Source: Symbiodinium natans (lineage: Eukaryota; Sar; Dinophyceae; Suessiales; Symbiodiniaceae). From it: 64,000 nucleotides of DNA. Under the pieces are notes generated by a model. It ran no database searches, had not been told where the DNA came from, and saw nothing but the letters and a program-made list of their open reading frames with translations. Made by a program: the position numbers and the translations under genes. The DNA is taken from assembly GCA_905221605.1 (NCBI GenBank), contig CAJNDS010000108.1, forward strand, positions 1 through 64,000. The letters are read 5' to 3'. This document shows, one piece after another, positions 1 to 64,000 of the stretch (position 1 is its first letter; every line of letters begins with the position of its first letter).

Positions 1-1075
1 TTTGGGTTCATTTTTTGCTCCAAAGAGTAAAATCGCAAGCCCTGGTCCCTAAGATCTTGGGCCCAGTTTTTGCTCCAAAGAGTCAAATCGCAAGCCCTGC
101 TCCCTAAGATTTTGGGTTCAATTTTTGCTCCAAAGAGTCAAATCGCAGGCCCTGGTCCCTAAGATTTTGCATTCATTGTTGCTCCAAAGAGTGACATCGC
201 AAGCCCTGGTCCCTAAGATCTTGGGCCCAGTTTTTGCTCCGAAGAGTCAAATCGCAAGCCCTGGTCCCTAAGATTTTGGGTTCAATTTTTGCTCCAAAGA
301 GTCAAATCGCAAGCCCTGGTCAAAGAGTCAAATCGCAAGCCCTGGTCCCTAAGATTTTGGGTTCATTTTTTGCTCCAAAGAGTGACATCGCAAGCCCTTG
401 TCCCTAAGATTTTGGGCCCAGTTTTTGGTTCAAAGAGTCAAATCGCAAGCCCTGGTCCCCAAGATTTTGGGTTCAATTTTTGCTCCAAAGAGTCAAACCG
501 CAAGCCCTGGTCCCTAAGATTTGGGGCCCAGTTTTTGCTCCAAAGAGTCAAATCGCAAACCCTGCTCCCTAAGATTTGGGGCCCAGTTTTTGCTCCAAAG
601 AGTCAAATCGCAAGCCCTGGTCCCTAAGACTTTGGGTTCAATTTTGCTCCAAAGAGTGACATCGCAAGCCCTGGTCCCTAAGATTTGGGGCCCAGTTTTT
701 GCGCCACAGAGTAAAATCGCAAGCCCTGGTCCCTTAGATTTTTGGGTCGATTTTTGCTCCAAAGAGTCAAATCGCAAGCCCTGGTCCCTAAGTTTTCGGG
801 GTCGATTTGTGCTCCACAGAGTCAAATCGCAAGCCCTGGTCCCTAAGATTTCGGGGTCGATTTGTGCTCCACGGAGTCAAATTGCAGCCCTGGTCCCTAA
901 GATTTTGGGCCCAGTATTTGCTCCAAAAGGTGAAATCGCAAGCCCCGGTCTTTAAGATTTTGGGCTCATTTCTTGCTCCAAAGAGTAACATCGCAAGCCC
1001 TGGTCCATAAGATTTTGGAATCGATTTTTGCTCCAAAGAGTCAGATCGCAAGCCCTGGTCCTAAAATGTTGGGCT
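1..1075. repeat. ~60-bp tandem satellite, about 18 copies
   Basis: A unit of about 60 bp repeats head to tail from the window edge to about 1,075. Each unit carries GCTCCAAAGAGTCAAATCGC, then AAGCCCTGGTCCCTAAGAT, then a short variable T-rich or GTTCAATTTTT spacer. Copies differ by substitutions and one-base indels, and the array is cut by the window start. Several reading frames on both strands stay open through it only because the period is near a multiple of three; I do not regard them as genes. Confidence 0.95.
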
Positions 1076-1086
1076 CAATTTTTGCT

Positions 1087-3600
1087 TTTCCCTTCTCTTC
1101 TGCTGATAAAACACAAGAAAGGAACTCATATGATAAAGCAGTGGAAAGGTAAGCAGAGGGTGACTCCTTGCGCGTGAGCCTTTCCATAATACTCCATCAT
1201 ATTCATCCTCTCGGCCTATCTCTTCTGTTCCTTTCCTTACTCTTCTCCTTCTCATAGTTCTTCCTTTTTGTTTTTCTCATTTCGAAAAGAAAGAGGGAAG
1301 GGAGAAACAAGGGAGAGAGAATAGATAAAGAAGAGTGCCATCTTCTCTGCGCCTTGTTTTGTCTCTCCCTCTTCTCTATTCATCTGTCTTCTATTCTCTT
1401 CCTTGCTCTTCCCATTAAATATGCAATCCTTGGTATCTCTCCTCTCTCCTTCTCTCTTCCTCCAACAGATGTGCTTTTGGATCGTTTTCTGCATCTTCAA
1501 GCGAGGAAGAAGGACACAGACTGCGATTAAAAGGGACGCCCATGTTGGATTGGCAGCAAGCCCAGCTGATGCTCATGATTCTCTCTCTTTCCCTACACAT
1601 GGGCGATGGAACGGGTGTCCTTTTCAATCGTTTTCTGCATCTTCAAGAGAAACAGGGACACCCCACAAGAAGGAAAAGCAACATAAGAGATAGGGAGGGA
1701 AATTGACCCTTTCCTCTCTTCTTATCTGCTATTTTTCTTATTCGCTTCAAAAAGCAACATAAGGGAAAGGGGATTTCCTGAAGAGGAGAGAGGGAACCTA
1801 TCTGTGAAAAGCAAGAATGGTTTTTTCTAGTTCGAAAGGGAATAGGGAGAGACAAGGGAGAGATGATATGTACAGCTTTGCGCCTTATTTTGTGATTCCG
1901 TCTCCTTGCTTCCTGTCTCTTCTATTCCTTGCAGCACGCTTCGGGAAACATAGCATCCTTGTTATCTTTCCTCTCTCACTTCCCTTTCCCTTCTCTTCTT
2001 CCGCTTCCTTTTAACTGATAAAACACAAGAAAGGAACTCATATGATAAAGCAGTGAAAAGGTAAGCAGAGGGTGACTCCTTGCGCGTGAGCCTTTCCATA
2101 ATACTCCATCATATTCATCCTCTCGGCCTATCTCTTCTGTTCCTTTCCTTACTCTTCTCCTTCTCATAGTTCTTCCTTTTTGTTTTTCTCATTTCGAAAA
2201 GAAAGAGGGAAGGGAGAAACAAGGGAGAGAGAATAGATAAAGAAGAGCGCCATCTTCTCTATTCATCTGTCTTCTATTCTCTTCCTTGCTCTTCCCATTA
2301 AATATGCAATCCTTGGTATCTCTCCTCTCTCCTTCTCTCTTCCTCCAACAGATGTGCTTTTGGATCGTTTTCTGCATCTTCAAGCGAGAAAAAAGGACAC
2401 AGAATGCGATTAAAAGGGACGCCCATGTTGGATTGGCAGCAAGCCCAGCTGATGCTCATGATTCTCTCTCTTTTTCCCTACATATGGGCGATGGAACGGG
2501 TGTCCTTTTCAATCGTTTTCTGCATCTTCAAGAGAAAAAGGGACACCCCACAAGAAGGAAAAGTAACATAAGAGATAGGGAGGGAAATTGAAGAACTCCT
2601 CATTGTACTTGGTCATTCCCTTTCCTCTCTTCTTATCTGCCCATTTTCTGTGCGCCTTGTTTTGTCTCCCCCTCTTCTCCCATCATCTCTCTTCTGGTCT
2701 TTTCTTTGCTCTTCCCATTAAAAATGCAACCCTTTTTATGTCTCCTCTCTCCTTCTCTCTCCCTCCTCTTCTCCTGTTCCCTTCTAAACGACAAAAACGC
2801 AAGAAAGGAAGAATAAGAGGGGAATGGAGGCCCTGTTCCTTTTCCTCTTTCAATGGATGGGGGAAGTGGGCGGAGTTGGCCCCTTGCCCGTACACCCTCC
2901 CCATGCTTCAGCAAACCCCTCCTCTCGCCCTATCGCCTCTGTTTTTTTCCTTGTGCCCAAACGGAAAACGAAAACGGGTTCCTTTATATGTTCATTGTCC
3001 TTCCTTTTGTTTTTTTATTTCACAGGGAAAAGAACCAGAGAAGAGGAAGATAAGAACGAGAGGTGAGATGAAAACGGCACCATCTTCTCTTTGCCTTATT
3101 TTTGCACCTCCCTCTCCTGTCTTAATTTCTCTTCCCCTCTTTTTTTCCATTGCTCTTCCCATAATATTGCATTCCTTTTGATAACTCACAGGAAATTAAA
3201 ATGGCCTCCTTGTTGTCTCTCCTCTCTCACTTCCCTTTCCCTTCTCTCCTTCTGTTTCCTTTTAATTTTAACTGATAAAACACAAGAAAGGAGCTTGTAA
3301 AATCAAGCAGTGGAAGGGTAAGCAGAAGGTGACTCCTTGTGCGTGGACCTTTGCCGTACTTCACCATACCCCTCTTTTCGGCCTATCTCTTCGGCTCTTT
3401 TCCTAACCCTTCTTCTTTTCATCTTTCTTTTTGTTTTTCTCATTTCGAAAAGACAGAGGGAACGGAGAGATAAGGGAGAGAGGATAGATAAAGAAGAGTA
3501 CCATCTTCTTTGCGCCTTGCTTATCTTTCCCTCCTTCTCTCCCTTCTCTTCTCCTCACGAGAGCCTTCGACTTTAGGATTGAGGAGAAAAAGAGAAGAGA
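1087..3600. repeat. Pyrimidine-rich block present in three tandem copies
   Basis: A segment beginning around CTGATAAAACACAAGAAAGG and continuing into GGTAAGCAGAGGGTGACTCC recurs at about 1,105, 2,015 and 3,270. The first two copies (about 1,087-1,700 and 1,985-2,590) are nearly identical, apart from a short deletion near 2,250 in the second; the third is more diverged. The strand is strongly C/T-rich with TTCTC and CCTTTC runs. Short open frames recur in each copy and are a product of the duplication. No gene is recognised. Confidence 0.85.
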
Positions 3601-3740
3601 AAAGAGGAACTACCTGGTTCTTGTTCCTGAGGCCTCCATAGTACGACTGACGTGACAGCAGCGTACCCTCGTGGAAACGTGTATGGCTATAAGAAAACCC
3701 GAGTCCCAGCTTCCAAATAGACCCTATTTAAGCCACCCAC

Positions 3741-3897
3741 GGGGGGGGGGTAGGGGGAGGGGGGGGGGGCCCGCCGGGGCTGATCTATATATATATAGGT
3801 GTATATATATATAATGTATTCAGCCCCGGCGGCCCCGATCTATTAATGAACCCCCCCCCCCCCCCCCAGGGTACCCCCCCCCCCCTGTGGTGTGGTT
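3741..3897. repeat. Homopolymer runs enclosing a GC-rich hairpin
   Basis: Long G runs (3,741-3,769) and C runs (3,850-3,890) flank an inverted repeat. The left arm CCGCCGGGGCTGA (3,771-3,783) pairs perfectly with TCAGCCCCGGCGG (3,820-3,832) across a TA-rich loop. It may be the core of a small foldback element; no gene is visible. Confidence 0.8.
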
Positions 3898-4229
3898 GGG
3901 TTTGGTTTTAGGGTTTTAGGGTTTTAGGGTTTAGGGTTTAGGGTTTAGGGTTTAGGGTTTAGGGTTTAGGGTTTAGGGTTTACGGTTTAGGGTTTTAGGG
4001 TTTTAGGGTTTAGGGTTTTTTCCCCGCGGATGGGGTACTAAGATGATCCCCCCCCCCCCTGTGGTGTGGTTGGGGGTTGGTTTTAGGGTTAGGGTTTAGG
4101 GTTCAGGGTTTTAGGGTTTAGGGTTTAAGGTTTAAGACTTAAGGTTTAGGGTTTAGGGTTAGGGTTTAGGTTTTAGGGTTTAGGGTTTAGGGTTTAGGGG
4201 GGGGTTTAGGGTTTAGGGTTTAGGGTTTA
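3898..4229 (+). repeat. Interstitial telomere-like (TTTAGGG)n arrays
   Basis: Two arrays of TTTAGGG and the variants TTTTAGGG and TTAGGG occupy about 3,900-4,017 and 4,080-4,229. A C-rich spacer separates them. The entry sequence CTGTGGTGTGGTTGGG occurs before both arrays (about 3,888 and 4,058), so the block is itself duplicated with a period of about 170 bp. TTTAGGG is the plant-type telomere repeat also used by dinoflagellates; here it is internal, since sequence continues on both sides. Confidence 0.9.
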
Positions 4230-5000
4230 GGGACCGTAGAGTAGACTTGGGGGGGGGGGGATACCATGGGGGGGGGGGGCCCAGGACGCTCGACGCTGAA
4301 CCATATATATGGTCGCTCCCCCCCGCCCCAAATGGACTAACCTCGATATGTGAAAGCTCCTGTAGCATAGTAAAGCACACAGAGTATGACAGGAATGCAA
4401 AAAAAAAACGCTAAAAGTGTAAACGTGCAGAAAGCCAAAAACGTGCAAAAAGACAAAAACAAGTGCAAAAACCCAGAAAGTTGCAAACGTGAAAAAAACC
4501 AGAAAAGGCAAAAAGAAACAGAAGAAGCGCAACAAGGAGGTTAGGCAAACCGCGCAGAACATTACAAGAGACAACAACAACATCTAGTTTTTCCTGTTTT
4601 TTTTCATTTCGCGGTTGGTCCCTTGGGGGGGGGTGGGGCGGGGGTGAGCATATGTATATATCTATATACACACATATTTGTGCAATACACTATATATACA
4701 TATACATACACTATATAAACCACCCAACACCCAAGAACTGCAGCATGATCAAAGATTAGCCGCTGTAGAGCACAAAGCTTCCAAAGGGGCTCAATGGCAG
4801 ACATGTCGAGCAAGCAGCAGGACAGGAATGTTGGGGGGGGGGGGAGGGAAGTGTCGTGTGGCAACCCCAAGATGAAAGGACGTGCTATTTTCTGCTCATG
4901 AAAATGAAATGCAAACATAAGAAAGGCCGATCCATCTGACAAGCACAGCACCAAGAAGTTCTTCCCGATACATGCACAGAATGCGATGGCACGAACGGGC
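4230..5000. other. Low-complexity spacer, no gene seen
   Basis: It contains G runs at 4,242-4,280 around a CCATATATATGG palindrome, an A-rich stretch with imperfect repeats of GTGCAAAAA and CGTGCAGAAAGCC (4,395-4,540), a G run at 4,625-4,645 and a TA-rich stretch at 4,650-4,720. I see no coding exon here. Confidence 0.6.
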
Positions 5001-6151
5001 AGTTCATGTGATAATTACTCACGCACCGCCCACAGCAGTTTCTTGCATCCACGAGATTGCATCGGACGTTGATGTGACCCGTACCTTACTTTACTATTGG
5101 GTTGCTTGCCGCGATCCTATGTAATGTAGCACTTCCCCTTCCTTGAGCGGCAGTCATGCCTGTGGCACCGCTCCGCTGTTGCAATTGCTGCTGCTGAATG
5201 GTCACGACAGGGTCCACACAAGGGCACCAGACCTATGTTTGATGACGAATGCCAGGTGTGTTGGCTGCTTTGCTCACGACGTTTGCTCTTGTGATGCCGC
5301 GGGCCCAGTTCTACTGTAGTGAAGGTAGTGCTGCAGAAAAGACAAAGCACGTGCAATGCTCAGCCTGCCAAGGACATGGCGATTCCAAGCCACATCCTAC
5401 CTGAACCCGATCGACTGGCTCAATAGCAGCGGGAAGGCGGTTGGGGTGAAGACAGCTTCTATGCAATCTTTCTGGAACAAGCCGGCTGCTACAGCTGCCG
5501 TTAGGACCGCCACCCCATGACCTTTCCTATGGTGGCATTCGGTTTTTGCCTTATAATGTTCAAGATCGGAGCAAGATGACGAGCCGAGAATGTAGGCGTG
5601 ATGTGTGTTACGCTTGACTTCGCAGTGAACTCTTGTGCTATGAGGCACCGGTTTTTTGGGAGCGATGTTGGGTCTGAGGCCTATCAGGACTCGGCAGGAT
5701 TGCAGAAACAGGTTTCAGTTGACCGCACCCTGTGTCCTTGCATTCGCTGTTCCTCGTGCACGCCAAAGCAAGGTCTTGGTGGTGGCATCTTGCTAAGTCC
5801 AGTCTTGATTGAGGCAGGGCATGAAGGGCAGCATTTCGCAAACAAAAGAGGGCTCAATCTGCAAGATGGTTTAAGCACTGCAAAGCAATTTGCTTGGTGA
5901 GGTGGGAATGCACAGCGAGGCTGTCCAGGTGCCGAGGGGAAGTGCTTGGTTGATTGAGTTATGCTCTGATGCTTCCTGCGCCAAAGTGGATTGATGGAAG
6001 TTCATGTGTTGCTTGTGAAGGCAACCGTCGCAAGTTTCGTCTTTCTGCCACTTGGAGTGCCAAGGGAACTACCCCGCGCTAGCTGAGAGCAGGTGTTGCA
6101 AAGCCGGATGCAGAAGCAACCCCTAGGTCAAGCTCCCTTGCAACTATCCAG

Positions 6152-6619
6152 TACTTCATGATGGGCCAGTCGCTGGGACTGTTCCTCTCTACTCTGCCTG
6201 TGTTGCATCATGCTTTGTTTGGATGGTCTGCTGGGCATGCAAGGATTGTGTGGCACTATGCGTTGTGGTACGGCATTGTGGCCATTGGTGCCACATACCT
6301 GGGTCAAACAGCCTGCGAGGAGCTCTGGATGGGTTCTGATGGTTTCAGGGCCGGGATGTTTCCAGTGTCGGGAGCTACTTTCGCACCGTTGTTGTGTGGG
6401 AATTTCTGGCATTGGGTATCCCGTGTTCTACTTGTTGCTCGGTTTGCACTGGGGAGAACCCTGGCAGGTGTTCATCCGCAAACGCAGGCGCTACTCGTTC
6501 ATTACGCGCCTTGGAAGCACTGGGACAGCCCTTGTGCGAAGCTTGTGATTTACACCGGCATGGCAGACCGAGTGCTCACGGAACGTCCTCCAGACAATTA
6601 CAGCATGGTGTGCTCGTGA
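6152..6619 (+). CDS. Possible exon(s) of a membrane protein, unrecognised
   Basis: This + frame is open for about 155 codons and contains hydrophobic stretches (QYFMMGQSLGLFLSTLPVL and WYGIVAIGATYLG). In another frame 6,410-6,500 reads YPVFYLLLGLHWGEPWQVFI followed by RKRRR, a membrane segment with a basic flank. The two frames overlap, so at most one is right in the overlap, or an intron separates them. No family motif is recognised. It could equally be non-coding. Confidence 0.2.
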   Translation, partial: YFMMGQSLGLFLSTLPVLHHALFGWSAGHARIVWHYALWYGIVAIGATYLGQTACEELWMGSDGFRAGMFPVSGATFAPLLCGNFWHWVSRVLLVARFALGRTLAGVHPQTQALLVHYAPWKHWDSPCAKLVIYTGMADRVLTERPPDNYSMVCS

Positions 6620-7080
6620 CACCGCACACAGCAGCGCCTCTTGTGCGCCTCTTGTGCGCATCCAGGCTCTCCGTGAGCACCGTTCTGGGATTGTCGCTCT
6701 TTTGCCTGTGCGTGGTTGGGACAAAAACGGCAGCTCGACAGCATAAGTGCGGTTAAACCGTGGCAAAGGTGCTCCGATGGGGTAATGGAATGCTACTGGG
6801 CCACCCAACAAAACTGTGGAGTGCCCGCCATTCACTTCGGGACCTTGGGACCTTTGGAGTTCTCTTTTGAGGCTTCAGGGCGTTCTGGGGTATGTGGTGT
6901 GGCGTCGGGAGTTCAGGGCTTTTTGGGCAACACGTTCTGGCGGCTGACGCTGACAAGGACACTGACATGAATGCAAGCTCGCCAGTCCAGAAGTCCAAAA
7001 AAGGTGCAAGGGACTTCTGCCTGTAAGCCTTTGGGCTTTATTTGGGCTCTTAAACGCAAAAGCCGGCCGATCAATATATG

Positions 7081-7123
7081 ATATATATATATATATAGAT
7101 AGTATATATATATATATATATAT
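7081..7123. repeat. (TA)n microsatellite
   Basis: Two TA runs separated by GATAG directly precede the small palindromic element at 7,128. Confidence 0.9.
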
Positions 7124-7127
7124 GGGT

Positions 7128-7214
7128 AGTTCTCTAAATTAGGGTGGCTCATCGGGTCCCCTAAATAGTACGGCGCCCTCAGGAAACCCACAAGGGACCC
7201 TGATTTCGAGAACT
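7128..7214. mobile_element. Small palindromic MITE-like element
   Basis: AGTTCTCTAAATTAGGGT (7,128-7,145) is an inverted match, 16 of 18 bases, to ACCCTGATTTCGAGAACT (7,197-7,214). The 87-bp unit has an internal GGGTCCCCTAAATAGTA that resembles the interiors of the elements at 57,889 and 63,304. It has no coding capacity. A non-autonomous miniature element or an introner-like unit is the likely nature (inference). Confidence 0.55.
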
Positions 7215-7264
7215 CCTCATATACATGCATGTTTGTGTTTCGTTTTTCGCTTGGCGCTCTTATC

Positions 7265-7480
7265 ATTGTCAACTATCATCCTCACCATCGTCAGCACCAT
7301 CACAAGCAGCATCATCATCGTCATCATCATTGTCGTCATTGTCAGTTTTGCCATTATTGTCACGATTGTCGTTAAGAGTCCCATTGTGAATATCAGTCTT
7401 GTCATTTCCACTGTTAGCAGTGGCATCATAGCCATCATTGTTGTCACTGTTGTTTTTCTAACTGTTGCTGTTGGTGTTGG
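7265..7480. repeat. Imperfect CAT/CGT/TTG trinucleotide repeat
   Basis: Long runs of ATCATCGTC- and GTCATTGTC-like triplets keep frames open on both strands (Ile/Val-rich on +, Thr/Met-rich on -). The period-3 composition, not selection, explains these frames. Confidence 0.85.
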
Positions 7481-8939
7481 TGTTGGCGTTGGTTTAGTCC
7501 TAGTCGTTGTTGTTGGTGGGTGGGAGAAATAGGCATGGTGCATAGCCTGGACGCCCCGTCCAAGCGAAGCACGATGCGGAATCCAAGAATGGTTGTGAGC
7601 ATCATGAACGTTTTTACAGTTTTATGAACTAGAGCTCAAGCCTACATGTCCATTGGAATGCATGCGAGTCCGTCCCACGCGACACATTGTGAAGGTCCTG
7701 CATGACTATGACATGGGCAAGCCCATTTGGTTTTCCTTCACTCGCCTCTGCAGCTGGGCAGCAGATGGAAATGCCACGAGTCCACTTCCCTGTGCTGGCC
7801 AGGGAAGATGCAAAACATCGGGACGCCCCTTTCAAACGTAGGTGGGCGAGCATCGTATGGCGAAGCCCAAAAGTATGAATCGTGTATTTGCCTGGGCTGT
7901 CGGCTTGCTCGTAGCCTGCGTGGCCCAAGCATCTCGTTGGATGTTGCTCTCTACAGCAGATGCTGACTAGCGCCAGAGACGCTTGCAGTGTCGAGGATGC
8001 CAAGCAGTGCACAGCTGCGACAAAAAGCGGGACTGCCAGAGAGCTTGGCAAAGTGGCTTTGCCGAGAGTGCGCTCTCGCCCGAGGTGCGAGTGGTCGTGG
8101 CTCCATTATTCGGCCGAGCGTGGCTGTAGGCCTCTTGGCGTCTCAGATCGAGCCATCTTAGCAATTTCTGAAGAAGAGAGAGCAGAGCACAGAAGTGCAC
8201 AGAAGGGCACAGAAGAGAGCGCCCTTTGTTCTGTCATTTAATGTGTGAGGTAGATGATGGCTTGCAATGCCTTGCGATGCAAGCCAACTTCATGGAGAAA
8301 AGGGTGTGGGTTCGCTTCAGAGTGAGCTTCCTGTTTCCCGTGTTCTCTCGTGACCCTTTGGGCGAGAGCTTCCTGCAATTTGTTGAAAGACCCGTCTCCG
8401 TGGCTCAACGCGGGGTGTGCTCTGCCCCACAGAGCTCTTCAGCCTTTGCGTACCAAGAACAGACACCAGAAGTCAGTGCCTCATTCATTTCAAAGCCCAA
8501 GAAAGCATCCGAGCCCGGCCCCTATGTTCTCCATGTAGCCTTTATGCATGACGCACACACACACACACAGACATACAAAGCTTCATGCAACAGGACTGTT
8601 CGCCATTAAACAGGCCTGATACAAGCGTTTCTGTGTGCGACCCCTTCCGGGCCTTTCGCGATCTGATTGTGTGGCGTTAGTCCAACAACATCTGTAGTCT
8701 GACTACCATGAGATGCAACGTCGGAGATGGTGCAGCTGCCACTTGTCTAAGGCCTTTCAGGGCCTATCACATGCTTGCAGTCATGCTATACTTTCCAGTC
8801 AGAAGCTCTACTGGATTAATTAGGTGTCACAGCAAGAAGAGATCATTCAGCAGGTGAGGTAGTCATAGCACGGTGTCGGGATACTTCTTGCCGGAGTCCC
8901 TGAAAAGCCGATGCTCGAGTCCCGTTGCCCTGCAATAAT

Positions 8940-9185
8940 TTCTTGGCAGTATTCATAATTCCCATACTAGGGTTTGTGGGTTTGGGGCTTATAGGGTTAC
9001 GGTTTAGGGTTCTAGGGTTGAGGGTTTGGGTTCCTTTCAGGCTGGAGGCTCAGTGTTTCAGGTTTAGGGATTGTCGGGTTTGGCGTTTTCTTGCTTCTCA
9101 TTTTACGGTTCTGAGATTAGGGTTTCGGGTGTATTGTTGACTTGAAATGTAGCAGTTTGGGGCTTTGGGCTTAGGGTTTTTTTGT
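8940..9185 (+). repeat. Degenerate TTTAGGG-like tract
   Basis: Diverged copies of GGTTTAGGGTT and GGTTTGGGG motifs occur irregularly. This looks like a decayed telomere-type array. No gene seen. Confidence 0.6.
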
Positions 9186-10175
9186 GGGAGGGGGTTCGGG
9201 GAGGGGGCGAGAGCGAACAGCTCAAAACCATACATAGGTTGTCCCAAACGGGCCCAGCATTCAGAGAGTCCCCTACATGCATGTTGGGCGTGGCCGGAAG
9301 GAGTGCCGCAAGCCTTTTCTCCGGATCGTTTGCTTTTCATCTCGGGTTATGGCCTCCCAGTTGTGAATTGAAAGCTGCTTCCGTTGTGGCCTGTGTTTCG
9401 TCATCGCTTTATGACTGACGTTTCGTCATCACTTGTGAAGGACCTGACGCTTCTTACAGTGATTGAAGAAGTAGGAGGGAAATGATAGATACGGGCATGG
9501 AAAGACTGCAGGACTGCACAGATGACATCAGCCAGCTTAGTCTGAATCTCTGGGTTGCAGCAGTGAGAGGGTTGCAGCAGTGAGAGCCGCCTGAAACGGT
9601 CTGAGCTTAGAGTTGCAAAGCCCCGTAGCTTTGGGCCCTGGACCGCCTTGCAATGCCTTGCACCTCAAAGCTCAATTTGGAAACTTACAGTGCTGGCCTA
9701 AATCTGCAATGCGCGGGGCAAGATGGCTTCTTTTCATGCATGTGTGAGGTTTTCCCTTCGATGTGTGCGAGGGGTTGTGGTCTCTCTGGCGTGGTGGAGT
9801 GGGCAAGAGACAGGCAGTTTCTGCCCCTTGCCTGCGACAGCCCTATGGTGTGTACACTTGCAAGAGTGATCAAGAACACTGTCACGTGCTCTTTGGTGAC
9901 AGCGTGAGAGCAAATTGAGTGCAGCCAGGTTCGGGCCGTTAGAGCCTCGGCAAGGTTGTTATTATGTTTTCTGCCTCGTGATTCCTTTGGCTGTTTTCAG
10001 CCTGTGTTTTACAGTGTTTTTTGGCTGTGCAGATGCCCTCCCACAACGTCGCTTGACAGTGGAGTTCAGGCCGCCGGGCTCCCAACCCGCCTGCAGCCCT
10101 TCTCCGCTACCATCTTGGGGGCCACAGGCCTGGCAGAGCAAGCGCAGCGTGCTTGGGCTCCATGGCAGAGCCACC
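9186..10175. other. Spacer upstream of the kinase gene, nothing assignable
   Basis: Short open frames occur on both strands, but none has a domain motif or convincing splice context. The 5' end of the kinase gene may start here. Confidence 0.4.
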
Positions 10176-10226
10176 ATGAGGCTGGAAGATGACTACGAGC
10201 TTCAGGAGCCGATCTCTTTGCGAGCA
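10176..10226 (+). CDS. Possible 5' exon of the CDPK gene
   Basis: An ATG in good context (CCACCATGA) opens MRLEDDYELQEPISL just upstream of the first certain kinase exon. DDYEL-type sequence is common directly before the glycine loop in protein kinases. The junction to the next exon is not resolved: the frame of the G-loop exon has a TGA at 10,280-10,282, so splicing would be required. It could be coincidental. Confidence 0.3.
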
Positions 10227-10282
10227 TGCCCCGGTTGTGTCTTGTTTGTGTCGTGGTGTGTGTCGAGAAGCATCTGAACTGA

Positions 10283-13200
10283 TTTTGGACGGGCGCCTTG
10301 AGCGAGTTGCTTCAATTGCATCGAGAGGACCAGATCCTGGGAAGTGGGATGTCAGGCAGCATACAGCTCGTGACGAGCAGCCTGGCGCAAAAGCGACGGG
10401 GTGCAGGCCCACAGCCTTCCAAACCCAACTTCGGGGGCCGAGTCAGACCTGCCTTCCGATCAGAGGGGGTGTGGAGCACTACAGGCTTCGATCTCCTTTT
10501 GAGAGCTGTCGCCTGATGAGGTCTCATCTTTCTACCTGCCAGTACAGTGGACGACATGTGTTTGAGTTCAGCTTCATTTTCCATTTCGCAGTGCTTTTTT
10601 CACTTGGGCGGATCTGTGGTGTTTATCCGAAGTGAAAAACGCAGATTTTGTTGCAGCGCAGGGGTGTCGGCATGGGGAGCCAGAGGAGCTCGGAGTTAAG
10701 GCCGGGTCGACCGACGCAAGCATGCGCTGAAGACCTTTGACAAGAACGGGATGACGGAAGGCCGTGAGCTTATGACTCATGGTGCCTCTTTCTTGGGGTT
10801 TAGTAGGGTTTAATGGGGGTTACTGGGGGTTAATGAGGGTTCCATGGGGTTAGTAGGGTTTGAAAGGGGTTAGTAGGGGTCAAAAGGGCTTGCATGTGTG
10901 CTTGCATGTGTGCTTGCACGTGTGCTTGCACGTGTGCTTGCGCGTGTGCTTGCATGTGCTTGCTGTCGTCGGCTGCTTTTTGCAAGCTTCCTAGCTGATT
11001 GCCAGCATTCCGTGAGCCTAGGTCGCTACAGGCACCTGAAGCAAGAATGCGAGGTCTTTCTAACCGTGGACCACCCCAACATCGCACAGCTGCCACGCAG
11101 CTGCATGCCAACCTGTGAGCTCCTGTACTTGGGGTGCTTGTGAAGTGCATCCCAGATCATCTAGCAGTGTGTCCAAACCTCAAAGGGAGAGCATCCGCAA
11201 AGCGTGTTTGACATCACCCACTCAGTGTAGGAAGTACATGGCTCACAGAGAGCGCAGATTCCCAGAGATCGCCAGCCTGTGACCATCTGTTCGAAGCAAA
11301 CAATTCGCTGGTGTTCCACCGTTGGCCAACTGCAGTTACAGGACTAGCCTGCTGCGTGGTACATGCTGTAAGGAGCGATGTATATGAGTGGGAGGATGGC
11401 ATAGCAATCATCATGGAGTGACTGGGCAGCTTTGTTTTTTGGATCACTTGTCTTTCAAGTGACACCGGCGTTATGCGAGCGACAGTCCATGCAACGAATC
11501 TCTCGCGCGAGCATTTTGTTAAATTTGAAGGTATTGCTCCGGTGGGGAGCTGCTGCATCGATTGGAGGCCCAAGCGGTGTATGATGAAGCGGACGCAGCA
11601 GAGGCTCCGCATTCTCCTTTGCAAGGGTAATTCGTTCCAGTGTGGTCATGTTGGCCATTGTTGCGAGTGTCCTGTCGCTTCTTCTTCTGCCTTCAGGCAA
11701 CATCTCAGATGCTGCAGGCGGTGAATTACCTTCATGCCCACAGCATCGTCCACCGTGATCTGAAACTTGATTGGAACAGTGCGGTCCTTTTCGAGGATTA
11801 GATTCCGAACACTTGGTGCGAGACAGGTTTTGGCTGGACAACTGAGGAAGCTCCAGAATTTCCTCTACGACGCTGGGGTTGCATCGGCGTGGCATGTTGC
11901 AGAGTTTCTTTCAGAGCTTCTTTCAGAGCATGAGGCGTCAGGCTTCACTTTCGCTGCATGTTCTCACTTGTTTCGGCACAAAGGAATCGCCTCAGAAGGA
12001 TGCGCTTCTGAAGTTGATCGACTTTGGACTTTGCGAAACGCTGGAAGATGCTAAGCAATGCAGTCAGAAGCAGAGTACAGGGCATAGGCGAGTTGGCAGC
12101 TCCGCGTGTGTAGCCTCAATGTGTGTGTGTGTGTGTGTGCGCGCGTGCGCATGCGCGTGAATGTGCGGGCGGGCATGTGCGGTGGGCGGGTGCGTGGGTG
12201 CGCTTGGTACGCTTGGTACGCTTGGTACGCTTGGTACGCTTGGTGCGCTTGGTGAGCTTGGTACGCTTGGTACACTTGGGCCTGGCAAGGTAGCTTATTT
12301 CTCGTGTCGGATGCTCGTGACTTTGACTTTATCCAGAAGGGAAGGAGCCCAGTGTTTGGAGGGCCTCCTCTCGCCTTGGCTCTGATAAAGCGCTGATTTA
12401 GAGGCTTCTAAAGGGCTTTTGAAGTTTTTTTGGGGGGTATGCCAAATGATGCCAAGGATGCCGACATGAAAATGAAGGCTTCTGTCGGCACCCTCGAGTT
12501 TTGCAGCCCGGACGTCATCAGCGGCAAGGCCCACGATGTGCCAAGATGTACTAAGTCCAAACACGTGACGTGTGACTTAAGCGGTTGAAGGTTTAGGGTT
12601 TAGGGCTTATCCAGCCGTAATACACATTGCAGAGACCCCAAGAGTACAACCGAGACCCCCCCAAATCGCAACACCATTCCCCCCCCTCCTTTTCCACTTT
12701 GCTTTGCCGACATGTCCTCTTCGTGGCCTTGCATCCAAGAGCGTGTTCGGATTGCTGGGCTTGTGAGTCCCCACTCCCGCAGCCTCTTCTCGCGGTCCTT
12801 CAATTGGGGGAGGGGGGTGAAGGGCGTGGATTTCGTGGTAAAGTGGCTGCAACGTTGCCCTGCCGACAATGCAAACAGGCGTGGGTCGCGACGCCGCTTT
12901 GCCGACCTTGCTTGGAAAAACGTCCACAAACCGCTTTTGCTTTGTGTAGTGTCGTACGCGCCCTCGGATCGTCCGAACGTGCTGTTGATCCTGCATCCCA
13001 AAAAGCGTCAATTGGAACGCGCAAAGACCTGAAAGCAAAGACTTTGCAACCCCAGAAAGCACAGGGGGTGGCAATTTGAAAATGACGCTCGCCTGTGTTC
13101 CAGATTCACACTCTTTTTCTGCGGAATCGGGCGGGACAGCGGGACCTTTGTGAGAGGCCGTTTATGACGCCGGAAGCTCGACCCGCAAGCCGTGGGCCCC

Positions 13201-16200
13201 CTCCCACCCCCTCCCCCCCTCTCCCCCCCCCTCCCCCCCCCTCCCCCTCCCCCCCCCCCCCCCCCCCCCCTTTTTGGCGGTGAGCGCTGCGCAACGCCCG
13301 CGTGCCGTGCGGTAGCCTGTAGCCTCAACCAGACCCTCCTTATCCTTCAGTTCAGAGACCTGCAGTGTTGCCACACGCTTCATCATGGAACACGTCAGTG
13401 CCCTTTCTGACTGTGCAGGAATACACGAGCCAGTGTGAATCTCAGCTCAATATGAAGGTTGCATGCTTCTGCGATGCTGCAGTGCTAGTGTCAGCCGGAT
13501 TCAGGAGGCAGGACGTGAGGAGCCGATGTGAAACGGGTGGGTTTCGGGTCTACTCGTAGGGTTTAGGGTGTTATGTGGATTTTGGCTGTGCTGCATATGT
13601 CAGTCCTTCTCCTCAGGATCTGTGGAGCTTGGGTGTTGTGGCACCTCAGCTTATGGCAGTGAGCGATCGCAGCAGATGTTGAGTCCATACTACTTGAAAC
13701 GAGCATTGTCTAGATGGCCAGACCAGGCGCAAGATGTGCTCAGGATGGACGAGAGAATGACCTGAACCCTAAACAATCCCAAGAACTCTTAAACTCTTCT
13801 CATGAATATTTTGTATCATTATATTCATGCTTTGAGTTAGGCAGGCTCTGGGTGGGCATGTTTCATTTACATGCAGTCTTGTTGCACATGCTGCATTTTG
13901 GCTTAAGCCTGAGCCAAACTGTCAGGTTTGAATTTTGAGGGGCGATCCTTAGTGCGTTCAGTAAGGTATGGTCTCAGAGGAACTGAGCGTTGCAGATGTT
14001 GCCTTCACTGAGGAACCTACGTTGGCGGTGCCCAACTTTATGGTGTACAGGGAGTACGCAGCCCAACTCCTGCAGGACAGCAGGGTTGAAGAATTTTGGT
14101 TGCCGTGGCGTTCAGTGGCTGAAGTTGTCCATGTCCCGCCTACACCTATGCCCGCTGCTGATGTCAACTTTGCGGGGGGTAGAATCCCCATCAGGCGTAT
14201 TGTTTGCACGCAGGTACCCTGCGCACGTTGCGATTCAGCAAGGGCAGGCTTCCAATTTCCGTGGCTTCCGGCTCGAGGCACGAGCCCCCAGGACGCCTAT
14301 GCAGCATACAGCCGCTGCCATGACGGGCTATCTCGGGAGGCTTTCCAGGCTCGGACATGGCCAGAGTTTTGGCGGCTGCGGAGCTGATTAGCATCACGGA
14401 CGAGTACGGCGCAGACATCGGGGATGTCACGGGCGCAGGCGGGTCTGGCAGCAGCGAGCTCGCCAGTGGAGGGACCCCGAGGCCGGAGACGTTCCAACTA
14501 TTGTGGAGGCGAAGGAATCGCCAGTGGCATTGGCACAGCGAGCATTTGCGGGATGGGATTCGGTTCGTTCGTACCCGGGGGGGCACCTTTGCCGTGTGCC
14601 TGTGTCGAGTGTGGTGGCCCGTGAGAGTTCGTTTGCACGCATTGCCAGAAGCCCCTGTGCCAGGTCTGCAGCACTCAACATGCTTGCGCCGATAGCCGCT
14701 TGTGTCGGGGCGATCGTCTTTGAGGAGGCGGAGGCACTTCGACCCACCGGAGCTATGTCCGCCGTGGTCATGGGGGAGTGGCAGTGAGCCCTCCAGCGCC
14801 CTGCTACCGCCAAAGTGTAGCTTCCGAGCCGGCTACGATCAGAGGTGTCGTTACCGCGTGGCAGGAGCTGAAGAATTTCCAGCTATCACGGGAGCGACCC
14901 GTGTCTCCTGAGGCCTTGGATTTGCAGTCATTCATCCGCGAGTCTACCCAAGCCCCTCGCAGGGCGCTCTCTGCTTTGAAGTGGCTGTCGAAGAACGGCC
15001 AGCTGAGCCTTCCCCTCCAGGACCTCAACGCTCCCAGCAGGCCTGACACAGCTGAGCGAGGCAAGCCGCGTGGCCAGGCGCCAGTGGTTCAGGCACCGAT
15101 GTCCAGCAGACCGAAGCCCTTTACCAAAGTGGCGCTCGCTGGGCCGCTCTCCTTGGTTGGCAATGGATGCCTGCACTACCGCCACATCGTATTGTCGCAT
15201 CCGAGGAAGATTACCAGCTCGGTTTTCCATGCCCGTTGCACCAAGGGAAAGCAGCGGGGCAATCGCCAGGGCTTTTGCTGGGCAGTTCCAGCCAAGTTCG
15301 GAACAGGTTGGCCCTGGGCGGAGTACTGGTGGGCGGCTAGAAAGCATCAGCATTTTCTGACCCTGCGAGGCAACCGCTTGCCCGTCGCAAGACGAGGCCC
15401 ATGTGCACCAGTTGTTGTTTCCGTGGTTATAGTGCAGGTCCGCCTTCTCATTGCCACTAATCGGCGAGGGGGGTGTAGTTTTGCGCTGTGATAGCCGTTG
15501 CATTTTAGCAATATTTTAACACGATGGTGCATATCGTGCCGTGACATTACCTCGCAAGCCCTCTGTAGTCAGAAAAGAGCGCGTGCTCCTACATGGCTTA
15601 ACGGTTTACATTCCTTTTTGCTTGTGATTGCAGTCTGGTGTTTCTCTGATAACTATTATTCTTATTATATAATGTTCGTGGATATTTTTGAGAGGCTATT
15701 TGGTAGTGTATACTTTATGCCCTAGACCCCAAACCCCAATCCCTTCACCCCAAACCCCTGAACCCCAAACCCTAAGCCCTTACACCCTTAAACCTCTAAA
15801 TGCCTAAACCCTAAGCCCCTCAGCCCTAAACGCGTAAAGCCTCATCTTATCCTTGCATCCTTGAGGTCTTCATGCTGCTTACGGGCAGGCCTCCTTGGAG
15901 CACGTCCCGGGGCTTTGAGGGCATGCGCCGCTGGCCACGATTGGCCACAGCTTGCGGTTTAGGGTTTAGGGTTTCCGAATCATGGTTTTCTGAACTCTGT
16001 GAGTAAGCCCAATCTCCGTTTGCGTCATGTCTGGTGCATCTGCCAACGTTCTCCGTGCTCTGTTTCCATGTCTCTGTGTGTAACTGAAGTTTGACTCAGC
16101 CCCCTCAGCTCCCCACACGAACCCTCCGGTAAGTGTGCGGTCTTGACGATGTGTTTTTCTGTTAAAGTTGGCTTACCTGTGCGACAAGGGTGTTCATTTG

Positions 16201-19200
16201 AAAAAGTGCGTGACAAAGGCAAGGACATCAGCAAGGGACTGGTCAAGTGGGACCGGCTTCAGAATGTCTCGGAGCATGCGCTGCTTGCCCTGATGGAAGC
16301 ACCTTTTTTGTGAAGGTCGGACTGGGCCGTGGCGCATCTTGCGGAGCCTTGTGCAGCCTGCTCAGCCTGCGTCTGGGATTCTGAGGACAGACTTTGTGCA
16401 GCAGCTTCTGGTTGTTGACCCCGAGCAGCGCATGACCGTGGCTTGGCTTCGAAGTCGGTTTGGCGCCGTAGAAAAAGGGTTTAGGGTTTAGGGTTTAGGG
16501 TTTACTGTTTAGGGTTTAGGGTTTAGGGATGTGCAAGCATGTGCAAGCATGTGCAAGCATGTGCAAGCATGTGCAAGCATGACCTGTGCAGACTCAGGCC
16601 GAAAGGGCGCTCCAGCATCCGTGGCTTACCAAGACCGCGGCTTGAGTTGCAACTCAATGCAGGTGGTAATTTGGTTGTGAACTGGCATGCGAAAAGTGGC
16701 AGCATGAGTTAGCCTACTTGTACAGCGGTAGACACTGCATTTTTGCGAGCCCGCCGGACCCCACGATGGTACCCTGGTACCCTGGTACCCAACACCGCGA
16801 TCCCGCAGCGGTACGTGGGCAATGGATGTACGAAGGGTTTGAACCCAAACTTTGCAGAGGATGGCGAGAGAAACGGGAAACCATAATCTGAAAGCATGCT
16901 AAACCCAGTTGGCGTCAGGTTTTGGTGAAATGCGCAGAGTTGTATGAGACGAGCTACCTAGGAGTCTAGGAGTTTTTTCCCATGTTCCCATGCGCAACGG
17001 CTGTGAACTGTTGCGTCCAAGGACGTCGTGAGGAAGCCCAAGCTGGGCCGCTCCGTGTTGGTGTCGCTTCAACAGCGTTTTGGCGCACATACCTGGGCTT
17101 CGTGACATTGGCTGTAGTTTAGGGTTTAGGGTGGTTTAGGGTTTAGTTTTAGGGTTTAGGGTGTAGGGTTTAGGGTTTAGGGTTTAGTAGGGTTTAGTAG
17201 GGTTTAGTAGGGTTTTAGTAGGGTTTAGTAGGTTTAGTAGGATTTAGTAGGGTTTAGTAGGGTTTAGGGTTTAGGGACTGTTTAGGGTTTAGGGAATAGG
17301 GAACTGTATTATTGAATTCCGCCATTAGGGTCCAACGTCTGCGACTTCTATCCTACCTTCACCACAGTTCATGCTGCTTCGTCAAGGTATTCCTCCAAGT
17401 CGAAGATGCAGCGCCTGCTTCTGTCGCGTGCATCCAGATTAGCTTGCTGTGATGGTTTAACCCAAGTGTGCATTTACGTTGGTCATGAAGGCTTGTTGAG
17501 GGGTTAGGCATGCCCCAGAATCCCCAGAATGAGAGCAGAAAAACCCCCAAATCACATGAAGCCAAAGAACTTCCAATCCCGAAGCCCCCAAACCCAAGCG
17601 CCTCCGTGAGACGCTGAGGCAGCTCCTCGCCCAGGAGCTTCAGCCAGAGGAGGTCAGCGAGATGCGACGGGACCCCAGAGACCTTTCACTGGCCATCCAG
17701 GGGGGCGTGAGCCCATGTTCCCATTGGCCAAGGCGAGCTGTTCATGAAGCTGGATTCCGTCCAATGCCCAGGGTGCTTTCAGTTGTCTTCAGTACGTTTG
17801 AACAAAGGCGGTGATGATTGATGCGAGTTGATGTGCCGCGGCCCTTGCAATGAGGATGCTCGGGGCACCATCCGCCTGTGCGATCTGAAGGCCAGGCAGA
17901 AATGGGAGTCACTGGTAGTTTCCTTGTGCCGATGGGTGCACTTGATGCAATGTCACATTTACTGTGGCATGCATGCTGTTACGTTTTGCCGCTTGTGAGG
18001 ACGCCATGTGCCGTCACACGCGCAGAGCGCCTCGCCTGCATTAGATACCGCAGCCCCTAAACCCCGCACTCCGTAGACCCCTGTCATTGCCCCATTAACG
18101 GGCCGCCTCTGCAAGTGACTCAGAAGGATCAGTTACTTCGGAAGTCTTGTGCGGGTGCAGCTGACAAGACATCTTTCAACTGCCAGGCCCCGCACAACTC
18201 TCCAACAATCTCCAGGCGGTTAGGGTTGGGGTCCAGGGCTTCCGGTTTCGGGTGTCGGGTTTAGGGTTTTTGGTTCCCTGAAACTCTGCAGAACAGGGGG
18301 CCACAGGACCAAGCAAAGGGAGCGCAGCTCATCGAATGCCAGCCGGAAGCACTTGAGAGGGATGAAGTCGAACCTTCAGTATGTGTGGAGATGACGTAGT
18401 TTCGATACTGAGGGATATATGGAGAAAGTAGTCTATCACCCTTACTCTGGCAATACGCCATTCGCTATATCACATGTGGTCAAGCTTCCGCATGCGAATC
18501 TGCAGCAGGTGGGCCCAGCATCTGCTCAGCCCCAAATCGCGGGTGACGCGCTCAGATGGCTCCTATGACAATGATCTCCTTTCTCTCTTTCTCTCTTTCT
18601 CTCTTTCTCTCTTTCTCTCTTTCTCTCTTTCTCTCTTTCTCTCTTTCTCTCTTTCTCTCTTTCTCTCTTTCTCTCTTTCTCTCTTTCTCTCTTTCTCTCT
18701 TTCTCTCTTTCTCTCTTTCTCTCTTTCTCTCTTTCTCTCTTTCTCTCTTTCTCTCTTTCTCTCTTTCTCTCTTTCTCTCTTTCTCTCTTTCTCCCTTTCT
18801 CCCTTTCTCCCTTTCTCCCTTTCTCCCTTTCTCCCTTTCTCCCTTTCTCCCTTTCTCCCTTTCTCTCTCACGTGAAGTTGTCAACAAGAGGTGGAACAGC
18901 ACACTTAGGCATAACACACGTCATCACAGCCGACTGGCTAATCACACCTCTGTTGCTGCGATAAGCACGGCGTACTGTACCATGTCTCAATCTTAATGTT
19001 GTTCTTTCCCACTCTGCGACACTTCATGACTACATATTCTTTACTTGCCCTGTGAATCTTTGCGAGCACGTGGCCGCTTCCATCAGTCTCCTCGTGATAT
19101 TCCAGGGTGAAGATCAAGGCATGCAAGCATGCAGTGTATGTAGTTGCTGATTGAAAGTCTCTGTGTGCTTAGGCCGCGCATCGCCACCGGCTTCGGCAGC

Positions 19201-20802
19201 CTCCTGTCAAAACCTGCACGGCGGTGTTGCATGATCTCAGTTGCTTTGCTTTGTTTTGCTTCGTAGAAGAGGTTGTCGTTGCCCTTGCATGCCACCCACA
19301 ATTCTCAGGCGAAGCATCAAGCCTTCAGAGGGAATGAGGTCAGAGCTGCTAGTTTCAGCTGAGGGCAACTGCCCCATTCTTGGGAGCTCCTGCAGACGAG
19401 GCATTGACGCAGCACGAGTCAAGCTCGAAACCGGGGCGGTTCACTGAGAGCTTCGACTCGGCAGATATGGGCAAAACTTAGAGCTCGACGCGCAGGCAGA
19501 ACAGATCTTTTCTATGCTGGATGCCAATGGCGACGAGGAGGTCTACTATTCTGCTCTGCGCTGAGGCTCTTTTGGCTGCTGTGTGTCTTTGCTTCTCGCG
19601 TTGTCTTGCATATCTTGCATCATCCGTGAAATCATCAGTTCGATGATCGCCCAAGGACTTTTTGGCTGCAACAGCAAGTGTTCGATGGCAGCTCCGGCAC
19701 CTTGCCCTCAAGTGTGTGTGTGTGTGTGTGTGGCATTTTGGGCACACCATGGGGTGGCAAGAGTCAAAGAGCACACGTCCTTTAGTTGAGAACCCTTGTC
19801 CAGGCGTGAAGTTATGCGAAAGATCTTCAATCGCTTTGACAGAGACCGCTCCGGCGCCATCAGCATGGAAGAGGCAGGATAAACTTATCATCGCCGCCGC
19901 TAAAGCGAGCACGATACTCGACTCAAGGACAGCATACTTTCAACTCCACGTGCTGAGCGATTGGTCGCCTCTTTCACCAATCTTGAGCACGCGGGGGGCG
20001 GGGTTCCCATCCCATACAGGCGGTAGCCTGTTTGGGAGTTCCGATGGTGAGGGTTATAGTTATAGTATTGTGGGGTAAATTAGGGGAACCCCTGTGGGGA
20101 CATGCTCGCATGGACGCACTAGAAAGAGCCAGGGGAGGGGTGGGGGGGTGGGGTGGCGACAACGGCATTCCAGTGACAGCTGCAGTCTCCTTCATCCCTT
20201 GAAGGTGCGGCTGGTCTTGGAGGAATCCTTGGAGGATGGGAGCGTGGAGGAAATGCTGCGTCTCAGCTAAAAACTTCTTTCGTCGCTCGTTGCCCCACAA
20301 CTTTGAGTTCACGTAATTTTGCTTTGTCTTGCCCTAACTCTCTGTCTAGGCAAGAGTCCAAAGTGGTTCTTGACAGCAACGGCGAGATCAGTTTTGAGGC
20401 ACTGGCGTGTGTCCATCGACTCTGGCGTCTAGAGTCTATGATCCTTCGTAATAGCCGGGGTTGTTTTTGTAGACAGTCTTCGCCAGCCAGTTTCAGCAAT
20501 TTCACTGCCCATTGGAGTGGTGTCTTTCTAGGGTGTCGGTCGTGATGGCATTTCACATGACTCTTCGTAGCCGAGTCTGCAAACAAGCGCGTGGAGCACT
20601 ACAGAGTTGCGAGGACAGCAACACACGCTTCCCCGAAGAATGGCCATACTGCCTAGCCAACCACCGTGTGTGATTTGCATCGGTGGCCCTGAAGTTCAAA
20701 CGGTGCTGTGCTTCGTGTCTGCAGGCATTTGTCAACCTCTTCGAGAAGAAAGACGTTCTCCCCGCCTCCGAGCATCATGCGCCCGCTCACCCAGAGTGCT
20801 GA
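10283..20802 (+). CDS. Calcium-dependent protein kinase (CDPK), many-exon gene
   Basis: This gene encodes a Ser/Thr kinase followed by calmodulin-like EF-hands, the plant/alveolate CDPK layout: Ca2+ binding to the EF-hands releases an autoinhibited kinase. Exons read: (10,283)-10,379 with G-loop LGSGMSGSIQL; 10,701-10,760 with ALKTFDK (catalytic Lys); 11,022-11,091; 11,373-11,417; 11,531-11,603; 11,697-11,761 with VHRD; 11,847-11,877; 11,984-12,046 with DFG; 12,457-12,573 with VGTLEFCSPDV; 13,617-13,637 with DLWSLGV; 15,866-15,920; 16,189-~16,291; 16,386-16,440 with LLVVDPEQRM; 16,598-16,639 with HPWL; ~17,599-17,670; 17,855-17,890; 19,496-19,552; 19,656-19,687; 19,804-19,873; 20,205-20,257; 20,350-20,398; 20,725-20,802 (TGA). 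Phases agree across nearly all junctions. EF2 (DANGDEEVYYSD) and EF3 (DRDRSGAISMEE) look functional; EF1 and EF4 are degenerate. The N-terminus, the junctions around 16.6-17.9 kb and an exon at 17.9-19.5 kb are unresolved, so a pseudogene is not excluded. Confidence 0.85.
10885..10965 (+). repeat. 12-bp GTGTGCTTGCAC tandem repeat in a CDPK intron
   Basis: About seven copies of TGTGCTTGCATG or TGTGCTTGCACG lie in the intron between 10,760 and 11,022, after a GGGTTAGTAGGG-type telomere-like tract (10,795-10,880). Confidence 0.85.
12120..12283 (+). repeat. TG microsatellite and 9-bp CTTGGTACG tandem repeat
   Basis: A (TG)n run at 12,120-12,140 is followed by about nine copies of CTTGGTACG (12,205-12,283) in the CDPK intron between 12,046 and 12,457. 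The 9-bp period makes repetitive open frames on both strands that are not genes. Confidence 0.9.
12574..13616. other. Large CDPK intron with polypyrimidine run
   Basis: This 1.04-kb stretch separates the activation-loop exon from the DLWSLGV microexon. It opens with GACTTA (a GA donor) and ends CCTCAG before GATCTG. It contains TTTAGGG at 12,592-12,605 and a C-rich run at 13,197-13,272. Open frames on both strands (for example 12,607-13,074 minus) show no family features. Confidence 0.6.
13968..15491 (+). pseudogene. Decayed tyrosine-recombinase-like element with B-box-like zinc finger
   Basis: Several open + frames follow one another with shifts: 13,968-14,387, about 14,357-14,760 and 14,778-15,491. 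In the middle, 14,600-14,715 reads CVECGGP, a stop, then EFVCTHCQKPLCQVC and STQHAC, a cysteine/histidine spacing like a B-box zinc finger. The last frame reads LSALKWLSKNGQL and later CLHYRHIVLSHPRKITSS and GWPWAEYWW, patterns I associate with tyrosine-recombinase-type proteins amplified in dinoflagellate genomes (recollection, not searched). Stops and frameshifts make it non-functional. It lies wholly inside the CDPK intron 13,638-15,865, so it inserted after that intron existed. Confidence 0.4.
15721..15840 (-). repeat. Degenerate CCCTAAA tract
   Basis: Diverged CCCTAAA and CCCCAAACCC units run in the orientation opposite to most other telomere-like tracts here. They sit just upstream of CDPK exon 15,866-15,920. 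Confidence 0.75.
16476..16580 (+). repeat. TTTAGGG tract followed by 10-bp repeat
   Basis: Five to six TTTAGGG units (16,476-16,528) are followed by five exact copies of GTGCAAGCAT (16,529-16,580), all inside the CDPK intron between 16,440 and 16,598. Confidence 0.9.
16640..17598. other. Kinase-to-EF-hand spacer with telomere-like array
   Basis: This holds the unresolved join between the HPWL exon and the LAQELQPEEVSEM exon of the CDPK gene. A TTTAGGG/TTTAGTAGGG array fills 17,118-17,292. Short triplications of GGTACCCT occur at 16,770-16,790. No separate gene is seen. Confidence 0.5.
17891..19495. other. CDPK intronic region with long CTCTTT microsatellite
   Basis: A CDPK exon joining EF1 to EF2 is expected here but I could not place it. 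A (TCTCTT)n/(TCCCTT)n microsatellite occupies about 18,580-18,868. Its reading frames (Ser/Leu/Phe repeats on +, Arg/Glu/Lys repeats on -) are period artefacts. Confidence 0.7.
18580..18868. repeat. (CTCTTT)n / (CTCCCTTT)n microsatellite
   Basis: About 290 bp of nearly pure 8-bp TCTCTTTC units switch to TCCCTTTC units from about 18,790, suggesting two expansion phases. Confidence 0.95.
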
Positions 20803-22481
20803 GGAGTTGCGTCGCGTTGCACGAAATGCAGGCGGTGGGTGACATGATGACATGCAGCATCCCGAGGCCCCACGCTCTGCCGCGGGAGGATCTCCTCCGC
20901 GCCTGGGCCTGGGATGACACGCCAAAGTCACCTGCCTCACACTCCTCGACAAGGACTTGTGACTCTTTGAACATGTTTGAGAGCCCTTTAGCGAATTAGG
21001 CTTGAGTTTCGTCGCCTTCGGCCTCGCGACGGACTGCGCCACGTGGTGCCGCGCATTTCTCGTAAATGGGGGGGGGGGCGGGGGGGAGGCGGGCAAAAGA
21101 AGACCGGACCGTTCTTGACAAACAGGAGTGTGGGGCAAGCAGCCTGACAAGTACCAACGTGCACCAAACAACCAGCACCAGAGGGATGGTGGGCTCGGGG
21201 GGCTCGCGGGGCTCGGCAGATGCAGGTGGCCTCTCGGGTTGGGAGAGGGGGGAGGGGGGCGGGGTCGATGCACTGGCTTGTGCCAGCGACTTGTGAAAGC
21301 AAGGTTTCTGAGGCTTGGGTCTAACTCAGAGTGTTCCGAGCCTTTTGCAGTGCGGACTGGCAATGTTGGGAACGTGATGGGCAATGTCGAATACCTGTCG
21401 TTTTCCGGCCCCGGCCGAGACCTTCAGCAACAACTCAGTAACCGATGCTGTCGCCATGGCAGCCGCGTCCTTTCATCGAGTCCTCAGCCACAGTTGCGGC
21501 GGGGCTGCAGGAGCACCAAGAAAAGAGATCGTTTTAGACGATGCGAATCCGAGCCATAAAAAAGGCTGTGTCAAGCAAGCTGCTTGATGTTTAACTTCAC
21601 TGTCATGCAGCAGAGTGTGCAGCTGTCCCACACTTCAACGACCTTGGTGGCCTCAGCTGTCAGTGCTCGAGCATTCTCGATGAAGTCACATCAAGGCTCA
21701 ATCGTAAACAGCCAACAGGAAGTTGAAGTAGCTGCCAGTGGTCAGCCACGTGAGGCACCTCGAACTAGGTCAGAAGCGGGTTGAGCAGAGAGTGGTTGGG
21801 ATGTGCCAAGCCAACACAGTGCCAGTCTCAGCATCACAGATATTGGGGCGGTGCCGGTGTGGTGTCGGTATGGCGTGTGTCGGCGGTGGGCATGCAGTCC
21901 AGAAGCTTCCGTCGTGTTCTGTGAGCATGCTGAGTTGGTAAGGTTCGCTAGGCCATCAAGAAGCTCAGAATGGTTCGTCCATGCGGCTTTGGAGATGTCT
22001 GGGACGCTCGAGGTTGCTGTGCTTATAGAGGAGATACGAGGGGCATACGGCATAAAACTGCCAGGACGATGGCCTCCCTTCAACTGCCGACGTCAGCTGT
22101 CGCGTGCCCGTTGTGATGGCTCTCGACCGAATCTCAGTCTTGTGCTCGCACTAGCATAGCAGATGAGATCGGCGCTTCACATTCAACATCGTGGCCTCCA
22201 GATACCTTCAGAGTACCTTCAGAGTACCTTCAGAGTACCTTCAGAATCCAGCTTCATCAATTTGCTTTTCCCGTGGTGCAGGCGGTCTTGGGCTCGGCCC
22301 TCGTGTTGCCGGGCATTCTCTCCAGCTCGCGGTGGAGGCTCGGCTTCTCGGCTGGCGTGACTGGAGTGCGCAGCTGCGTACCTGTAAGTAGGGTCGTCCT
22401 TCGCTGAGGTGTCCTTTTGCAAAAGGGCGGGTGAGATTAGCCGAAGTAGCTCGAAGCAGAGAAGCATAGACATATCATAAC
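20803..22481. other. Spacer between kinase and MFS genes
   Basis: G-rich stretches lie at 21,066-21,085 and 21,180-21,265. A 12-bp repeat, AGAGTACCTTC, is present four times at 22,199-22,245. Open frames here (for example 20,653-21,384 minus, Pro/Arg-rich) reflect G/C-rich composition. No gene is recognised. Confidence 0.5.
22199..22245 (+). repeat. 12-bp tandem repeat
   Basis: Four copies of CAGAGTACCTTC in a row. Confidence 0.9.
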
Positions 22482-25400
22482 ATGGGCTCCCTTCATGACC
22501 CCGTCGACTTGAAGCCGCAGCTGATCTGGCTTGACTACGAGCGTCCTTTCGTCCATAACTCCATTCTGCCGATGGCAGAAACGTGAGTTGAGTGTTAGCT
22601 TTTCGATACTGGAAATTCACATCATTGGTCCGATGGCCAAGACGGGGCCGAGATCTGTTTCCGCTGTCATAGAAGACATTGGATATGGTCCCAGCCAGTT
22701 CATTACGAGCTTTGTTGTCAACGGCTCCTGGTTGGCAGACGGAGCAGAGCTTCTGGTTTTGAGCTCAATATCTGCGAGTTTATCTGACGACTGGAAGCTT
22801 ACTGCAATCCAGCAGGGGTGGTTAATGTGCCTTGGCAAGCGTGGAGCCGTGGAGCTGATGTTGTTCCATAGGGTCGGCGGGTGGTTTTCCGTGTGGTTGC
22901 GACATAATGATTATTAGGGGGGCGGGGTGGGGGTTCGAGTCCCGTGGGTCATTAAGGGTGGTTAGGGAAGATGCTTGGAGGGGGCCTAGGTTGAGATTGG
23001 ACAGGGTGGCCTGTCCTTGAGGCCAGCAGTTCCTGATCCTTCTCCAAAGATCCCCGCTTGCCCCCAACTCGATTGCCTTTGTTCGGCTTTCGGTACGCCT
23101 TGGGTGAAAGGGCTTTCAGCGGGCGCCCTTGCAAAACGAGGCTCCGACGATCGCGTGAGGCCCCCCACCCGTTTTTTTGGCAGTTTCAGGTGCTCCGAGC
23201 ACAGTGTCGAGTTAATGTTGAGGGTTCATGCTGAGGGAGCCGGGAAAGGGTGGCGGTAAAGACCACCTGAACATGTGAAACCGGCTCCAAACTAACAGTA
23301 ACCAGAAACGCCTGAGCGAAATGTCGAGGTTGGGTGTTGGGTCATGGCGAGCATGCTGTGGGAGACGTTTCGCACTAGCTCTCAAATTGTTCGCCATCCA
23401 CTTCCAGCCAAGCAGCTATGTAGGTTCGACTGCGCTGTGGCGCACAACCCGCCCCGCCTTACTGCCTCACCGAAGTGAGCAACTCCAAGAGTGCCCTGGT
23501 TTGACCACCGAGGTCCATCGTTTACTTGGGCGTTCTTCTCGGAAATGTGTTGAGTGGCATCCTGGGTGACGCACTGGGACGCCGCCATGCTGTACTGGTT
23601 TGCCCCCTGGCCTGAAATCCAAGCGTTCCGTACTTCACCTGTCCACGTCCCCAGGGCCCCCTGCTTCTGCATGAACTCTGATGTGTTCAAGATTTGCTGA
23701 CAGCGGCCCATGACACAACCATTTGCATACAGCCGGCTCGTCCAATTTCTCAGCAGGTTTCTCAGCTGTGCGAGTCACCCCAATATAAACAAGACGCCCG
23801 TCGTTCGTTGTGATGGCCAGGCTTTCCTTTGGTGGCTCTGCTCAGCGCAGCAAGTGCCGGAGCACCTCGGCCTATCTTCGCTTGTCCTTGGGCTTGGAGC
23901 CGCGCAGCCTAGACGGGGAGTGTTTCTGCAAGAGGGCCCAGCAGGGATGTATGGAGCTTCGGTGATTGACAAGAGAAAAAAGTGTGCCCACAATCATATG
24001 GCTGCATAAAGGGCACACTGACGTCTGGAGCCCCATGAGTGTGTGCAAAGGCCGAGAGCTTCTGGATGCTCTTGCCCTTGCGCTTCTTCGTTGGGGTGGG
24101 CTTCGGCACCGGGCAGCCCAGTGCAGTCGCCATTTTGATGGAGGCTTGGTAGCCCAGGCGCACCATCTTGCCTTTTGTTTTCTCCATGGGTTCCTTATAC
24201 ACCGGCAACCCACCCAAAAAGGGTTAGCTGATAATGTGGCTGCCGGGCTACCAAGGAGATCTCACCGGTGCAGTCCAGGGCATTGAATCAAGGGCTGGCG
24301 CAAATGGCCTTCGCACTGGGAGAGCTCTACTGCTGCCTAGTCCTGTCCTCAACGTGATGCGATTTATGGAATAGACCTTATTTTATAATATGACATGCTG
24401 AGAAGGTCTGCACAAGCATGCACAAACTCATCTGGCAAGTTGAAGGTCATGTGGCTGGATGACCCTACGTTGCAGCATCTGAACTGGAGACGGATGCTAA
24501 TGGCCAATGCTGCTCCAGCAGTGTTCTTTTGGCTCCTTGCTTGGGTTGTTCTTCGGGAGTCTCCTGTTTTTTCTGCCGTGAGAGGCAGGCGTGAGGAGGC
24601 TTTGGCAACTTTAGATTCCATGCGACGGGTCAACGGGCGTCCCAACGTCGACATACAGTTTGGCAGCGAGGAGGCCCAAGGCCTTGGCGGCCAAGCATCA
24701 TTTTGGGATCAGCTGCCGACCATCCTCACCTCCTCGACTGCTGTTCTTTGCCTGGTATGTTTCTCCTACAATCTGACGGTCTATGGTGCATTCACGGCGT
24801 TCCCTCAGCTTCTACCCCAGTTGCTGAAGCAAACGCACGAAAGCCCCGTCTTTGTTCTGGCGAGGGGTGCCTTTATCGAAATCCCCGGTGATGTGTTTGG
24901 TCTTGTGGCTGGCTTAGCGCTTCCACGAAAGTGGGTGCTCTATGGCTACTTCGCCGGCTTAGGCATCTCCAGCTTGTTGTGCTCTGGCAGATCTAAGCAT
25001 TCCACAATCATAATGTGGGTTGGCGTATTTGGGTGCGCTGCAGGGTCAGGATTCTGGGTGGATTTGACTAGTCAGGCACATGAAGCTGTATGTGTTTCTC
25101 CCGTAGCTGGCTGCTTTCCTGTAACCTTGCTGATCGGCTCCAGTCGATCCCGAGACTCCCCTCCTTCTGGAGCTTGCCTTGCTGAGGTTCTGCAGCAACA
25201 ACGAGTCGTTAATTCTGTGGGGTTACTATGGCAGCAAGGCTTTTCCTCAAGTTGGCTCGGTGTCGCTCTACATCCTTGCTGCTGAGAGCTACCACACCGT
25301 CGTCCGTGCCTGTGGAACAGCAACTGTCCTGAGCTTTGGTCGGATTGGAGCATTCGTTGCGCCCTTGTGCTATGAGTTCCTTCTCAGTACTTTCGGAACG

Positions 25401-25592
25401 CACCAAGCATTTTTCTACCTGTCAGCTGGGCTGATGCTCACATGCTTTGTCTTGACAGCAGCATTCGTAACGGAAACCTTCCGCGGAGTCCTTTTCTACA
25501 CGGATCCGACCTTTGCAGAGACCATTCCCATCGCCGCAGACTGCAAAGCCACGCATGGCACGATGCCTCGACGGGAAGACCTATCTTGCTGA
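22482..25592 (+). CDS. Major facilitator superfamily (SV2-like) transporter
   Basis: This is a 12-TM-type MFS carrier for small solutes; the substrate cannot be told from the sequence. Exons: 22,482-22,582 (ATG start), 22,653-22,817, 23,513-23,601, 23,821-23,849, 24,051-24,143, 24,256-24,339, 24,446-~25,057, ~25,180-25,592 (TGA). Phases agree at every junction except the last, which I could not fix. The N-terminal part reads IEDIGYGPSQF and then a first TM. Exon 3 carries MFS motif A (SGILGDALGRR), exon 5 RFFVGVGFGTGQPSA (TM4) and exon 6 GLAQMAFALGELY. Exon 7 has the central linker (LRESPVFSAVRGRREEA) and TM7-10. The last exon has YILAAESYHTVVRACGTA, typical of SV2/organic-ion carriers. Donors are GT or GC. 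Length (about 430-460 residues) fits the family. It probably works in a membrane of the cell surface or an organelle. Confidence 0.85.
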
Positions 25593-27121
25593 GTGTGGAT
25601 GCAAGATGACGCAAGCTGCTTCTGAGTTCGGCAAAACAAGCTAGGATTCGCACTGCTCAACCCAAGTTCTTTCTCAGAAAGATTTCTCAGAAAGAGAGTG
25701 CTCTTCTGTTGGTACTTCTCCGCAGGCAAGTCGAGCCGAGCCATGTTTGCGGGCATGCTTCTTTGCAGGACTGGCAGCGTTTCGGCAAGCATCCTGCTCG
25801 CTGCACATGTAGCTCATGTTGTCAGAGAAACAATCGCTCCTCCTCGTTCTTGCCTTGAGACACTTCGCAACCTAGCTGTGCGGAGGACCTGGAACAGTTG
25901 GGTTTGCCAAATGTCCCTGAGTTGCATTGCAATCGCACGTCTGGAATGCGACCTGTGTTGAGAACTTTGCCGGTGATTCGAATATTAAATGTACATGTAT
26001 GTACATAATATATATATATATATATATCTATATATGTGTGTATATGTATGTCTCTCGTATCTGGTTACTTATGTTTCTGGCGCAGAGTCGAACCCCCCCC
26101 TTCCCCCGGGATCCGGCCAGCCTGCGGACCTTCTTTAGTGGGGTGGGTGGGTTCAGGGTTTAAGCGTTTGGGGGTTTAGGGGGTCAGGCTTCAGTGTTTC
26201 CCGCCCGCTGGAATCCATGTAGATTTTTGAAAACGAAAGAAGCAACAAAGGTGGAAAGCGCCGAACTTAATCTTTGAAACTAAATCGTTCCAATGGTTTT
26301 GAAACCCTTCAAAATTGAAGGTTCCGTCCTTCCTGCTCGTTCTTCAATGATATAGTTTTGTTGTTTTATTTAGTTTCTTCGTTGACGTTGGGACTGGGGG
26401 CCCGGTCAGGGCCCGTCACGTCTCTGTTCGGTAGCTGCTTGTTCGAGTCGCAAGAACAAGATGAACAAGATAAGTTGTATTGCACGTGCCAAAAAGCATT
26501 GTTAAGATGTAGCACGTACGTTACAATATTTTAGTACTGGTGCGTGATAATGCGGCGGCCTTTAAAGTTCCTTGAAAAGCAGTCACTTAGTAAGTCCAGG
26601 GAAGATACTAATGGTTACGAGTAGTACTGTAAACATCCGTAAACACCCCTTAAATAGCAAGGAATGACAATTCTTAAGAGGGGCACGAAGGTAGGAGCCG
26701 CTTCGCCGCTTCTGTGGTCAGTAACTATGAACTCTCCGGAGGCTTGTCTGCCAAATCCCAGTGCCTCTCTTCGCTGCCTCTGGCTGTGTACCCGAAACCC
26801 TAAAACCCTCAACCCGAAACCCTAAAACCCGATGTGCTGGAGAGATTGAGCTCAGCTTTTTGGACACGTTTCCGCTGCGCCTGTCGCGCCAGCTTCGGAG
26901 CTGACGCTTCGGCGTTGGCAATGTTAGCACCAGCAGCCTTTTCTAGGGGGTGGGGATTTAGGGTTTAGGGCTTCGGGTGTAGGGTTTAGGGTATTATAGG
27001 GGGTGCACGGAGTTTAGGGTTTAATTGGGGGTGGCAGGGTGGGGTGGGGATGGATTGGGGTCCCGATGGTACCCACACTGGTGCGGAGCCACGTGCACAT
27101 ATTTATATGCGCATACGCTTG

Positions 27122-27152
<31 letters not shown>

Positions 27153-27340
27153 ACATATACATTGTGTTATTGCAGTTGTCTAGTTGCAGTTGCGTGTGTG
27201 CTGGTATTGCCAATGTATTATGTCGTGTTGTGTTATATATTGTACATTACATATTGTACATACTACTTTGTTACAATGTACTTTCTAGTGTAAAGTATTG
27301 TTGTTTTTTGTATTACACATGGTTCATATTACTATGTTAT
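25593..27340. other. Spacer between MFS gene and transposon
   Basis: AT-rich microsatellites lie at 25,990-26,035 and 27,125-27,155, and decayed telomere-like sequence at 26,795-26,830 (CCCTAAAACCC) and 26,955-27,035. A 26,210-26,560 stretch has lower GC than its neighbours and no long open frame. No gene is recognised. Confidence 0.5.
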
Positions 27341-27348
27341 ATATAATA
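27341..27348. other. Target-site duplication, left copy
   Basis: ATATAATA directly abuts the left terminal inverted repeat and is repeated exactly at 31,298-31,305. Eight base pairs is the duplication length known for Merlin/IS1016-IS1595-type transposases. Confidence 0.85.
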
Positions 27349-27388
27349 GGCTCCAGGGGTGAACCCGGCCCCTGCGTTTTGGCACTTT
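27349..27388 (+). repeat. Left terminal inverted repeat of the transposon
   Basis: It begins GGCTCCAGGGGTGAACCCGG and continues CCCCTGCGTTTTGGCACTTT. Its reverse complement is found at 31,258-31,297 with mismatches only at positions 3 and 8. A partial echo (GCTCCAGGGGCGAAGG) lies inside at about 27,438. Confidence 0.92.
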
Positions 27389-27495
27389 TATTCTGCATGA
27401 GGTACGCGACGTCGCGTCCATCGTGCATGTCGACACGCTCCAGGGGCGAAGGGTTTGTTTGCTATTTCAGTGTTGTGGTGCTGTCCACAAAAATA

Positions 27496-27795
27496 CCCAA
27501 GAAACCAAAACCAAAAAAACCAAAAAAACCAAAACCAAAAAAACCAAAAAAACCAAAACCAAAAAAACCAAAAAAACCAAAACCAAAAAAACCAAAAAAC
27601 CAAAAAAACCATTATTCAGGAAGTCTCCCTGTAAGAGTTCCTAGGAAATGGTTTTTTGGTTTTTTTGGTTTTGGTTTTTTTTTGGTTTTTTTGGTTTTGT
27701 TTTTTTTGTTTTTTTTGTTTTTTTTGGTTTTTTTGGTTTTGTTTTTTTGGTTTGTTTGTTTTTTTTTTATTTTTTCGGTTTTTTTTTGGTTTTGT
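27496..27795. repeat. Long A-rich/T-rich foldback inside the transposon
   Basis: Repeated CCAAAAAAACC/CCAAAACC units (about 27,500-27,611) are mirrored by GGTTTTTTTGG/GGTTTTGG units (about 27,651-27,795) on the other side of a ~40-bp spacer. The strand can fold into a hairpin with arms over 100 nt. Lys/Pro-rich and Trp/Phe-rich frames across it are artefacts. It may be a subterminal transposase-binding or foldback structure, or a transcription barrier (inference). Confidence 0.85.
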
Positions 27796-27883
27796 TGTTT
27801 TTCGTATGGAGCAGCGTATGATTCATGAAGCTGTTTGCTATCAAAGGTCAACCTGCACACGTTAGTGTAGTGTCTCTAGTGCT

Positions 27884-27955
27884 ATGTCGCGACGCGAGCT
27901 GCCACTAGACATCCAGAAAATCATTCGAGACTATCTTGTGGGACCCTTAGCATGA
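27884..27955 (+). CDS. Very short frame with F-box-like LPxDI motif
   Basis: An ATG opens 23 codons, MSRRELPLDIQKIIRDYLVG and three more, ending TGA at 27,953-27,955. The LPLDIQKIIRDYL pattern is amphipathic and F-box-like. It may be a first exon of the ATPase gene rather than a separate peptide, since the frame ends before the P-loop exon. A similar LPDSIACLVEQYL appears after the transposase at about 31,070. Confidence 0.25.
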   Translation: MSRRELPLDIQKIIRDYLVGPLA

Positions 27956-28022
27956 TAAAAGATTCGGCTTCGGTAGTGCTCTGCTATGGTATGTCGTTTT
28001 CTTTTAATATACATATATATAT

Positions 28023-29493
28023 ATGTGTGTTTCTCTTTGTGTGAAATGCAAGAACCTCCTCAAGATCGTCATCTACAACATGTGCCGTCTGCACCGACCG
28101 AATGGGCGACTTACATTGGTACTTGTGAAGATGCTGCCCACCATGCGACAGCATGCCATAACTTGGATTGGCCGGACTCGAGCTGGCAAATCCTTGGGAT
28201 CCAAAACTGTGCTGTTCATGCAATCGAAATATGAGATAGAGGCAGCTGAGCGCACGGACCTCATTCCCTCCATTGTGACGGCGAAACATCTCGATTTCTT
28301 CAAATCGGAGCCGCTCACGAAGTACAAGCCTGGAGTATTCGATGACGGGATGCTCCAGCGCATGGACTCCTCATTCTTGAAGGCATTCCTGAACCCCTCT
28401 GCGTCTTGGCTTCTGTATTCATACTTGCATGCTTCTGCTAACACAAACCTCATCTGCAAAATTCAATCCCGCACGATGCAACGCATCTCATTCCTGCCAG
28501 GAAGAGGATGCCACCGTCTGGGCACGCTACTCTTCTGCGCAATTTGATCAAGGGTCTGGACGACATGCTTGCAATAATCCCTATGACCGTAGGATTGACG
28601 ACGAGATGTTTGGTAGTATGCAGAGGAACAAGTTGTGGAGGATCCCCTACGACAAGTTTCTACAGCTAATCCAGCCATCTTTCTGTGCAGTTGAAGATCC
28701 GGAGGACATGGACGCAATTATGGCACGCACTCACCTCATTGTCATCACAGATCATGGCCTGTACTTCCGCGTAGCGAACACAAGCAAGGATCATGTGGAC
28801 TTCATCCGTTGGGAGGAGAATGCGCCCAAGGATTTGTTGTTTCCGTCACAAACCTGGGTTTTCAAGCAATACAAAATGAACCCCGACAAGCATCAACTTC
28901 CGCCTTCTTACCATGAAGATTGTCTGTGGTCCCAAGAAGTTCTTCGACGGCTTCTTCACGGTGAGTCAATTCCGACTTCATGTACCATTCGCACTCCACG
29001 TGGGCTCTTTGGTGATGCTGCGTCCGAATCCAAGCTGGGACTTATGCACATCAACACAGTACATATATAAAGGACCGCTGGGTAACCGTTCAGTTTTAAC
29101 GTAGTCGCATCTGTAAGGTCTACACGTGACGTTCATGCACATCTGCTTCCTGAACCGGACCTTCGCGTCAAAGTCAAGAAGGAAAAGGTTGATGCAGCTT
29201 TTCGTTCCCTCAAAGGTCAGGCAGTTACAAATCCCATCGACCTGGACTCGCCGTCTCCCAAGAAGTCCACCGCATCCTCGTCCACTTCAGACATGCCGTT
29301 GTCAAAGCGTGCCAAACTCACCGATGCTGTTAGCGTAGCAGCGCCGTCCAATCCTGCTTCCCCTATTCTTGCTCATGATGCTGACATAGACGATGATGAT
29401 GTCATGCCACAAGTTGGTCACGTCCCAGACGATATGGAGCAGGAACTCGAGCGAATGATGGACGAGGCCGACAACATGGATATTGCCGAGTGA
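28023..29493 (+). CDS. Transposon-encoded P-loop ATPase, SF3/Rep-helicase-like
   Basis: Three exons, 28,023-28,400, 28,501-28,960 and 29,105-29,493 (TGA), join in phase to 1,227 nt, about 408 residues. The first intron is exactly 100 nt with a GC donor and AG|G acceptor; the second is GT-AG. Walker A is GRTRAGKS (28,170-28,193). FDDGML near 28,340 fits a Walker B with paired acids. An Arg followed by NNPYD near 28,570 fits the motif C/sensor Asn of superfamily-3 helicases. The C-terminal third has an NLS-like KRAKL and an acidic tail (DIDDDD, then MEQELERMMDEADNM). A DNA-unwinding or ATP-dependent role in transposition is inferred. The true start may lie upstream (a nuclease domain is not seen). 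Other P-loop families such as AAA+ are possible. Confidence 0.72.
28401..28500 (+). other. GC-AG intron in the ATPase gene
   Basis: Frame continuity (LNPS to EEDATVWARY) requires removal of 28,401-28,500, which starts GCGTCT and ends GCCAG before GAAGAG. A GC donor inside a transposon gene shows that it uses the host's relaxed splice rules. Confidence 0.75.
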
Positions 29494-29501
29494 GTGTGTG
29501 A

Positions 29502-29683
29502 ATACCGGCGTAGGCGCACGACAGTTTTGTACAAAGCCTGGTCTCACGCATAGCCCGGCTTTGTCGTACGTCAGTCCAGCATCTTGTATGAGTGCCGGCA
29601 TGAGCGCGCAGCAGTTTTGCACAAAATATGGTCTTACGCATAGCCCGTCTTTGTCGTACATCAGTATAGCATCTATATGGTAC
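29502..29683 (+). repeat. Tandem duplication of ~90 bp between the two transposon genes
   Basis: Two head-to-tail imperfect copies begin ACCGGCGTAGGCGC and GCCGGCATGAGCGC. Each continues through CAGTTTTG-ACAAA, ACGCATAGCCC and CTTTGTCGTAC-TCAGT. A position between two same-strand genes suggests a promoter, trans-splice or transposase-binding role (inference). No long open frame of its own. Confidence 0.8.
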
Positions 29684-29773
29684 CCATGTCAGTCGATGCT
29701 CATGATGTTCACCTGACTTCTCCATGTTGTTGTGTAAGTGGCTCGAGATATTATAGTTATTTCTTTGTTCACA

Positions 29774-31078
29774 ATGGCATGCTATGCAGATTGGAATGCC
29801 TTCCGAGCCGCGGTTTCGTCTGCAGACCTTCTCAACAGGACCCAATTCTTTGACATCGTGAAGTACAGTCGTGTTCGTGATACTGGTGGCCTCCCGGATA
29901 CCTTTGGTACGCGAGCATTGCTCGCAGCACAGGCTTTGCATCTTGTGCCTCCTGAGCGTGTTTGTCCGGGTTGTCAGACGCCTTACCAACTACGCTTCAA
30001 GAGCTCACGATATCGTTGGATTGGAGCTCGGTATGAAACCCAAGGCTGTCTAGAGTGTCTAGACCAGCAGCCTGAGGCTAGCTCAATTGGATTCCTCTCG
30101 AACGTGAAGCAACACATGTGGATGCCTAAATTGGAAAGTTTCATGATGTGGATATATGAATATCCTCGACAGCAAATTCTTCGCGAGTTGCATCCCACTG
30201 ACCACAAGCGAATTGATGCTTGGACCCAATCCTTCCAGCAGACATTGAGTGCATGGTACCAACTACAACTCAACCAGGGGTTCGACGGTCCACTGTTCCA
30301 ACGTCTTAACGCTGCATCTTCCAAGCGGTCTCGCCGTGCAGTTACGAAGAAACCTGCTTCAAAGGCCTTCAAACGACCATCAGCATCTTCGAGCCAGACT
30401 ACATTGAAGCGACCTTCGGCATCTACTATGAAACGACCAAGTGTGAAAAAAACACATATCAAGTTTGCGGGAAAGGCTCGTATCTTCATCGCTGATGAGA
30501 CGCACTTGAACAAACGCAAACGAAATGCTCTCTCTCGCAATGGTCGCCCGCAGCGAGATCAAGTATGGCTTTGGGGGGCCGTGCTACATGAACACATCAA
30601 GACTCATTTCATCTTCAGGATCTTGGACCATCCTGATGATGCTTTGGACGGCAAACCTCGTGGCCACAAGGAGATGCTTAAAAACATCCAAACATTGGGA
30701 TTGAGGCGAGGAGATATCTTTGTCTCCGACAAGTGGAAGGCCACGGTCTCGGCATTCAACTCTTACAAGAACACGAACAATTTCTCCGAAGCGGATGTTC
30801 GCCATGAGATAGTCAACCACAGTCAGGGAGAGATTACCAATTCCAATGGCTTCTCTACAAACGCCATCGAGTGCAAGTGGTCCGTAATTAAGCGTTGGAT
30901 CCGTCGGCGAATGTCCGGGATCCTACCGTCGCATTCAGATCGCCAAAAATGGCGTCTCCTCATAGATGAGTATCAGGCCCGCAGCTTGCTCACAGCGAAC
31001 GGCCAACACTCTTTTGATCACGGTAACCTCATCACAGTACGCGTGCGCGATGTCGTACGTCTTTTCCAAGTTGCCTGA
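29774..31078 (+). CDS. Merlin/IS1595-type DDE transposase
   Basis: A single exon from ATG 29,774 (an in-frame GTG lies at 29,738) to TGA at 31,078 gives 434 residues. An N-terminal zinc ribbon has C64-x2-C67 and C92-x2-C95. A basic linker of about 40 residues repeats KRPSAS, KRPSAS and KRPSVKK, likely nuclear targeting and phosphorylatable. The catalytic core has IADETHL (D241), VSDKWKA (D319) and NAIECKW (E366), with the VNHSQGEITNSNG stretch before the Glu that in this family precedes the DDE glutamate. The D-to-E spacing (46) is about ten longer than the roughly DD36E usual in the group, an insertion. The enzyme should excise and insert the element through the 40-bp terminal repeats, making 8-bp duplications. 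The frame is intact. Confidence 0.88.
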   Translation: MACYADWNAFRAAVSSADLLNRTQFFDIVKYSRVRDTGGLPDTFGTRALLAAQALHLVPPERVCPGCQTPYQLRFKSSRYRWIGARYETQGCLECLDQQPEASSIGFLSNVKQHMWMPKLESFMMWIYEYPRQQILRELHPTDHKRIDAWTQSFQQTLSAWYQLQLNQGFDGPLFQRLNAASSKRSRRAVTKKPASKAFKRPSASSSQTTLKRPSASTMKRPSVKKTHIKFAGKARIFIADETHLNKRKRNALSRNGRPQRDQVWLWGAVLHEHIKTHFIFRILDHPDDALDGKPRGHKEMLKNIQTLGLRRGDIFVSDKWKATVSAFNSYKNTNNFSEADVRHEIVNHSQGEITNSNGFSTNAIECKWSVIKRWIRRRMSGILPSHSDRQKWRLLIDEYQARSLLTANGQHSFDHGNLITVRVRDVVRLFQVA

Positions 31079-31257
31079 CAGTATCGCTTGCCTCGTCGAA
31101 CAATATCTCGCGCTTCAGATGCTTGAAAGATATGCTTTGCAGCTGATATCTCTTGCCATCACCTTGGATATGCATTGCACGCAAACCTGCATGCGCTTGT
31201 CTCTGTCCGCAGCTATGAACACATCAAAACGAGTGAGTTCGTTTTGTGTATTTATAT

Positions 31258-31297
31258 AAAGTGCCAAAACGCAGGGGCCGGGTTCACCCTTGGAACC
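31258..31297 (-). repeat. Right terminal inverted repeat of the transposon
   Basis: Read on the minus strand it begins GGTTCCAAGGGTGAACCCGG and continues CCCCTGCGTTTTGGCACTTT, differing from the left repeat at two positions. Confidence 0.92.
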
Positions 31298-31305
31298 ATA
31301 TAATA
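31298..31305. other. Target-site duplication, right copy
   Basis: ATATAATA, identical to 27,341-27,348, directly follows the right terminal repeat. Confidence 0.85.
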
Positions 31306-32820
31306 ATATGTTGTAGTATTCTTCGATCATATTGCGTTAGACAATAGTCTGTGGCTGTATGTATTCATGCATTGCATGAAAATGTATGTTGTCTTGCCTT
31401 GTCTTGTTTTGTCTCATCTGGTCTTGTCTAACATGATACGTGCATGGCCACCAGCACGAAATTTGCCGTATTGATTGCACTTCGACAGCCGACTGAGGTC
31501 ACAGCTGTGAACTGGGGCCAATGGCATGGTCCATACGCCTTGCCTCCTGAACGTCTAATCTTGTGCGCTTCCGGGGCCGCCTTTCTGTGGCTGCAAGGAG
31601 GTCGGGCGGTAACTCATGTGATTCTCATTGCGTCGCTGAGACTCTTGACCACTCCATTTGCCCCTGGCAGATACAAATCCGCTACCGCACTCCGGCTGCA
31701 AGGATATGGCTATGGAGAATCAGGATTAGCACATGGCCAAACCCGCTACATTAGAAAGGTGCTGCTGCGTCATGAAGTCAACTTGAGCAAAGTATGAGCA
31801 TCGAGCTTGTCAAACGGTGCTTATGGAAGACAGGAGGGCCCGATAATGCTTCTACGGGCAAGTGTCGGAAAGGAGAAACCTGGCAAGCTACCCAGGAGAT
31901 TACAAGGGCGCGTAGAGGGGAGTGTAAAAAGTGCTGGTGTTCGTACGATTTCGCAAAAAAAAGTTCTCGGGCATCCCGGCAATTATTGCATGGACAGGGT
32001 GACAGGAGTCTAGTCTTTGGCGCCATGAAAGGCATGAACGCTTGTGACAGCACGTTTTGCTCCAGAAATGTCAAACATCCTTGTGCAAAAGCAAAGAGGC
32101 AAAACGTTGTACATCCCAGTGTTTTGGGCATGTTTGCCAAAGGTAAATATGAACGCTCCTGACAGCGTGTCTTGTTCCACAGGTGTGACAAGCGCTCGTG
32201 CAGCATGTTGCGGAAAGCATGTTGCGCAAAGACTCAAAAACCCGGTACACATCCCCTCCCTCTCCCCGTCCCCCGCCCCCTCCCCCTATTTCCCTTTTCC
32301 AGGGCAACCAGGGCAACCACTGAGATGTGCCAGTCGAGACTCTCACTGCTTCAGCTTTCAGGCATGTATGAAGTGAGAGAGGGGGTGAGGTTGTCAACCA
32401 GTGTGGAGCAAGAGGGAGCGCGCAAACACGTGAAAACTACGTACGTAGCGAGAAGACGTGCTTTGATTGGAGCTTGGAGCTTGTGAGCCGGGTTCGTGTC
32501 ATGATTTCTGAGGTTGAACCACACATTGGTCTCATCCCTTTTTTTGTCATTGCCGCGGATGTGGCCGCAAGAGAGACTTGAACAACACGGGAGTTTCATT
32601 TGGAGACTTGCCTTAAAGCGACGATGTGCAATGCCACCGTCTGTCTGTCTGTCTCCTCTGTCTGTCGGTCTGCAGATTGTTGTTGCCAACGCAATTTGAC
32701 ATCCAGCCATCCCGCAAGGATTCTAGACCGGGACTATAACCTGATCATTGCACCGACAATGCAAGAGCCACTGAGCTATGTACCCTTGCATTTGATTGCC
32801 CCTTGCAATCTTCATTTGCT
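31306..32820. other. Spacer downstream of the transposon
   Basis: A 31,444-31,797 + frame and a 31,794-32,162 + frame are open but carry no recognised motif. An imperfect ~125-bp tandem repeat occurs at about 32,032-32,215 (ATGAACGCT-TGACAGC then TTG-TCCA). CTGT repeats lie at 32,640-32,672. Nothing can be assigned. Confidence 0.45.
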
Positions 32821-32822
32821 GG

Positions 32823-33840
32823 TCGTGTACCTCCTGAATGTGTTCGGGACTTGAGGCTGCCTGGCAAGGGCCTTCGTGAGGTGAAGCACGGTGACCTGTG
32901 CCCTGGGAAGGCGTGTCCGCATGTCCTTCGCAGTCATTCTGCATTTCTGAGGGGATCATCGCAGGAACTCTGAAGAGCTTTGCAGAGCTTCTCTTATCGT
33001 CATGGTGAAATCTGTTGGACACAATATGGAATATACTATAAAGTACTCACCTTTGACTTGAGACACTGGCGTGCCGGCCGAGATCGATTGCGGTGACATG
33101 AGACTCCCGGATTCCTTGATTGCCCCTGGCGGTTAGCGCAACCCCACGTACTTGGCCGGACCTGTTCTGTGCCAGAACTTCTTCGGGGAGAACCACGTTT
33201 CTGGCCCATACCGAGGAGAGTGCCTGTATGGAGTGCAGTTGTCAGTCGGCCACGTGAGCACAAATCATGAGTGTAGGCATTGCTCGACTGGGTGGGGAGT
33301 TCAATCTTGCCGGCAACGGCAACGGCTGCGCAGCTTTGATAAACGGTTTGTTCCATATCTGATGTTCGCTGCTGCGTCTTCCTGCCCAACTTTCGCAGCG
33401 AGCAAATTGCACAGCAGCCTGTATTCAGGCGCATGTTTGTGTTCCCAACTTCCTATGTCCTATGACAAGTATGTGGGATCTGAACTGAGGTTCTGAGTGG
33501 GTTATGCACGCTAAGTCTGGATATACGGCGTACCGCGTCTCGCCAGAGACAGCTGCCGAGTACTACCACGCACAGCGAGAGGCTGCGCTTCTTCTGCTGG
33601 CTGCACTCCTTTGCAATCTCTTGCACGGATGTGGGTCAGGGTGTGTGAGGACCGCAAGTTGGCAGCTAGTTCAGCTAGTTAGGATATGATATGATGGCTT
33701 TGCAGGGGTCGCTACTAGAACTCGTTCCCAGCATTGTGCGCAGGCAGGCAGAAACGAAAGCGACATCGCTCGCAACTTCCAGAGATGTACTGGCCTTAGC
33801 GAGACCAAATGTGCCCATCACACTGGAAGAATCCTTGCAA
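32823..33840 (+). CDS. Exon-like segments of an unrecognised gene
   Basis: Three + segments look coding by residue pattern: 32,823-32,955 (RVPPECVRDLRLPGKG onward), 33,520-33,660 (YRVSPETAAEYYHAQREA followed by a Leu/Ala-rich helix) and 33,703-33,835 (SLLELVPSIVRRQAET), the last directly after a GCAG acceptor. The helical, Leu-rich character suggests a helical-repeat or nucleoporin-like protein, but no family motif is certain. They may be exons of one gene that continues downstream, or chance frames. Confidence 0.28.
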
Positions 33841-33868
33841 CATGATATCGGTATATATATATATATAT

Positions 33869-34382
33869 ATATTTAAGGGCTAACGCCGCTGACGCCGACC
33901 CCGCAAAAGGGGCGGCCGGCTGTTTGGGATTATGTAGAGATACATATACACATGTACAAGCCCCCTAGCATGTCGGCATTGTGGCCGAAGAGCGCTCGCA
34001 GCCATCAGCACCGCAAAGTCGTGCATGCGTATGTATAGACATATATAGTCTTGAAGACGATGAAGTCCCACGCGTATGTATGAACGAAGAAGAAGAAGGA
34101 AGTAGTTGAGCGTGCTGATGCCCTTGTCGCTCCGCAAAGTTTGAACAGATGGGAGACTGCAGCTGAGTAGGATGCAGACGTCTTTTTAGGTTGGGGCGTG
34201 GTCACCAGGGTGGGAGGGCAAGGGCGGGTAGGGGGGCGGGGTTCAGGGCTTTCGGGTGGGGGTGGGGTGGTGGGGGGGTGGGGTTGGGGGGGGTGGGGGG
34301 GGGTGTTGTGGGGGGTGGGGGTCCACTTACCATGCAAGGGGCTTCCCCGGCGCTCGACCCAACAGCGGGGTCGGCGGATATG
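33869..34382. mobile_element. Non-autonomous element with CGCCGACCCCGC ends
   Basis: The left end ATATTTAAGGGCTAACGCC leads into CGCCGACCCCGC (33,893-33,904). The exact reverse complement GCGGGGTCGGCG lies at 34,365-34,376. Hairpins sit at each end (GACCCCGC-AAAA-GGGGCGG; CGACCC-AACAGCG-GGGTCG). The interior has a TATATA-rich part and a G-rich part (34,190-34,320) but no credible gene. It shares both ends with the element at 50,360-51,367. Exact boundaries and any target duplication are unclear in the flanking TA repeat. Confidence 0.6.
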
Positions 34383-37060
34383 CATGAAATTCGTGTGTTT
34401 GCGATCGCCTTTGCAGTTTGAGGCATCCGCCGCATAGTCGAATAAGCCATCGCGAGCATGTCATGTCGCACATACACCTATACAAGCTCCTTGCCATCTT
34501 GCCCTGTATTGGGTTTCCAGCATGTTCCACAGAAACATTTCTTGAATGAGTTTTACTTTACTGCAAACAGAGTGGCGGAACCCAGATACTCTGGACTCAC
34601 CAGTGGTACAGGCCTGTATACATGCTTTCGTGACAAGAGTAAAACAGCCCGCAAGGCTTTGCCACGAAATCCGCGGTCGAGGTTTTAGCGCACGTTGGAA
34701 TTCAATAGGGTGACCGCAAAGTAGGGTTTTTTTGCACAGAGCGTAGAGAATTTCACGGATCTTTTTTGGGGAGGGGGTTGGGGGGGGGTGGGGCACCAAA
34801 ACCATGTGGCGCATGGGCCAGTAGTGCCGTTGATGAAAAGCTGTTCCAAGTCATTGTTAGCTGTTAACTGATGATTTCTTTGTAGCGAATGCCGTAACGC
34901 CGCACTAGCCAAGGTGTGTTTCGTCAGATCTTTCGTGCCAAAGAACCTCTTATGCGACTGCTGCTTGCCAAGCCTATGAGCTTTGACACGATCCTGCTCA
35001 GATTTTATGAGGTCTAGGCCGCAGCTGAGTTGCTGGCTCCGCATGTGTAGCCATTGTGCGTGAGGCTCTGCTTCTTGCACACCAAACTGTCTGTCGACGC
35101 ATCACTTGGTGACGTTCGGCCGGGAGCACAGTGAGAGAATGACAGCACCGAGACAATCGGGAGGAGGAAGAGATCCCTAAGATGACAGCATGGCATGCTC
35201 GTTCAACCTTGGTTTGTCCACGGAATTGTAAACACAGCGCGTTGACCGCCTCGGCGCTCTGGTGCTTTGCGAGTTGCGAAGCGCTCTTCGCCTCGGATTT
35301 GGCTACCAGTGGCTCCTCAAAAACCCTGCTTGCGTGAAGCTCGACTTATTGCGTCGAGACCCGAAACATCGCCAATCCCTGAGCCAACTCTGACTGACGG
35401 TTGCGCTGGGGGGAGGAAGGAGGTCTTGTTGGGAAGGGATGGGAAGGGAGTTTAGGGGGTCAGGGTCCCCAGCAAGTCTCTGGAGAGGTTTTCACAAGTC
35501 CTGAGGTTCTCTGGGGACTCTGACACGGGGGTGGCCCAGGGTTTTCTGATTCTCGGGGTTCCGAGCTAGGGGGTCCCAGAAGGTCGCGCGGGTCGTTGCG
35601 CTAAGATGGTGCCTCTCTGCTCGGCAAGTCATAAACTCTAAACTTCTAAACCCTAAACCCGAAACCATACACCCGTCCGGACTTACACCAAGGAGGTGCG
35701 ACATTCGATCCGTGGCCTCGGGAGGCTGGCTTGAGCTGAGATCGCTATCAGTTTGCAACGATTCAGCCTTGCTTCGTAGGATTGCCAGACCTGCAGAGCT
35801 GCATCTTGGCATTCTCGGCACAAATGTTTCGGGGAGGAGAGCAAATTAGTTTGTCGGGCCATGGTTCGAGATTCTGCCTGCACAAAGCTCACTGCTACAG
35901 AGAGCCCTGCAAGGCCGTATCATAGGCTAGAATCTAGATGAGGCGCCTCATGGTTCTGTGTTGTCGTTTGACATGTCAGTTTAAGGCGCGATTCGGGTTT
36001 GTTTTTCTCGGGGGTACAATTTGGGCGTGGCCCGGCCGCCTCCTTTTTTTGGCTGCGGACCAGCACGACCGGCCTCGATAAAAGAGAGAAGATAGCAAAG
36101 GTAGAATACAGTGTGAAGAAAGTGAACAGAATGAATAAAATGAATAATGAATTAAAAGTGAAAAGATCAACGCACGAATAGGAAACTCTCTATCAAGCGC
36201 AACCGCCCAAGTCATGTGACCTCCCTCCGCCTTCCTACACTGGAGCTTTCGTCGCCTCCCGGGGCTTAAGTTTCGAGTTCCTGCCAACTTTAGTTTCGAA
36301 GGCACGCTAAAGCCGAGCGACGCCTTGGGCTGCAGCATGCGGAAGGCTCGGCTATCACTCAATACTTCTCAGGTCGTGGTGTGTGTTCTTGGTGGTAGCA
36401 GACCCCATGTTTTGGGCAGCTACAATGCAAGAGGCCGAATAGCTATGTGTGTTTCCCCCAAACATCTAGGGCTGCTTCTTGTCTTCGCGCTATGGAGAAA
36501 CCCATTTACCGCATTGAGGCTCTCGTGGCCATTAATAACATTTCTTGACTATTTGTTGATCACTAGACTTGGACTCTAGGCAGGTCAGCAGGTATTTGCT
36601 AGACTGCACGGCAGCGTAGCAGTCTTCATTTACCACCGGTATGGGAGCCTGTTGATGCTCAAAAGTTGGCAAAACGAAATTGCAATGCAAGGCATTGGAT
36701 TGAAAACACGTTTGGTTGCTAGCTAGCTTGACGAAGAATCAAGACACCCAGAGCTCTAGCGTGTGAGTTTGGCTTCTTTTTTTTCAACCACCTCTCAAAG
36801 AAGGACATTCACAGCAATCAATCCCAGGCTCCCTGCAATGAGAATCCAGAATGCACAAGTTCAATTGCATGGTTCAAAGGGCTTTTGGCTTAAAACTGGC
36901 TTGTTAATGTTGGACACGCATGTTTTTTGGAATATACACACCAAACCCTGTCACTGTGTCTCTTCCTGTCTCTGTGTCTTCTCTTCCCATGCTGTGCAAC
37001 TGCGTGCAGACGTTTTGTAAAGCACCTCAGACCATTGCTGGTTTCTTGCTGCGCATCACT
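34383..37060. other. Unassigned region
   Basis: Open frames on both strands lack family features. G runs lie at 34,770-34,795 and short telomere-like sequence at 35,640-35,660. 36,085-36,180 is A-rich. A candidate exon at 35,755-35,825 reads NDSALLRRIARPAELHLGIL. Nothing is firm. Confidence 0.4.
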
Positions 37061-38800
37061 TTCAGATAATGTAGATGTAGGCCGACCCAGCTTCGGTGGC
37101 CGTGGTGCACCTGATCGATTGGCATCTCGTCATGCACAAGCCTTGAGCTTGAAACATCGAGACATGGCGAGCCTTCGAGTGGATGATTTGATCGTGATAG
37201 ATCCAGCAAGCAGCGAAGGTACGCGCCTGGGCAAGACAGCCACTCAGATGGCTTCGGTGTTGCTTAGGATGTTAAAGCCTTGGATAGGTAAGCAAGTACA
37301 CTGCAAGTGCAGCTGAAGAAAAGAGTCTTCCAGTTGGAGCCAGATTGTGCTAGCACACCAAGACCTCACCGAGTTGGCGGTTCGAGCATGAAGTGATGTT
37401 TAGCTCTATCGGTTCTGGCATTCGTGCCTGAACTCTTCGACCTTAACCTTTGCCCTTCCAAAGAGGGCGCGTCGGACATGTACGCCCTCCCTTTGGCTGT
37501 TTGTGAGTTGTGTAAATTGTATGCGTTTTGAAGAGCACTTAAAGTGTCCAAAGCCAAGGGTGCAATCTAACCACTGAAGACTTCGGCGCCGACTTGCAGA
37601 GAGTGGGAGAGGACGTGTTGCGCGACCGGGCGCGCAAGAAGCTCCCTTTGGTTGCACTTCGTATCTGGCGGGCAGGTGTGCCCCTCAAGCGATGAGTTGC
37701 GTAAGCTGTACATGGACCCGGATCAGTCCCAACATGCTATTGTGCGTCTAAGTGGGACCGCTCGGATGTCTGCGTTCATGTTGGGCCTCTGTTGACGCAG
37801 AAAAGCTTGAGGCTCGCGATATTTTGACATGTGATGCAAGCTGCTACACATGTATTGTGATGCACTATGCACGCGCACGCAAGGATAATTAAGAACATCC
37901 TTCTGCGTCCGCTTCATTGTTTTCAGTTTCCCCGCTCCCTGTGCGACATGAACCTTGAAGGGGGTCAATTCAGGGCTCAGGTAGAGCGACATGGGGATTT
38001 CTAGCATCAAGGTTTTCTTGGCCGTGAGGAACGCGGACCTTAGCCTGCATGACGCTTCATCTCTCAGACTCTTAGAACCTCAGAGTTTGCATGCGGGGCC
38101 TTGCAAAAAAACAAAAAAATAGAGGCAAGTAAAGGTCCCTCGACGCACGATCATTGCAAGCGTGCATGCTTTGGCATTGCCAAGGGCATGGACAACGAAG
38201 CCCTGCTGACCTTGCACCACATGCACCACATGGTGCAGACGTGCGGAAGGTGGCAGCTGAAAACTGCAAGCCGGGTGATAGCCGCTCGAAGTCCAAAGTG
38301 GTCCAAGAGCTTGCGAGGTGCAGAAGCGCATCAAGGGCTTGAGGAAGCACTCCTGCTTATTCTCTCCAGAGGCTTGGCCAACACTTGAGACCTGGTGACC
38401 GTTACGGTGTCATTTTGGGACCAGCAGTTGCCCGGATCAGCAGGCCATTCTCACGATTTTCACGTCAGAAATGTGAAAAACATAGTTGGCAGAAATGGCA
38501 CATCCTAAGGAATTCACGAGCCGGCTTGGCTGCAATGTCCACGGCTGTTTCGGGGAAGGCTTCACAAGGCTGCCAAGCTGGCAAAGCACAGATGCCCTCA
38601 TTAGCTTCCAAAGCTACCTATGTCACCCCCAGTTGCGCGGACATTGACTATGCGCCTTGCTACACGGCCCTGCACAGAGGAAGCTCAAAGCTGTTGAACA
38701 GCGCCTGGCTGATGATCCTCTGGAAGCTTCGAGGCCTCGCCACGGTCAGTCAGCAATGTTGCACGCGCCGCGCCAGTCAGGCCTGATCATGCCATGAGGG
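37060..38800 (+). CDS. Exon-like segments of an unrecognised gene
   Basis: The + strand has several coding-like pieces. 37,150-37,289 reads DDLIVIDPASSEGTRLGKT and ends at a consensus-like AG|GTAAGC donor. 37,585-37,680 reads DFGADLQRVGEDVLRDRARK. 37,686-37,780 reads SSDELRKLYMDPDQSQHA. 38,685-38,755 reads RKLKAVEQRLADDPLEA. Charged, helical residues without frame interruption and adjacent AG/GT signals support exons, but I recognise no family and cannot join them. Confidence 0.27.
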
Positions 38801-40180
38801 TTCTGAGGCTTTGGGAGGTGGCTGCCCAAGCCTGGAGCCAGTGCCAGCTTTGAGGTGCGCAGCCGCTTGGCAGAGTATCAGGGTATCGGATCATGTTAGT
38901 TACTTAGTTATATTGCCTAACGTGAGCTTTGCCGACATGTAGCAATGAGCACATCCCGTGTCAGGCGGCCGACTGGACGAAGCAAAGCTTCACCAGACTG
39001 GTCACAGCTATTGCTGTGTTCCAAGGTGCTTTGTCCCGAAAATTCTCACTCGTTTTCAGAAAGACTCGGCAGTGCCCAGGCTCAGCAGTGTGTAGAATAC
39101 AGAGCTACGTTCCCATGAGGCACTGCAACTGGACAGACTGTACAGCTACATCTTGTACAGCACGAAGAATAAGAACTTGTTGCGGCAGCAAACTTTGTCC
39201 CCAGTTAGTTGTTGCCGTCCTGATTCTGCAGGAAGAGAAGCGCGCTTACAGAGAGCGGTCTTCCAGTGGCAGAATTTAGCGCTTGGTTGCGCATAATGCG
39301 CTTTCAGTGCACAATAGAGCGCATTCCCAGGAACAGCTGGGAGATACATCTGCACATACCTGCACAGGGTCACATCCTGAGAGGCAGCCCGGCTTTGCGA
39401 TGTTGGCTTGTGGCTCCGAGCTTTGCCATGGCTACGCTTCGCAAAGCCTGGGTGGAAGACAGAAAAAGCTGCGCCGCTCGCTGTGCGCCTGTCTTTCGAT
39501 CAGCACACCAACCAGAGCCTCTGGTCATTGCACTACCCGTGTGTTACGACGGTGACGATCGGCAGAGAGACTTCGTGAGACACTCGCACGCAAATCAATT
39601 CCGGGTTCGGGGGGGCACCTCAGCACGTCAAGCGTCAGTGGGTCGCCTTGAGTTGAATTTCGTCTGTGTCGCCAGCATCCGCTTTCTCAAGCAGAGCCCT
39701 CACGAAAGCTCGCGGCATACTGCCAGGCCGTACAAGGTTGCCGACAAACCCACGTAGGCTCAACCCACTACTGTGTTTCATATGTCCCCTCCAGCAAAGC
39801 ATTGAAAGGATGAGGGCCCAGCAACAGTCCTTGGTAAACCTTAGGTTGTGTCGGGTTGCCTCCAAGCCCTCCTCTAGAGCATCTCTCCTTCATTTTCCTT
39901 CACGCGACAGCGCGCTGCTAGCTTTTGAAGCCCCATTCTCAAGTTAGTGGCAAGCAGGCCCGCCATGGTTTGCACTGGGCCACTCAGTCCTGATCTTCCT
40001 GATCTTCCCTGTGCTCGCGCAGCCGAGTCGACTGCGGACGGGGGCCAGATCTGGGCGTGTGGACGGCTGACGTTTGCCCACATTCATGCTGGCGGCCATA
40101 CTACGGCCTTTGGCGTCAGAGTTGCTTGCGGCCACAAGGCTATAAGAGCATGTTCAACAGGGCTTGCGTGACCATCGACT
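38801..40180. other. Unassigned region
   Basis: A + frame at 39,266-39,757 is open for 163 codons without motifs. Another at 39,947-40,171 reads SADGG-like GQIWACGRLTFAHIHAGG. Neither has convincing splice context or a known family. Confidence 0.35.
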
Positions 40181-40224
40181 TCTTCGGACCAGCAGCGCGT
40201 GGCTTGCGAGAACAGATCTCAGGT

Positions 40225-42081
40225 TGTGCTGCGCTACGATGTGGCGGTGGTCCTAGTTGCAGCAGTCTCCGTCCATGTGCTGATGTCTTCCGCACGCCAC
40301 GCACTTGGAATGGTCGTCAGGTCATCCAACTAGCTGTGCTAGGCTCGGAGCATGGCTCAAGTGCCGAGCGACTCTTCAGGTATCTTGCCAATCCCCTTTG
40401 ACAACAGCCAGTCTCTCGGTTTCAACCCAGGATAACCGAGGGAACAACTTTTGACCTTGAGGGCTTGACCTTGAGATACCTTGAGCACGGAAACATACGG
40501 AGACCCCAAGGACCATGGAGCTCCCGCTCTGGGATGGCCTTCCGGACGGCATCGTGTCATGGACCCGCGCCCCTCGGACATCAAGAATGGCAGGAATTGC
40601 CTTCTGAGCGGCCTTGCCGGCTTAGCCGGCTTAGCCTTGTCCTATCTTGTCCTCGCATGTTGCAGTGTTAGTCAGTTGAGACGGAGCTCAGGCATTCATC
40701 ATGGGACTCCGGTTCAGAATCCAGGACTTGAATGTGTCTCGCCCAAATTGACTCGAGAATCCCTGACAGTGCCTGAAGTGCCAAATCCCGACTTGCTAAG
40801 GGACAGTTGGGGACTGGCACTGGGCAAGAGCTGGACGTCGAGCAAATTCAGCGTGATTTCGCGTCGGTCTAAGCTTGTAAGCAGCCGAGCCAAGGAACAA
40901 CGCGAAAGCCTGCCATCCTTTCGATTGAAAGATAAAGCTTGGCAGGTTTTTGCATAGAGCGGGCTACGGCTAAGGTGGACATCACGAAGGTTCTCTTGGC
41001 GATGGTTGGTTGCTTGCTGCTTGCCGGAGGAGCATGGGACTGAAGCTGGTAGGTTGCTCCATGTTGTCGCTGAAGGATTGTGCTGTGCTGCAAGACAGGT
41101 CCAGGTGCACCCATTGTGCCGCACCTCTTAGTCCCACCCCGCAGAAGATCGCAGAAGCATCCAAGGTTTGCGTTATTGGTTCCGCTTCTGGCGGTGGCGT
41201 GGTGGCTTTTGGACCACCCTGCATTGCCGCAGGAGAATCTCAATCAGGCGCGTGCTTGTTATAGTTGCATGTAGCACGAGCTGTGAGATTCTGATATGAA
41301 GCCGCAGCGGCCCAAATAATTCCAGAAGAAATCGCCTCTTTTGCCGCTTTCCAGTGCTGCGCCACTCTTGCGAGGGGCAACAAAACGAACCAACAAATGG
41401 CTCTGCTCGTCGATGTGCAAAGTTTTGCTGAGGATGAAAGTGAGCTGGGTATCGTGTGTACATGTGAGGTGCTGAGCCTCATCTTTGGCTTCCTTTCGCC
41501 CTTAGAGCGATGGCTGCGACCACTTCTGTCCGCTGGGCTCTTCGGCTTGAACAAGTTGAGACAGGAGAGGACAAGAAATGGACAAGAATCTGGGACAAGC
41601 TGCACGCTTTGCGTGCTTCACAAGGTGTATCACAGCGGCTTTACTGAGGCTTGCAGTTTCTGCAGCGCTTGGCCTCGCAGGTGGGACACAAATGTATAGG
41701 CAAGACGTTTGACAGCTGCGCACTTGCATTTGGAATCTTCTGGCAGAGGTACTGTAAGATATCATGCTGTATGATACCAAAGACCGAAGACTTTGTCACA
41801 GCGGAACCGCTACGCGTAGGTGCGGCGGATCATGAGCTTCTCTCACGTGAAGACGGTGTTGCCCGCCCTTTGGACGTCGTTGGAGATTCCTGCTGGGCCT
41901 GGTAGGACTTCGTAAACTTCGTAGTTAGAGCCATGTGGCATCTGCACTGTGCTGTGACACGCTTCTGCCAGGTGTCAAGCGTCTGCTGATGAGCTTGATG
42001 CTATTGAGCTTCGGCTTCGTTGAGACACTGTCTGTCCCAAGAGACAACAAGCCCACCGAACCGTCGAGTAGCCTTTAAAAT
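40225..42081 (+). CDS. Possible exons of a small multi-pass membrane protein
   Basis: Four hydrophobic + segments recur: 40,228-40,290 (RYDVAVVLVAAVSVHVLM), 40,974-41,033 (DITKVLLAMVGCLLLAGG), 41,635-41,695 (ALLRLAVSAALGLAGG) and 41,973-42,081 (KRLLMSLMLLSFGFVETL and a polar tail ending TAA). Each could be a single TM exon and the last a C-terminus. Their joining is not demonstrated and no transporter motif is seen. Confidence 0.2.
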
Positions 42082-44330
42082 TTAATCTGAAGCCCGTGGT
42101 CTGATGATACTGTAATTTGAGAGCCTCCTCTGAGCAATACGGGGCTGAGTGATTCGTGCAGCTGCAACTTGGGAGCATGCTTTGCGCACGACGAGTATCT
42201 GATCCTCCATGCCCGCACGTCTCCCTCCCGCGGCGCCCGGCTCACCGTCGCAAGTTGCCGAGGTCTGCTGAAAGGAAAGGCGTCCCGAACAGGCCACGTT
42301 TTAGTCTCCGGAGACCCTCCTGGAAGCCAGAGGCACAAAATGCGCCAAACTCTGGCCCTGCCTGCAATCGAGAGGCTCGACTTCAAAATGCCTTCTACTT
42401 CCGAAGGATCGCAGGGTAGTTCAGGGCCGACCCGACTCAAGACTTGAAGCCTCGAAAACGCCCTGCGAACGCCCTGCACACGACAGACACGAAATTCGAC
42501 AGGGCCTTCATTGACTTCCGCAGAGCCGGTTCAAGGCTCTGGAAGATTTGGGAAAGTTTTATGGTTTAGGGTTTTTAGGGTTTAGGGTTTAGGGTTCAGG
42601 GTTGTGTGTTGGGCACCCTGGAGAGAGGAACAAAACGAGGTAACAGGATGCCCAAACGTTCGCGGTTGGATTCTCCATGGGTTCGGCCGATTCGGCCTGG
42701 GGTAGGCAGCGATACCCTAAATCCTAAACCCTACATAAACCCTAAACCCCAAACCCCAAACCCTAAACCCTAAACCCCAAACCTTAAACCCTAAACCCTT
42801 AACCCTAAACCCTGAACCCTTAAACCCTAAACCCTAAACCCTAACCCCAAACCCTACATGGCCATCCGAAGTCGGCTGTCGAGGAACTTGGCGCTCAGCG
42901 TGGTACTTTTGCTGGTCTTGTCGATTGCTCCTTGGGTAGCATGGGTTTAGGGTTTAGGGTTTAGGGTTTAGGGTGTAGGGTTTGGGGTTTAGGGTGGGGT
43001 GTCGTTGTCCGATTGCCCAACCAGGTCTGTCTTCCTCAACCAAAAGGGGGACAATCTGCAGAGCAACACGTACACCTTGTGCTACTGAATTCCTGGGCTG
43101 AACATTCGACGCTTCGCATACGAAGCACTAATTCTAAAAAGCTCAAGCTGATTTTCTTGCCCTCAATAAACTCGATCACTGCCACAGCGGAATCCCGATG
43201 ATATGTTACCTGGTGCCATGGTCTGCAATGCATCTGTTTTCGTATTGCGAACCATGCCCAATTTTTTTGTTTGCATGGCAAAGCTGGCTAGGTTGGGTTA
43301 CTCTATACTATGGCTCTATACCGCAGGTACTTGCACGATTTGCATGTAGCGCGTATCACATCAGAACAGCCGTTTTCGATCGGCTGAGAGCTGCCACGAT
43401 CTCAGGCCTCATCATTGCTGCAAGCCCTCTGATGAGTCGCGACAGCTGAAGCTCGAGACGTTGGACATCTGATCCCGTGACGACAAAGTAGACGACAACT
43501 GCAATGCAAGTTTCACGACGTCGAAACAAAAATGCCGAAAAAACCGTCGCGAACTCAAGATAGCTTACCGCCACCGGCAGAGATTGTGCAAATGCTGCCA
43601 CTTGGCAAGCAGTGCAGGCTGCAGTGCTGCTGCAGCTTTCGGCTCAAAGCTAGCCAGCGGAAAGTTTGCAGTTCGTGACGTGCTATTTGTGGCTCGGGCA
43701 CATTTAAGATCAATGCTTCGAGAAGCTGCGTGCTAGAGAGTTGCAAGTCTCATATGGCACGGTGGAAGCCTTTGTAATGCAAAGCTGTGTTCTGAGGTAC
43801 TGGCGCTCTTCGTCGAGTGCGCGGTCCATGTCGACCAATGACAGGCGGGCGAGTCTGTGCTCACAGACGTCATTGCCCAGCTTGAGAACGAGGGTGCGTG
43901 TTGCACAGTTCTTGCATGCTGCTTTCTGGTAGGAGCCTTGGCTCCATCATGCTGTAGTCACCTCACGGCAGAACGACAGCACGTCAGCACAGACGCTGGC
44001 ACCTGCAAGGGGCCCTGACTCACTCGCCTCGAGAATTGCCGAGATGGAAAAGACGATGGACCAGACTGTGACTGGCCTTGTGACAGAGGCTGGACATGGT
44101 GGACATGGTGTGGACGTTGCGTTTCCATGTCAAGTCCATTGGCGCTGCTTGTTGATGCAAGCTCTTCTGTAAGTCAAACCTGAGCTGAAGCCAGGCACTC
44201 GGGACCCTTCGGAGGCTCAGTGGCAATTTAGAGCGGCAAGATGCCACTGCTTCAGGTGGGATGCGAACGGAACGAGTGTCATCCACCTGTAGCAGTTGAC
44301 AGTGCCACTTGCAGCATGTGTTGCTCCCAG
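42082..44330. other. Spacer with telomere-like blocks in both orientations
   Basis: TTTAGGG units run at 42,562-42,603 and 42,944-42,992 on the + strand and CCCTAAA units at 42,716-42,858, so the blocks face each other around 42,605-42,715. 43,842-43,892 reads AGESVLTDVIAQLENE between AG and GT and may be an upstream exon of the coiled-coil gene. The rest is unassigned. Confidence 0.6.
42562..42992. repeat. Convergent/divergent telomere-like blocks
   Basis: A (TTTAGGG) block, a (CCCTAAA) block of about 140 bp and another (TTTAGGG) block alternate within 430 bp, with unique sequence between (42,605-42,715 and 42,860-42,943). Confidence 0.9.
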
Positions 44331-47300
44331 GAAAGAGATCCGGGCGCTTGATGACCGCTTGACTCGTCGGATCGACAGCGATCACAAAGAGGAGGCTGCA
44401 AATGTGCAGTCATTCGTTTTGGAAGACATCCCTTCTACGGCTCATTCAGAATTGCGTTTACTGAGAACCTTAGATGACCAGACCACACCCTCAGAAACAC
44501 ACCCTCAAGAAATCCTTGCCTGGGCCGTGCTCATAATCAGATTTGAGCAAAGGATGTGGAGAATTTGAGGCTTTCCGACCCACCTCTGGAAGCCTCAGGG
44601 GTGGTACATTCTGTTTCGCACCTGCCTTGAGCATCCCTTCACGCCATACTGCTCTCCTACGGCTAGATGGGCCGTAAAACCATGGATCCATGGGGGGGGG
44701 GGGCAGCATAGTATATGCTAATAGGATACGCTTCTGATTCTTCGTGTTACTGATCGCGTGGATCCTGTGCTCCCAAACTTCAGCTCCGTCGCTTGAGTGC
44801 TCCTCGCTTGAGGCGGCGAACTTGTTCAACCTGAAGCGTGAGATGACGCTCCAGATATCCGGTGACCTAACTGCTGCTGAGGACGGCAATTCCAGACATG
44901 GACTATGTTAGAACCAGCGCTTCAGCTCCCCTTAGCGCCATGATGCCCACCATTGTCAATCTACATGTCAATGTGCCCTCGGCCCCCTGTTCGAGAGCAG
45001 CATTGCTATAAGAGCCCTCGATTTGACGTACTTGTGGTCATTCATTGTAGGGGCTTCCCATTGCTTCGTATTGCTTCGTCTGCACTCGATGAGTAGTGCA
45101 AATCAGGGTCCGGGCAGTCGGATTCTCCCCCTGCTTCGATACTCTTTCGACACGTACCTGGCACTGGCCATTCTATTCGAACAGCTGCTGGGTGTTCTAG
45201 CGCACTGACTGCTTGCAGGAGCGCATCACCAGACGTTTGGACAGCGAGCGTCGTGAACAAAAGGCAGGGGCTTCTCTCGCCTGGTTTTTGTCGAAGCGTT
45301 GCAAAAGACTTGGCTTTTGGGAGGAAGCCGTTGCAGAGCTTCGCCGAGAAATGAGCACCCAGCAAGCTGTCAGATACCTCAGCTGGCTTGCGCAAGCAGA
45401 CGTCCTGAATGCGTCAGCAGATCTTCGGTACATCGCTTGCGAATTCTTGAGCGAGAGGTGCAGGACACGGCCTCGTTCGCCACCCAACGCGTGGTGACCT
45501 TGTTGCACAGAAGGACCTTGATCGTAGCTACAGTTCTCGTCAGTATACTGGCAGCGTTGCGTGCCCATGTGTAAGGTGCCAAAGGAAAACGAGGATATTG
45601 GCAAGCTGCGAGCATCCATGGAACAGATCAGCGCTGTGGCTGACAATGCTCAGCAGGCAACTGGGCAACAAGAGGATGGTTGCGAAAAAGCCAAGAACCC
45701 TCAGGTGAGGCTCCAGGTCTGCAATTGCAGTAAAACCAATGTTCTTGGATTTATGACTTGCAATCAGAAGCTGAATGTAAATAGTCAGGAGACAGCCCAA
45801 GCAGCATGAGCAACATTCAGGGTGTTGCAAGTCTGCAGCGCGAGGCATGCTTCACAAAGGGTTTGTGGAGTGTGGCGTTGTTTCCAGGCTTCGCAGCACA
45901 ATGGCAGTGGATTACTTACTAGTAGCATCGGTAAACCCCGTTCCATATTCCGTCTTATTCAGTATATGCAAGTCCTGCAGGGCAACGCCATGCATGATCC
46001 ATACTAGGACTCACCAGGGAGCAGAACATAATGTGTGCGAGTCACGGTGAGTAATCACGTAGCTTGTGACAAGGCTTGTGCAATCTTCAGTTCTTCCCAG
46101 CACATGGCAAGAAGTATCGTCACGTGATCCTGCACTCAACAACGAGCCTGGGGCGTGTGAGGGCACATCGGAAACGAGCGAGGAAGTTGTTGACTGAAGG
46201 ATGTTGCTCGCCTTGCCCAAGAGCTTGCTGAGCAGAAGCTGCGATGTGAACCTCGCTCAAAAATGAGTTGACATCATGTCCGTCGGTTTTTGTTGCTGCT
46301 GAGTGGCAAAATGGGTTGCTACCAAGGAGCGCATGGAGATGTCAATTCGAACTTCTGCAGCTTGTTTAAACCCTTGATGCTGTGGACCTAGACATTGATG
46401 TGACATAGAAGCAAACACCCCTTCAGACCAATAGAAGGGCTACTTAAAGGTTTTCTCTTTGTAGATTGTGCCCAGGTCATCCTTTCGTAGTTTGTTTCTG
46501 AAAGCATCGAAATGCCAGCCTTAGGTGCCAAAGAATGATGACATCTCTGCCCTGCGGCACACCCTGGACAGAACACACCTTCTGGCGGATCAGGCGCAGA
46601 AGGACGCCCCGAGTTCAGTATGGGCAGACTGGATCTCATGCCACAGGCGGAGGAAACATCCTAAGATGTCTTAAGCACGCCAAGCAGGATCAGCAAGTGA
46701 CAGAAGTACGGCCTTTTCAGGACTTCAAACGTCTCGAGAAGGACGTGGCAGAACAGAAGCTCCGTTCTGACAGCATGGAGAACTCTGTGCAGAGCCTGGC
46801 AGCTCGGTCGTGCAAAGATAGCATAAGCAGCCAAAGTTCAACAAAGCCCGACGCTGGCCAGGCGCTGGCGGATTCTAGAAAAGTGCCTCTCTGCGGTTTC
46901 AGCTGCCTCGAAATGATCGGCACGTTATCAAGTTTGGCAATGACAACTAAGGCGGCTCCGGCTGGAGGCCTCCGGCGTCCACATTTATACCTGTGCACAT
47001 GATTGCATGCCGTACTCACATGTGTCCGCGGAGGGTGTGGTTCATTGCAAGGTCGAAGCTTCAGCAAGTAACAGGCCTAGGTAGCACGTGTAGCACGTGG
47101 TGGGGAATTGTAGCTGGGCCAACTCGTCAGTCATGGTTAAGCGGTTGCTCTGCACCCCAGGGAAGCAAGTCAGCAACACTTGTGCATTGGTGACTCAGAG
47201 TGGGTGCGCGCAGGCAGATTCGGTGTTGACAACGCAGAGCTGGCGAAGGTTGTTCCTCGGCGTTGAAATGCCATGGTTAAGCATCTGCTTTGAAGTCTTG

Positions 47301-49899
47301 CGTGTTGATTGTTATTACAGAGACATGCTGCCTCACTTTGTTTTATTGCTATTTTTTGTTTGCCAAGTTCCTGCGAAAATTGCCTGAGCTGCTGACTAAG
47401 TTAGCCAGAATCAGCGCGGAGCCCGTGGCCCAAATGGAGCAAAAGATTCAGCAGGCCACGGGCTATATGCGAAAGGCTGTGCCCAAGGCTGCTGAGAATG
47501 TTCCAAGTCCATGTCCACTAGAGCCCAATGCGGCAACGTCAATACACGATGTTACATGTGCTTTGCAATCAGAAGAGAATTCCTTCTGGAAGCCCTGACA
47601 GCAAATGAGCAACATGGAGAATCATCTCGTCAAACAGATCGAGGCTGCAACGGAGGACCTGCGTGACGCCATGTTCACATTGACCGAGTGGCCCATAGAA
47701 ATTACATGACTTTACAATTCGTGTTTCCTGTCTTGCTTGTTCTCTGTGGGCTGTCGCGAGGAGTTCTCCGGAAAAATTGCGGCTTTGGATCAAGGAGCTG
47801 CCGGGAAACATTATGAGATGTACGTTGATGGGTATACGGTTATACTTCTGCAACGACACATTGCAGTGGCTTTTGGTTCATGCACTTGTGAGAACAGGGA
47901 AGGCTGTGCGATGCATTGCACCTGCAGGCGCATATCAACCGGAGCAAGCCACGCCTGCGGCATGTTCTGCGCACCTCCAGCATCTGGGTTCCAAAGAATC
48001 GGGATTCTCATGAAACTATGAAGTCTCCACCTCTTCCACATTCTCGACTGGTTTCCATGTACATGGACAGCCATGGCGGTCCAATGCCTACGGCCCAAGC
48101 CCCACGTCGCGCAAGGAAGGTGTGCTAGTCTGTTCAAGGCTTCGTTTGTCTGTCCTAGGCCGGGCGCTCGGGCCGGCCTGAAATACTTTTGACCTGGGGC
48201 AGGCAACAAACCTCTCGCGCAACATCCCGAAAGGAGAGCATCTCCTTTGTGTGAGAACGGTATCACAGCTGCATGCTAAGGCAGCCCATGCCGGAACCGG
48301 CGTATGCTGACGAAGCTTACCCGGAATATGCGGCCCCGGAATATGCGGCCCCGGAATATGCTGCCCCGGAATATGCTGCCCCAAGCCCGGCAACCTACCA
48401 GCAGCTCCTTGCCTGCAAACCCCGGACGTAGTTGAGCCGATCTCAAGTGGCAGGAGTTCCTCTGTAGCAGCGATGCATGGTAAGTATCTTGCAATCAAAG
48501 GCAGCGCGCCTGACGCTTGGCAGAAACAAGACAATAGAGTGAACTGGAGCCAAGCATGGTCTGCCGGCTATGTCAGGGAGGGACAGGCTTCATATTCAGC
48601 ACGGAATAGTGTGATCTGGATCGATGTGAGCTGTGCAGCACGTGCCAAGTCCACGAGGGGATGTGCTTTGAGACTTTCAGACCTTGAGACTCTGCGAGTT
48701 CACTTTGAGAGGAAGGCAGATAGAAAGAGCCCATTGAAGCCCTCATTTCGCTTCGAAGGCTACTGTGGAAGCATCGGCTTGCCCGTCACGCGGGAAGCGG
48801 ACATCTACAGCGACCATGGCCAAGTTTCTGATCTTGGCCCATTGGCAACTGCAAAGTGGTAGGAACAAAATGGCAGAAGCAAGGTGGCAAAAGCAAGTGG
48901 TGGTTAAGTCCCTAAGCATCAAGCCGAGTAAGCCCCAAACCCCAAGCCCCAAACCCTTGTGTGAAGGCGTATCTTACATGAGCACAGCTTTGGTTTCATG
49001 CTTCGCTAGCTGCTAGTAGGCTCACTGCCGCCCGGCACCCTCTGAAGTTCCTAAGGTCTGCACCCCACTTCCTACGGATCCGTCCAAGCCCCTTTGTCGG
49101 GCGATTACTTCGGCAGCTTGGATGGCGACGGCGGCGGTGGATATGACACCGGCGGCGGTTATGAAGAAGGATACGAGCAATTCGCAGGCGCAGCTTCGCA
49201 GAGCAAGTTGGCCGAAGCCCTGCAAGAGAGTGTTGCCCTGCGAGTACAGGAGATCAGATAGCCCCGGCCCCCTTCGCGGCGACGGTTAGTAGCTTGGATG
49301 CGAAGTCTGCAAAAAACTTATTCCAGGCTGTCCTAGGACAGAAAACGGCTCTCATAAACTCGGCCGACTGTATCTGAACCGAGGCTATGGCCCTCCCACA
49401 GTGGTTGGCTTTGGGCCACCAGTGCTCCATTCAGTCACCACCAGGTTCACGTGATGGCATCGGAGCAAAGCCATCCGAAAGCACCCGTGGTGTGCAGGAT
49501 GGGAAGGCCAATGTCTCCAGTTCGCGAAGCTGTTCGCGAATCATCACCAATCCGAGGCTGGCCGATCGTCGATATGGGGTGTTGATCTAGGGTGAGGTTT
49601 CGGGGAAGGGGGCGGGGGGGGGGGGGGGCCTGCAAAAAAGATTGTGGAGACCCTCGATTTCTCAAGTTTGTGTTGCCTCACTTTTCGCATTGCATACCGC
49701 GCGTCTTAAAACATCGATTTCTTCGGCATTGCCGTCGTTATATTCTAAAGTATATTGTAGCAAATGCCATCTTTGCCACCAGTTTCTGAGCTCCTTGCTG
49801 TGTCATCGCCAGGTGCTTCACCCGTAAGGGGTGCTTCACCAATTCGCGGAATGTCGCCAATCAGGTCCACAATGCAGTATCAGCCCAGGCACTCCTAGC
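44331..49899 (+). CDS. Coiled-coil protein with PEYAA and SP(I/V)RG repeats
   Basis: In-phase + exons: 44,331-44,394, 44,813-44,863, 45,219-45,263, 45,324-45,361, 45,421-45,493, 45,576-45,656, 46,721-~46,798, ~47,386-47,454, 47,602-47,664, 47,761-47,796. They read as heptad-like charged helix, e.g. LDDRLTRRIDSDHKEE, ERITRRLDSERREQK, EAVAELRREMST, GKLRASMEQISA and DFKRLEKDVAEQK. Donors are GC, GA or GT, with short repeats at both intron ends. Downstream segments probably belong to the same protein: 48,280-48,403 (PEYAA four times), about 49,090-49,257 (a Gly/Tyr-rich GGGYDTGGGYEEGYEQ), 49,490-49,580 (SPVREAVRESSPIRG) and 49,806-49,899 (ASPVRGASPIRGMSPIRS, then TAG). A structural or cytoskeletal role, for instance an SF-assemblin-like fibre protein, is a guess. 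The joins after 47,796 are uncertain and the 5' end is unknown. Confidence 0.55.
48288..48403 (+). repeat. 15-bp coding repeat (PEYAA)x4
   Basis: CCGGAATATGCGGCC is repeated four times with synonymous GCG/GCT changes, giving Pro-Glu-Tyr-Ala-Ala units. It lies within the putative exon of the coiled-coil gene. Confidence 0.8.
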
Positions 49900-50359
49900 C
49901 CATCTTGAGGTGAGTCCTGTGCAAGCTTGTTCTTCTAGCATGGTGAGTTGCCAGGCACCGTGAGCTCTCTCCGATTCGTGCGCGTAGCACAGGAGGGGAA
50001 TATTTGCCTGGATGCGCTTCGCTTGTGGTTTTACTCGCATCTGACCTTGACCTGCTGCCCAGCAGGTGATCCAACTGCGTACCACTTCAACCCAGACAGG
50101 CTCGCTTCCAATGGCAGCGGCTCGCAGGAACGAGATGGCTATTCGCATGCCGTTGCATAAACGATTACCAAAACCATGAAATTTTCGCATACAATGTTAC
50201 AACGTGCAATACATAAACTAATGTACTATTATTGAATATGCCATTTCTGACACGACGTCATCTATAGTATAAGGTGTACATCGTTTCATATACCATGCAT
50301 ACATAGCATGAACACATGATGTGTATATGTAAGATCACATGAGCCACGAAAAAAAGATA
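49900..50359. other. Spacer after the coiled-coil gene
   Basis: A + frame from about 50,067 (GDPTAYHFNPDRLASNGSG, stop at 50,158) follows a CAG|G acceptor and could be another exon. 50,160-50,340 is AT-rich without open frames. Confidence 0.35.
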
Positions 50360-51367
50360 ATATTTAATGGCTACCGCCAATGCCGCCGACCCCGACAGGA
50401 GGCCCTAGGGTTTACACAAACACCCCCTACATTGCGCTTACATATATCCATAGGTTCTAGAGTTCAGGGGGGGCGAAACATTGAGTCTTCACGCGCAGGG
50501 AGTTGGCGCGCAACCTTAAACCCTAAACCTCACACCTTAAACTCGAAACCCTGAACCCTTAAACCCCAAACTACTAAACCCTCAACCCCCTTAACCAGGA
50601 GAGCCGAACCGGGGTGAGGTGGGGCGGGGGGGGTCCGGGCATGCACTGGAGCCCCTCAAACACTTCATTTCCAAGTAAAAGGCAAGGGGTAGGGGTGAGG
50701 TGGGGGGTAGGGGTCCGGGCATGCCCTTAAACCCCTGACACACTTCATTTCCAAGTAAAAGGGGGGAGGCGGGGGGGGCAGGGGGGCGGGTGCCGGGCAT
50801 GCACTGGAGCCCCTCAAACACTTCATTTCCAAGTAAAAGGCAAGGGGTAGGGGTGAGGTGGGGGGTAGGGGTCCGGGCATGCCCTAAACCCCTGACACAC
50901 TTCATTTCCAAGTAAAAGGTCAGGGGGTAGGGGTGAGGTGGGGGGTAAGGGGTGAGGGCGGGGGGGGTGGGGGGGTGGGGGCGGGGGGCCAAGGTTGGGG
51001 GCAGAGGCGAAGGGGGAGGCGGGGGGGCAGTGGTGGGGGGGGGGGTTCGGGCGTGCGCCCAAAGGCAAGGGGTAGGGGGTGAGGTGGGGGGGTAGGGGGG
51101 CATGCCCTAAACCGCTGCAAGGGTGGGGGGGGGGGGGGTGAAGGTTGGGGCCAGAGGCGTGGGGTGGGCGGGGTGGGCGGGGGGGCGGGGGGGTCTGGGC
51201 ATGCACTGGAGCCCGTAAAAGGTTAGGGGGGAGGTGGGGGGGCATGCGCTGGAGCCCCTAAGAGGGTAAGGGTGAGGTCGAGGGGGTGAGGGCGGGGGGG
51301 TTTGGGCATGAGGGCAAATGGGTCTTCACTGACGCCTCCCCCGCTAAAGCAGGGGTCGGCGGATAAT
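50360..51367. mobile_element. Larger element sharing ends with 33.87 kb element
   Basis: The left end ATATTTAATGGCTACCGCC followed by GCCGCCGACCCCG (50,382-50,394) matches the left end at 33,869 at about 30 of 36 bases. The right end AGGGGTCGGCGGATA (51,351-51,365) matches the right end at 34,366-34,380, and both have a preceding hairpin (here CCCCCGCTAAAGCAGGGG). The core is filled by CCCTAAA-like sequence (50,515-50,595) and a G-rich minisatellite. No coding gene; a non-autonomous element is likely. Confidence 0.6.
50636..51260. repeat. ~80-bp G-rich minisatellite
   Basis: Units carry GGGCATGCACTGGAGCCCCT or GGGCATGCCCTAAACCCCT, then CACTTCATTTCCAAGTAAAA and a G-rich tail (GGGGTAGGGGTGAGGTGGGG). 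They repeat about every 80 bp and decay into pure G-rich sequence after 50,940. Long Pro-rich minus-strand frames through it are composition artefacts. The G tracts could form quadruplexes. Confidence 0.88.
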
Positions 51368-51383
51368 AGTATAATAAATACAA

Positions 51384-51450
51384 TACATGTCTATGTCTAT
51401 GGCTATGTCTATGTCTATGCCTATGTATATGCATATGCATATGTAAATGT
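51384..51450 (+). repeat. ATGTCT/ATGCAT hexanucleotide repeat
   Basis: Repeated TATGTC, then TATGCA units, directly beside the right end of the element at 50,360-51,367, followed by a TA run at 51,481-51,500. Confidence 0.85.
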
Positions 51451-53964
51451 AAATGTGTATGTATGTCTATATGATAAATGCATATATATATATATATATG
51501 TATATTCATGTGTAGATAGAAAAGGAATTGTAACACAAGTATAAACATAGGTATTTACCGCTTTCTGGTGCACCCATGTATACAAGTCTATGCGCTGTAC
51601 ACACAAAAGCTTATGGCACATGACAATTGCGGGCACTTTCTTCGTGCGTCCCCAAGTTGCCAAGGACTGGTTACCATGGCAATGTCTCAAGTACCTGTTC
51701 CAGGCTTCTGCCACCAGTTTGCTACTCTCCTCCTGAAGCTTTGCCAGCCCACTACATTTGCTGCATCGAGATGCAGACAACCAGCAAACCCCGGTTGCTA
51801 AGGCTACGCAGATATGGCGTGCCAGTGTAGTATAATAATGATTGTTGAGCAGAGCTCGAAGACGGCAGCAAGAGACTGGCCTGAGGTGATCCCTTGGCAG
51901 CCGTGTAGCAACCACGTGCCCTTGAAAACACCATTCAGAATTCCATTCTGCCTTCTCGCCCATATTCTATTTGGTAGCCTTTCGCCAGCTTTATCAAACC
52001 AAGCCGTTGGCTGCCATACAAGGTTCTTTGCTTTGTGTGTGTGGAAGGCTACAGTTCTAGCACCAAGACTTTCGTGACTGAAGCATCTCTTCCCCCCGTT
52101 GCTTCTGGAAGAACCCCACAAACCATGCTCTCTTCATCTTCAACATCGGAAAGGTGAGCTGTCAGGCTTGTGGCAGGCAAGTGTATCCTGAGTCATTCCC
52201 CATGTTTGAGTGCGACTGCTTTTCCAACGTAGTCTCTACCATATACTTCCCGGCCTTTTGGTCTTCACCATACTTGCGTGCGACTTATGTGACTGCTGCC
52301 TGAAATCACAGACCAGGTCATGCTGGGAACATGCTGGGAACATGCTGAGATAAGCTGTGCACCCGCTTTAGTGCCAAGAGTCTCGCGAAGTGCTTGTCGC
52401 AGGTGTGAAGCGGCCTGTTTGACATGATTGGCTGACAGCGCTCTTTTGCATGAGCTTAGTGCAGACTCGTAATGACTCGTCTTGAGTTCAAGTGTCCGAC
52501 GCTAGCCGCCCTCTCGCTTGCTCTCGAAAAAGTCCCGGTGAAGTGAGGCCGCTGAAGGCACAAGCTATAATAATACGAATACTAGCAATAAGAAGAATAC
52601 TAACAATAGTAATAAGAATACTAATAATCACAAGAATCAGTTTACGCATCAGACTCAGACGGTGTAGATGCACGACTTCGGCAGCAGTCGTAGGCAGCCA
52701 TGCAGTATTGGCTTGTTCGGTTGCATCACTTCCTTGTACCTCTGCAGTTGCTTCATCTTGTACGCCGCAGCTTTGAACCTTTTGTGCTGTGTGATTGCAT
52801 CGCTCAGACGCCGACAGCATGTGTTCGTGATGCTTGTAAACGAGATGCCCTATGCCTTCCCCCTTGAAGCATGTCATAGCATATCATCAAGTCATGCAAG
52901 TCAGCGCCGCGATGTCCTTGGACAAAGCTGGTCTCGCTTTCCGATCGCGGGCCCCGCCGCCAGCGTTACTGCTAATTCGCTGGACAGTTCGGTACCCAGG
53001 GCTCAGATTTTGTACTTTTCATTGGCCTGTCGCTTCAAGTGACGACTGAGCGACATGGCACCCATGAGTCAGCTGGTCTAAAAGAGGGAGCTTTAAGGGG
53101 ATTGCCTCTTCGCATGCGACTTGCATCCCTGTCGAGCCCTCATCTGCCTCATCTTGCCAGGGCACGGCCCTTCGAAGGTGGTGGCCTGAGCCGATCTCTG
53201 CTTCTCTCTTAAATCTCTTCCCTACTCTTCCCTAATCTTCCCTGGTCTTCCCTGAGGTGTGCCATAGGTGTGCTTCTCGCCGTCAGCCTGCGGCAGCTAG
53301 CACAGGTCTGATGGCATGAACGTCTGCTGTCACGGTGTAGAAGCGTCGCTTGCTCTTGGCAGGGCGAGGCATTTGCAGCTCTCGGGCGAAATGCTTGTCC
53401 GCCCCTGCACATGCTGCGCATCTGGCCCCGCAGAGGTGGCAGCAACAGGCTGACACAGTTGATGAGTGCCAGGTACTCACACCAACAGTGCGCTGTTGGC
53501 AGCTCGCCTACGTCCATCACTGCGTCCTTGCATTCTGTCAAGTGCGGTGAAGTGAAGTAGCTAAGTAGCTCCCTGAATGTGGAAAGACAGGAGCCACATC
53601 ATCAGCTCAAGCACGTGATCCGGCCTAGACTTAGGCGCAAAAGTGTTTGGAATCGGTCTCTGATGTTCGATGCCTTTGTTGGTAGCTCCTCGATACATAT
53701 CCCCTACCAGGACACGTACCACTTGCAGAAGTGCAAGCGAAGAAGCTGATACGCAGGAGGAGGTGGCCGAGGTGGCTACTAGACACTGCGCATCTGCATG
53801 AAAGCACGCTGTTGCCTACACAGGTCAAGCTGAGCTCAGTCACCCAGTCCACAGTCGCAGCCTTTGTCTTCTCAATTGGTGTCAAGAAGAGGTGCTCCGG
53901 GGTGGCTCTAACGCATGCAGATGATTTTGGGTGCTGGTAGCTTGAAGCAGCTTTGAAGCTTCAG
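51451..53964. other. Spacer upstream of the amino acid transporter
   Basis: An AATACTA-type A-rich repeat lies at 52,565-52,640. + frames at 52,668-53,042 and 53,731-53,940 are open without motifs; one or more could be 5' exons of the transporter. Nothing is firm. Confidence 0.4.
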
Positions 53965-55893
53965 GTCAACCTGGTCAAGAACATTGTTGGTGCTGGAATG
54001 CTCTCGCTTCCTCACGGAGTCCAAGACTCGTGCTGGATCAGAAGCTTTTTTCTGTCACAGCGACTTTCACCATTCGCGCTGTTGCACTGTTGCACCTATC
54101 ATCAGGTGGCAGCCATCGGTGGCAGCCCACAGGCTTTGGACTCAGCGCTGCAAAGCAAGCCATCTGCAAAGAGACTCAAGACCAGCTTTCGGGGATCGAG
54201 GCTGTCGTGCCATCGCTGCTTCTCACCTTCCTTGCAGCAGTGTTCAGTGCCTCGCTGAGTTGCAATGCAGGCGTGCAGAACACCTGCAGATCAGAAGTCC
54301 ATCACACTGGAATCATTCTGTGATCCCAAAAGGCTCCCATCTTCTGCATTCTGCTGTATTCTTCCTTCAGGTCGTGAAAAAGTAGACATTAGACACTGCG
54401 AGTGCAGGCCTGCCAGGCTGAAGAGTCGCTCAAGCGCGAATGCCTAGATACCGAAGGCTGTAGGGGGGAAGACAGAAACCAGAATGCTACTCGAGACTCT
54501 GTCTCTTGCTTCGCCACCCCGTTGTCCAAATTATTCTGATAGCAATTCATCAACCACGAAGCTCCAGCACTCGGCACTTCGGTCCAAGCAATTGTGATGG
54601 GAAAGCTCAAACAGGGACGGGAATCTCAAATCAGGGCAGTCCGATCATGATGGTGGCGTCTGACTCAGACTGAGAACAATGGGGCAAATGTGCATTTGCT
54701 GCGTAGTTGGCGGTATCGAACACACTGCACACACGGGCCCTTGCGCATTGCTTATGCCGGCGAGCCCAATCCCGTTTATCCCGAACCGTGATTTCGTGGC
54801 AACAGCATTTTCGATGATTGTAGAAGGAAAGCAAGTACCTGAGGCAGGACTTCTGTCAGGCTCTGCAGTGCTCGTGCTTTACAGCATTCACCTTCGGGAC
54901 ACAAGGACATGGTCAACACAGTGCACGCTCATCCTGAGAGTTGACCCACACATGCCCAGTGTTAGCCTTCCAGCAATACATGACGAAAGGAACCTACTGC
55001 AACATGTGCGTTGTGTACTGAGGTGCATATAGTTTCGCTGCGTCCCAAGACTGTGCATGTACGCTTCCCATACACAGGAGTTGCTTGGCACCTCATCTGA
55101 GGTTCTGATTGCGCAAGCATGCGAGGCGACGGGTGAAAGCACTTACACCAGGCCAACTGAGCTGCAACTGACCTGGAGATTTTGATTGCACTTGACTGTG
55201 GCAGAGCACAGATCTGGCTCAGGGTATGGGCACGCAGTATTGGTGAGAGAACCAAGCTGGTGCCTGCAGTTGCTTGCCTCGCGAAGGCTCGTGAAAGCTG
55301 TCATAAGGGCCATTTCTCATTTCGAGCTCAGCCTCACATCGCTCAACATGAAGTAGGAACAGGAGACGTGCATGATGGTGCATGAAATGGTACATTGCTG
55401 CTGCAACCTCATATTGCTTGTGCCATGAAATCCCTCGAGCAGACTGAGACGACTCTCAACCATCTAGGCTTGGCAGATCATCTTCAAACGCACTTCGCAT
55501 ACCCTTCGCACCTTTCTGCGTTGATGGAATGTTTTTGTTTTTTTGGGTGGGCGGGGGGCGTCTTTCGTTCAGCAGCAACAATGTGGATGTCACGCCGCTG
55601 AATTTCTTGCTTTAGTCGGCAAGTGCTGCCTCAAGCCTAAACCGATCAAAGCGGTGACTCTTCTGCGCAGGCGGCCATCGGATGCATTGCCTTCTCCATG
55701 ATCCTGGGCGACTGCATCTCGTTGATGCTGCGTGCTTGCAAAGCTTATTGAGGTGGTGTCTCTTCATTGTCGCTTTTAATTTTAACGCTGCGCGACCCGC
55801 CTCGGCCCGGCCCAGCGCATCTGCGTGAGCATGGTGATTCCGCAGCGCCCTCAGTAGGGGGAGGCGGCGGGGGGGGGGCGCGGGGGGCAGGAT

Positions 55894-55930
<37 letters not shown>

Positions 55931-58900
55931 GGGGGGGGTTGGGGGGGGGCGGGGAGAGGGGGGGGGGTGGGAGAAGAGGGCGCGGGATGGCTTCGACTGC
56001 CCCTGATCCTGGCTTGGCTTTGGGCCTGGGAGGAGGATTTGGAGGGGGGTGCCTGTTCTCACAACCTATACACCTTCGGCCCGAACCCTGGGCGGATATG
56101 CAGGTAAGGACTGCCGACCTCCGGTGCCAACATGTCACGTAAGCCGCACCACCACGAGCCTGGGGAACAACTTGAAGGCAGTGAGCCCTCCACAACGAAT
56201 CCCAAAGCATGTTTGCATGTGGGGCGCCACTAGACGATGAAGCAAGCAGCATGCCTGTCAACTCAGGCTAGCTCCCCTGAATCTGCCGGGGCCTCGGCCA
56301 TCCAGGTGGCCTATGGTGGCCTCAGCTTCTGACCTCCAAGGTTCCCCCCCAGGTGCCGCTTAGGTTCGATTCAATGTGCACAAGGGCAGTAGGGGCCAAA
56401 GGCTTCGACTCGCATTAGCTCAGCAATCCTAGGCCCGCAGTGATTGCGAGCCGAGATGCGATCATTCTACAGATCACGGCCGTGGCGCCCTCCTGAATTG
56501 CGCTCAGCTGCGGGGTGACATGCTGTGAGTATGCGACCTGTTTAGAGGTCTTGTTTCCTCTTTGCAGCCTGAAGTCGCTGCGATCCCAGATGCTGTGCTT
56601 TGATGTGTCGCGCTTGGTCAGCAAGACGATTCATGATGGGCAGGCTGGCCCCGCTCGCAAAGTTTTCTTTGCTGGGCGTGCCTCCACCTGAGTGCATCTG
56701 CAATCATCTGCAATCATCTGCAGATGCCGCGCTTTCGTGCTCTGCGGCCCAGGCTCAGCAACTTCTACATATGCACCTTCGTGGTGTTGCGCTGCTTGGA
56801 CCACTCCTACCAGAAGGCGGTGCCCAAAGCGTGAAAGAGGTAAAAAGAGGTAAGCATGAACTCAGTGAACTCCAGGGTTCTGTCTTGTGCAGTTCCTCGC
56901 CAGGGCGGCGCTTTGCTGGCTGCAGCACCAGCTGCACCAAAGTGCGTCTCCCAAGGGTGCTGAACGCTCTGCTCAGATGCTGATAGACTCTGCCAAAGCG
57001 AGGTTCGACATGGCGGCGGGCGCATGGCACGCACACCTGGGCCCAGGTGTGCGGGGAACCTCTGAGCTGGAGCATCGCCGGCATCGGCTGCTGATTGATA
57101 TGTGATTGATATGTGCAAGGGTGCCATGGCATGGAGGTCTCAGCGTCTTGCTGAGCATCCTGGCAACAGCATTTCTGGCGCACTACAATGCTCTCTCCTT
57201 GGACTTTTGTGAGCGTGGTCTGAGAGAGGACAGAATGCTGTGGAACAGCTTTGATCAGGCACCGCTGTTCCTGGAGCAGCTCGCTCCGGACCCGAAGACG
57301 GGAAAGAAGGACAGCTACCATTCCGTAATTCTGCACCTCCTTGTATCTCCTTGTGTCTCCTTGTTCTGTTTCGGAATGGGGCCTGCGCGGAGGATAAGCG
57401 CTTCGTCGTGGTGTCAGTCCTGGGGTTCTGCACTGCAGGCTTGAATGCATCTTCCCGCATTTCCCATGATTATCGGCCGGGGTTGGGGAGGAGGCAGGCC
57501 CCACAATTGATCCCTGGGACCCCTAAGCAGTTATGCGGCCCCCCAAACTTGACCTTTAAAAAGGGCGGGCCCGTACTCAAAAGGCGCATACAGTAACAAG
57601 CATCAAGCCTTCGAATTATGCTTGGCATCATCCTTCGCCTCCTTGTCGAGGCCTCATCTTCAGCTTGGTGATGGTAGGAGGCGCGGAGCACAGTGTAGCA
57701 GAGGAGTGCACTTGCGAGCACTTGTGAACTTTGGAGAACTTGGGAAAGCAGGCTTTCTAACATTTGGCAGCTCCTGCATGGGCCTCATCCTCAACAACTA
57801 TGCTGCCATGGACAGCCGTGGCCTCAGAAACGTGTCGATGTCGGCCAGGAACTTTGTGGAAACGTGTTGATGCGCCTGCATGTGCCTAAATGGGGGTTTC
57901 CCATATTGAACCTACTATTTGGGGGGCTATACTCGGGGTCCCCTGTTTTCGTAAACCCCCAAGTGCTTCCCCGGACTTGCAGGTCTAGCTCTCCTCGCTC
58001 GGGCAGCGATCGTGTTGTCCCTGGTCCCACCCTCAGCTTGGCCCGCAAAGCCCTGTCGTTTCGGGGCCCCTGCTGCTGTGCAGGTCACTGCTTATCCACT
58101 GGTCTTCCTCAGCTTGCGCAAGCAGGCAGTGACTTCAGTCAGCTGGTCATACGCAGACTTCTCTGCATAGCCACGAAAGGGAGCGTCCGCACAACAGGGA
58201 AAAATTGGGGCGCAGAGCCCTCAGCTCTTAAAAGGTCTTGGAGATCCTTGGAGATAAAGGAGACGATCTCGCCCAAAGGCCCAGGCGCGATTTCTCTCCT
58301 TTGACACGCTCGCTTCGGCTGTCCAAGATTAACATATCAAAGGTGTTAATATCTAACGCATATATATATATATATAGATATTAACTATGATATATATATA
58401 TATATGTGTTTGTGTTGTATGTACATTTGAGTTGATACTACTCCTTGCAACCTCAAGCAGAGTCATGCACTGCAGGTTGATGACGATCTCCTTGCTGGCA
58501 GGCTACATGCACCTGCCACTGCATGACGGAGTACGGGCTTTGCAGCAGAACAATTGCAGCATCGCATCAGGCATCACTGCGGTGGCACTGAAGCTCGCCT
58601 CCTAGGAACGATGCTGCTACCAGCCACAGGATGATGTAACATCATGGGCCGCTGTGTTCTGGATGCCGTTGTAGGAGTAGTCAGTGGTCTGTGATGTTGC
58701 AAAGTACGCATTGGCCTAAACTTTGTGGCATGCCTGCCCAGAAAGTCCGTTGTCAAGCTTGTCCGGCCACATGCTTTTGATGCCCTCCTGTGCCGAGGTT
58801 GCGAAATCTTGGAGTCGTTGCCGCGCAGCTCGTCAGCATTTGGGACCGAAGGCAGCAATTTGACCGATGATTTGGTAGTTGGCCATTTTGCCCGCTTGAC

Positions 58901-58957
58901 CCGCGACCAAGGCTAGCCGGCGCTAGCCTGGGCACGTTTCTCGTGTATGTTGCATCC
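53965..58957 (+). CDS. Amino acid transporter, AAAP (SLC38/AVT-like) family
   Basis: A multi-pass permease likely moving neutral amino acids across the plasma or a vacuolar membrane. Exons: 53,965-~54,018 (NLVKNIVGAGMLSLPHG, the hallmark first TM), ~54,150-54,238 (VPSLLLTFLA), 55,671-55,733 (AAIGCIAFSMILGDCIS), 56,644-56,677 (LAPLAKFSLLG), 57,137-57,189 (LSILATAFLAHYN), 57,259-57,324 (APLFLEQLAPDPKTGKKDSY), 57,393-57,438 (RFVVVSVLGFCTAG), 57,752-57,855 (FLTFGSSCMGLILNNYA), 58,084-~58,120 (VTAYPLVFLSLRK), 58,571-58,596 (ITAVALKL) and 58,912-~58,957 (LAGASLGTFLVYV). Phases agree from 57,137 to 57,855. Donors are GT and GC, acceptors mostly AG|G. The order matches the family. The start, the exon near 54.05 kb and the last residues are not resolved. 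Confidence 0.83.
55858..55975. repeat. Poly-G / GGGGCGGGG low-complexity run
   Basis: Almost uninterrupted G, including a run of about 35, inside the transporter intron 55,734-56,643. Gly-rich (+) and Pro-rich (-) frames through it are artefacts. Confidence 0.95.
57889..57964. mobile_element. Small palindromic element in a transporter intron
   Basis: GGGGGTTT near the left end mirrors AAACCCCC (57,953-57,960). The reverse complement of 57,906-57,963 resembles 63,304-63,365, sharing TACGAAAA- or CACGAAAA-type starts, GGGACCCC, ATATAG and GAATAGTAGG-like blocks. It lies in the intron after 57,855. Confidence 0.5.
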
Positions 58958-59180
58958 TGAGTTCAGTTGAGCGGCAGAACACGGGCTCCCGAGAGGCAGG
59001 CTTTCGACGTTGTAGCAGGCAGTGGTATATGAGCACCAGTAGCCTGCATACAGCAGCTCTGTGATTCCATGAGCTGAGGTGGCCCCTGCTCTCATGGTGA
59101 TGGGAGCGAGACGGCGGGGACTGACCGAACGACCCGAGGCAGGATCAATAGAGGATTGCGTGCGCCACTGGTGGTATTCT
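58958..59180. other. Short spacer after the transporter
   Basis: The C-terminal exon of the transporter may be here, but I could not place it. No other feature. Confidence 0.4.
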
Positions 59181-59184
59181 TAAG

Positions 59185-60800
59185 ATGTGGGCGCCTGAAG
59201 GGTGCTGTTGGACTGCTTGCGCGCGCTACGCAGATTTTCTTGGTGCCCTTGCCTCGAGTTGCGACAGCCGAGATGATTCAAAGGATCAGGTGTTGAAGCT
59301 GCGCGAGCTTGCGTCAGCCATTCCTAAGGCCTTTGGGCCTTGGACTTGGAGTGATTGGTTGCATCCAATGCCTGAAGTGAAGCTGCGGCAACGTCCAGTA
59401 TCGTTTAGACCTAATGAGTTGGAAGTGGTTGTGCAAGAAGCATGCTGCTACCACAAAGAGCTTCAAGCAAGAAAAAAAAGGTGAGTGGGTGACGGTGCCG
59501 TGCACACGATATGACCATGATAGGTTCTCTGCTCATCTTGTAGACACTTCTGCGCCCCTCCTTCTGCCACAGTGCTCAAAGACTCTTGCCCGGTCAGCGG
59601 CATTGGCCAGATGACAGAGGCTTGCTAGTTGCATGACAATGCCTGGCAGAGCTGTGTTTGTGTTGCAAGGTTTCTTGGAGCAAGTGGGACTTCAGCAGCT
59701 TGGATACTGCTGGATCAAGCAAGGCACATGCGAGATCATCACAACTCTCCCAGAAGCAAGTGCTCGCCCCAAGGCACAGAAAGAGTACTTGCCAGGTGGA
59801 TGGCATCCAGGATCCCATCGGGTACAAGATGACTATGGACATCGGGCATTCGTTGTTTGTGTATCGGGATCCAGTGTGACTTGTTGTGTATGCTTGCTGC
59901 AGACATCAGGACGACAGCGGCGGTGCTGCCGGAAAGAACAAGTCTAAGACTGCAAATCAGGCTCGCAGATCTCATCATGCAGCAGTGAGCTTTGCAGAGG
60001 TGCAAGTGATGCCGACATTTTAGATGTTCCTGAAACGACCGGCTGCAGAGGAGCTTCTAGAAAAGAAGGCATGGGAGGTGGCGGTTGCACCTATCCAGTC
60101 TGCTCTAAGCTTGGCTTGCGACACTGCTGCGCAGGAAGTCAGTTTATGTATCCGTTTTTGGACTCAGGTCGGCATGAATCTCTTCATGCTCTGGATGAGT
60201 GGGTCAGCTCTGGCATGCGACCCTCCACATCCCTCCGCCAGCACGTGTGCAACACAGCGCTGACAGCGGTCTACCTTCGTGTGCTTCGCCATTGCCAGGT
60301 CATCCCCAGGAATCTTCACAGTTATGATTTTGGGGCCACTTGGACGTTGAGTGTGGTAAGCAATGTTCGGCGTGATGAGCGACGTGCACGCGGCTAGAAC
60401 CCGTGAAGCTCCTGGTTATCAGCTCAACTTGAAAGCCATCTCGGCTGCCTACAGTGTGACGATAGTCAGAACTCGGCGGGCAGTGTTGCCATTGAATCGG
60501 TTTTGGTTCCGAAGTCCAGGTTCTGTCCTGCGGCTCTGTCGCCCAGGTATTGCTTGACCTCCATCGTTGGGCAGTTCACCAAAGCAAATGCAGCCTTCCA
60601 GAACTTCAAAACAATTGACACAACACTGCAGGCAGGGCTCGCTGAGTCGTATGAGCGGATCGAGGGGAGTGCCGAGCAACTTGTGGCAATGCGTGTGCTT
60701 CTTTTCGTGCTTGATCGACACGCTGCTTGCAGTGGCTCGCCTACCTTGCACTTTGCTCGGTGTCCTTGGCCTACCTCCTGTGCGCCTCAGTGCTGACATC
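59185..60800 (+). CDS. Exon-like segments of an unrecognised gene
   Basis: The + frame 59,248-59,481 reads FGPWTWSDWLHPMPEVKL and PNELEVVVQEACCYHKEL and stops at a strong AG|GTGAGT donor, a convincing exon. 59,640-59,830 (VFVLQGFLEQVGLQQLGY), 60,200-60,357 (TALTAVYLRVLRHCQVIP, ending before GTAAGC) and 60,565-60,700 (TKANAAFQNFKTIDTTLQ) are plausible further exons. No domain is recognised and the joins are not established. Confidence 0.35.
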
Positions 60801-62950
60801 GTCGGTTTGAGACATTTTGAGACCATCCTGGCAGTGCGAAGAGGTACCATATGGCTGGGATGGGCCTGCTGCCGAACTCTTCCGGCGACTGGTACGCGAC
60901 CAAGAAGTTGAAGACAGAGCCGACCAGTGCATCCGCGCGCTGCTGCGCATTTTGTCCATTGGCAATCACATGCCGCATGCTTGTGCTTGGAGACACGAGT
61001 CCGTTCGTACAGAGTTACATAAGACATGTCTCGGTGGAAAGGAACATCCAAACAGGCTGCCAAGAAAGAAAGAAAGAGGGAGGGAGAGAGAGTGCGTCGC
61101 TGGTGCAGAGCGGGCTCCTCTCAATCAGACTTCTCTGCTAATTTGTGCCTCTGTATCCGTTCTTCAGCTTTGTTGCGCAAGCTTTTTAGACTGCTTTGCG
61201 CCGAGGATTGCATTGATTCCCAACGTGGAGGTCATCGAGACAGCAGGCCCGCAGACCACCGGCAGAGTCAGAATTCTGCAGAGTCAGTGCATGTCATGGG
61301 CAAGACATCTCAAGGTGGGGTCTTGAAATGAGAGCCCGGTGCGCCCGGTTCGACATTTTGTTTCACCAAATCCGTGGGATGTACTATGATGTGCTACAGG
61401 ACCAGGACATCGTTGCATCGTAGCAAGAAAGGATCCGATTCATGGCTGGATTTCATTTCATTCTGCTGTCAATGATCCCATGTGTTGGGCCCTTCTCCCA
61501 CCAAGTGGCTTGCGCCTCTTCAGCTTGTCCAACAGCGGGCCAGGGAGGTGGGGGGAGGCGAGTGAGTGCTCGCAGCCTTTGCGTGATATCCTGCTTCAAA
61601 ACTACGGGCAACAGGCAACATTGGTGCAGCGTCAAATCCTGGCTGAATGTGTCGTTGCCGTGGCTGCCACGGCATGCCCGGGCTTTTTTCATGCCCAACC
61701 TCCAAAAGTTTAGTTCGCCAACAGAAACATAGCCAGAGAAGCCAAACCAGGGCGAAGTCTACTTTTGTCACTTTCAGGTTTACATGAAACCGCTGAAAGC
61801 CCATGACCGTCCAACATGGCTCAAATGAGGTTTGGCTATGTTATACATGCACAATTGGTTGCATCTTTGCAGTTTCAGCCTGCAGTTTGTAGGTAGGCAG
61901 CTGCGGCACAGGCTTGCAGCTTCATGCAGTTTGCTGTAGCAGTAGCAGCTTTGCAGATACCAGCAGATCATTGAGGAGTGCAGCTTTAGACATTCTTGTG
62001 CGGAAGAGGCATGTCGCACATGGCTTGGCTGCATGGCTTCAAGGTTGCTGCCAGGCGAAACTGCCACTGTTGTAACCTTGACTTTTATGACGGTTTGCGG
62101 AGCTTGGACGAGGTGGCTCTGCCGAGCGAGGGTTTTTTTTTCGTAGCACCATCCACAAGCCGTGTCCCACGAGATGCATGCTCTTTCGAACCCTCACACA
62201 AACGTTGAAATCAACAGCAGCTCGGGGGACTGCAAAGTCGAAAGCCATACGGACTGAAAGAGAGGCACGTCGACGCAAAACCTCCAGCATGTCGCCCCAA
62301 AGCTCCACAGCTGACATCCGGATCGTACTGGTAGCACCCTTCACTTGCAAGCGGGACATGACTCCTGAACCTTCAAACCATGTTAAGCTCTTGTTAATCC
62401 TGGGCAGCGGAAGCTTCGGAGCCCCTAAAGCCCCGAACTTCAAGGACCCAGAAGAGTTGTTCAGTTTCCCTTCGTCATGGTTCTTGCCTTCCCAGGCAGG
62501 GTACAAAGATCGGAACCCGGCAGCGACAGTGACTCTGATCATGCAGGAGTCCTCAGGGTGCTAGACGTAAGCACTGCGTCAGGAGGCTTTGCTGTCATGT
62601 GAAACTGAGCCTGGAGGAGGCATCCGCGATGTACCCGCCATCACACGCTGTGCACGAAGCGCAGCTTGGAAGCACTCAGGCTTTGCAGACCTTTTAAAAA
62701 TGAAGTTCCAGCAGCGTCTTGCTGCAGGATGACATCCTCGGTGCACCGACGAACACTCAGCATGCCAAGGGTGCTAGCAGTGCAGCAACACCGTGCTGAA
62801 AAGCATGTGATATGTAGTCAACCGTTGTTGGTGAAGCAAGCAGCGCATGCTGATTCAGGATTTTCGTGCCTGGTGAGTGCAGGACAAGTCGCCCGAAGCC
62901 GAGATCAGTAGGAACACAAAACGTCAGAAGACTACGATGACTACAAGACT
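60801..62950. other. Unassigned region with scattered open frames
   Basis: A 61,560-61,713 + segment reads PLRDILLQNYGQQATLVQRQ and could be an exon. Frames at 61,996-62,564 have no motif. A GAAAGAAAGAGGGAGGGAGAG run lies at 61,062-61,090. Confidence 0.35.
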
Positions 62951-63300
62951 ACAAGTTCTGTAGAGCGAATGAAGAGAAGCGCATCATCGAGGATCTCCTC
63001 GAAAGCAGTCCTTGCCGATCTCTCCCGCCAGCAGCCCAGGTGTTTTACATCTTTTCTTACTCGGGAGCGCGGGTTTAGGGTTTATGGGCGCTGCGGCGCA
63101 GGTATTTTAAGGCTTTGTTTGTTGTTTGTTTTTTTGTTAAAGCTTTTGGGCGCCTGGGAGTCTAGGGGTTCCGGGTTCAAGGCGACGTTAGGGTCCCCTG
63201 CTTGGCTACCCCCCGCCCCTTCGCCTTCGAACGCCTCAGACGTCCGCAGGTCCGCTCTGCCAGAAATCTCTCACCCAGGCCCGGCCTGCTTGTGCTCTGC
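62951..63300 (+). other. Candidate exon followed by spacer
   Basis: 62,965-63,030 reads ANEEKRIIEDLLESSP in one + frame. The following 63,070-63,300 contains a TTTAGGG fragment and no assignable gene. Confidence 0.25.
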
Positions 63301-63303
63301 ATG

Positions 63304-63413
63304 CGGGGGTTCACGAAAATTCGGGACCCCTAATATAGACCCCTGAATAGTAGGATTCCCTTATAGGAAGGACCCAAAGTTCAAAGTAAGGTACCCCGAA
63401 TTTCGGAAACCTC
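63304..63413. mobile_element. Small palindromic MITE-like element
   Basis: GGGGGTTCACGAAAATTCGG at the left is an imperfect inverted match to GTACCCCGAATTTCGGAAAC and CTCC at the right (63,391-63,413). Its left half resembles the reverse complement of the element at 57,889. Confidence 0.5.
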
Positions 63414-63427
63414 CACATGACATCTGG

Positions 63428-64000
63428 GTTTTAGGGTTTAGGGTTTAGGGGCACTGCTTTGGCCTCGCCCATGCAGATGTGCACCTTGGCCAGGCGACTG
63501 TGGACCAACTCCCATGGTAGCAGCTCAGAGGCCCAGTGCCCACTTGCCAAACTCCAAACGCTATAGACGTCAAATATACATATATATATATATGTATGTA
63601 TTTGTGTATATATATGTGTATGTATGATATCAGACATTTTCAGGCCAACTTTTATGTACTCTGTCATTGCAGGCGAATCTGGAACTGCCAGCCCCGTGGC
63701 CAAAAGTTGATGAGTAGAGCTTCTTTTGTGTTGCGCAAGCACGCGTGAGGCCTTCGACTGTTAGATGGTGATGGGAATAGTGAATTTGCCAGTCTGTCAG
63801 GCTTCAACCAGAACCTATTTCAGCTCTCCGGGTTCTTTGTGGGAGGCCCTCGGGTCACCGTCAGTCTCAGTTCAAGCCCTACGAGTAGCGACGCGACGCT
63901 TCATGTCGAAAGGCATCGCCGCGGAGTCCTCAGAAGGCATCTTTTCGGCCACAGCCTTGGGCGGCACCCTCGGTAGTTCGGGGAGCTCTGCACTCAGTCC
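63428..64000. other. Window end, nothing firm
   Basis: TTTAGGG units lie at 63,430-63,450 and TA-rich repeats at 63,575-63,625. The last 115 bases are open on + as SKGIAAESSEGIFSATALGG and could be an exon running out of the window. Confidence 0.3.

Follow-up and report, generated by a model that had tools for sequence, protein, structure and literature searches.

Analysis of a 64,000-nucleotide stretch of Symbiodinium natans DNA (the window), and of the 759-Mb genome to which it belongs, indicates a lineage of DNA transposons with two genes, in which a P-loop ATPase gene precedes a transposase gene on the same strand. The window element is probably a transposed, internally deleted copy of such a transposon whose ATPase would serve as an accessory transposition protein, the two statements being made jointly. 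An even chance is given to the wider reading, that one P-loop ATPase lineage forms a portable transposition module which, within a single eukaryotic genome, has been passed between three or more kinds of transposase (IS1595/Merlin, unassigned DDE-like and KDZ-like). It would be the eukaryotic equivalent of the MuB/IstB/TnsC strategy, without a detected relative and bound to no one superfamily.

The window element, delimited by its terminal inverted repeats and target-site duplication, is 3,949 bp long (27349-31297). The repeats measure 40 bp and agree at 38 of 40 positions, with 2 mismatches; the left one (27349-27388, forward strand) starts with GG, and the right one (31258-31297) lies on the reverse strand. 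A perfect 8-bp duplication, ATATAATA, stands on both sides (27341-27348 and 31298-31305); a general scan found the ends and the duplication again, so that the repeats and duplication on which the earlier note had based its claim of a complete element are both recovered. Under similar end-scan criteria, 50 block shuffles of an 11-kb stretch gave 0 matches. The left repeat is also present in the copies C946, C2309 and C691. Behind it, A-rich and T-rich tandem repeats form subterminal arrays in inverted orientation (27484-27810; arms 27484-27611 and 27683-27810); the arms are 75% complementary, making a long hairpin possible, and the DNA fold of 27485-27810 has a z-score of -7.6. An Rfam search of the window gave no match.

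The two genes lie on the forward strand. The spliced ATPase model comprises the remnant of exon 1 with Walker A and Walker B (28119-28400, also placed by alignment to C946), a GC-AG intron of 100 nt (28401-28500), exon 2 with a conserved Asn and Arg (28501-29021), a GT-AG intron of 96 nt (29022-29117) and exon 3, which encodes a low-complexity acidic tail (29118-29493). The splice sites of both introns are predicted; the position of intron 1 is common to the six close copies compared, whereas in the distant types C121 and C1990 the frame runs through this position uninterrupted. Two intergenic 90-bp tandem copies, 80% identical, follow (29495-29674), and then the IS1595/Merlin-type DDE transposase gene (29774-31078), whose frame of 434 aa is open, in agreement with its earlier description as intact.

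The same description does not hold for the ATPase gene, which had been taken for an intact three-exon gene. With the predicted splice sites its model is open (28080-28400, 28501-29021 and 29118-29493), but the close copies C946 and C2309 carry about 1.3 kb of additional DNA at 28118/28119, the deletion junction of the window copy. In C946 this DNA codes for the N-terminal ~280 residues of the ATPase, and the window ATG at 28080 falls in sequence upstream of the long C946 frame. The 5' part of the gene is therefore missing from the window, and because its own ATPase lacks these residues the window copy probably relies on the ATPase of another copy. In other copies the protein is under constraint. 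Among seven ATPases, 23-74% identical to the first, residues G301, G306, K307, D358, D359, N403 and R453 are invariant. Comparison of C1718 with C1742 gives a dN/dS of 0.10 for the ATPase and 0.15 for the transposase, which indicates purifying selection; in other pairs, with synonymous sites saturated, pN/pS is 0.20-0.33 and 0.36-0.38, respectively.

The ends of other copies were sought in 16 stretches (the window and 15 loci), a GG start and a duplication of 8 or 9 bp being required. Both ends with a perfect duplication were found in five of the 16, the window included, and one more has a duplication matching at 7 of 8 positions. Both genes lie between the ends, with a perfect 8-bp duplication, in C946 (5,201 bp, GCTTCGCT), C1718 (4,708 bp, CAAACATA), C2389 (5,870 bp) and C1990 (5,991 bp). 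The duplications ATATATAT and ATATAAAT sit within AT repeats and count for little as evidence of duplication. For C198, C3 and C121, the stretch scanned contained no ends.

The pairing of the two genes was surveyed at 31 loci of the window transposase or its distant relatives (T1/T2), 83 ATPase loci and 90 loci of a different transposase-like protein (T3). An ATPase gene lies upstream on the same strand, 222-882 bp away from match to match, at 23 of the 31 T1/T2 loci, including all 22 with matches of at least 1.2 kb, the chance of this being about 0.0003 per locus. This strongly supports the proposed lineage in which a P-loop protein is the second product. The eight T1/T2 loci where no ATPase was detected are all partial matches; at one of them, C3:252908, an ATPase N-terminal remnant stands directly upstream and was overlooked, since the search used the truncated protein of the window. 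Conversely, 71 of the 83 ATPase loci have a same-strand partner downstream, either T1/T2 (23) or T3 (48), at a gap of 222-1879 nt. Of the remaining 12, three were inspected, and two of these precede a KDZ-like transposase. C2324 has one piece of transposase at a distance of 1.8 kb from the ATPase and in the opposite orientation to it, and is read as a rearranged copy. No ATPase was detected at 42 of the 90 T3 loci, 15 of them long copies that belong to a single family; either T3 can do without the ATPase, or the ATPase is at times too divergent for detection.

The partners of the ATPase appear to have been exchanged. The ATPase of C198 is 74% identical to that of C946, yet it is paired with a T3 protein. 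This T3 protein shares 49% identity with that of C121, whose own ATPase is only 31% identical to the ATPase of C946. Exchange follows from such closely similar ATPases accompanying transposases between which no similarity was detected: when the profiles of T1/T2 and T3 proteins were compared, no meaningful match emerged (8.6% probability), and for this reason T3 is not filed under IS1595. The partner at C2197 resembles PF18758 (KDZ; E 2.9e-5, 24.3 bits, below the cut-off of 26.6) and CxC5 (E 5.4e-5, 23.8 bits, below the cut-off of 26.9); the partner at C2198 has no KDZ match of its own but is similar to the C2197 protein at E 2.9e-15. The tree of nine ATPases is poorly resolved, its two T3-paired rows being grouped in 0% of 200 bootstrap trees. 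As to the distinct lineage supposed by the earlier note, the two-gene lineage is strongly supported, but its scope was drawn too narrowly, since the ATPase also precedes T3 and KDZ-like proteins.

Merlin/IS1595 elements are usually described as having a single gene, that of the transposase; here the ATPase gene stands upstream at the 23 T1/T2 loci. The other features agree with the superfamily. The IS1595 model NF033547 of NCBIfam matches the window transposase at E 5.4e-8 (33 bits, below the curated cut-off of 75), and also the distant type L019 (E 5.7e-9) and C1718 (E 1.7e-6), both below the cut-off. A search of the transposase against Pfam, which presumably includes an IS1595 model, gave no match. 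The 8-bp duplication recurs in the copies described above, and the ends start with 5'-GG, for which the window ends alone are an independent test. The Symbiodinium families Sy.m_F1, Sy.k_F1 and Sy.k_F2 likewise combine an IS1595-type DDE domain, 8-bp duplications and GG ends, and Sy.m_F1 has inverted-orientation repeats near its 5' end, as in the window, although at 2.57 kb it is shorter than the 3,949-bp element (Lopes et al. 2021, PMC8101967). S. microadriaticum Merlin/IS1595 proteins of 181-445 aa bracket the 434 aa found here; the words helicase and ATPase are absent from the text of that paper, and the extra frame of Sy.k_F1 is antisense and judged to be chance (PMC8101967). Similarities of the transposase to 60.2-60.5 kb of the window (E 0.065; short pieces with stop-broken frames) and of its profile to a clostridial neurotoxin construct in the PDB (E 0.0058 and 0.015; short, weak stretches) were dismissed as chance.

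The ATPase matches no family in Pfam, NCBIfam, PHROG or PDB. Short, weak stretches of similarity in the PDB, of its profile to a myosin light chain (E 0.73) and of one exon to a Cas12 chain (E 0.93), are attributed to chance. Single-sequence structure models, made from window sequences without relatives, are poor (pLDDT 39.9, and 46.2 for exon 2), below the quality needed for a structure search. No relatives were found in viral contigs, for which the queries were the transposase, exon 2 of the ATPase gene and alignment A2, nor outside the window genome in genome contigs searched with A2, and plasmids searched with the transposase gave one match at E 4; these searches relied on a small number of short patterns and have little power.

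Our preferred reading, held as probable, makes the ATPase an accessory factor of transposition, comparable in its action to MuB, IstB or TnsC but not a demonstrated member of these families. The transposase would excise the element and insert it elsewhere, while the ATPase would bind ATP and DNA, assemble at the target or at the ends of the transposon and recruit or license the transposase in the manner of MuB, IstB and TnsC. It seems to be a helper that different transposons can reuse, portable in that it has paired with the IS1595 type, the unassigned transposase-like T3 and the KDZ-like type. In MuB, IstB (IS21), TnsC (Tn7) and TniB systems a P-loop ATPase gene likewise adjoins a DDE transposase gene within one element. 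These systems are, however, bacterial, show no sequence similarity to the present ATPase (Pfam, NCBIfam) and usually have the transposase gene first, whereas here the ATPase gene lies 5' of it.

It is unlikely that the ATPase is instead an SF3-type replicative helicase, comparable to CRESS-virus Rep, which would unwind or copy the element after excision and make its movement partly replicative. Walker A, Walker B (DD), an Asn (context C.N or similar) and an Arg stand in the order typical of SF3 helicases of CRESS-DNA viruses and plasmids, with N403 and R453 invariant, and to this extent the earlier SF3-like label fits; the same order suits other AAA+ ATPases. Searches of Pfam and PDB up to E 10 matched no SF3/Rep family, nor did PHROGs (best 0.28), no HUH nuclease motif was recognised by eye in the N-terminal domain, and the protein is paired with a DDE transposase inside inverted ends, which leaves SF3 membership unproven. 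A role as cargo serving element survival, by modulating host responses or copy number rather than movement, is quite improbable. Conserved cargo genes are possible, and the T3 loci without a visible ATPase suit this idea; order, strand and short spacing are nevertheless fixed across very divergent elements (the ATPases of C121, C1990 and C1920, only 23-31% identical to that of C946, occupy the same place), and among T1/T2 the gene is absent only from partial matches, so that a co-acting pair fits better. The truncation of the window gene is all that favours a host gene captured once and then copied along. The genome does not present the case named beforehand for such a passenger, transposase-only copies with the ATPase at one locus; with 23 of 31 T1/T2 loci and 71 of 83 ATPase loci paired, in families whose transposases share 26% identity over the full alignment, the passenger reading is refuted and extremely improbable.

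The helicase class of AcademH transposons differs from the ATPase described here. AcademH elements provide a eukaryotic DNA transposon with a helicase-type enzyme (Kojima 2020, via PMC10045372) and belong to a superfamily other than Merlin/IS1595. A tapeworm densovirus paper containing the words Merlin and superfamily 3 helicase is no precedent, the terms being mentioned separately. The literature search found no paper appearing to describe the ATPase/transposase pair.

In bacteria, an accessory ATPase that selects the target and activates the DDE transposase plays a central part in Mu, Tn7 and IS21, and to our knowledge no such shared ATPase has been described for eukaryotic cut-and-paste transposons. 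With these copies, part of the Merlin/IS1595 superfamily gains a second gene. If the ATPase has an accessory role, the genome would offer many naturally paired and re-paired combinations of ATPase and transposase for tests of their mutual recognition.

The element at 27349-31297 is 3,949 bp long, with 40-bp terminal inverted repeats that differ at two positions and ATATAATA flanking each side, which confirms the ends and the perfect 8-bp duplication described in the earlier note. In the 11-kb stretch of the window, a scan for 24-bp inverted ends starting with GG and accompanied by an 8- or 9-bp duplication revealed a single pair, the element's own; no pair was found in 50 block-shuffled versions of that stretch under the same settings. 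The intact DDE transposase reported earlier also stands: the frame at 29774-31078 (434 aa) is open, and its catalytic part matches the IS1595 model NF033547 with an E-value of 5.4e-8 and 33 bits, below the curated cut-off of 75. A Pfam search of this transposase gave no match. A-rich and T-rich arrays in inverted orientation are located near the left end (z -7.6 when folded as DNA). The tandem-repeat scan detected TTTAGGG arrays, and a long array of a 55-bp unit opens the window (1-1086). TTTAGGG arrays, a GC-AG intron and the size of the genome would all suit a dinoflagellate, the host assumed in the earlier note.

The second gene encodes a P-loop ATPase and is located upstream of the transposase. 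The earlier note described it as intact, which is not borne out by comparison with the close copies on contigs C946 and C2309, whose identity to the window element over 3,180 bp is 99.7% and 99.5%, respectively. Both carry about 1.3 kb of additional DNA 5' of this stretch that is absent from the window. In C946 it forms the first part of a longer ATPase frame, opening with the methionine of MASFRSEAG and giving a predicted spliced protein of 675 aa. The window ATPase begins at about residue 284 of that protein, so that the region from Walker A onward is present and the N-terminal domain is missing; in C946, the DNA corresponding to its apparent start at 28080 precedes the long frame. The sequence comparison thus indicates that the ATPase gene of the window copy is truncated. 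The close copies have lesions of their own: a stop within the transposase match in C946, a transposase split across two frames in C2309 and C691, and in the C691 ATPase gene about 2.6 kb of extra DNA at the position of intron 2. The copies on C1718 and C1990 have, as read, stop-free frames for both proteins. The predicted intron 1 occupies an identical position in the window, C946, C1718, C1742, C198 and C3, its donor being GC in the first two of these; in the distant types C121 and C1990 the frame is continuous there, with no intron. A 90-bp tandem duplication (80% identical) between both genes, at 29495-29674, is kept in C946, C2309, C691 and C2324.

The 759-Mb assembly containing the window (2,543 contigs) was searched with both proteins; the counts are lower bounds because scoring was restricted to the best candidates. 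Each near-identical locus was counted by itself, although assembly duplication may account for some of them; C1709 and C1742, for example, look like a single locus. The window transposase gave at least 31 matches, and the transposase of a distant IS1595-type element, L019, 26% identical to it in full alignment, at least 27; merged, they represent at least 31 loci. An ATPase is located upstream on the same strand, 222-882 bp away (match to match), at 23 of the 31 loci listed, namely all 22 spanning at least 1.2 kb and one shorter locus, C2324. This recurrence supports the lineage with a second, P-loop protein that the earlier note had proposed. The eight loci with no ATPase match (C1202, C1767, C1906, C2067, a second C2324 piece, C2416, C2446 and C3:252908) are partial transposase matches of 102-935 bp. 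The surroundings of two of the eight were compared with full-length ATPases as queries: an N-terminal ATPase remnant was found directly upstream at C3:252908, and none was found near C1202. The remnant immediately precedes a C-terminal transposase remnant (L017, 4406-5248), an arrangement that looks like another such element with its interior deleted. The second C2324 piece, 1.8 kb away from the C2324 ATPase and on the other strand, is read here as a rearranged copy; it was the other arrangement seen when the eight unpaired loci were checked separately. Within 6 kb of the 23 paired loci and of all loci of the T3 protein discussed below, the only other arrangements were tandem neighbours. ATPase-transposase pairs stand two or three in a row at C2074 (252415-262475) and C1920 (240220-254577) of this assembly (G000). 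In L019 a further open frame of 286 aa (992-1849) precedes the ATPase, as also in the distant IS1595-type elements of L018, L020, L021 and L022; the L019 and L022 versions of this frame share 32% identity over 77 aa (E 7.6e-7), and family scans of this group gave only weak low-complexity-type matches, far below cut-off.

Besides the window, both genes are enclosed by matching ends and a perfect 8-bp duplication in C946 (GCTTCGCT), C1718 (CAAACATA), C2389 (ATATATAT) and C1990 (ATATAAAT); the last two duplications lie within AT repeats and therefore carry little weight. The C691 duplication matches at 7/8 positions, and C2309 has both ends and no clean duplication. The remainder of the 16 stretches scanned, window included, gave one end or none with these settings, and no ends were found in the stretches around C198, C3 and C121. 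Lopes et al. 2021 (PMC8101967) reported Merlin families in Symbiodinium whose ends start with GG and which have 8-bp duplications and inverted repeats in a subterminal position; the words "helicase" and "ATPase" are absent from the main text of that paper. Among the papers listed by searches of open-licence literature, none describes the pair in its title or the opening of its abstract.

The ATPase also occurs with other partners. The window ATPase gave at least 105 matches and the distant C121 ATPase at least 71; all rows of the former and seven of the latter were merged into 83 loci, 23 of which stand before IS1595-type transposases. Downstream of the ATPases at C198 and C121 a different protein, T3, was recognised, whose N-terminus, judged by eye, resembles a zinc ribbon and which appears to have acidic residues in surroundings reminiscent of transposases; it has no meaningful family match, and profile comparison with the IS1595 types gave none either. 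T3 gave at least 112 matches at no fewer than 90 loci, located downstream of an ATPase at 48 of the 90 (39/61 for loci spanning at least 900 bp) and without one at 42. Fifteen T3 loci with no ATPase detected upstream (C1776, C292, C657, C868 and 11 others in G000) belong to a single high-copy family, with frames of 516-579 aa, that shares about 32% identity with the query. Neither partner type was present at 12 of the 83 ATPase loci, among which the downstream frames of C2197, C2198 and C3:18918 were read. The C2197 frame resembles KDZ (E 2.9e-5) and CxC5 (5.4e-5), just under the Pfam cut-offs, and its similarity to the C2198 frame reaches E 2.9e-15; at C3:18918 the frames are split, with motifs that look similar by eye and no supporting Pfam or blastp match. 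Set against partner type, the relatedness of the ATPases indicates partner exchange: compared with the ATPase of C946, whose partner is an IS1595-type transposase, those of C198 (T3) and C3 (neither) are 74% and 64% identical, and that of C121 only 31%, while the T3 proteins of C198 and C121 are 49% identical. The two T3-paired ATPases were grouped in 0/200 bootstrap trees of a poorly resolved nine-row tree.

In an alignment of seven ATPases, 23-74% identical to the first sequence, the invariant residues include: (i) G301, G306 and K307 of Walker A; (ii) D358 and D359 of Walker B; (iii) N403 and R453. Judged by substitution ratios, the ATPase is under purifying selection: dN/dS between C1718 and C1742 is 0.10 (transposase 0.15), and in the remaining pairs, where synonymous sites are saturated, pN/pS is 0.20-0.33 (transposase 0.36-0.38). 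In the tail (window 29118-29493, with equivalents in C3, C121 and C1990), VKKE-like and then IDLD/VIDLD-like stretches, seen by eye, recur in divergent copies and are reminiscent of SUMO-attachment and SUMO-binding motifs.

The pairing of the genes, the common ends, the 8-bp duplications and the conserved nucleotide-binding motifs are observed features of these elements. The main alternative is that the ATPase serves as a helicase when the excised element is copied, in keeping with the SF3-like label of the earlier note. That label is a motif reading only, since Pfam, NCBIfam, PHROGs and PDB sequences assign the protein to no family, and the Walker A/B-Asn-Arg order suits other AAA+ ATPases equally. 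In the mechanism proposed here, the transposase would carry out the chemistry and the ATPase, in view of its conservation, its adjacency and its several partners, would contribute to that reaction as an ATP-dependent factor for assembly or targeting, in a manner that may be likened to MuB, IstB and TnsC.
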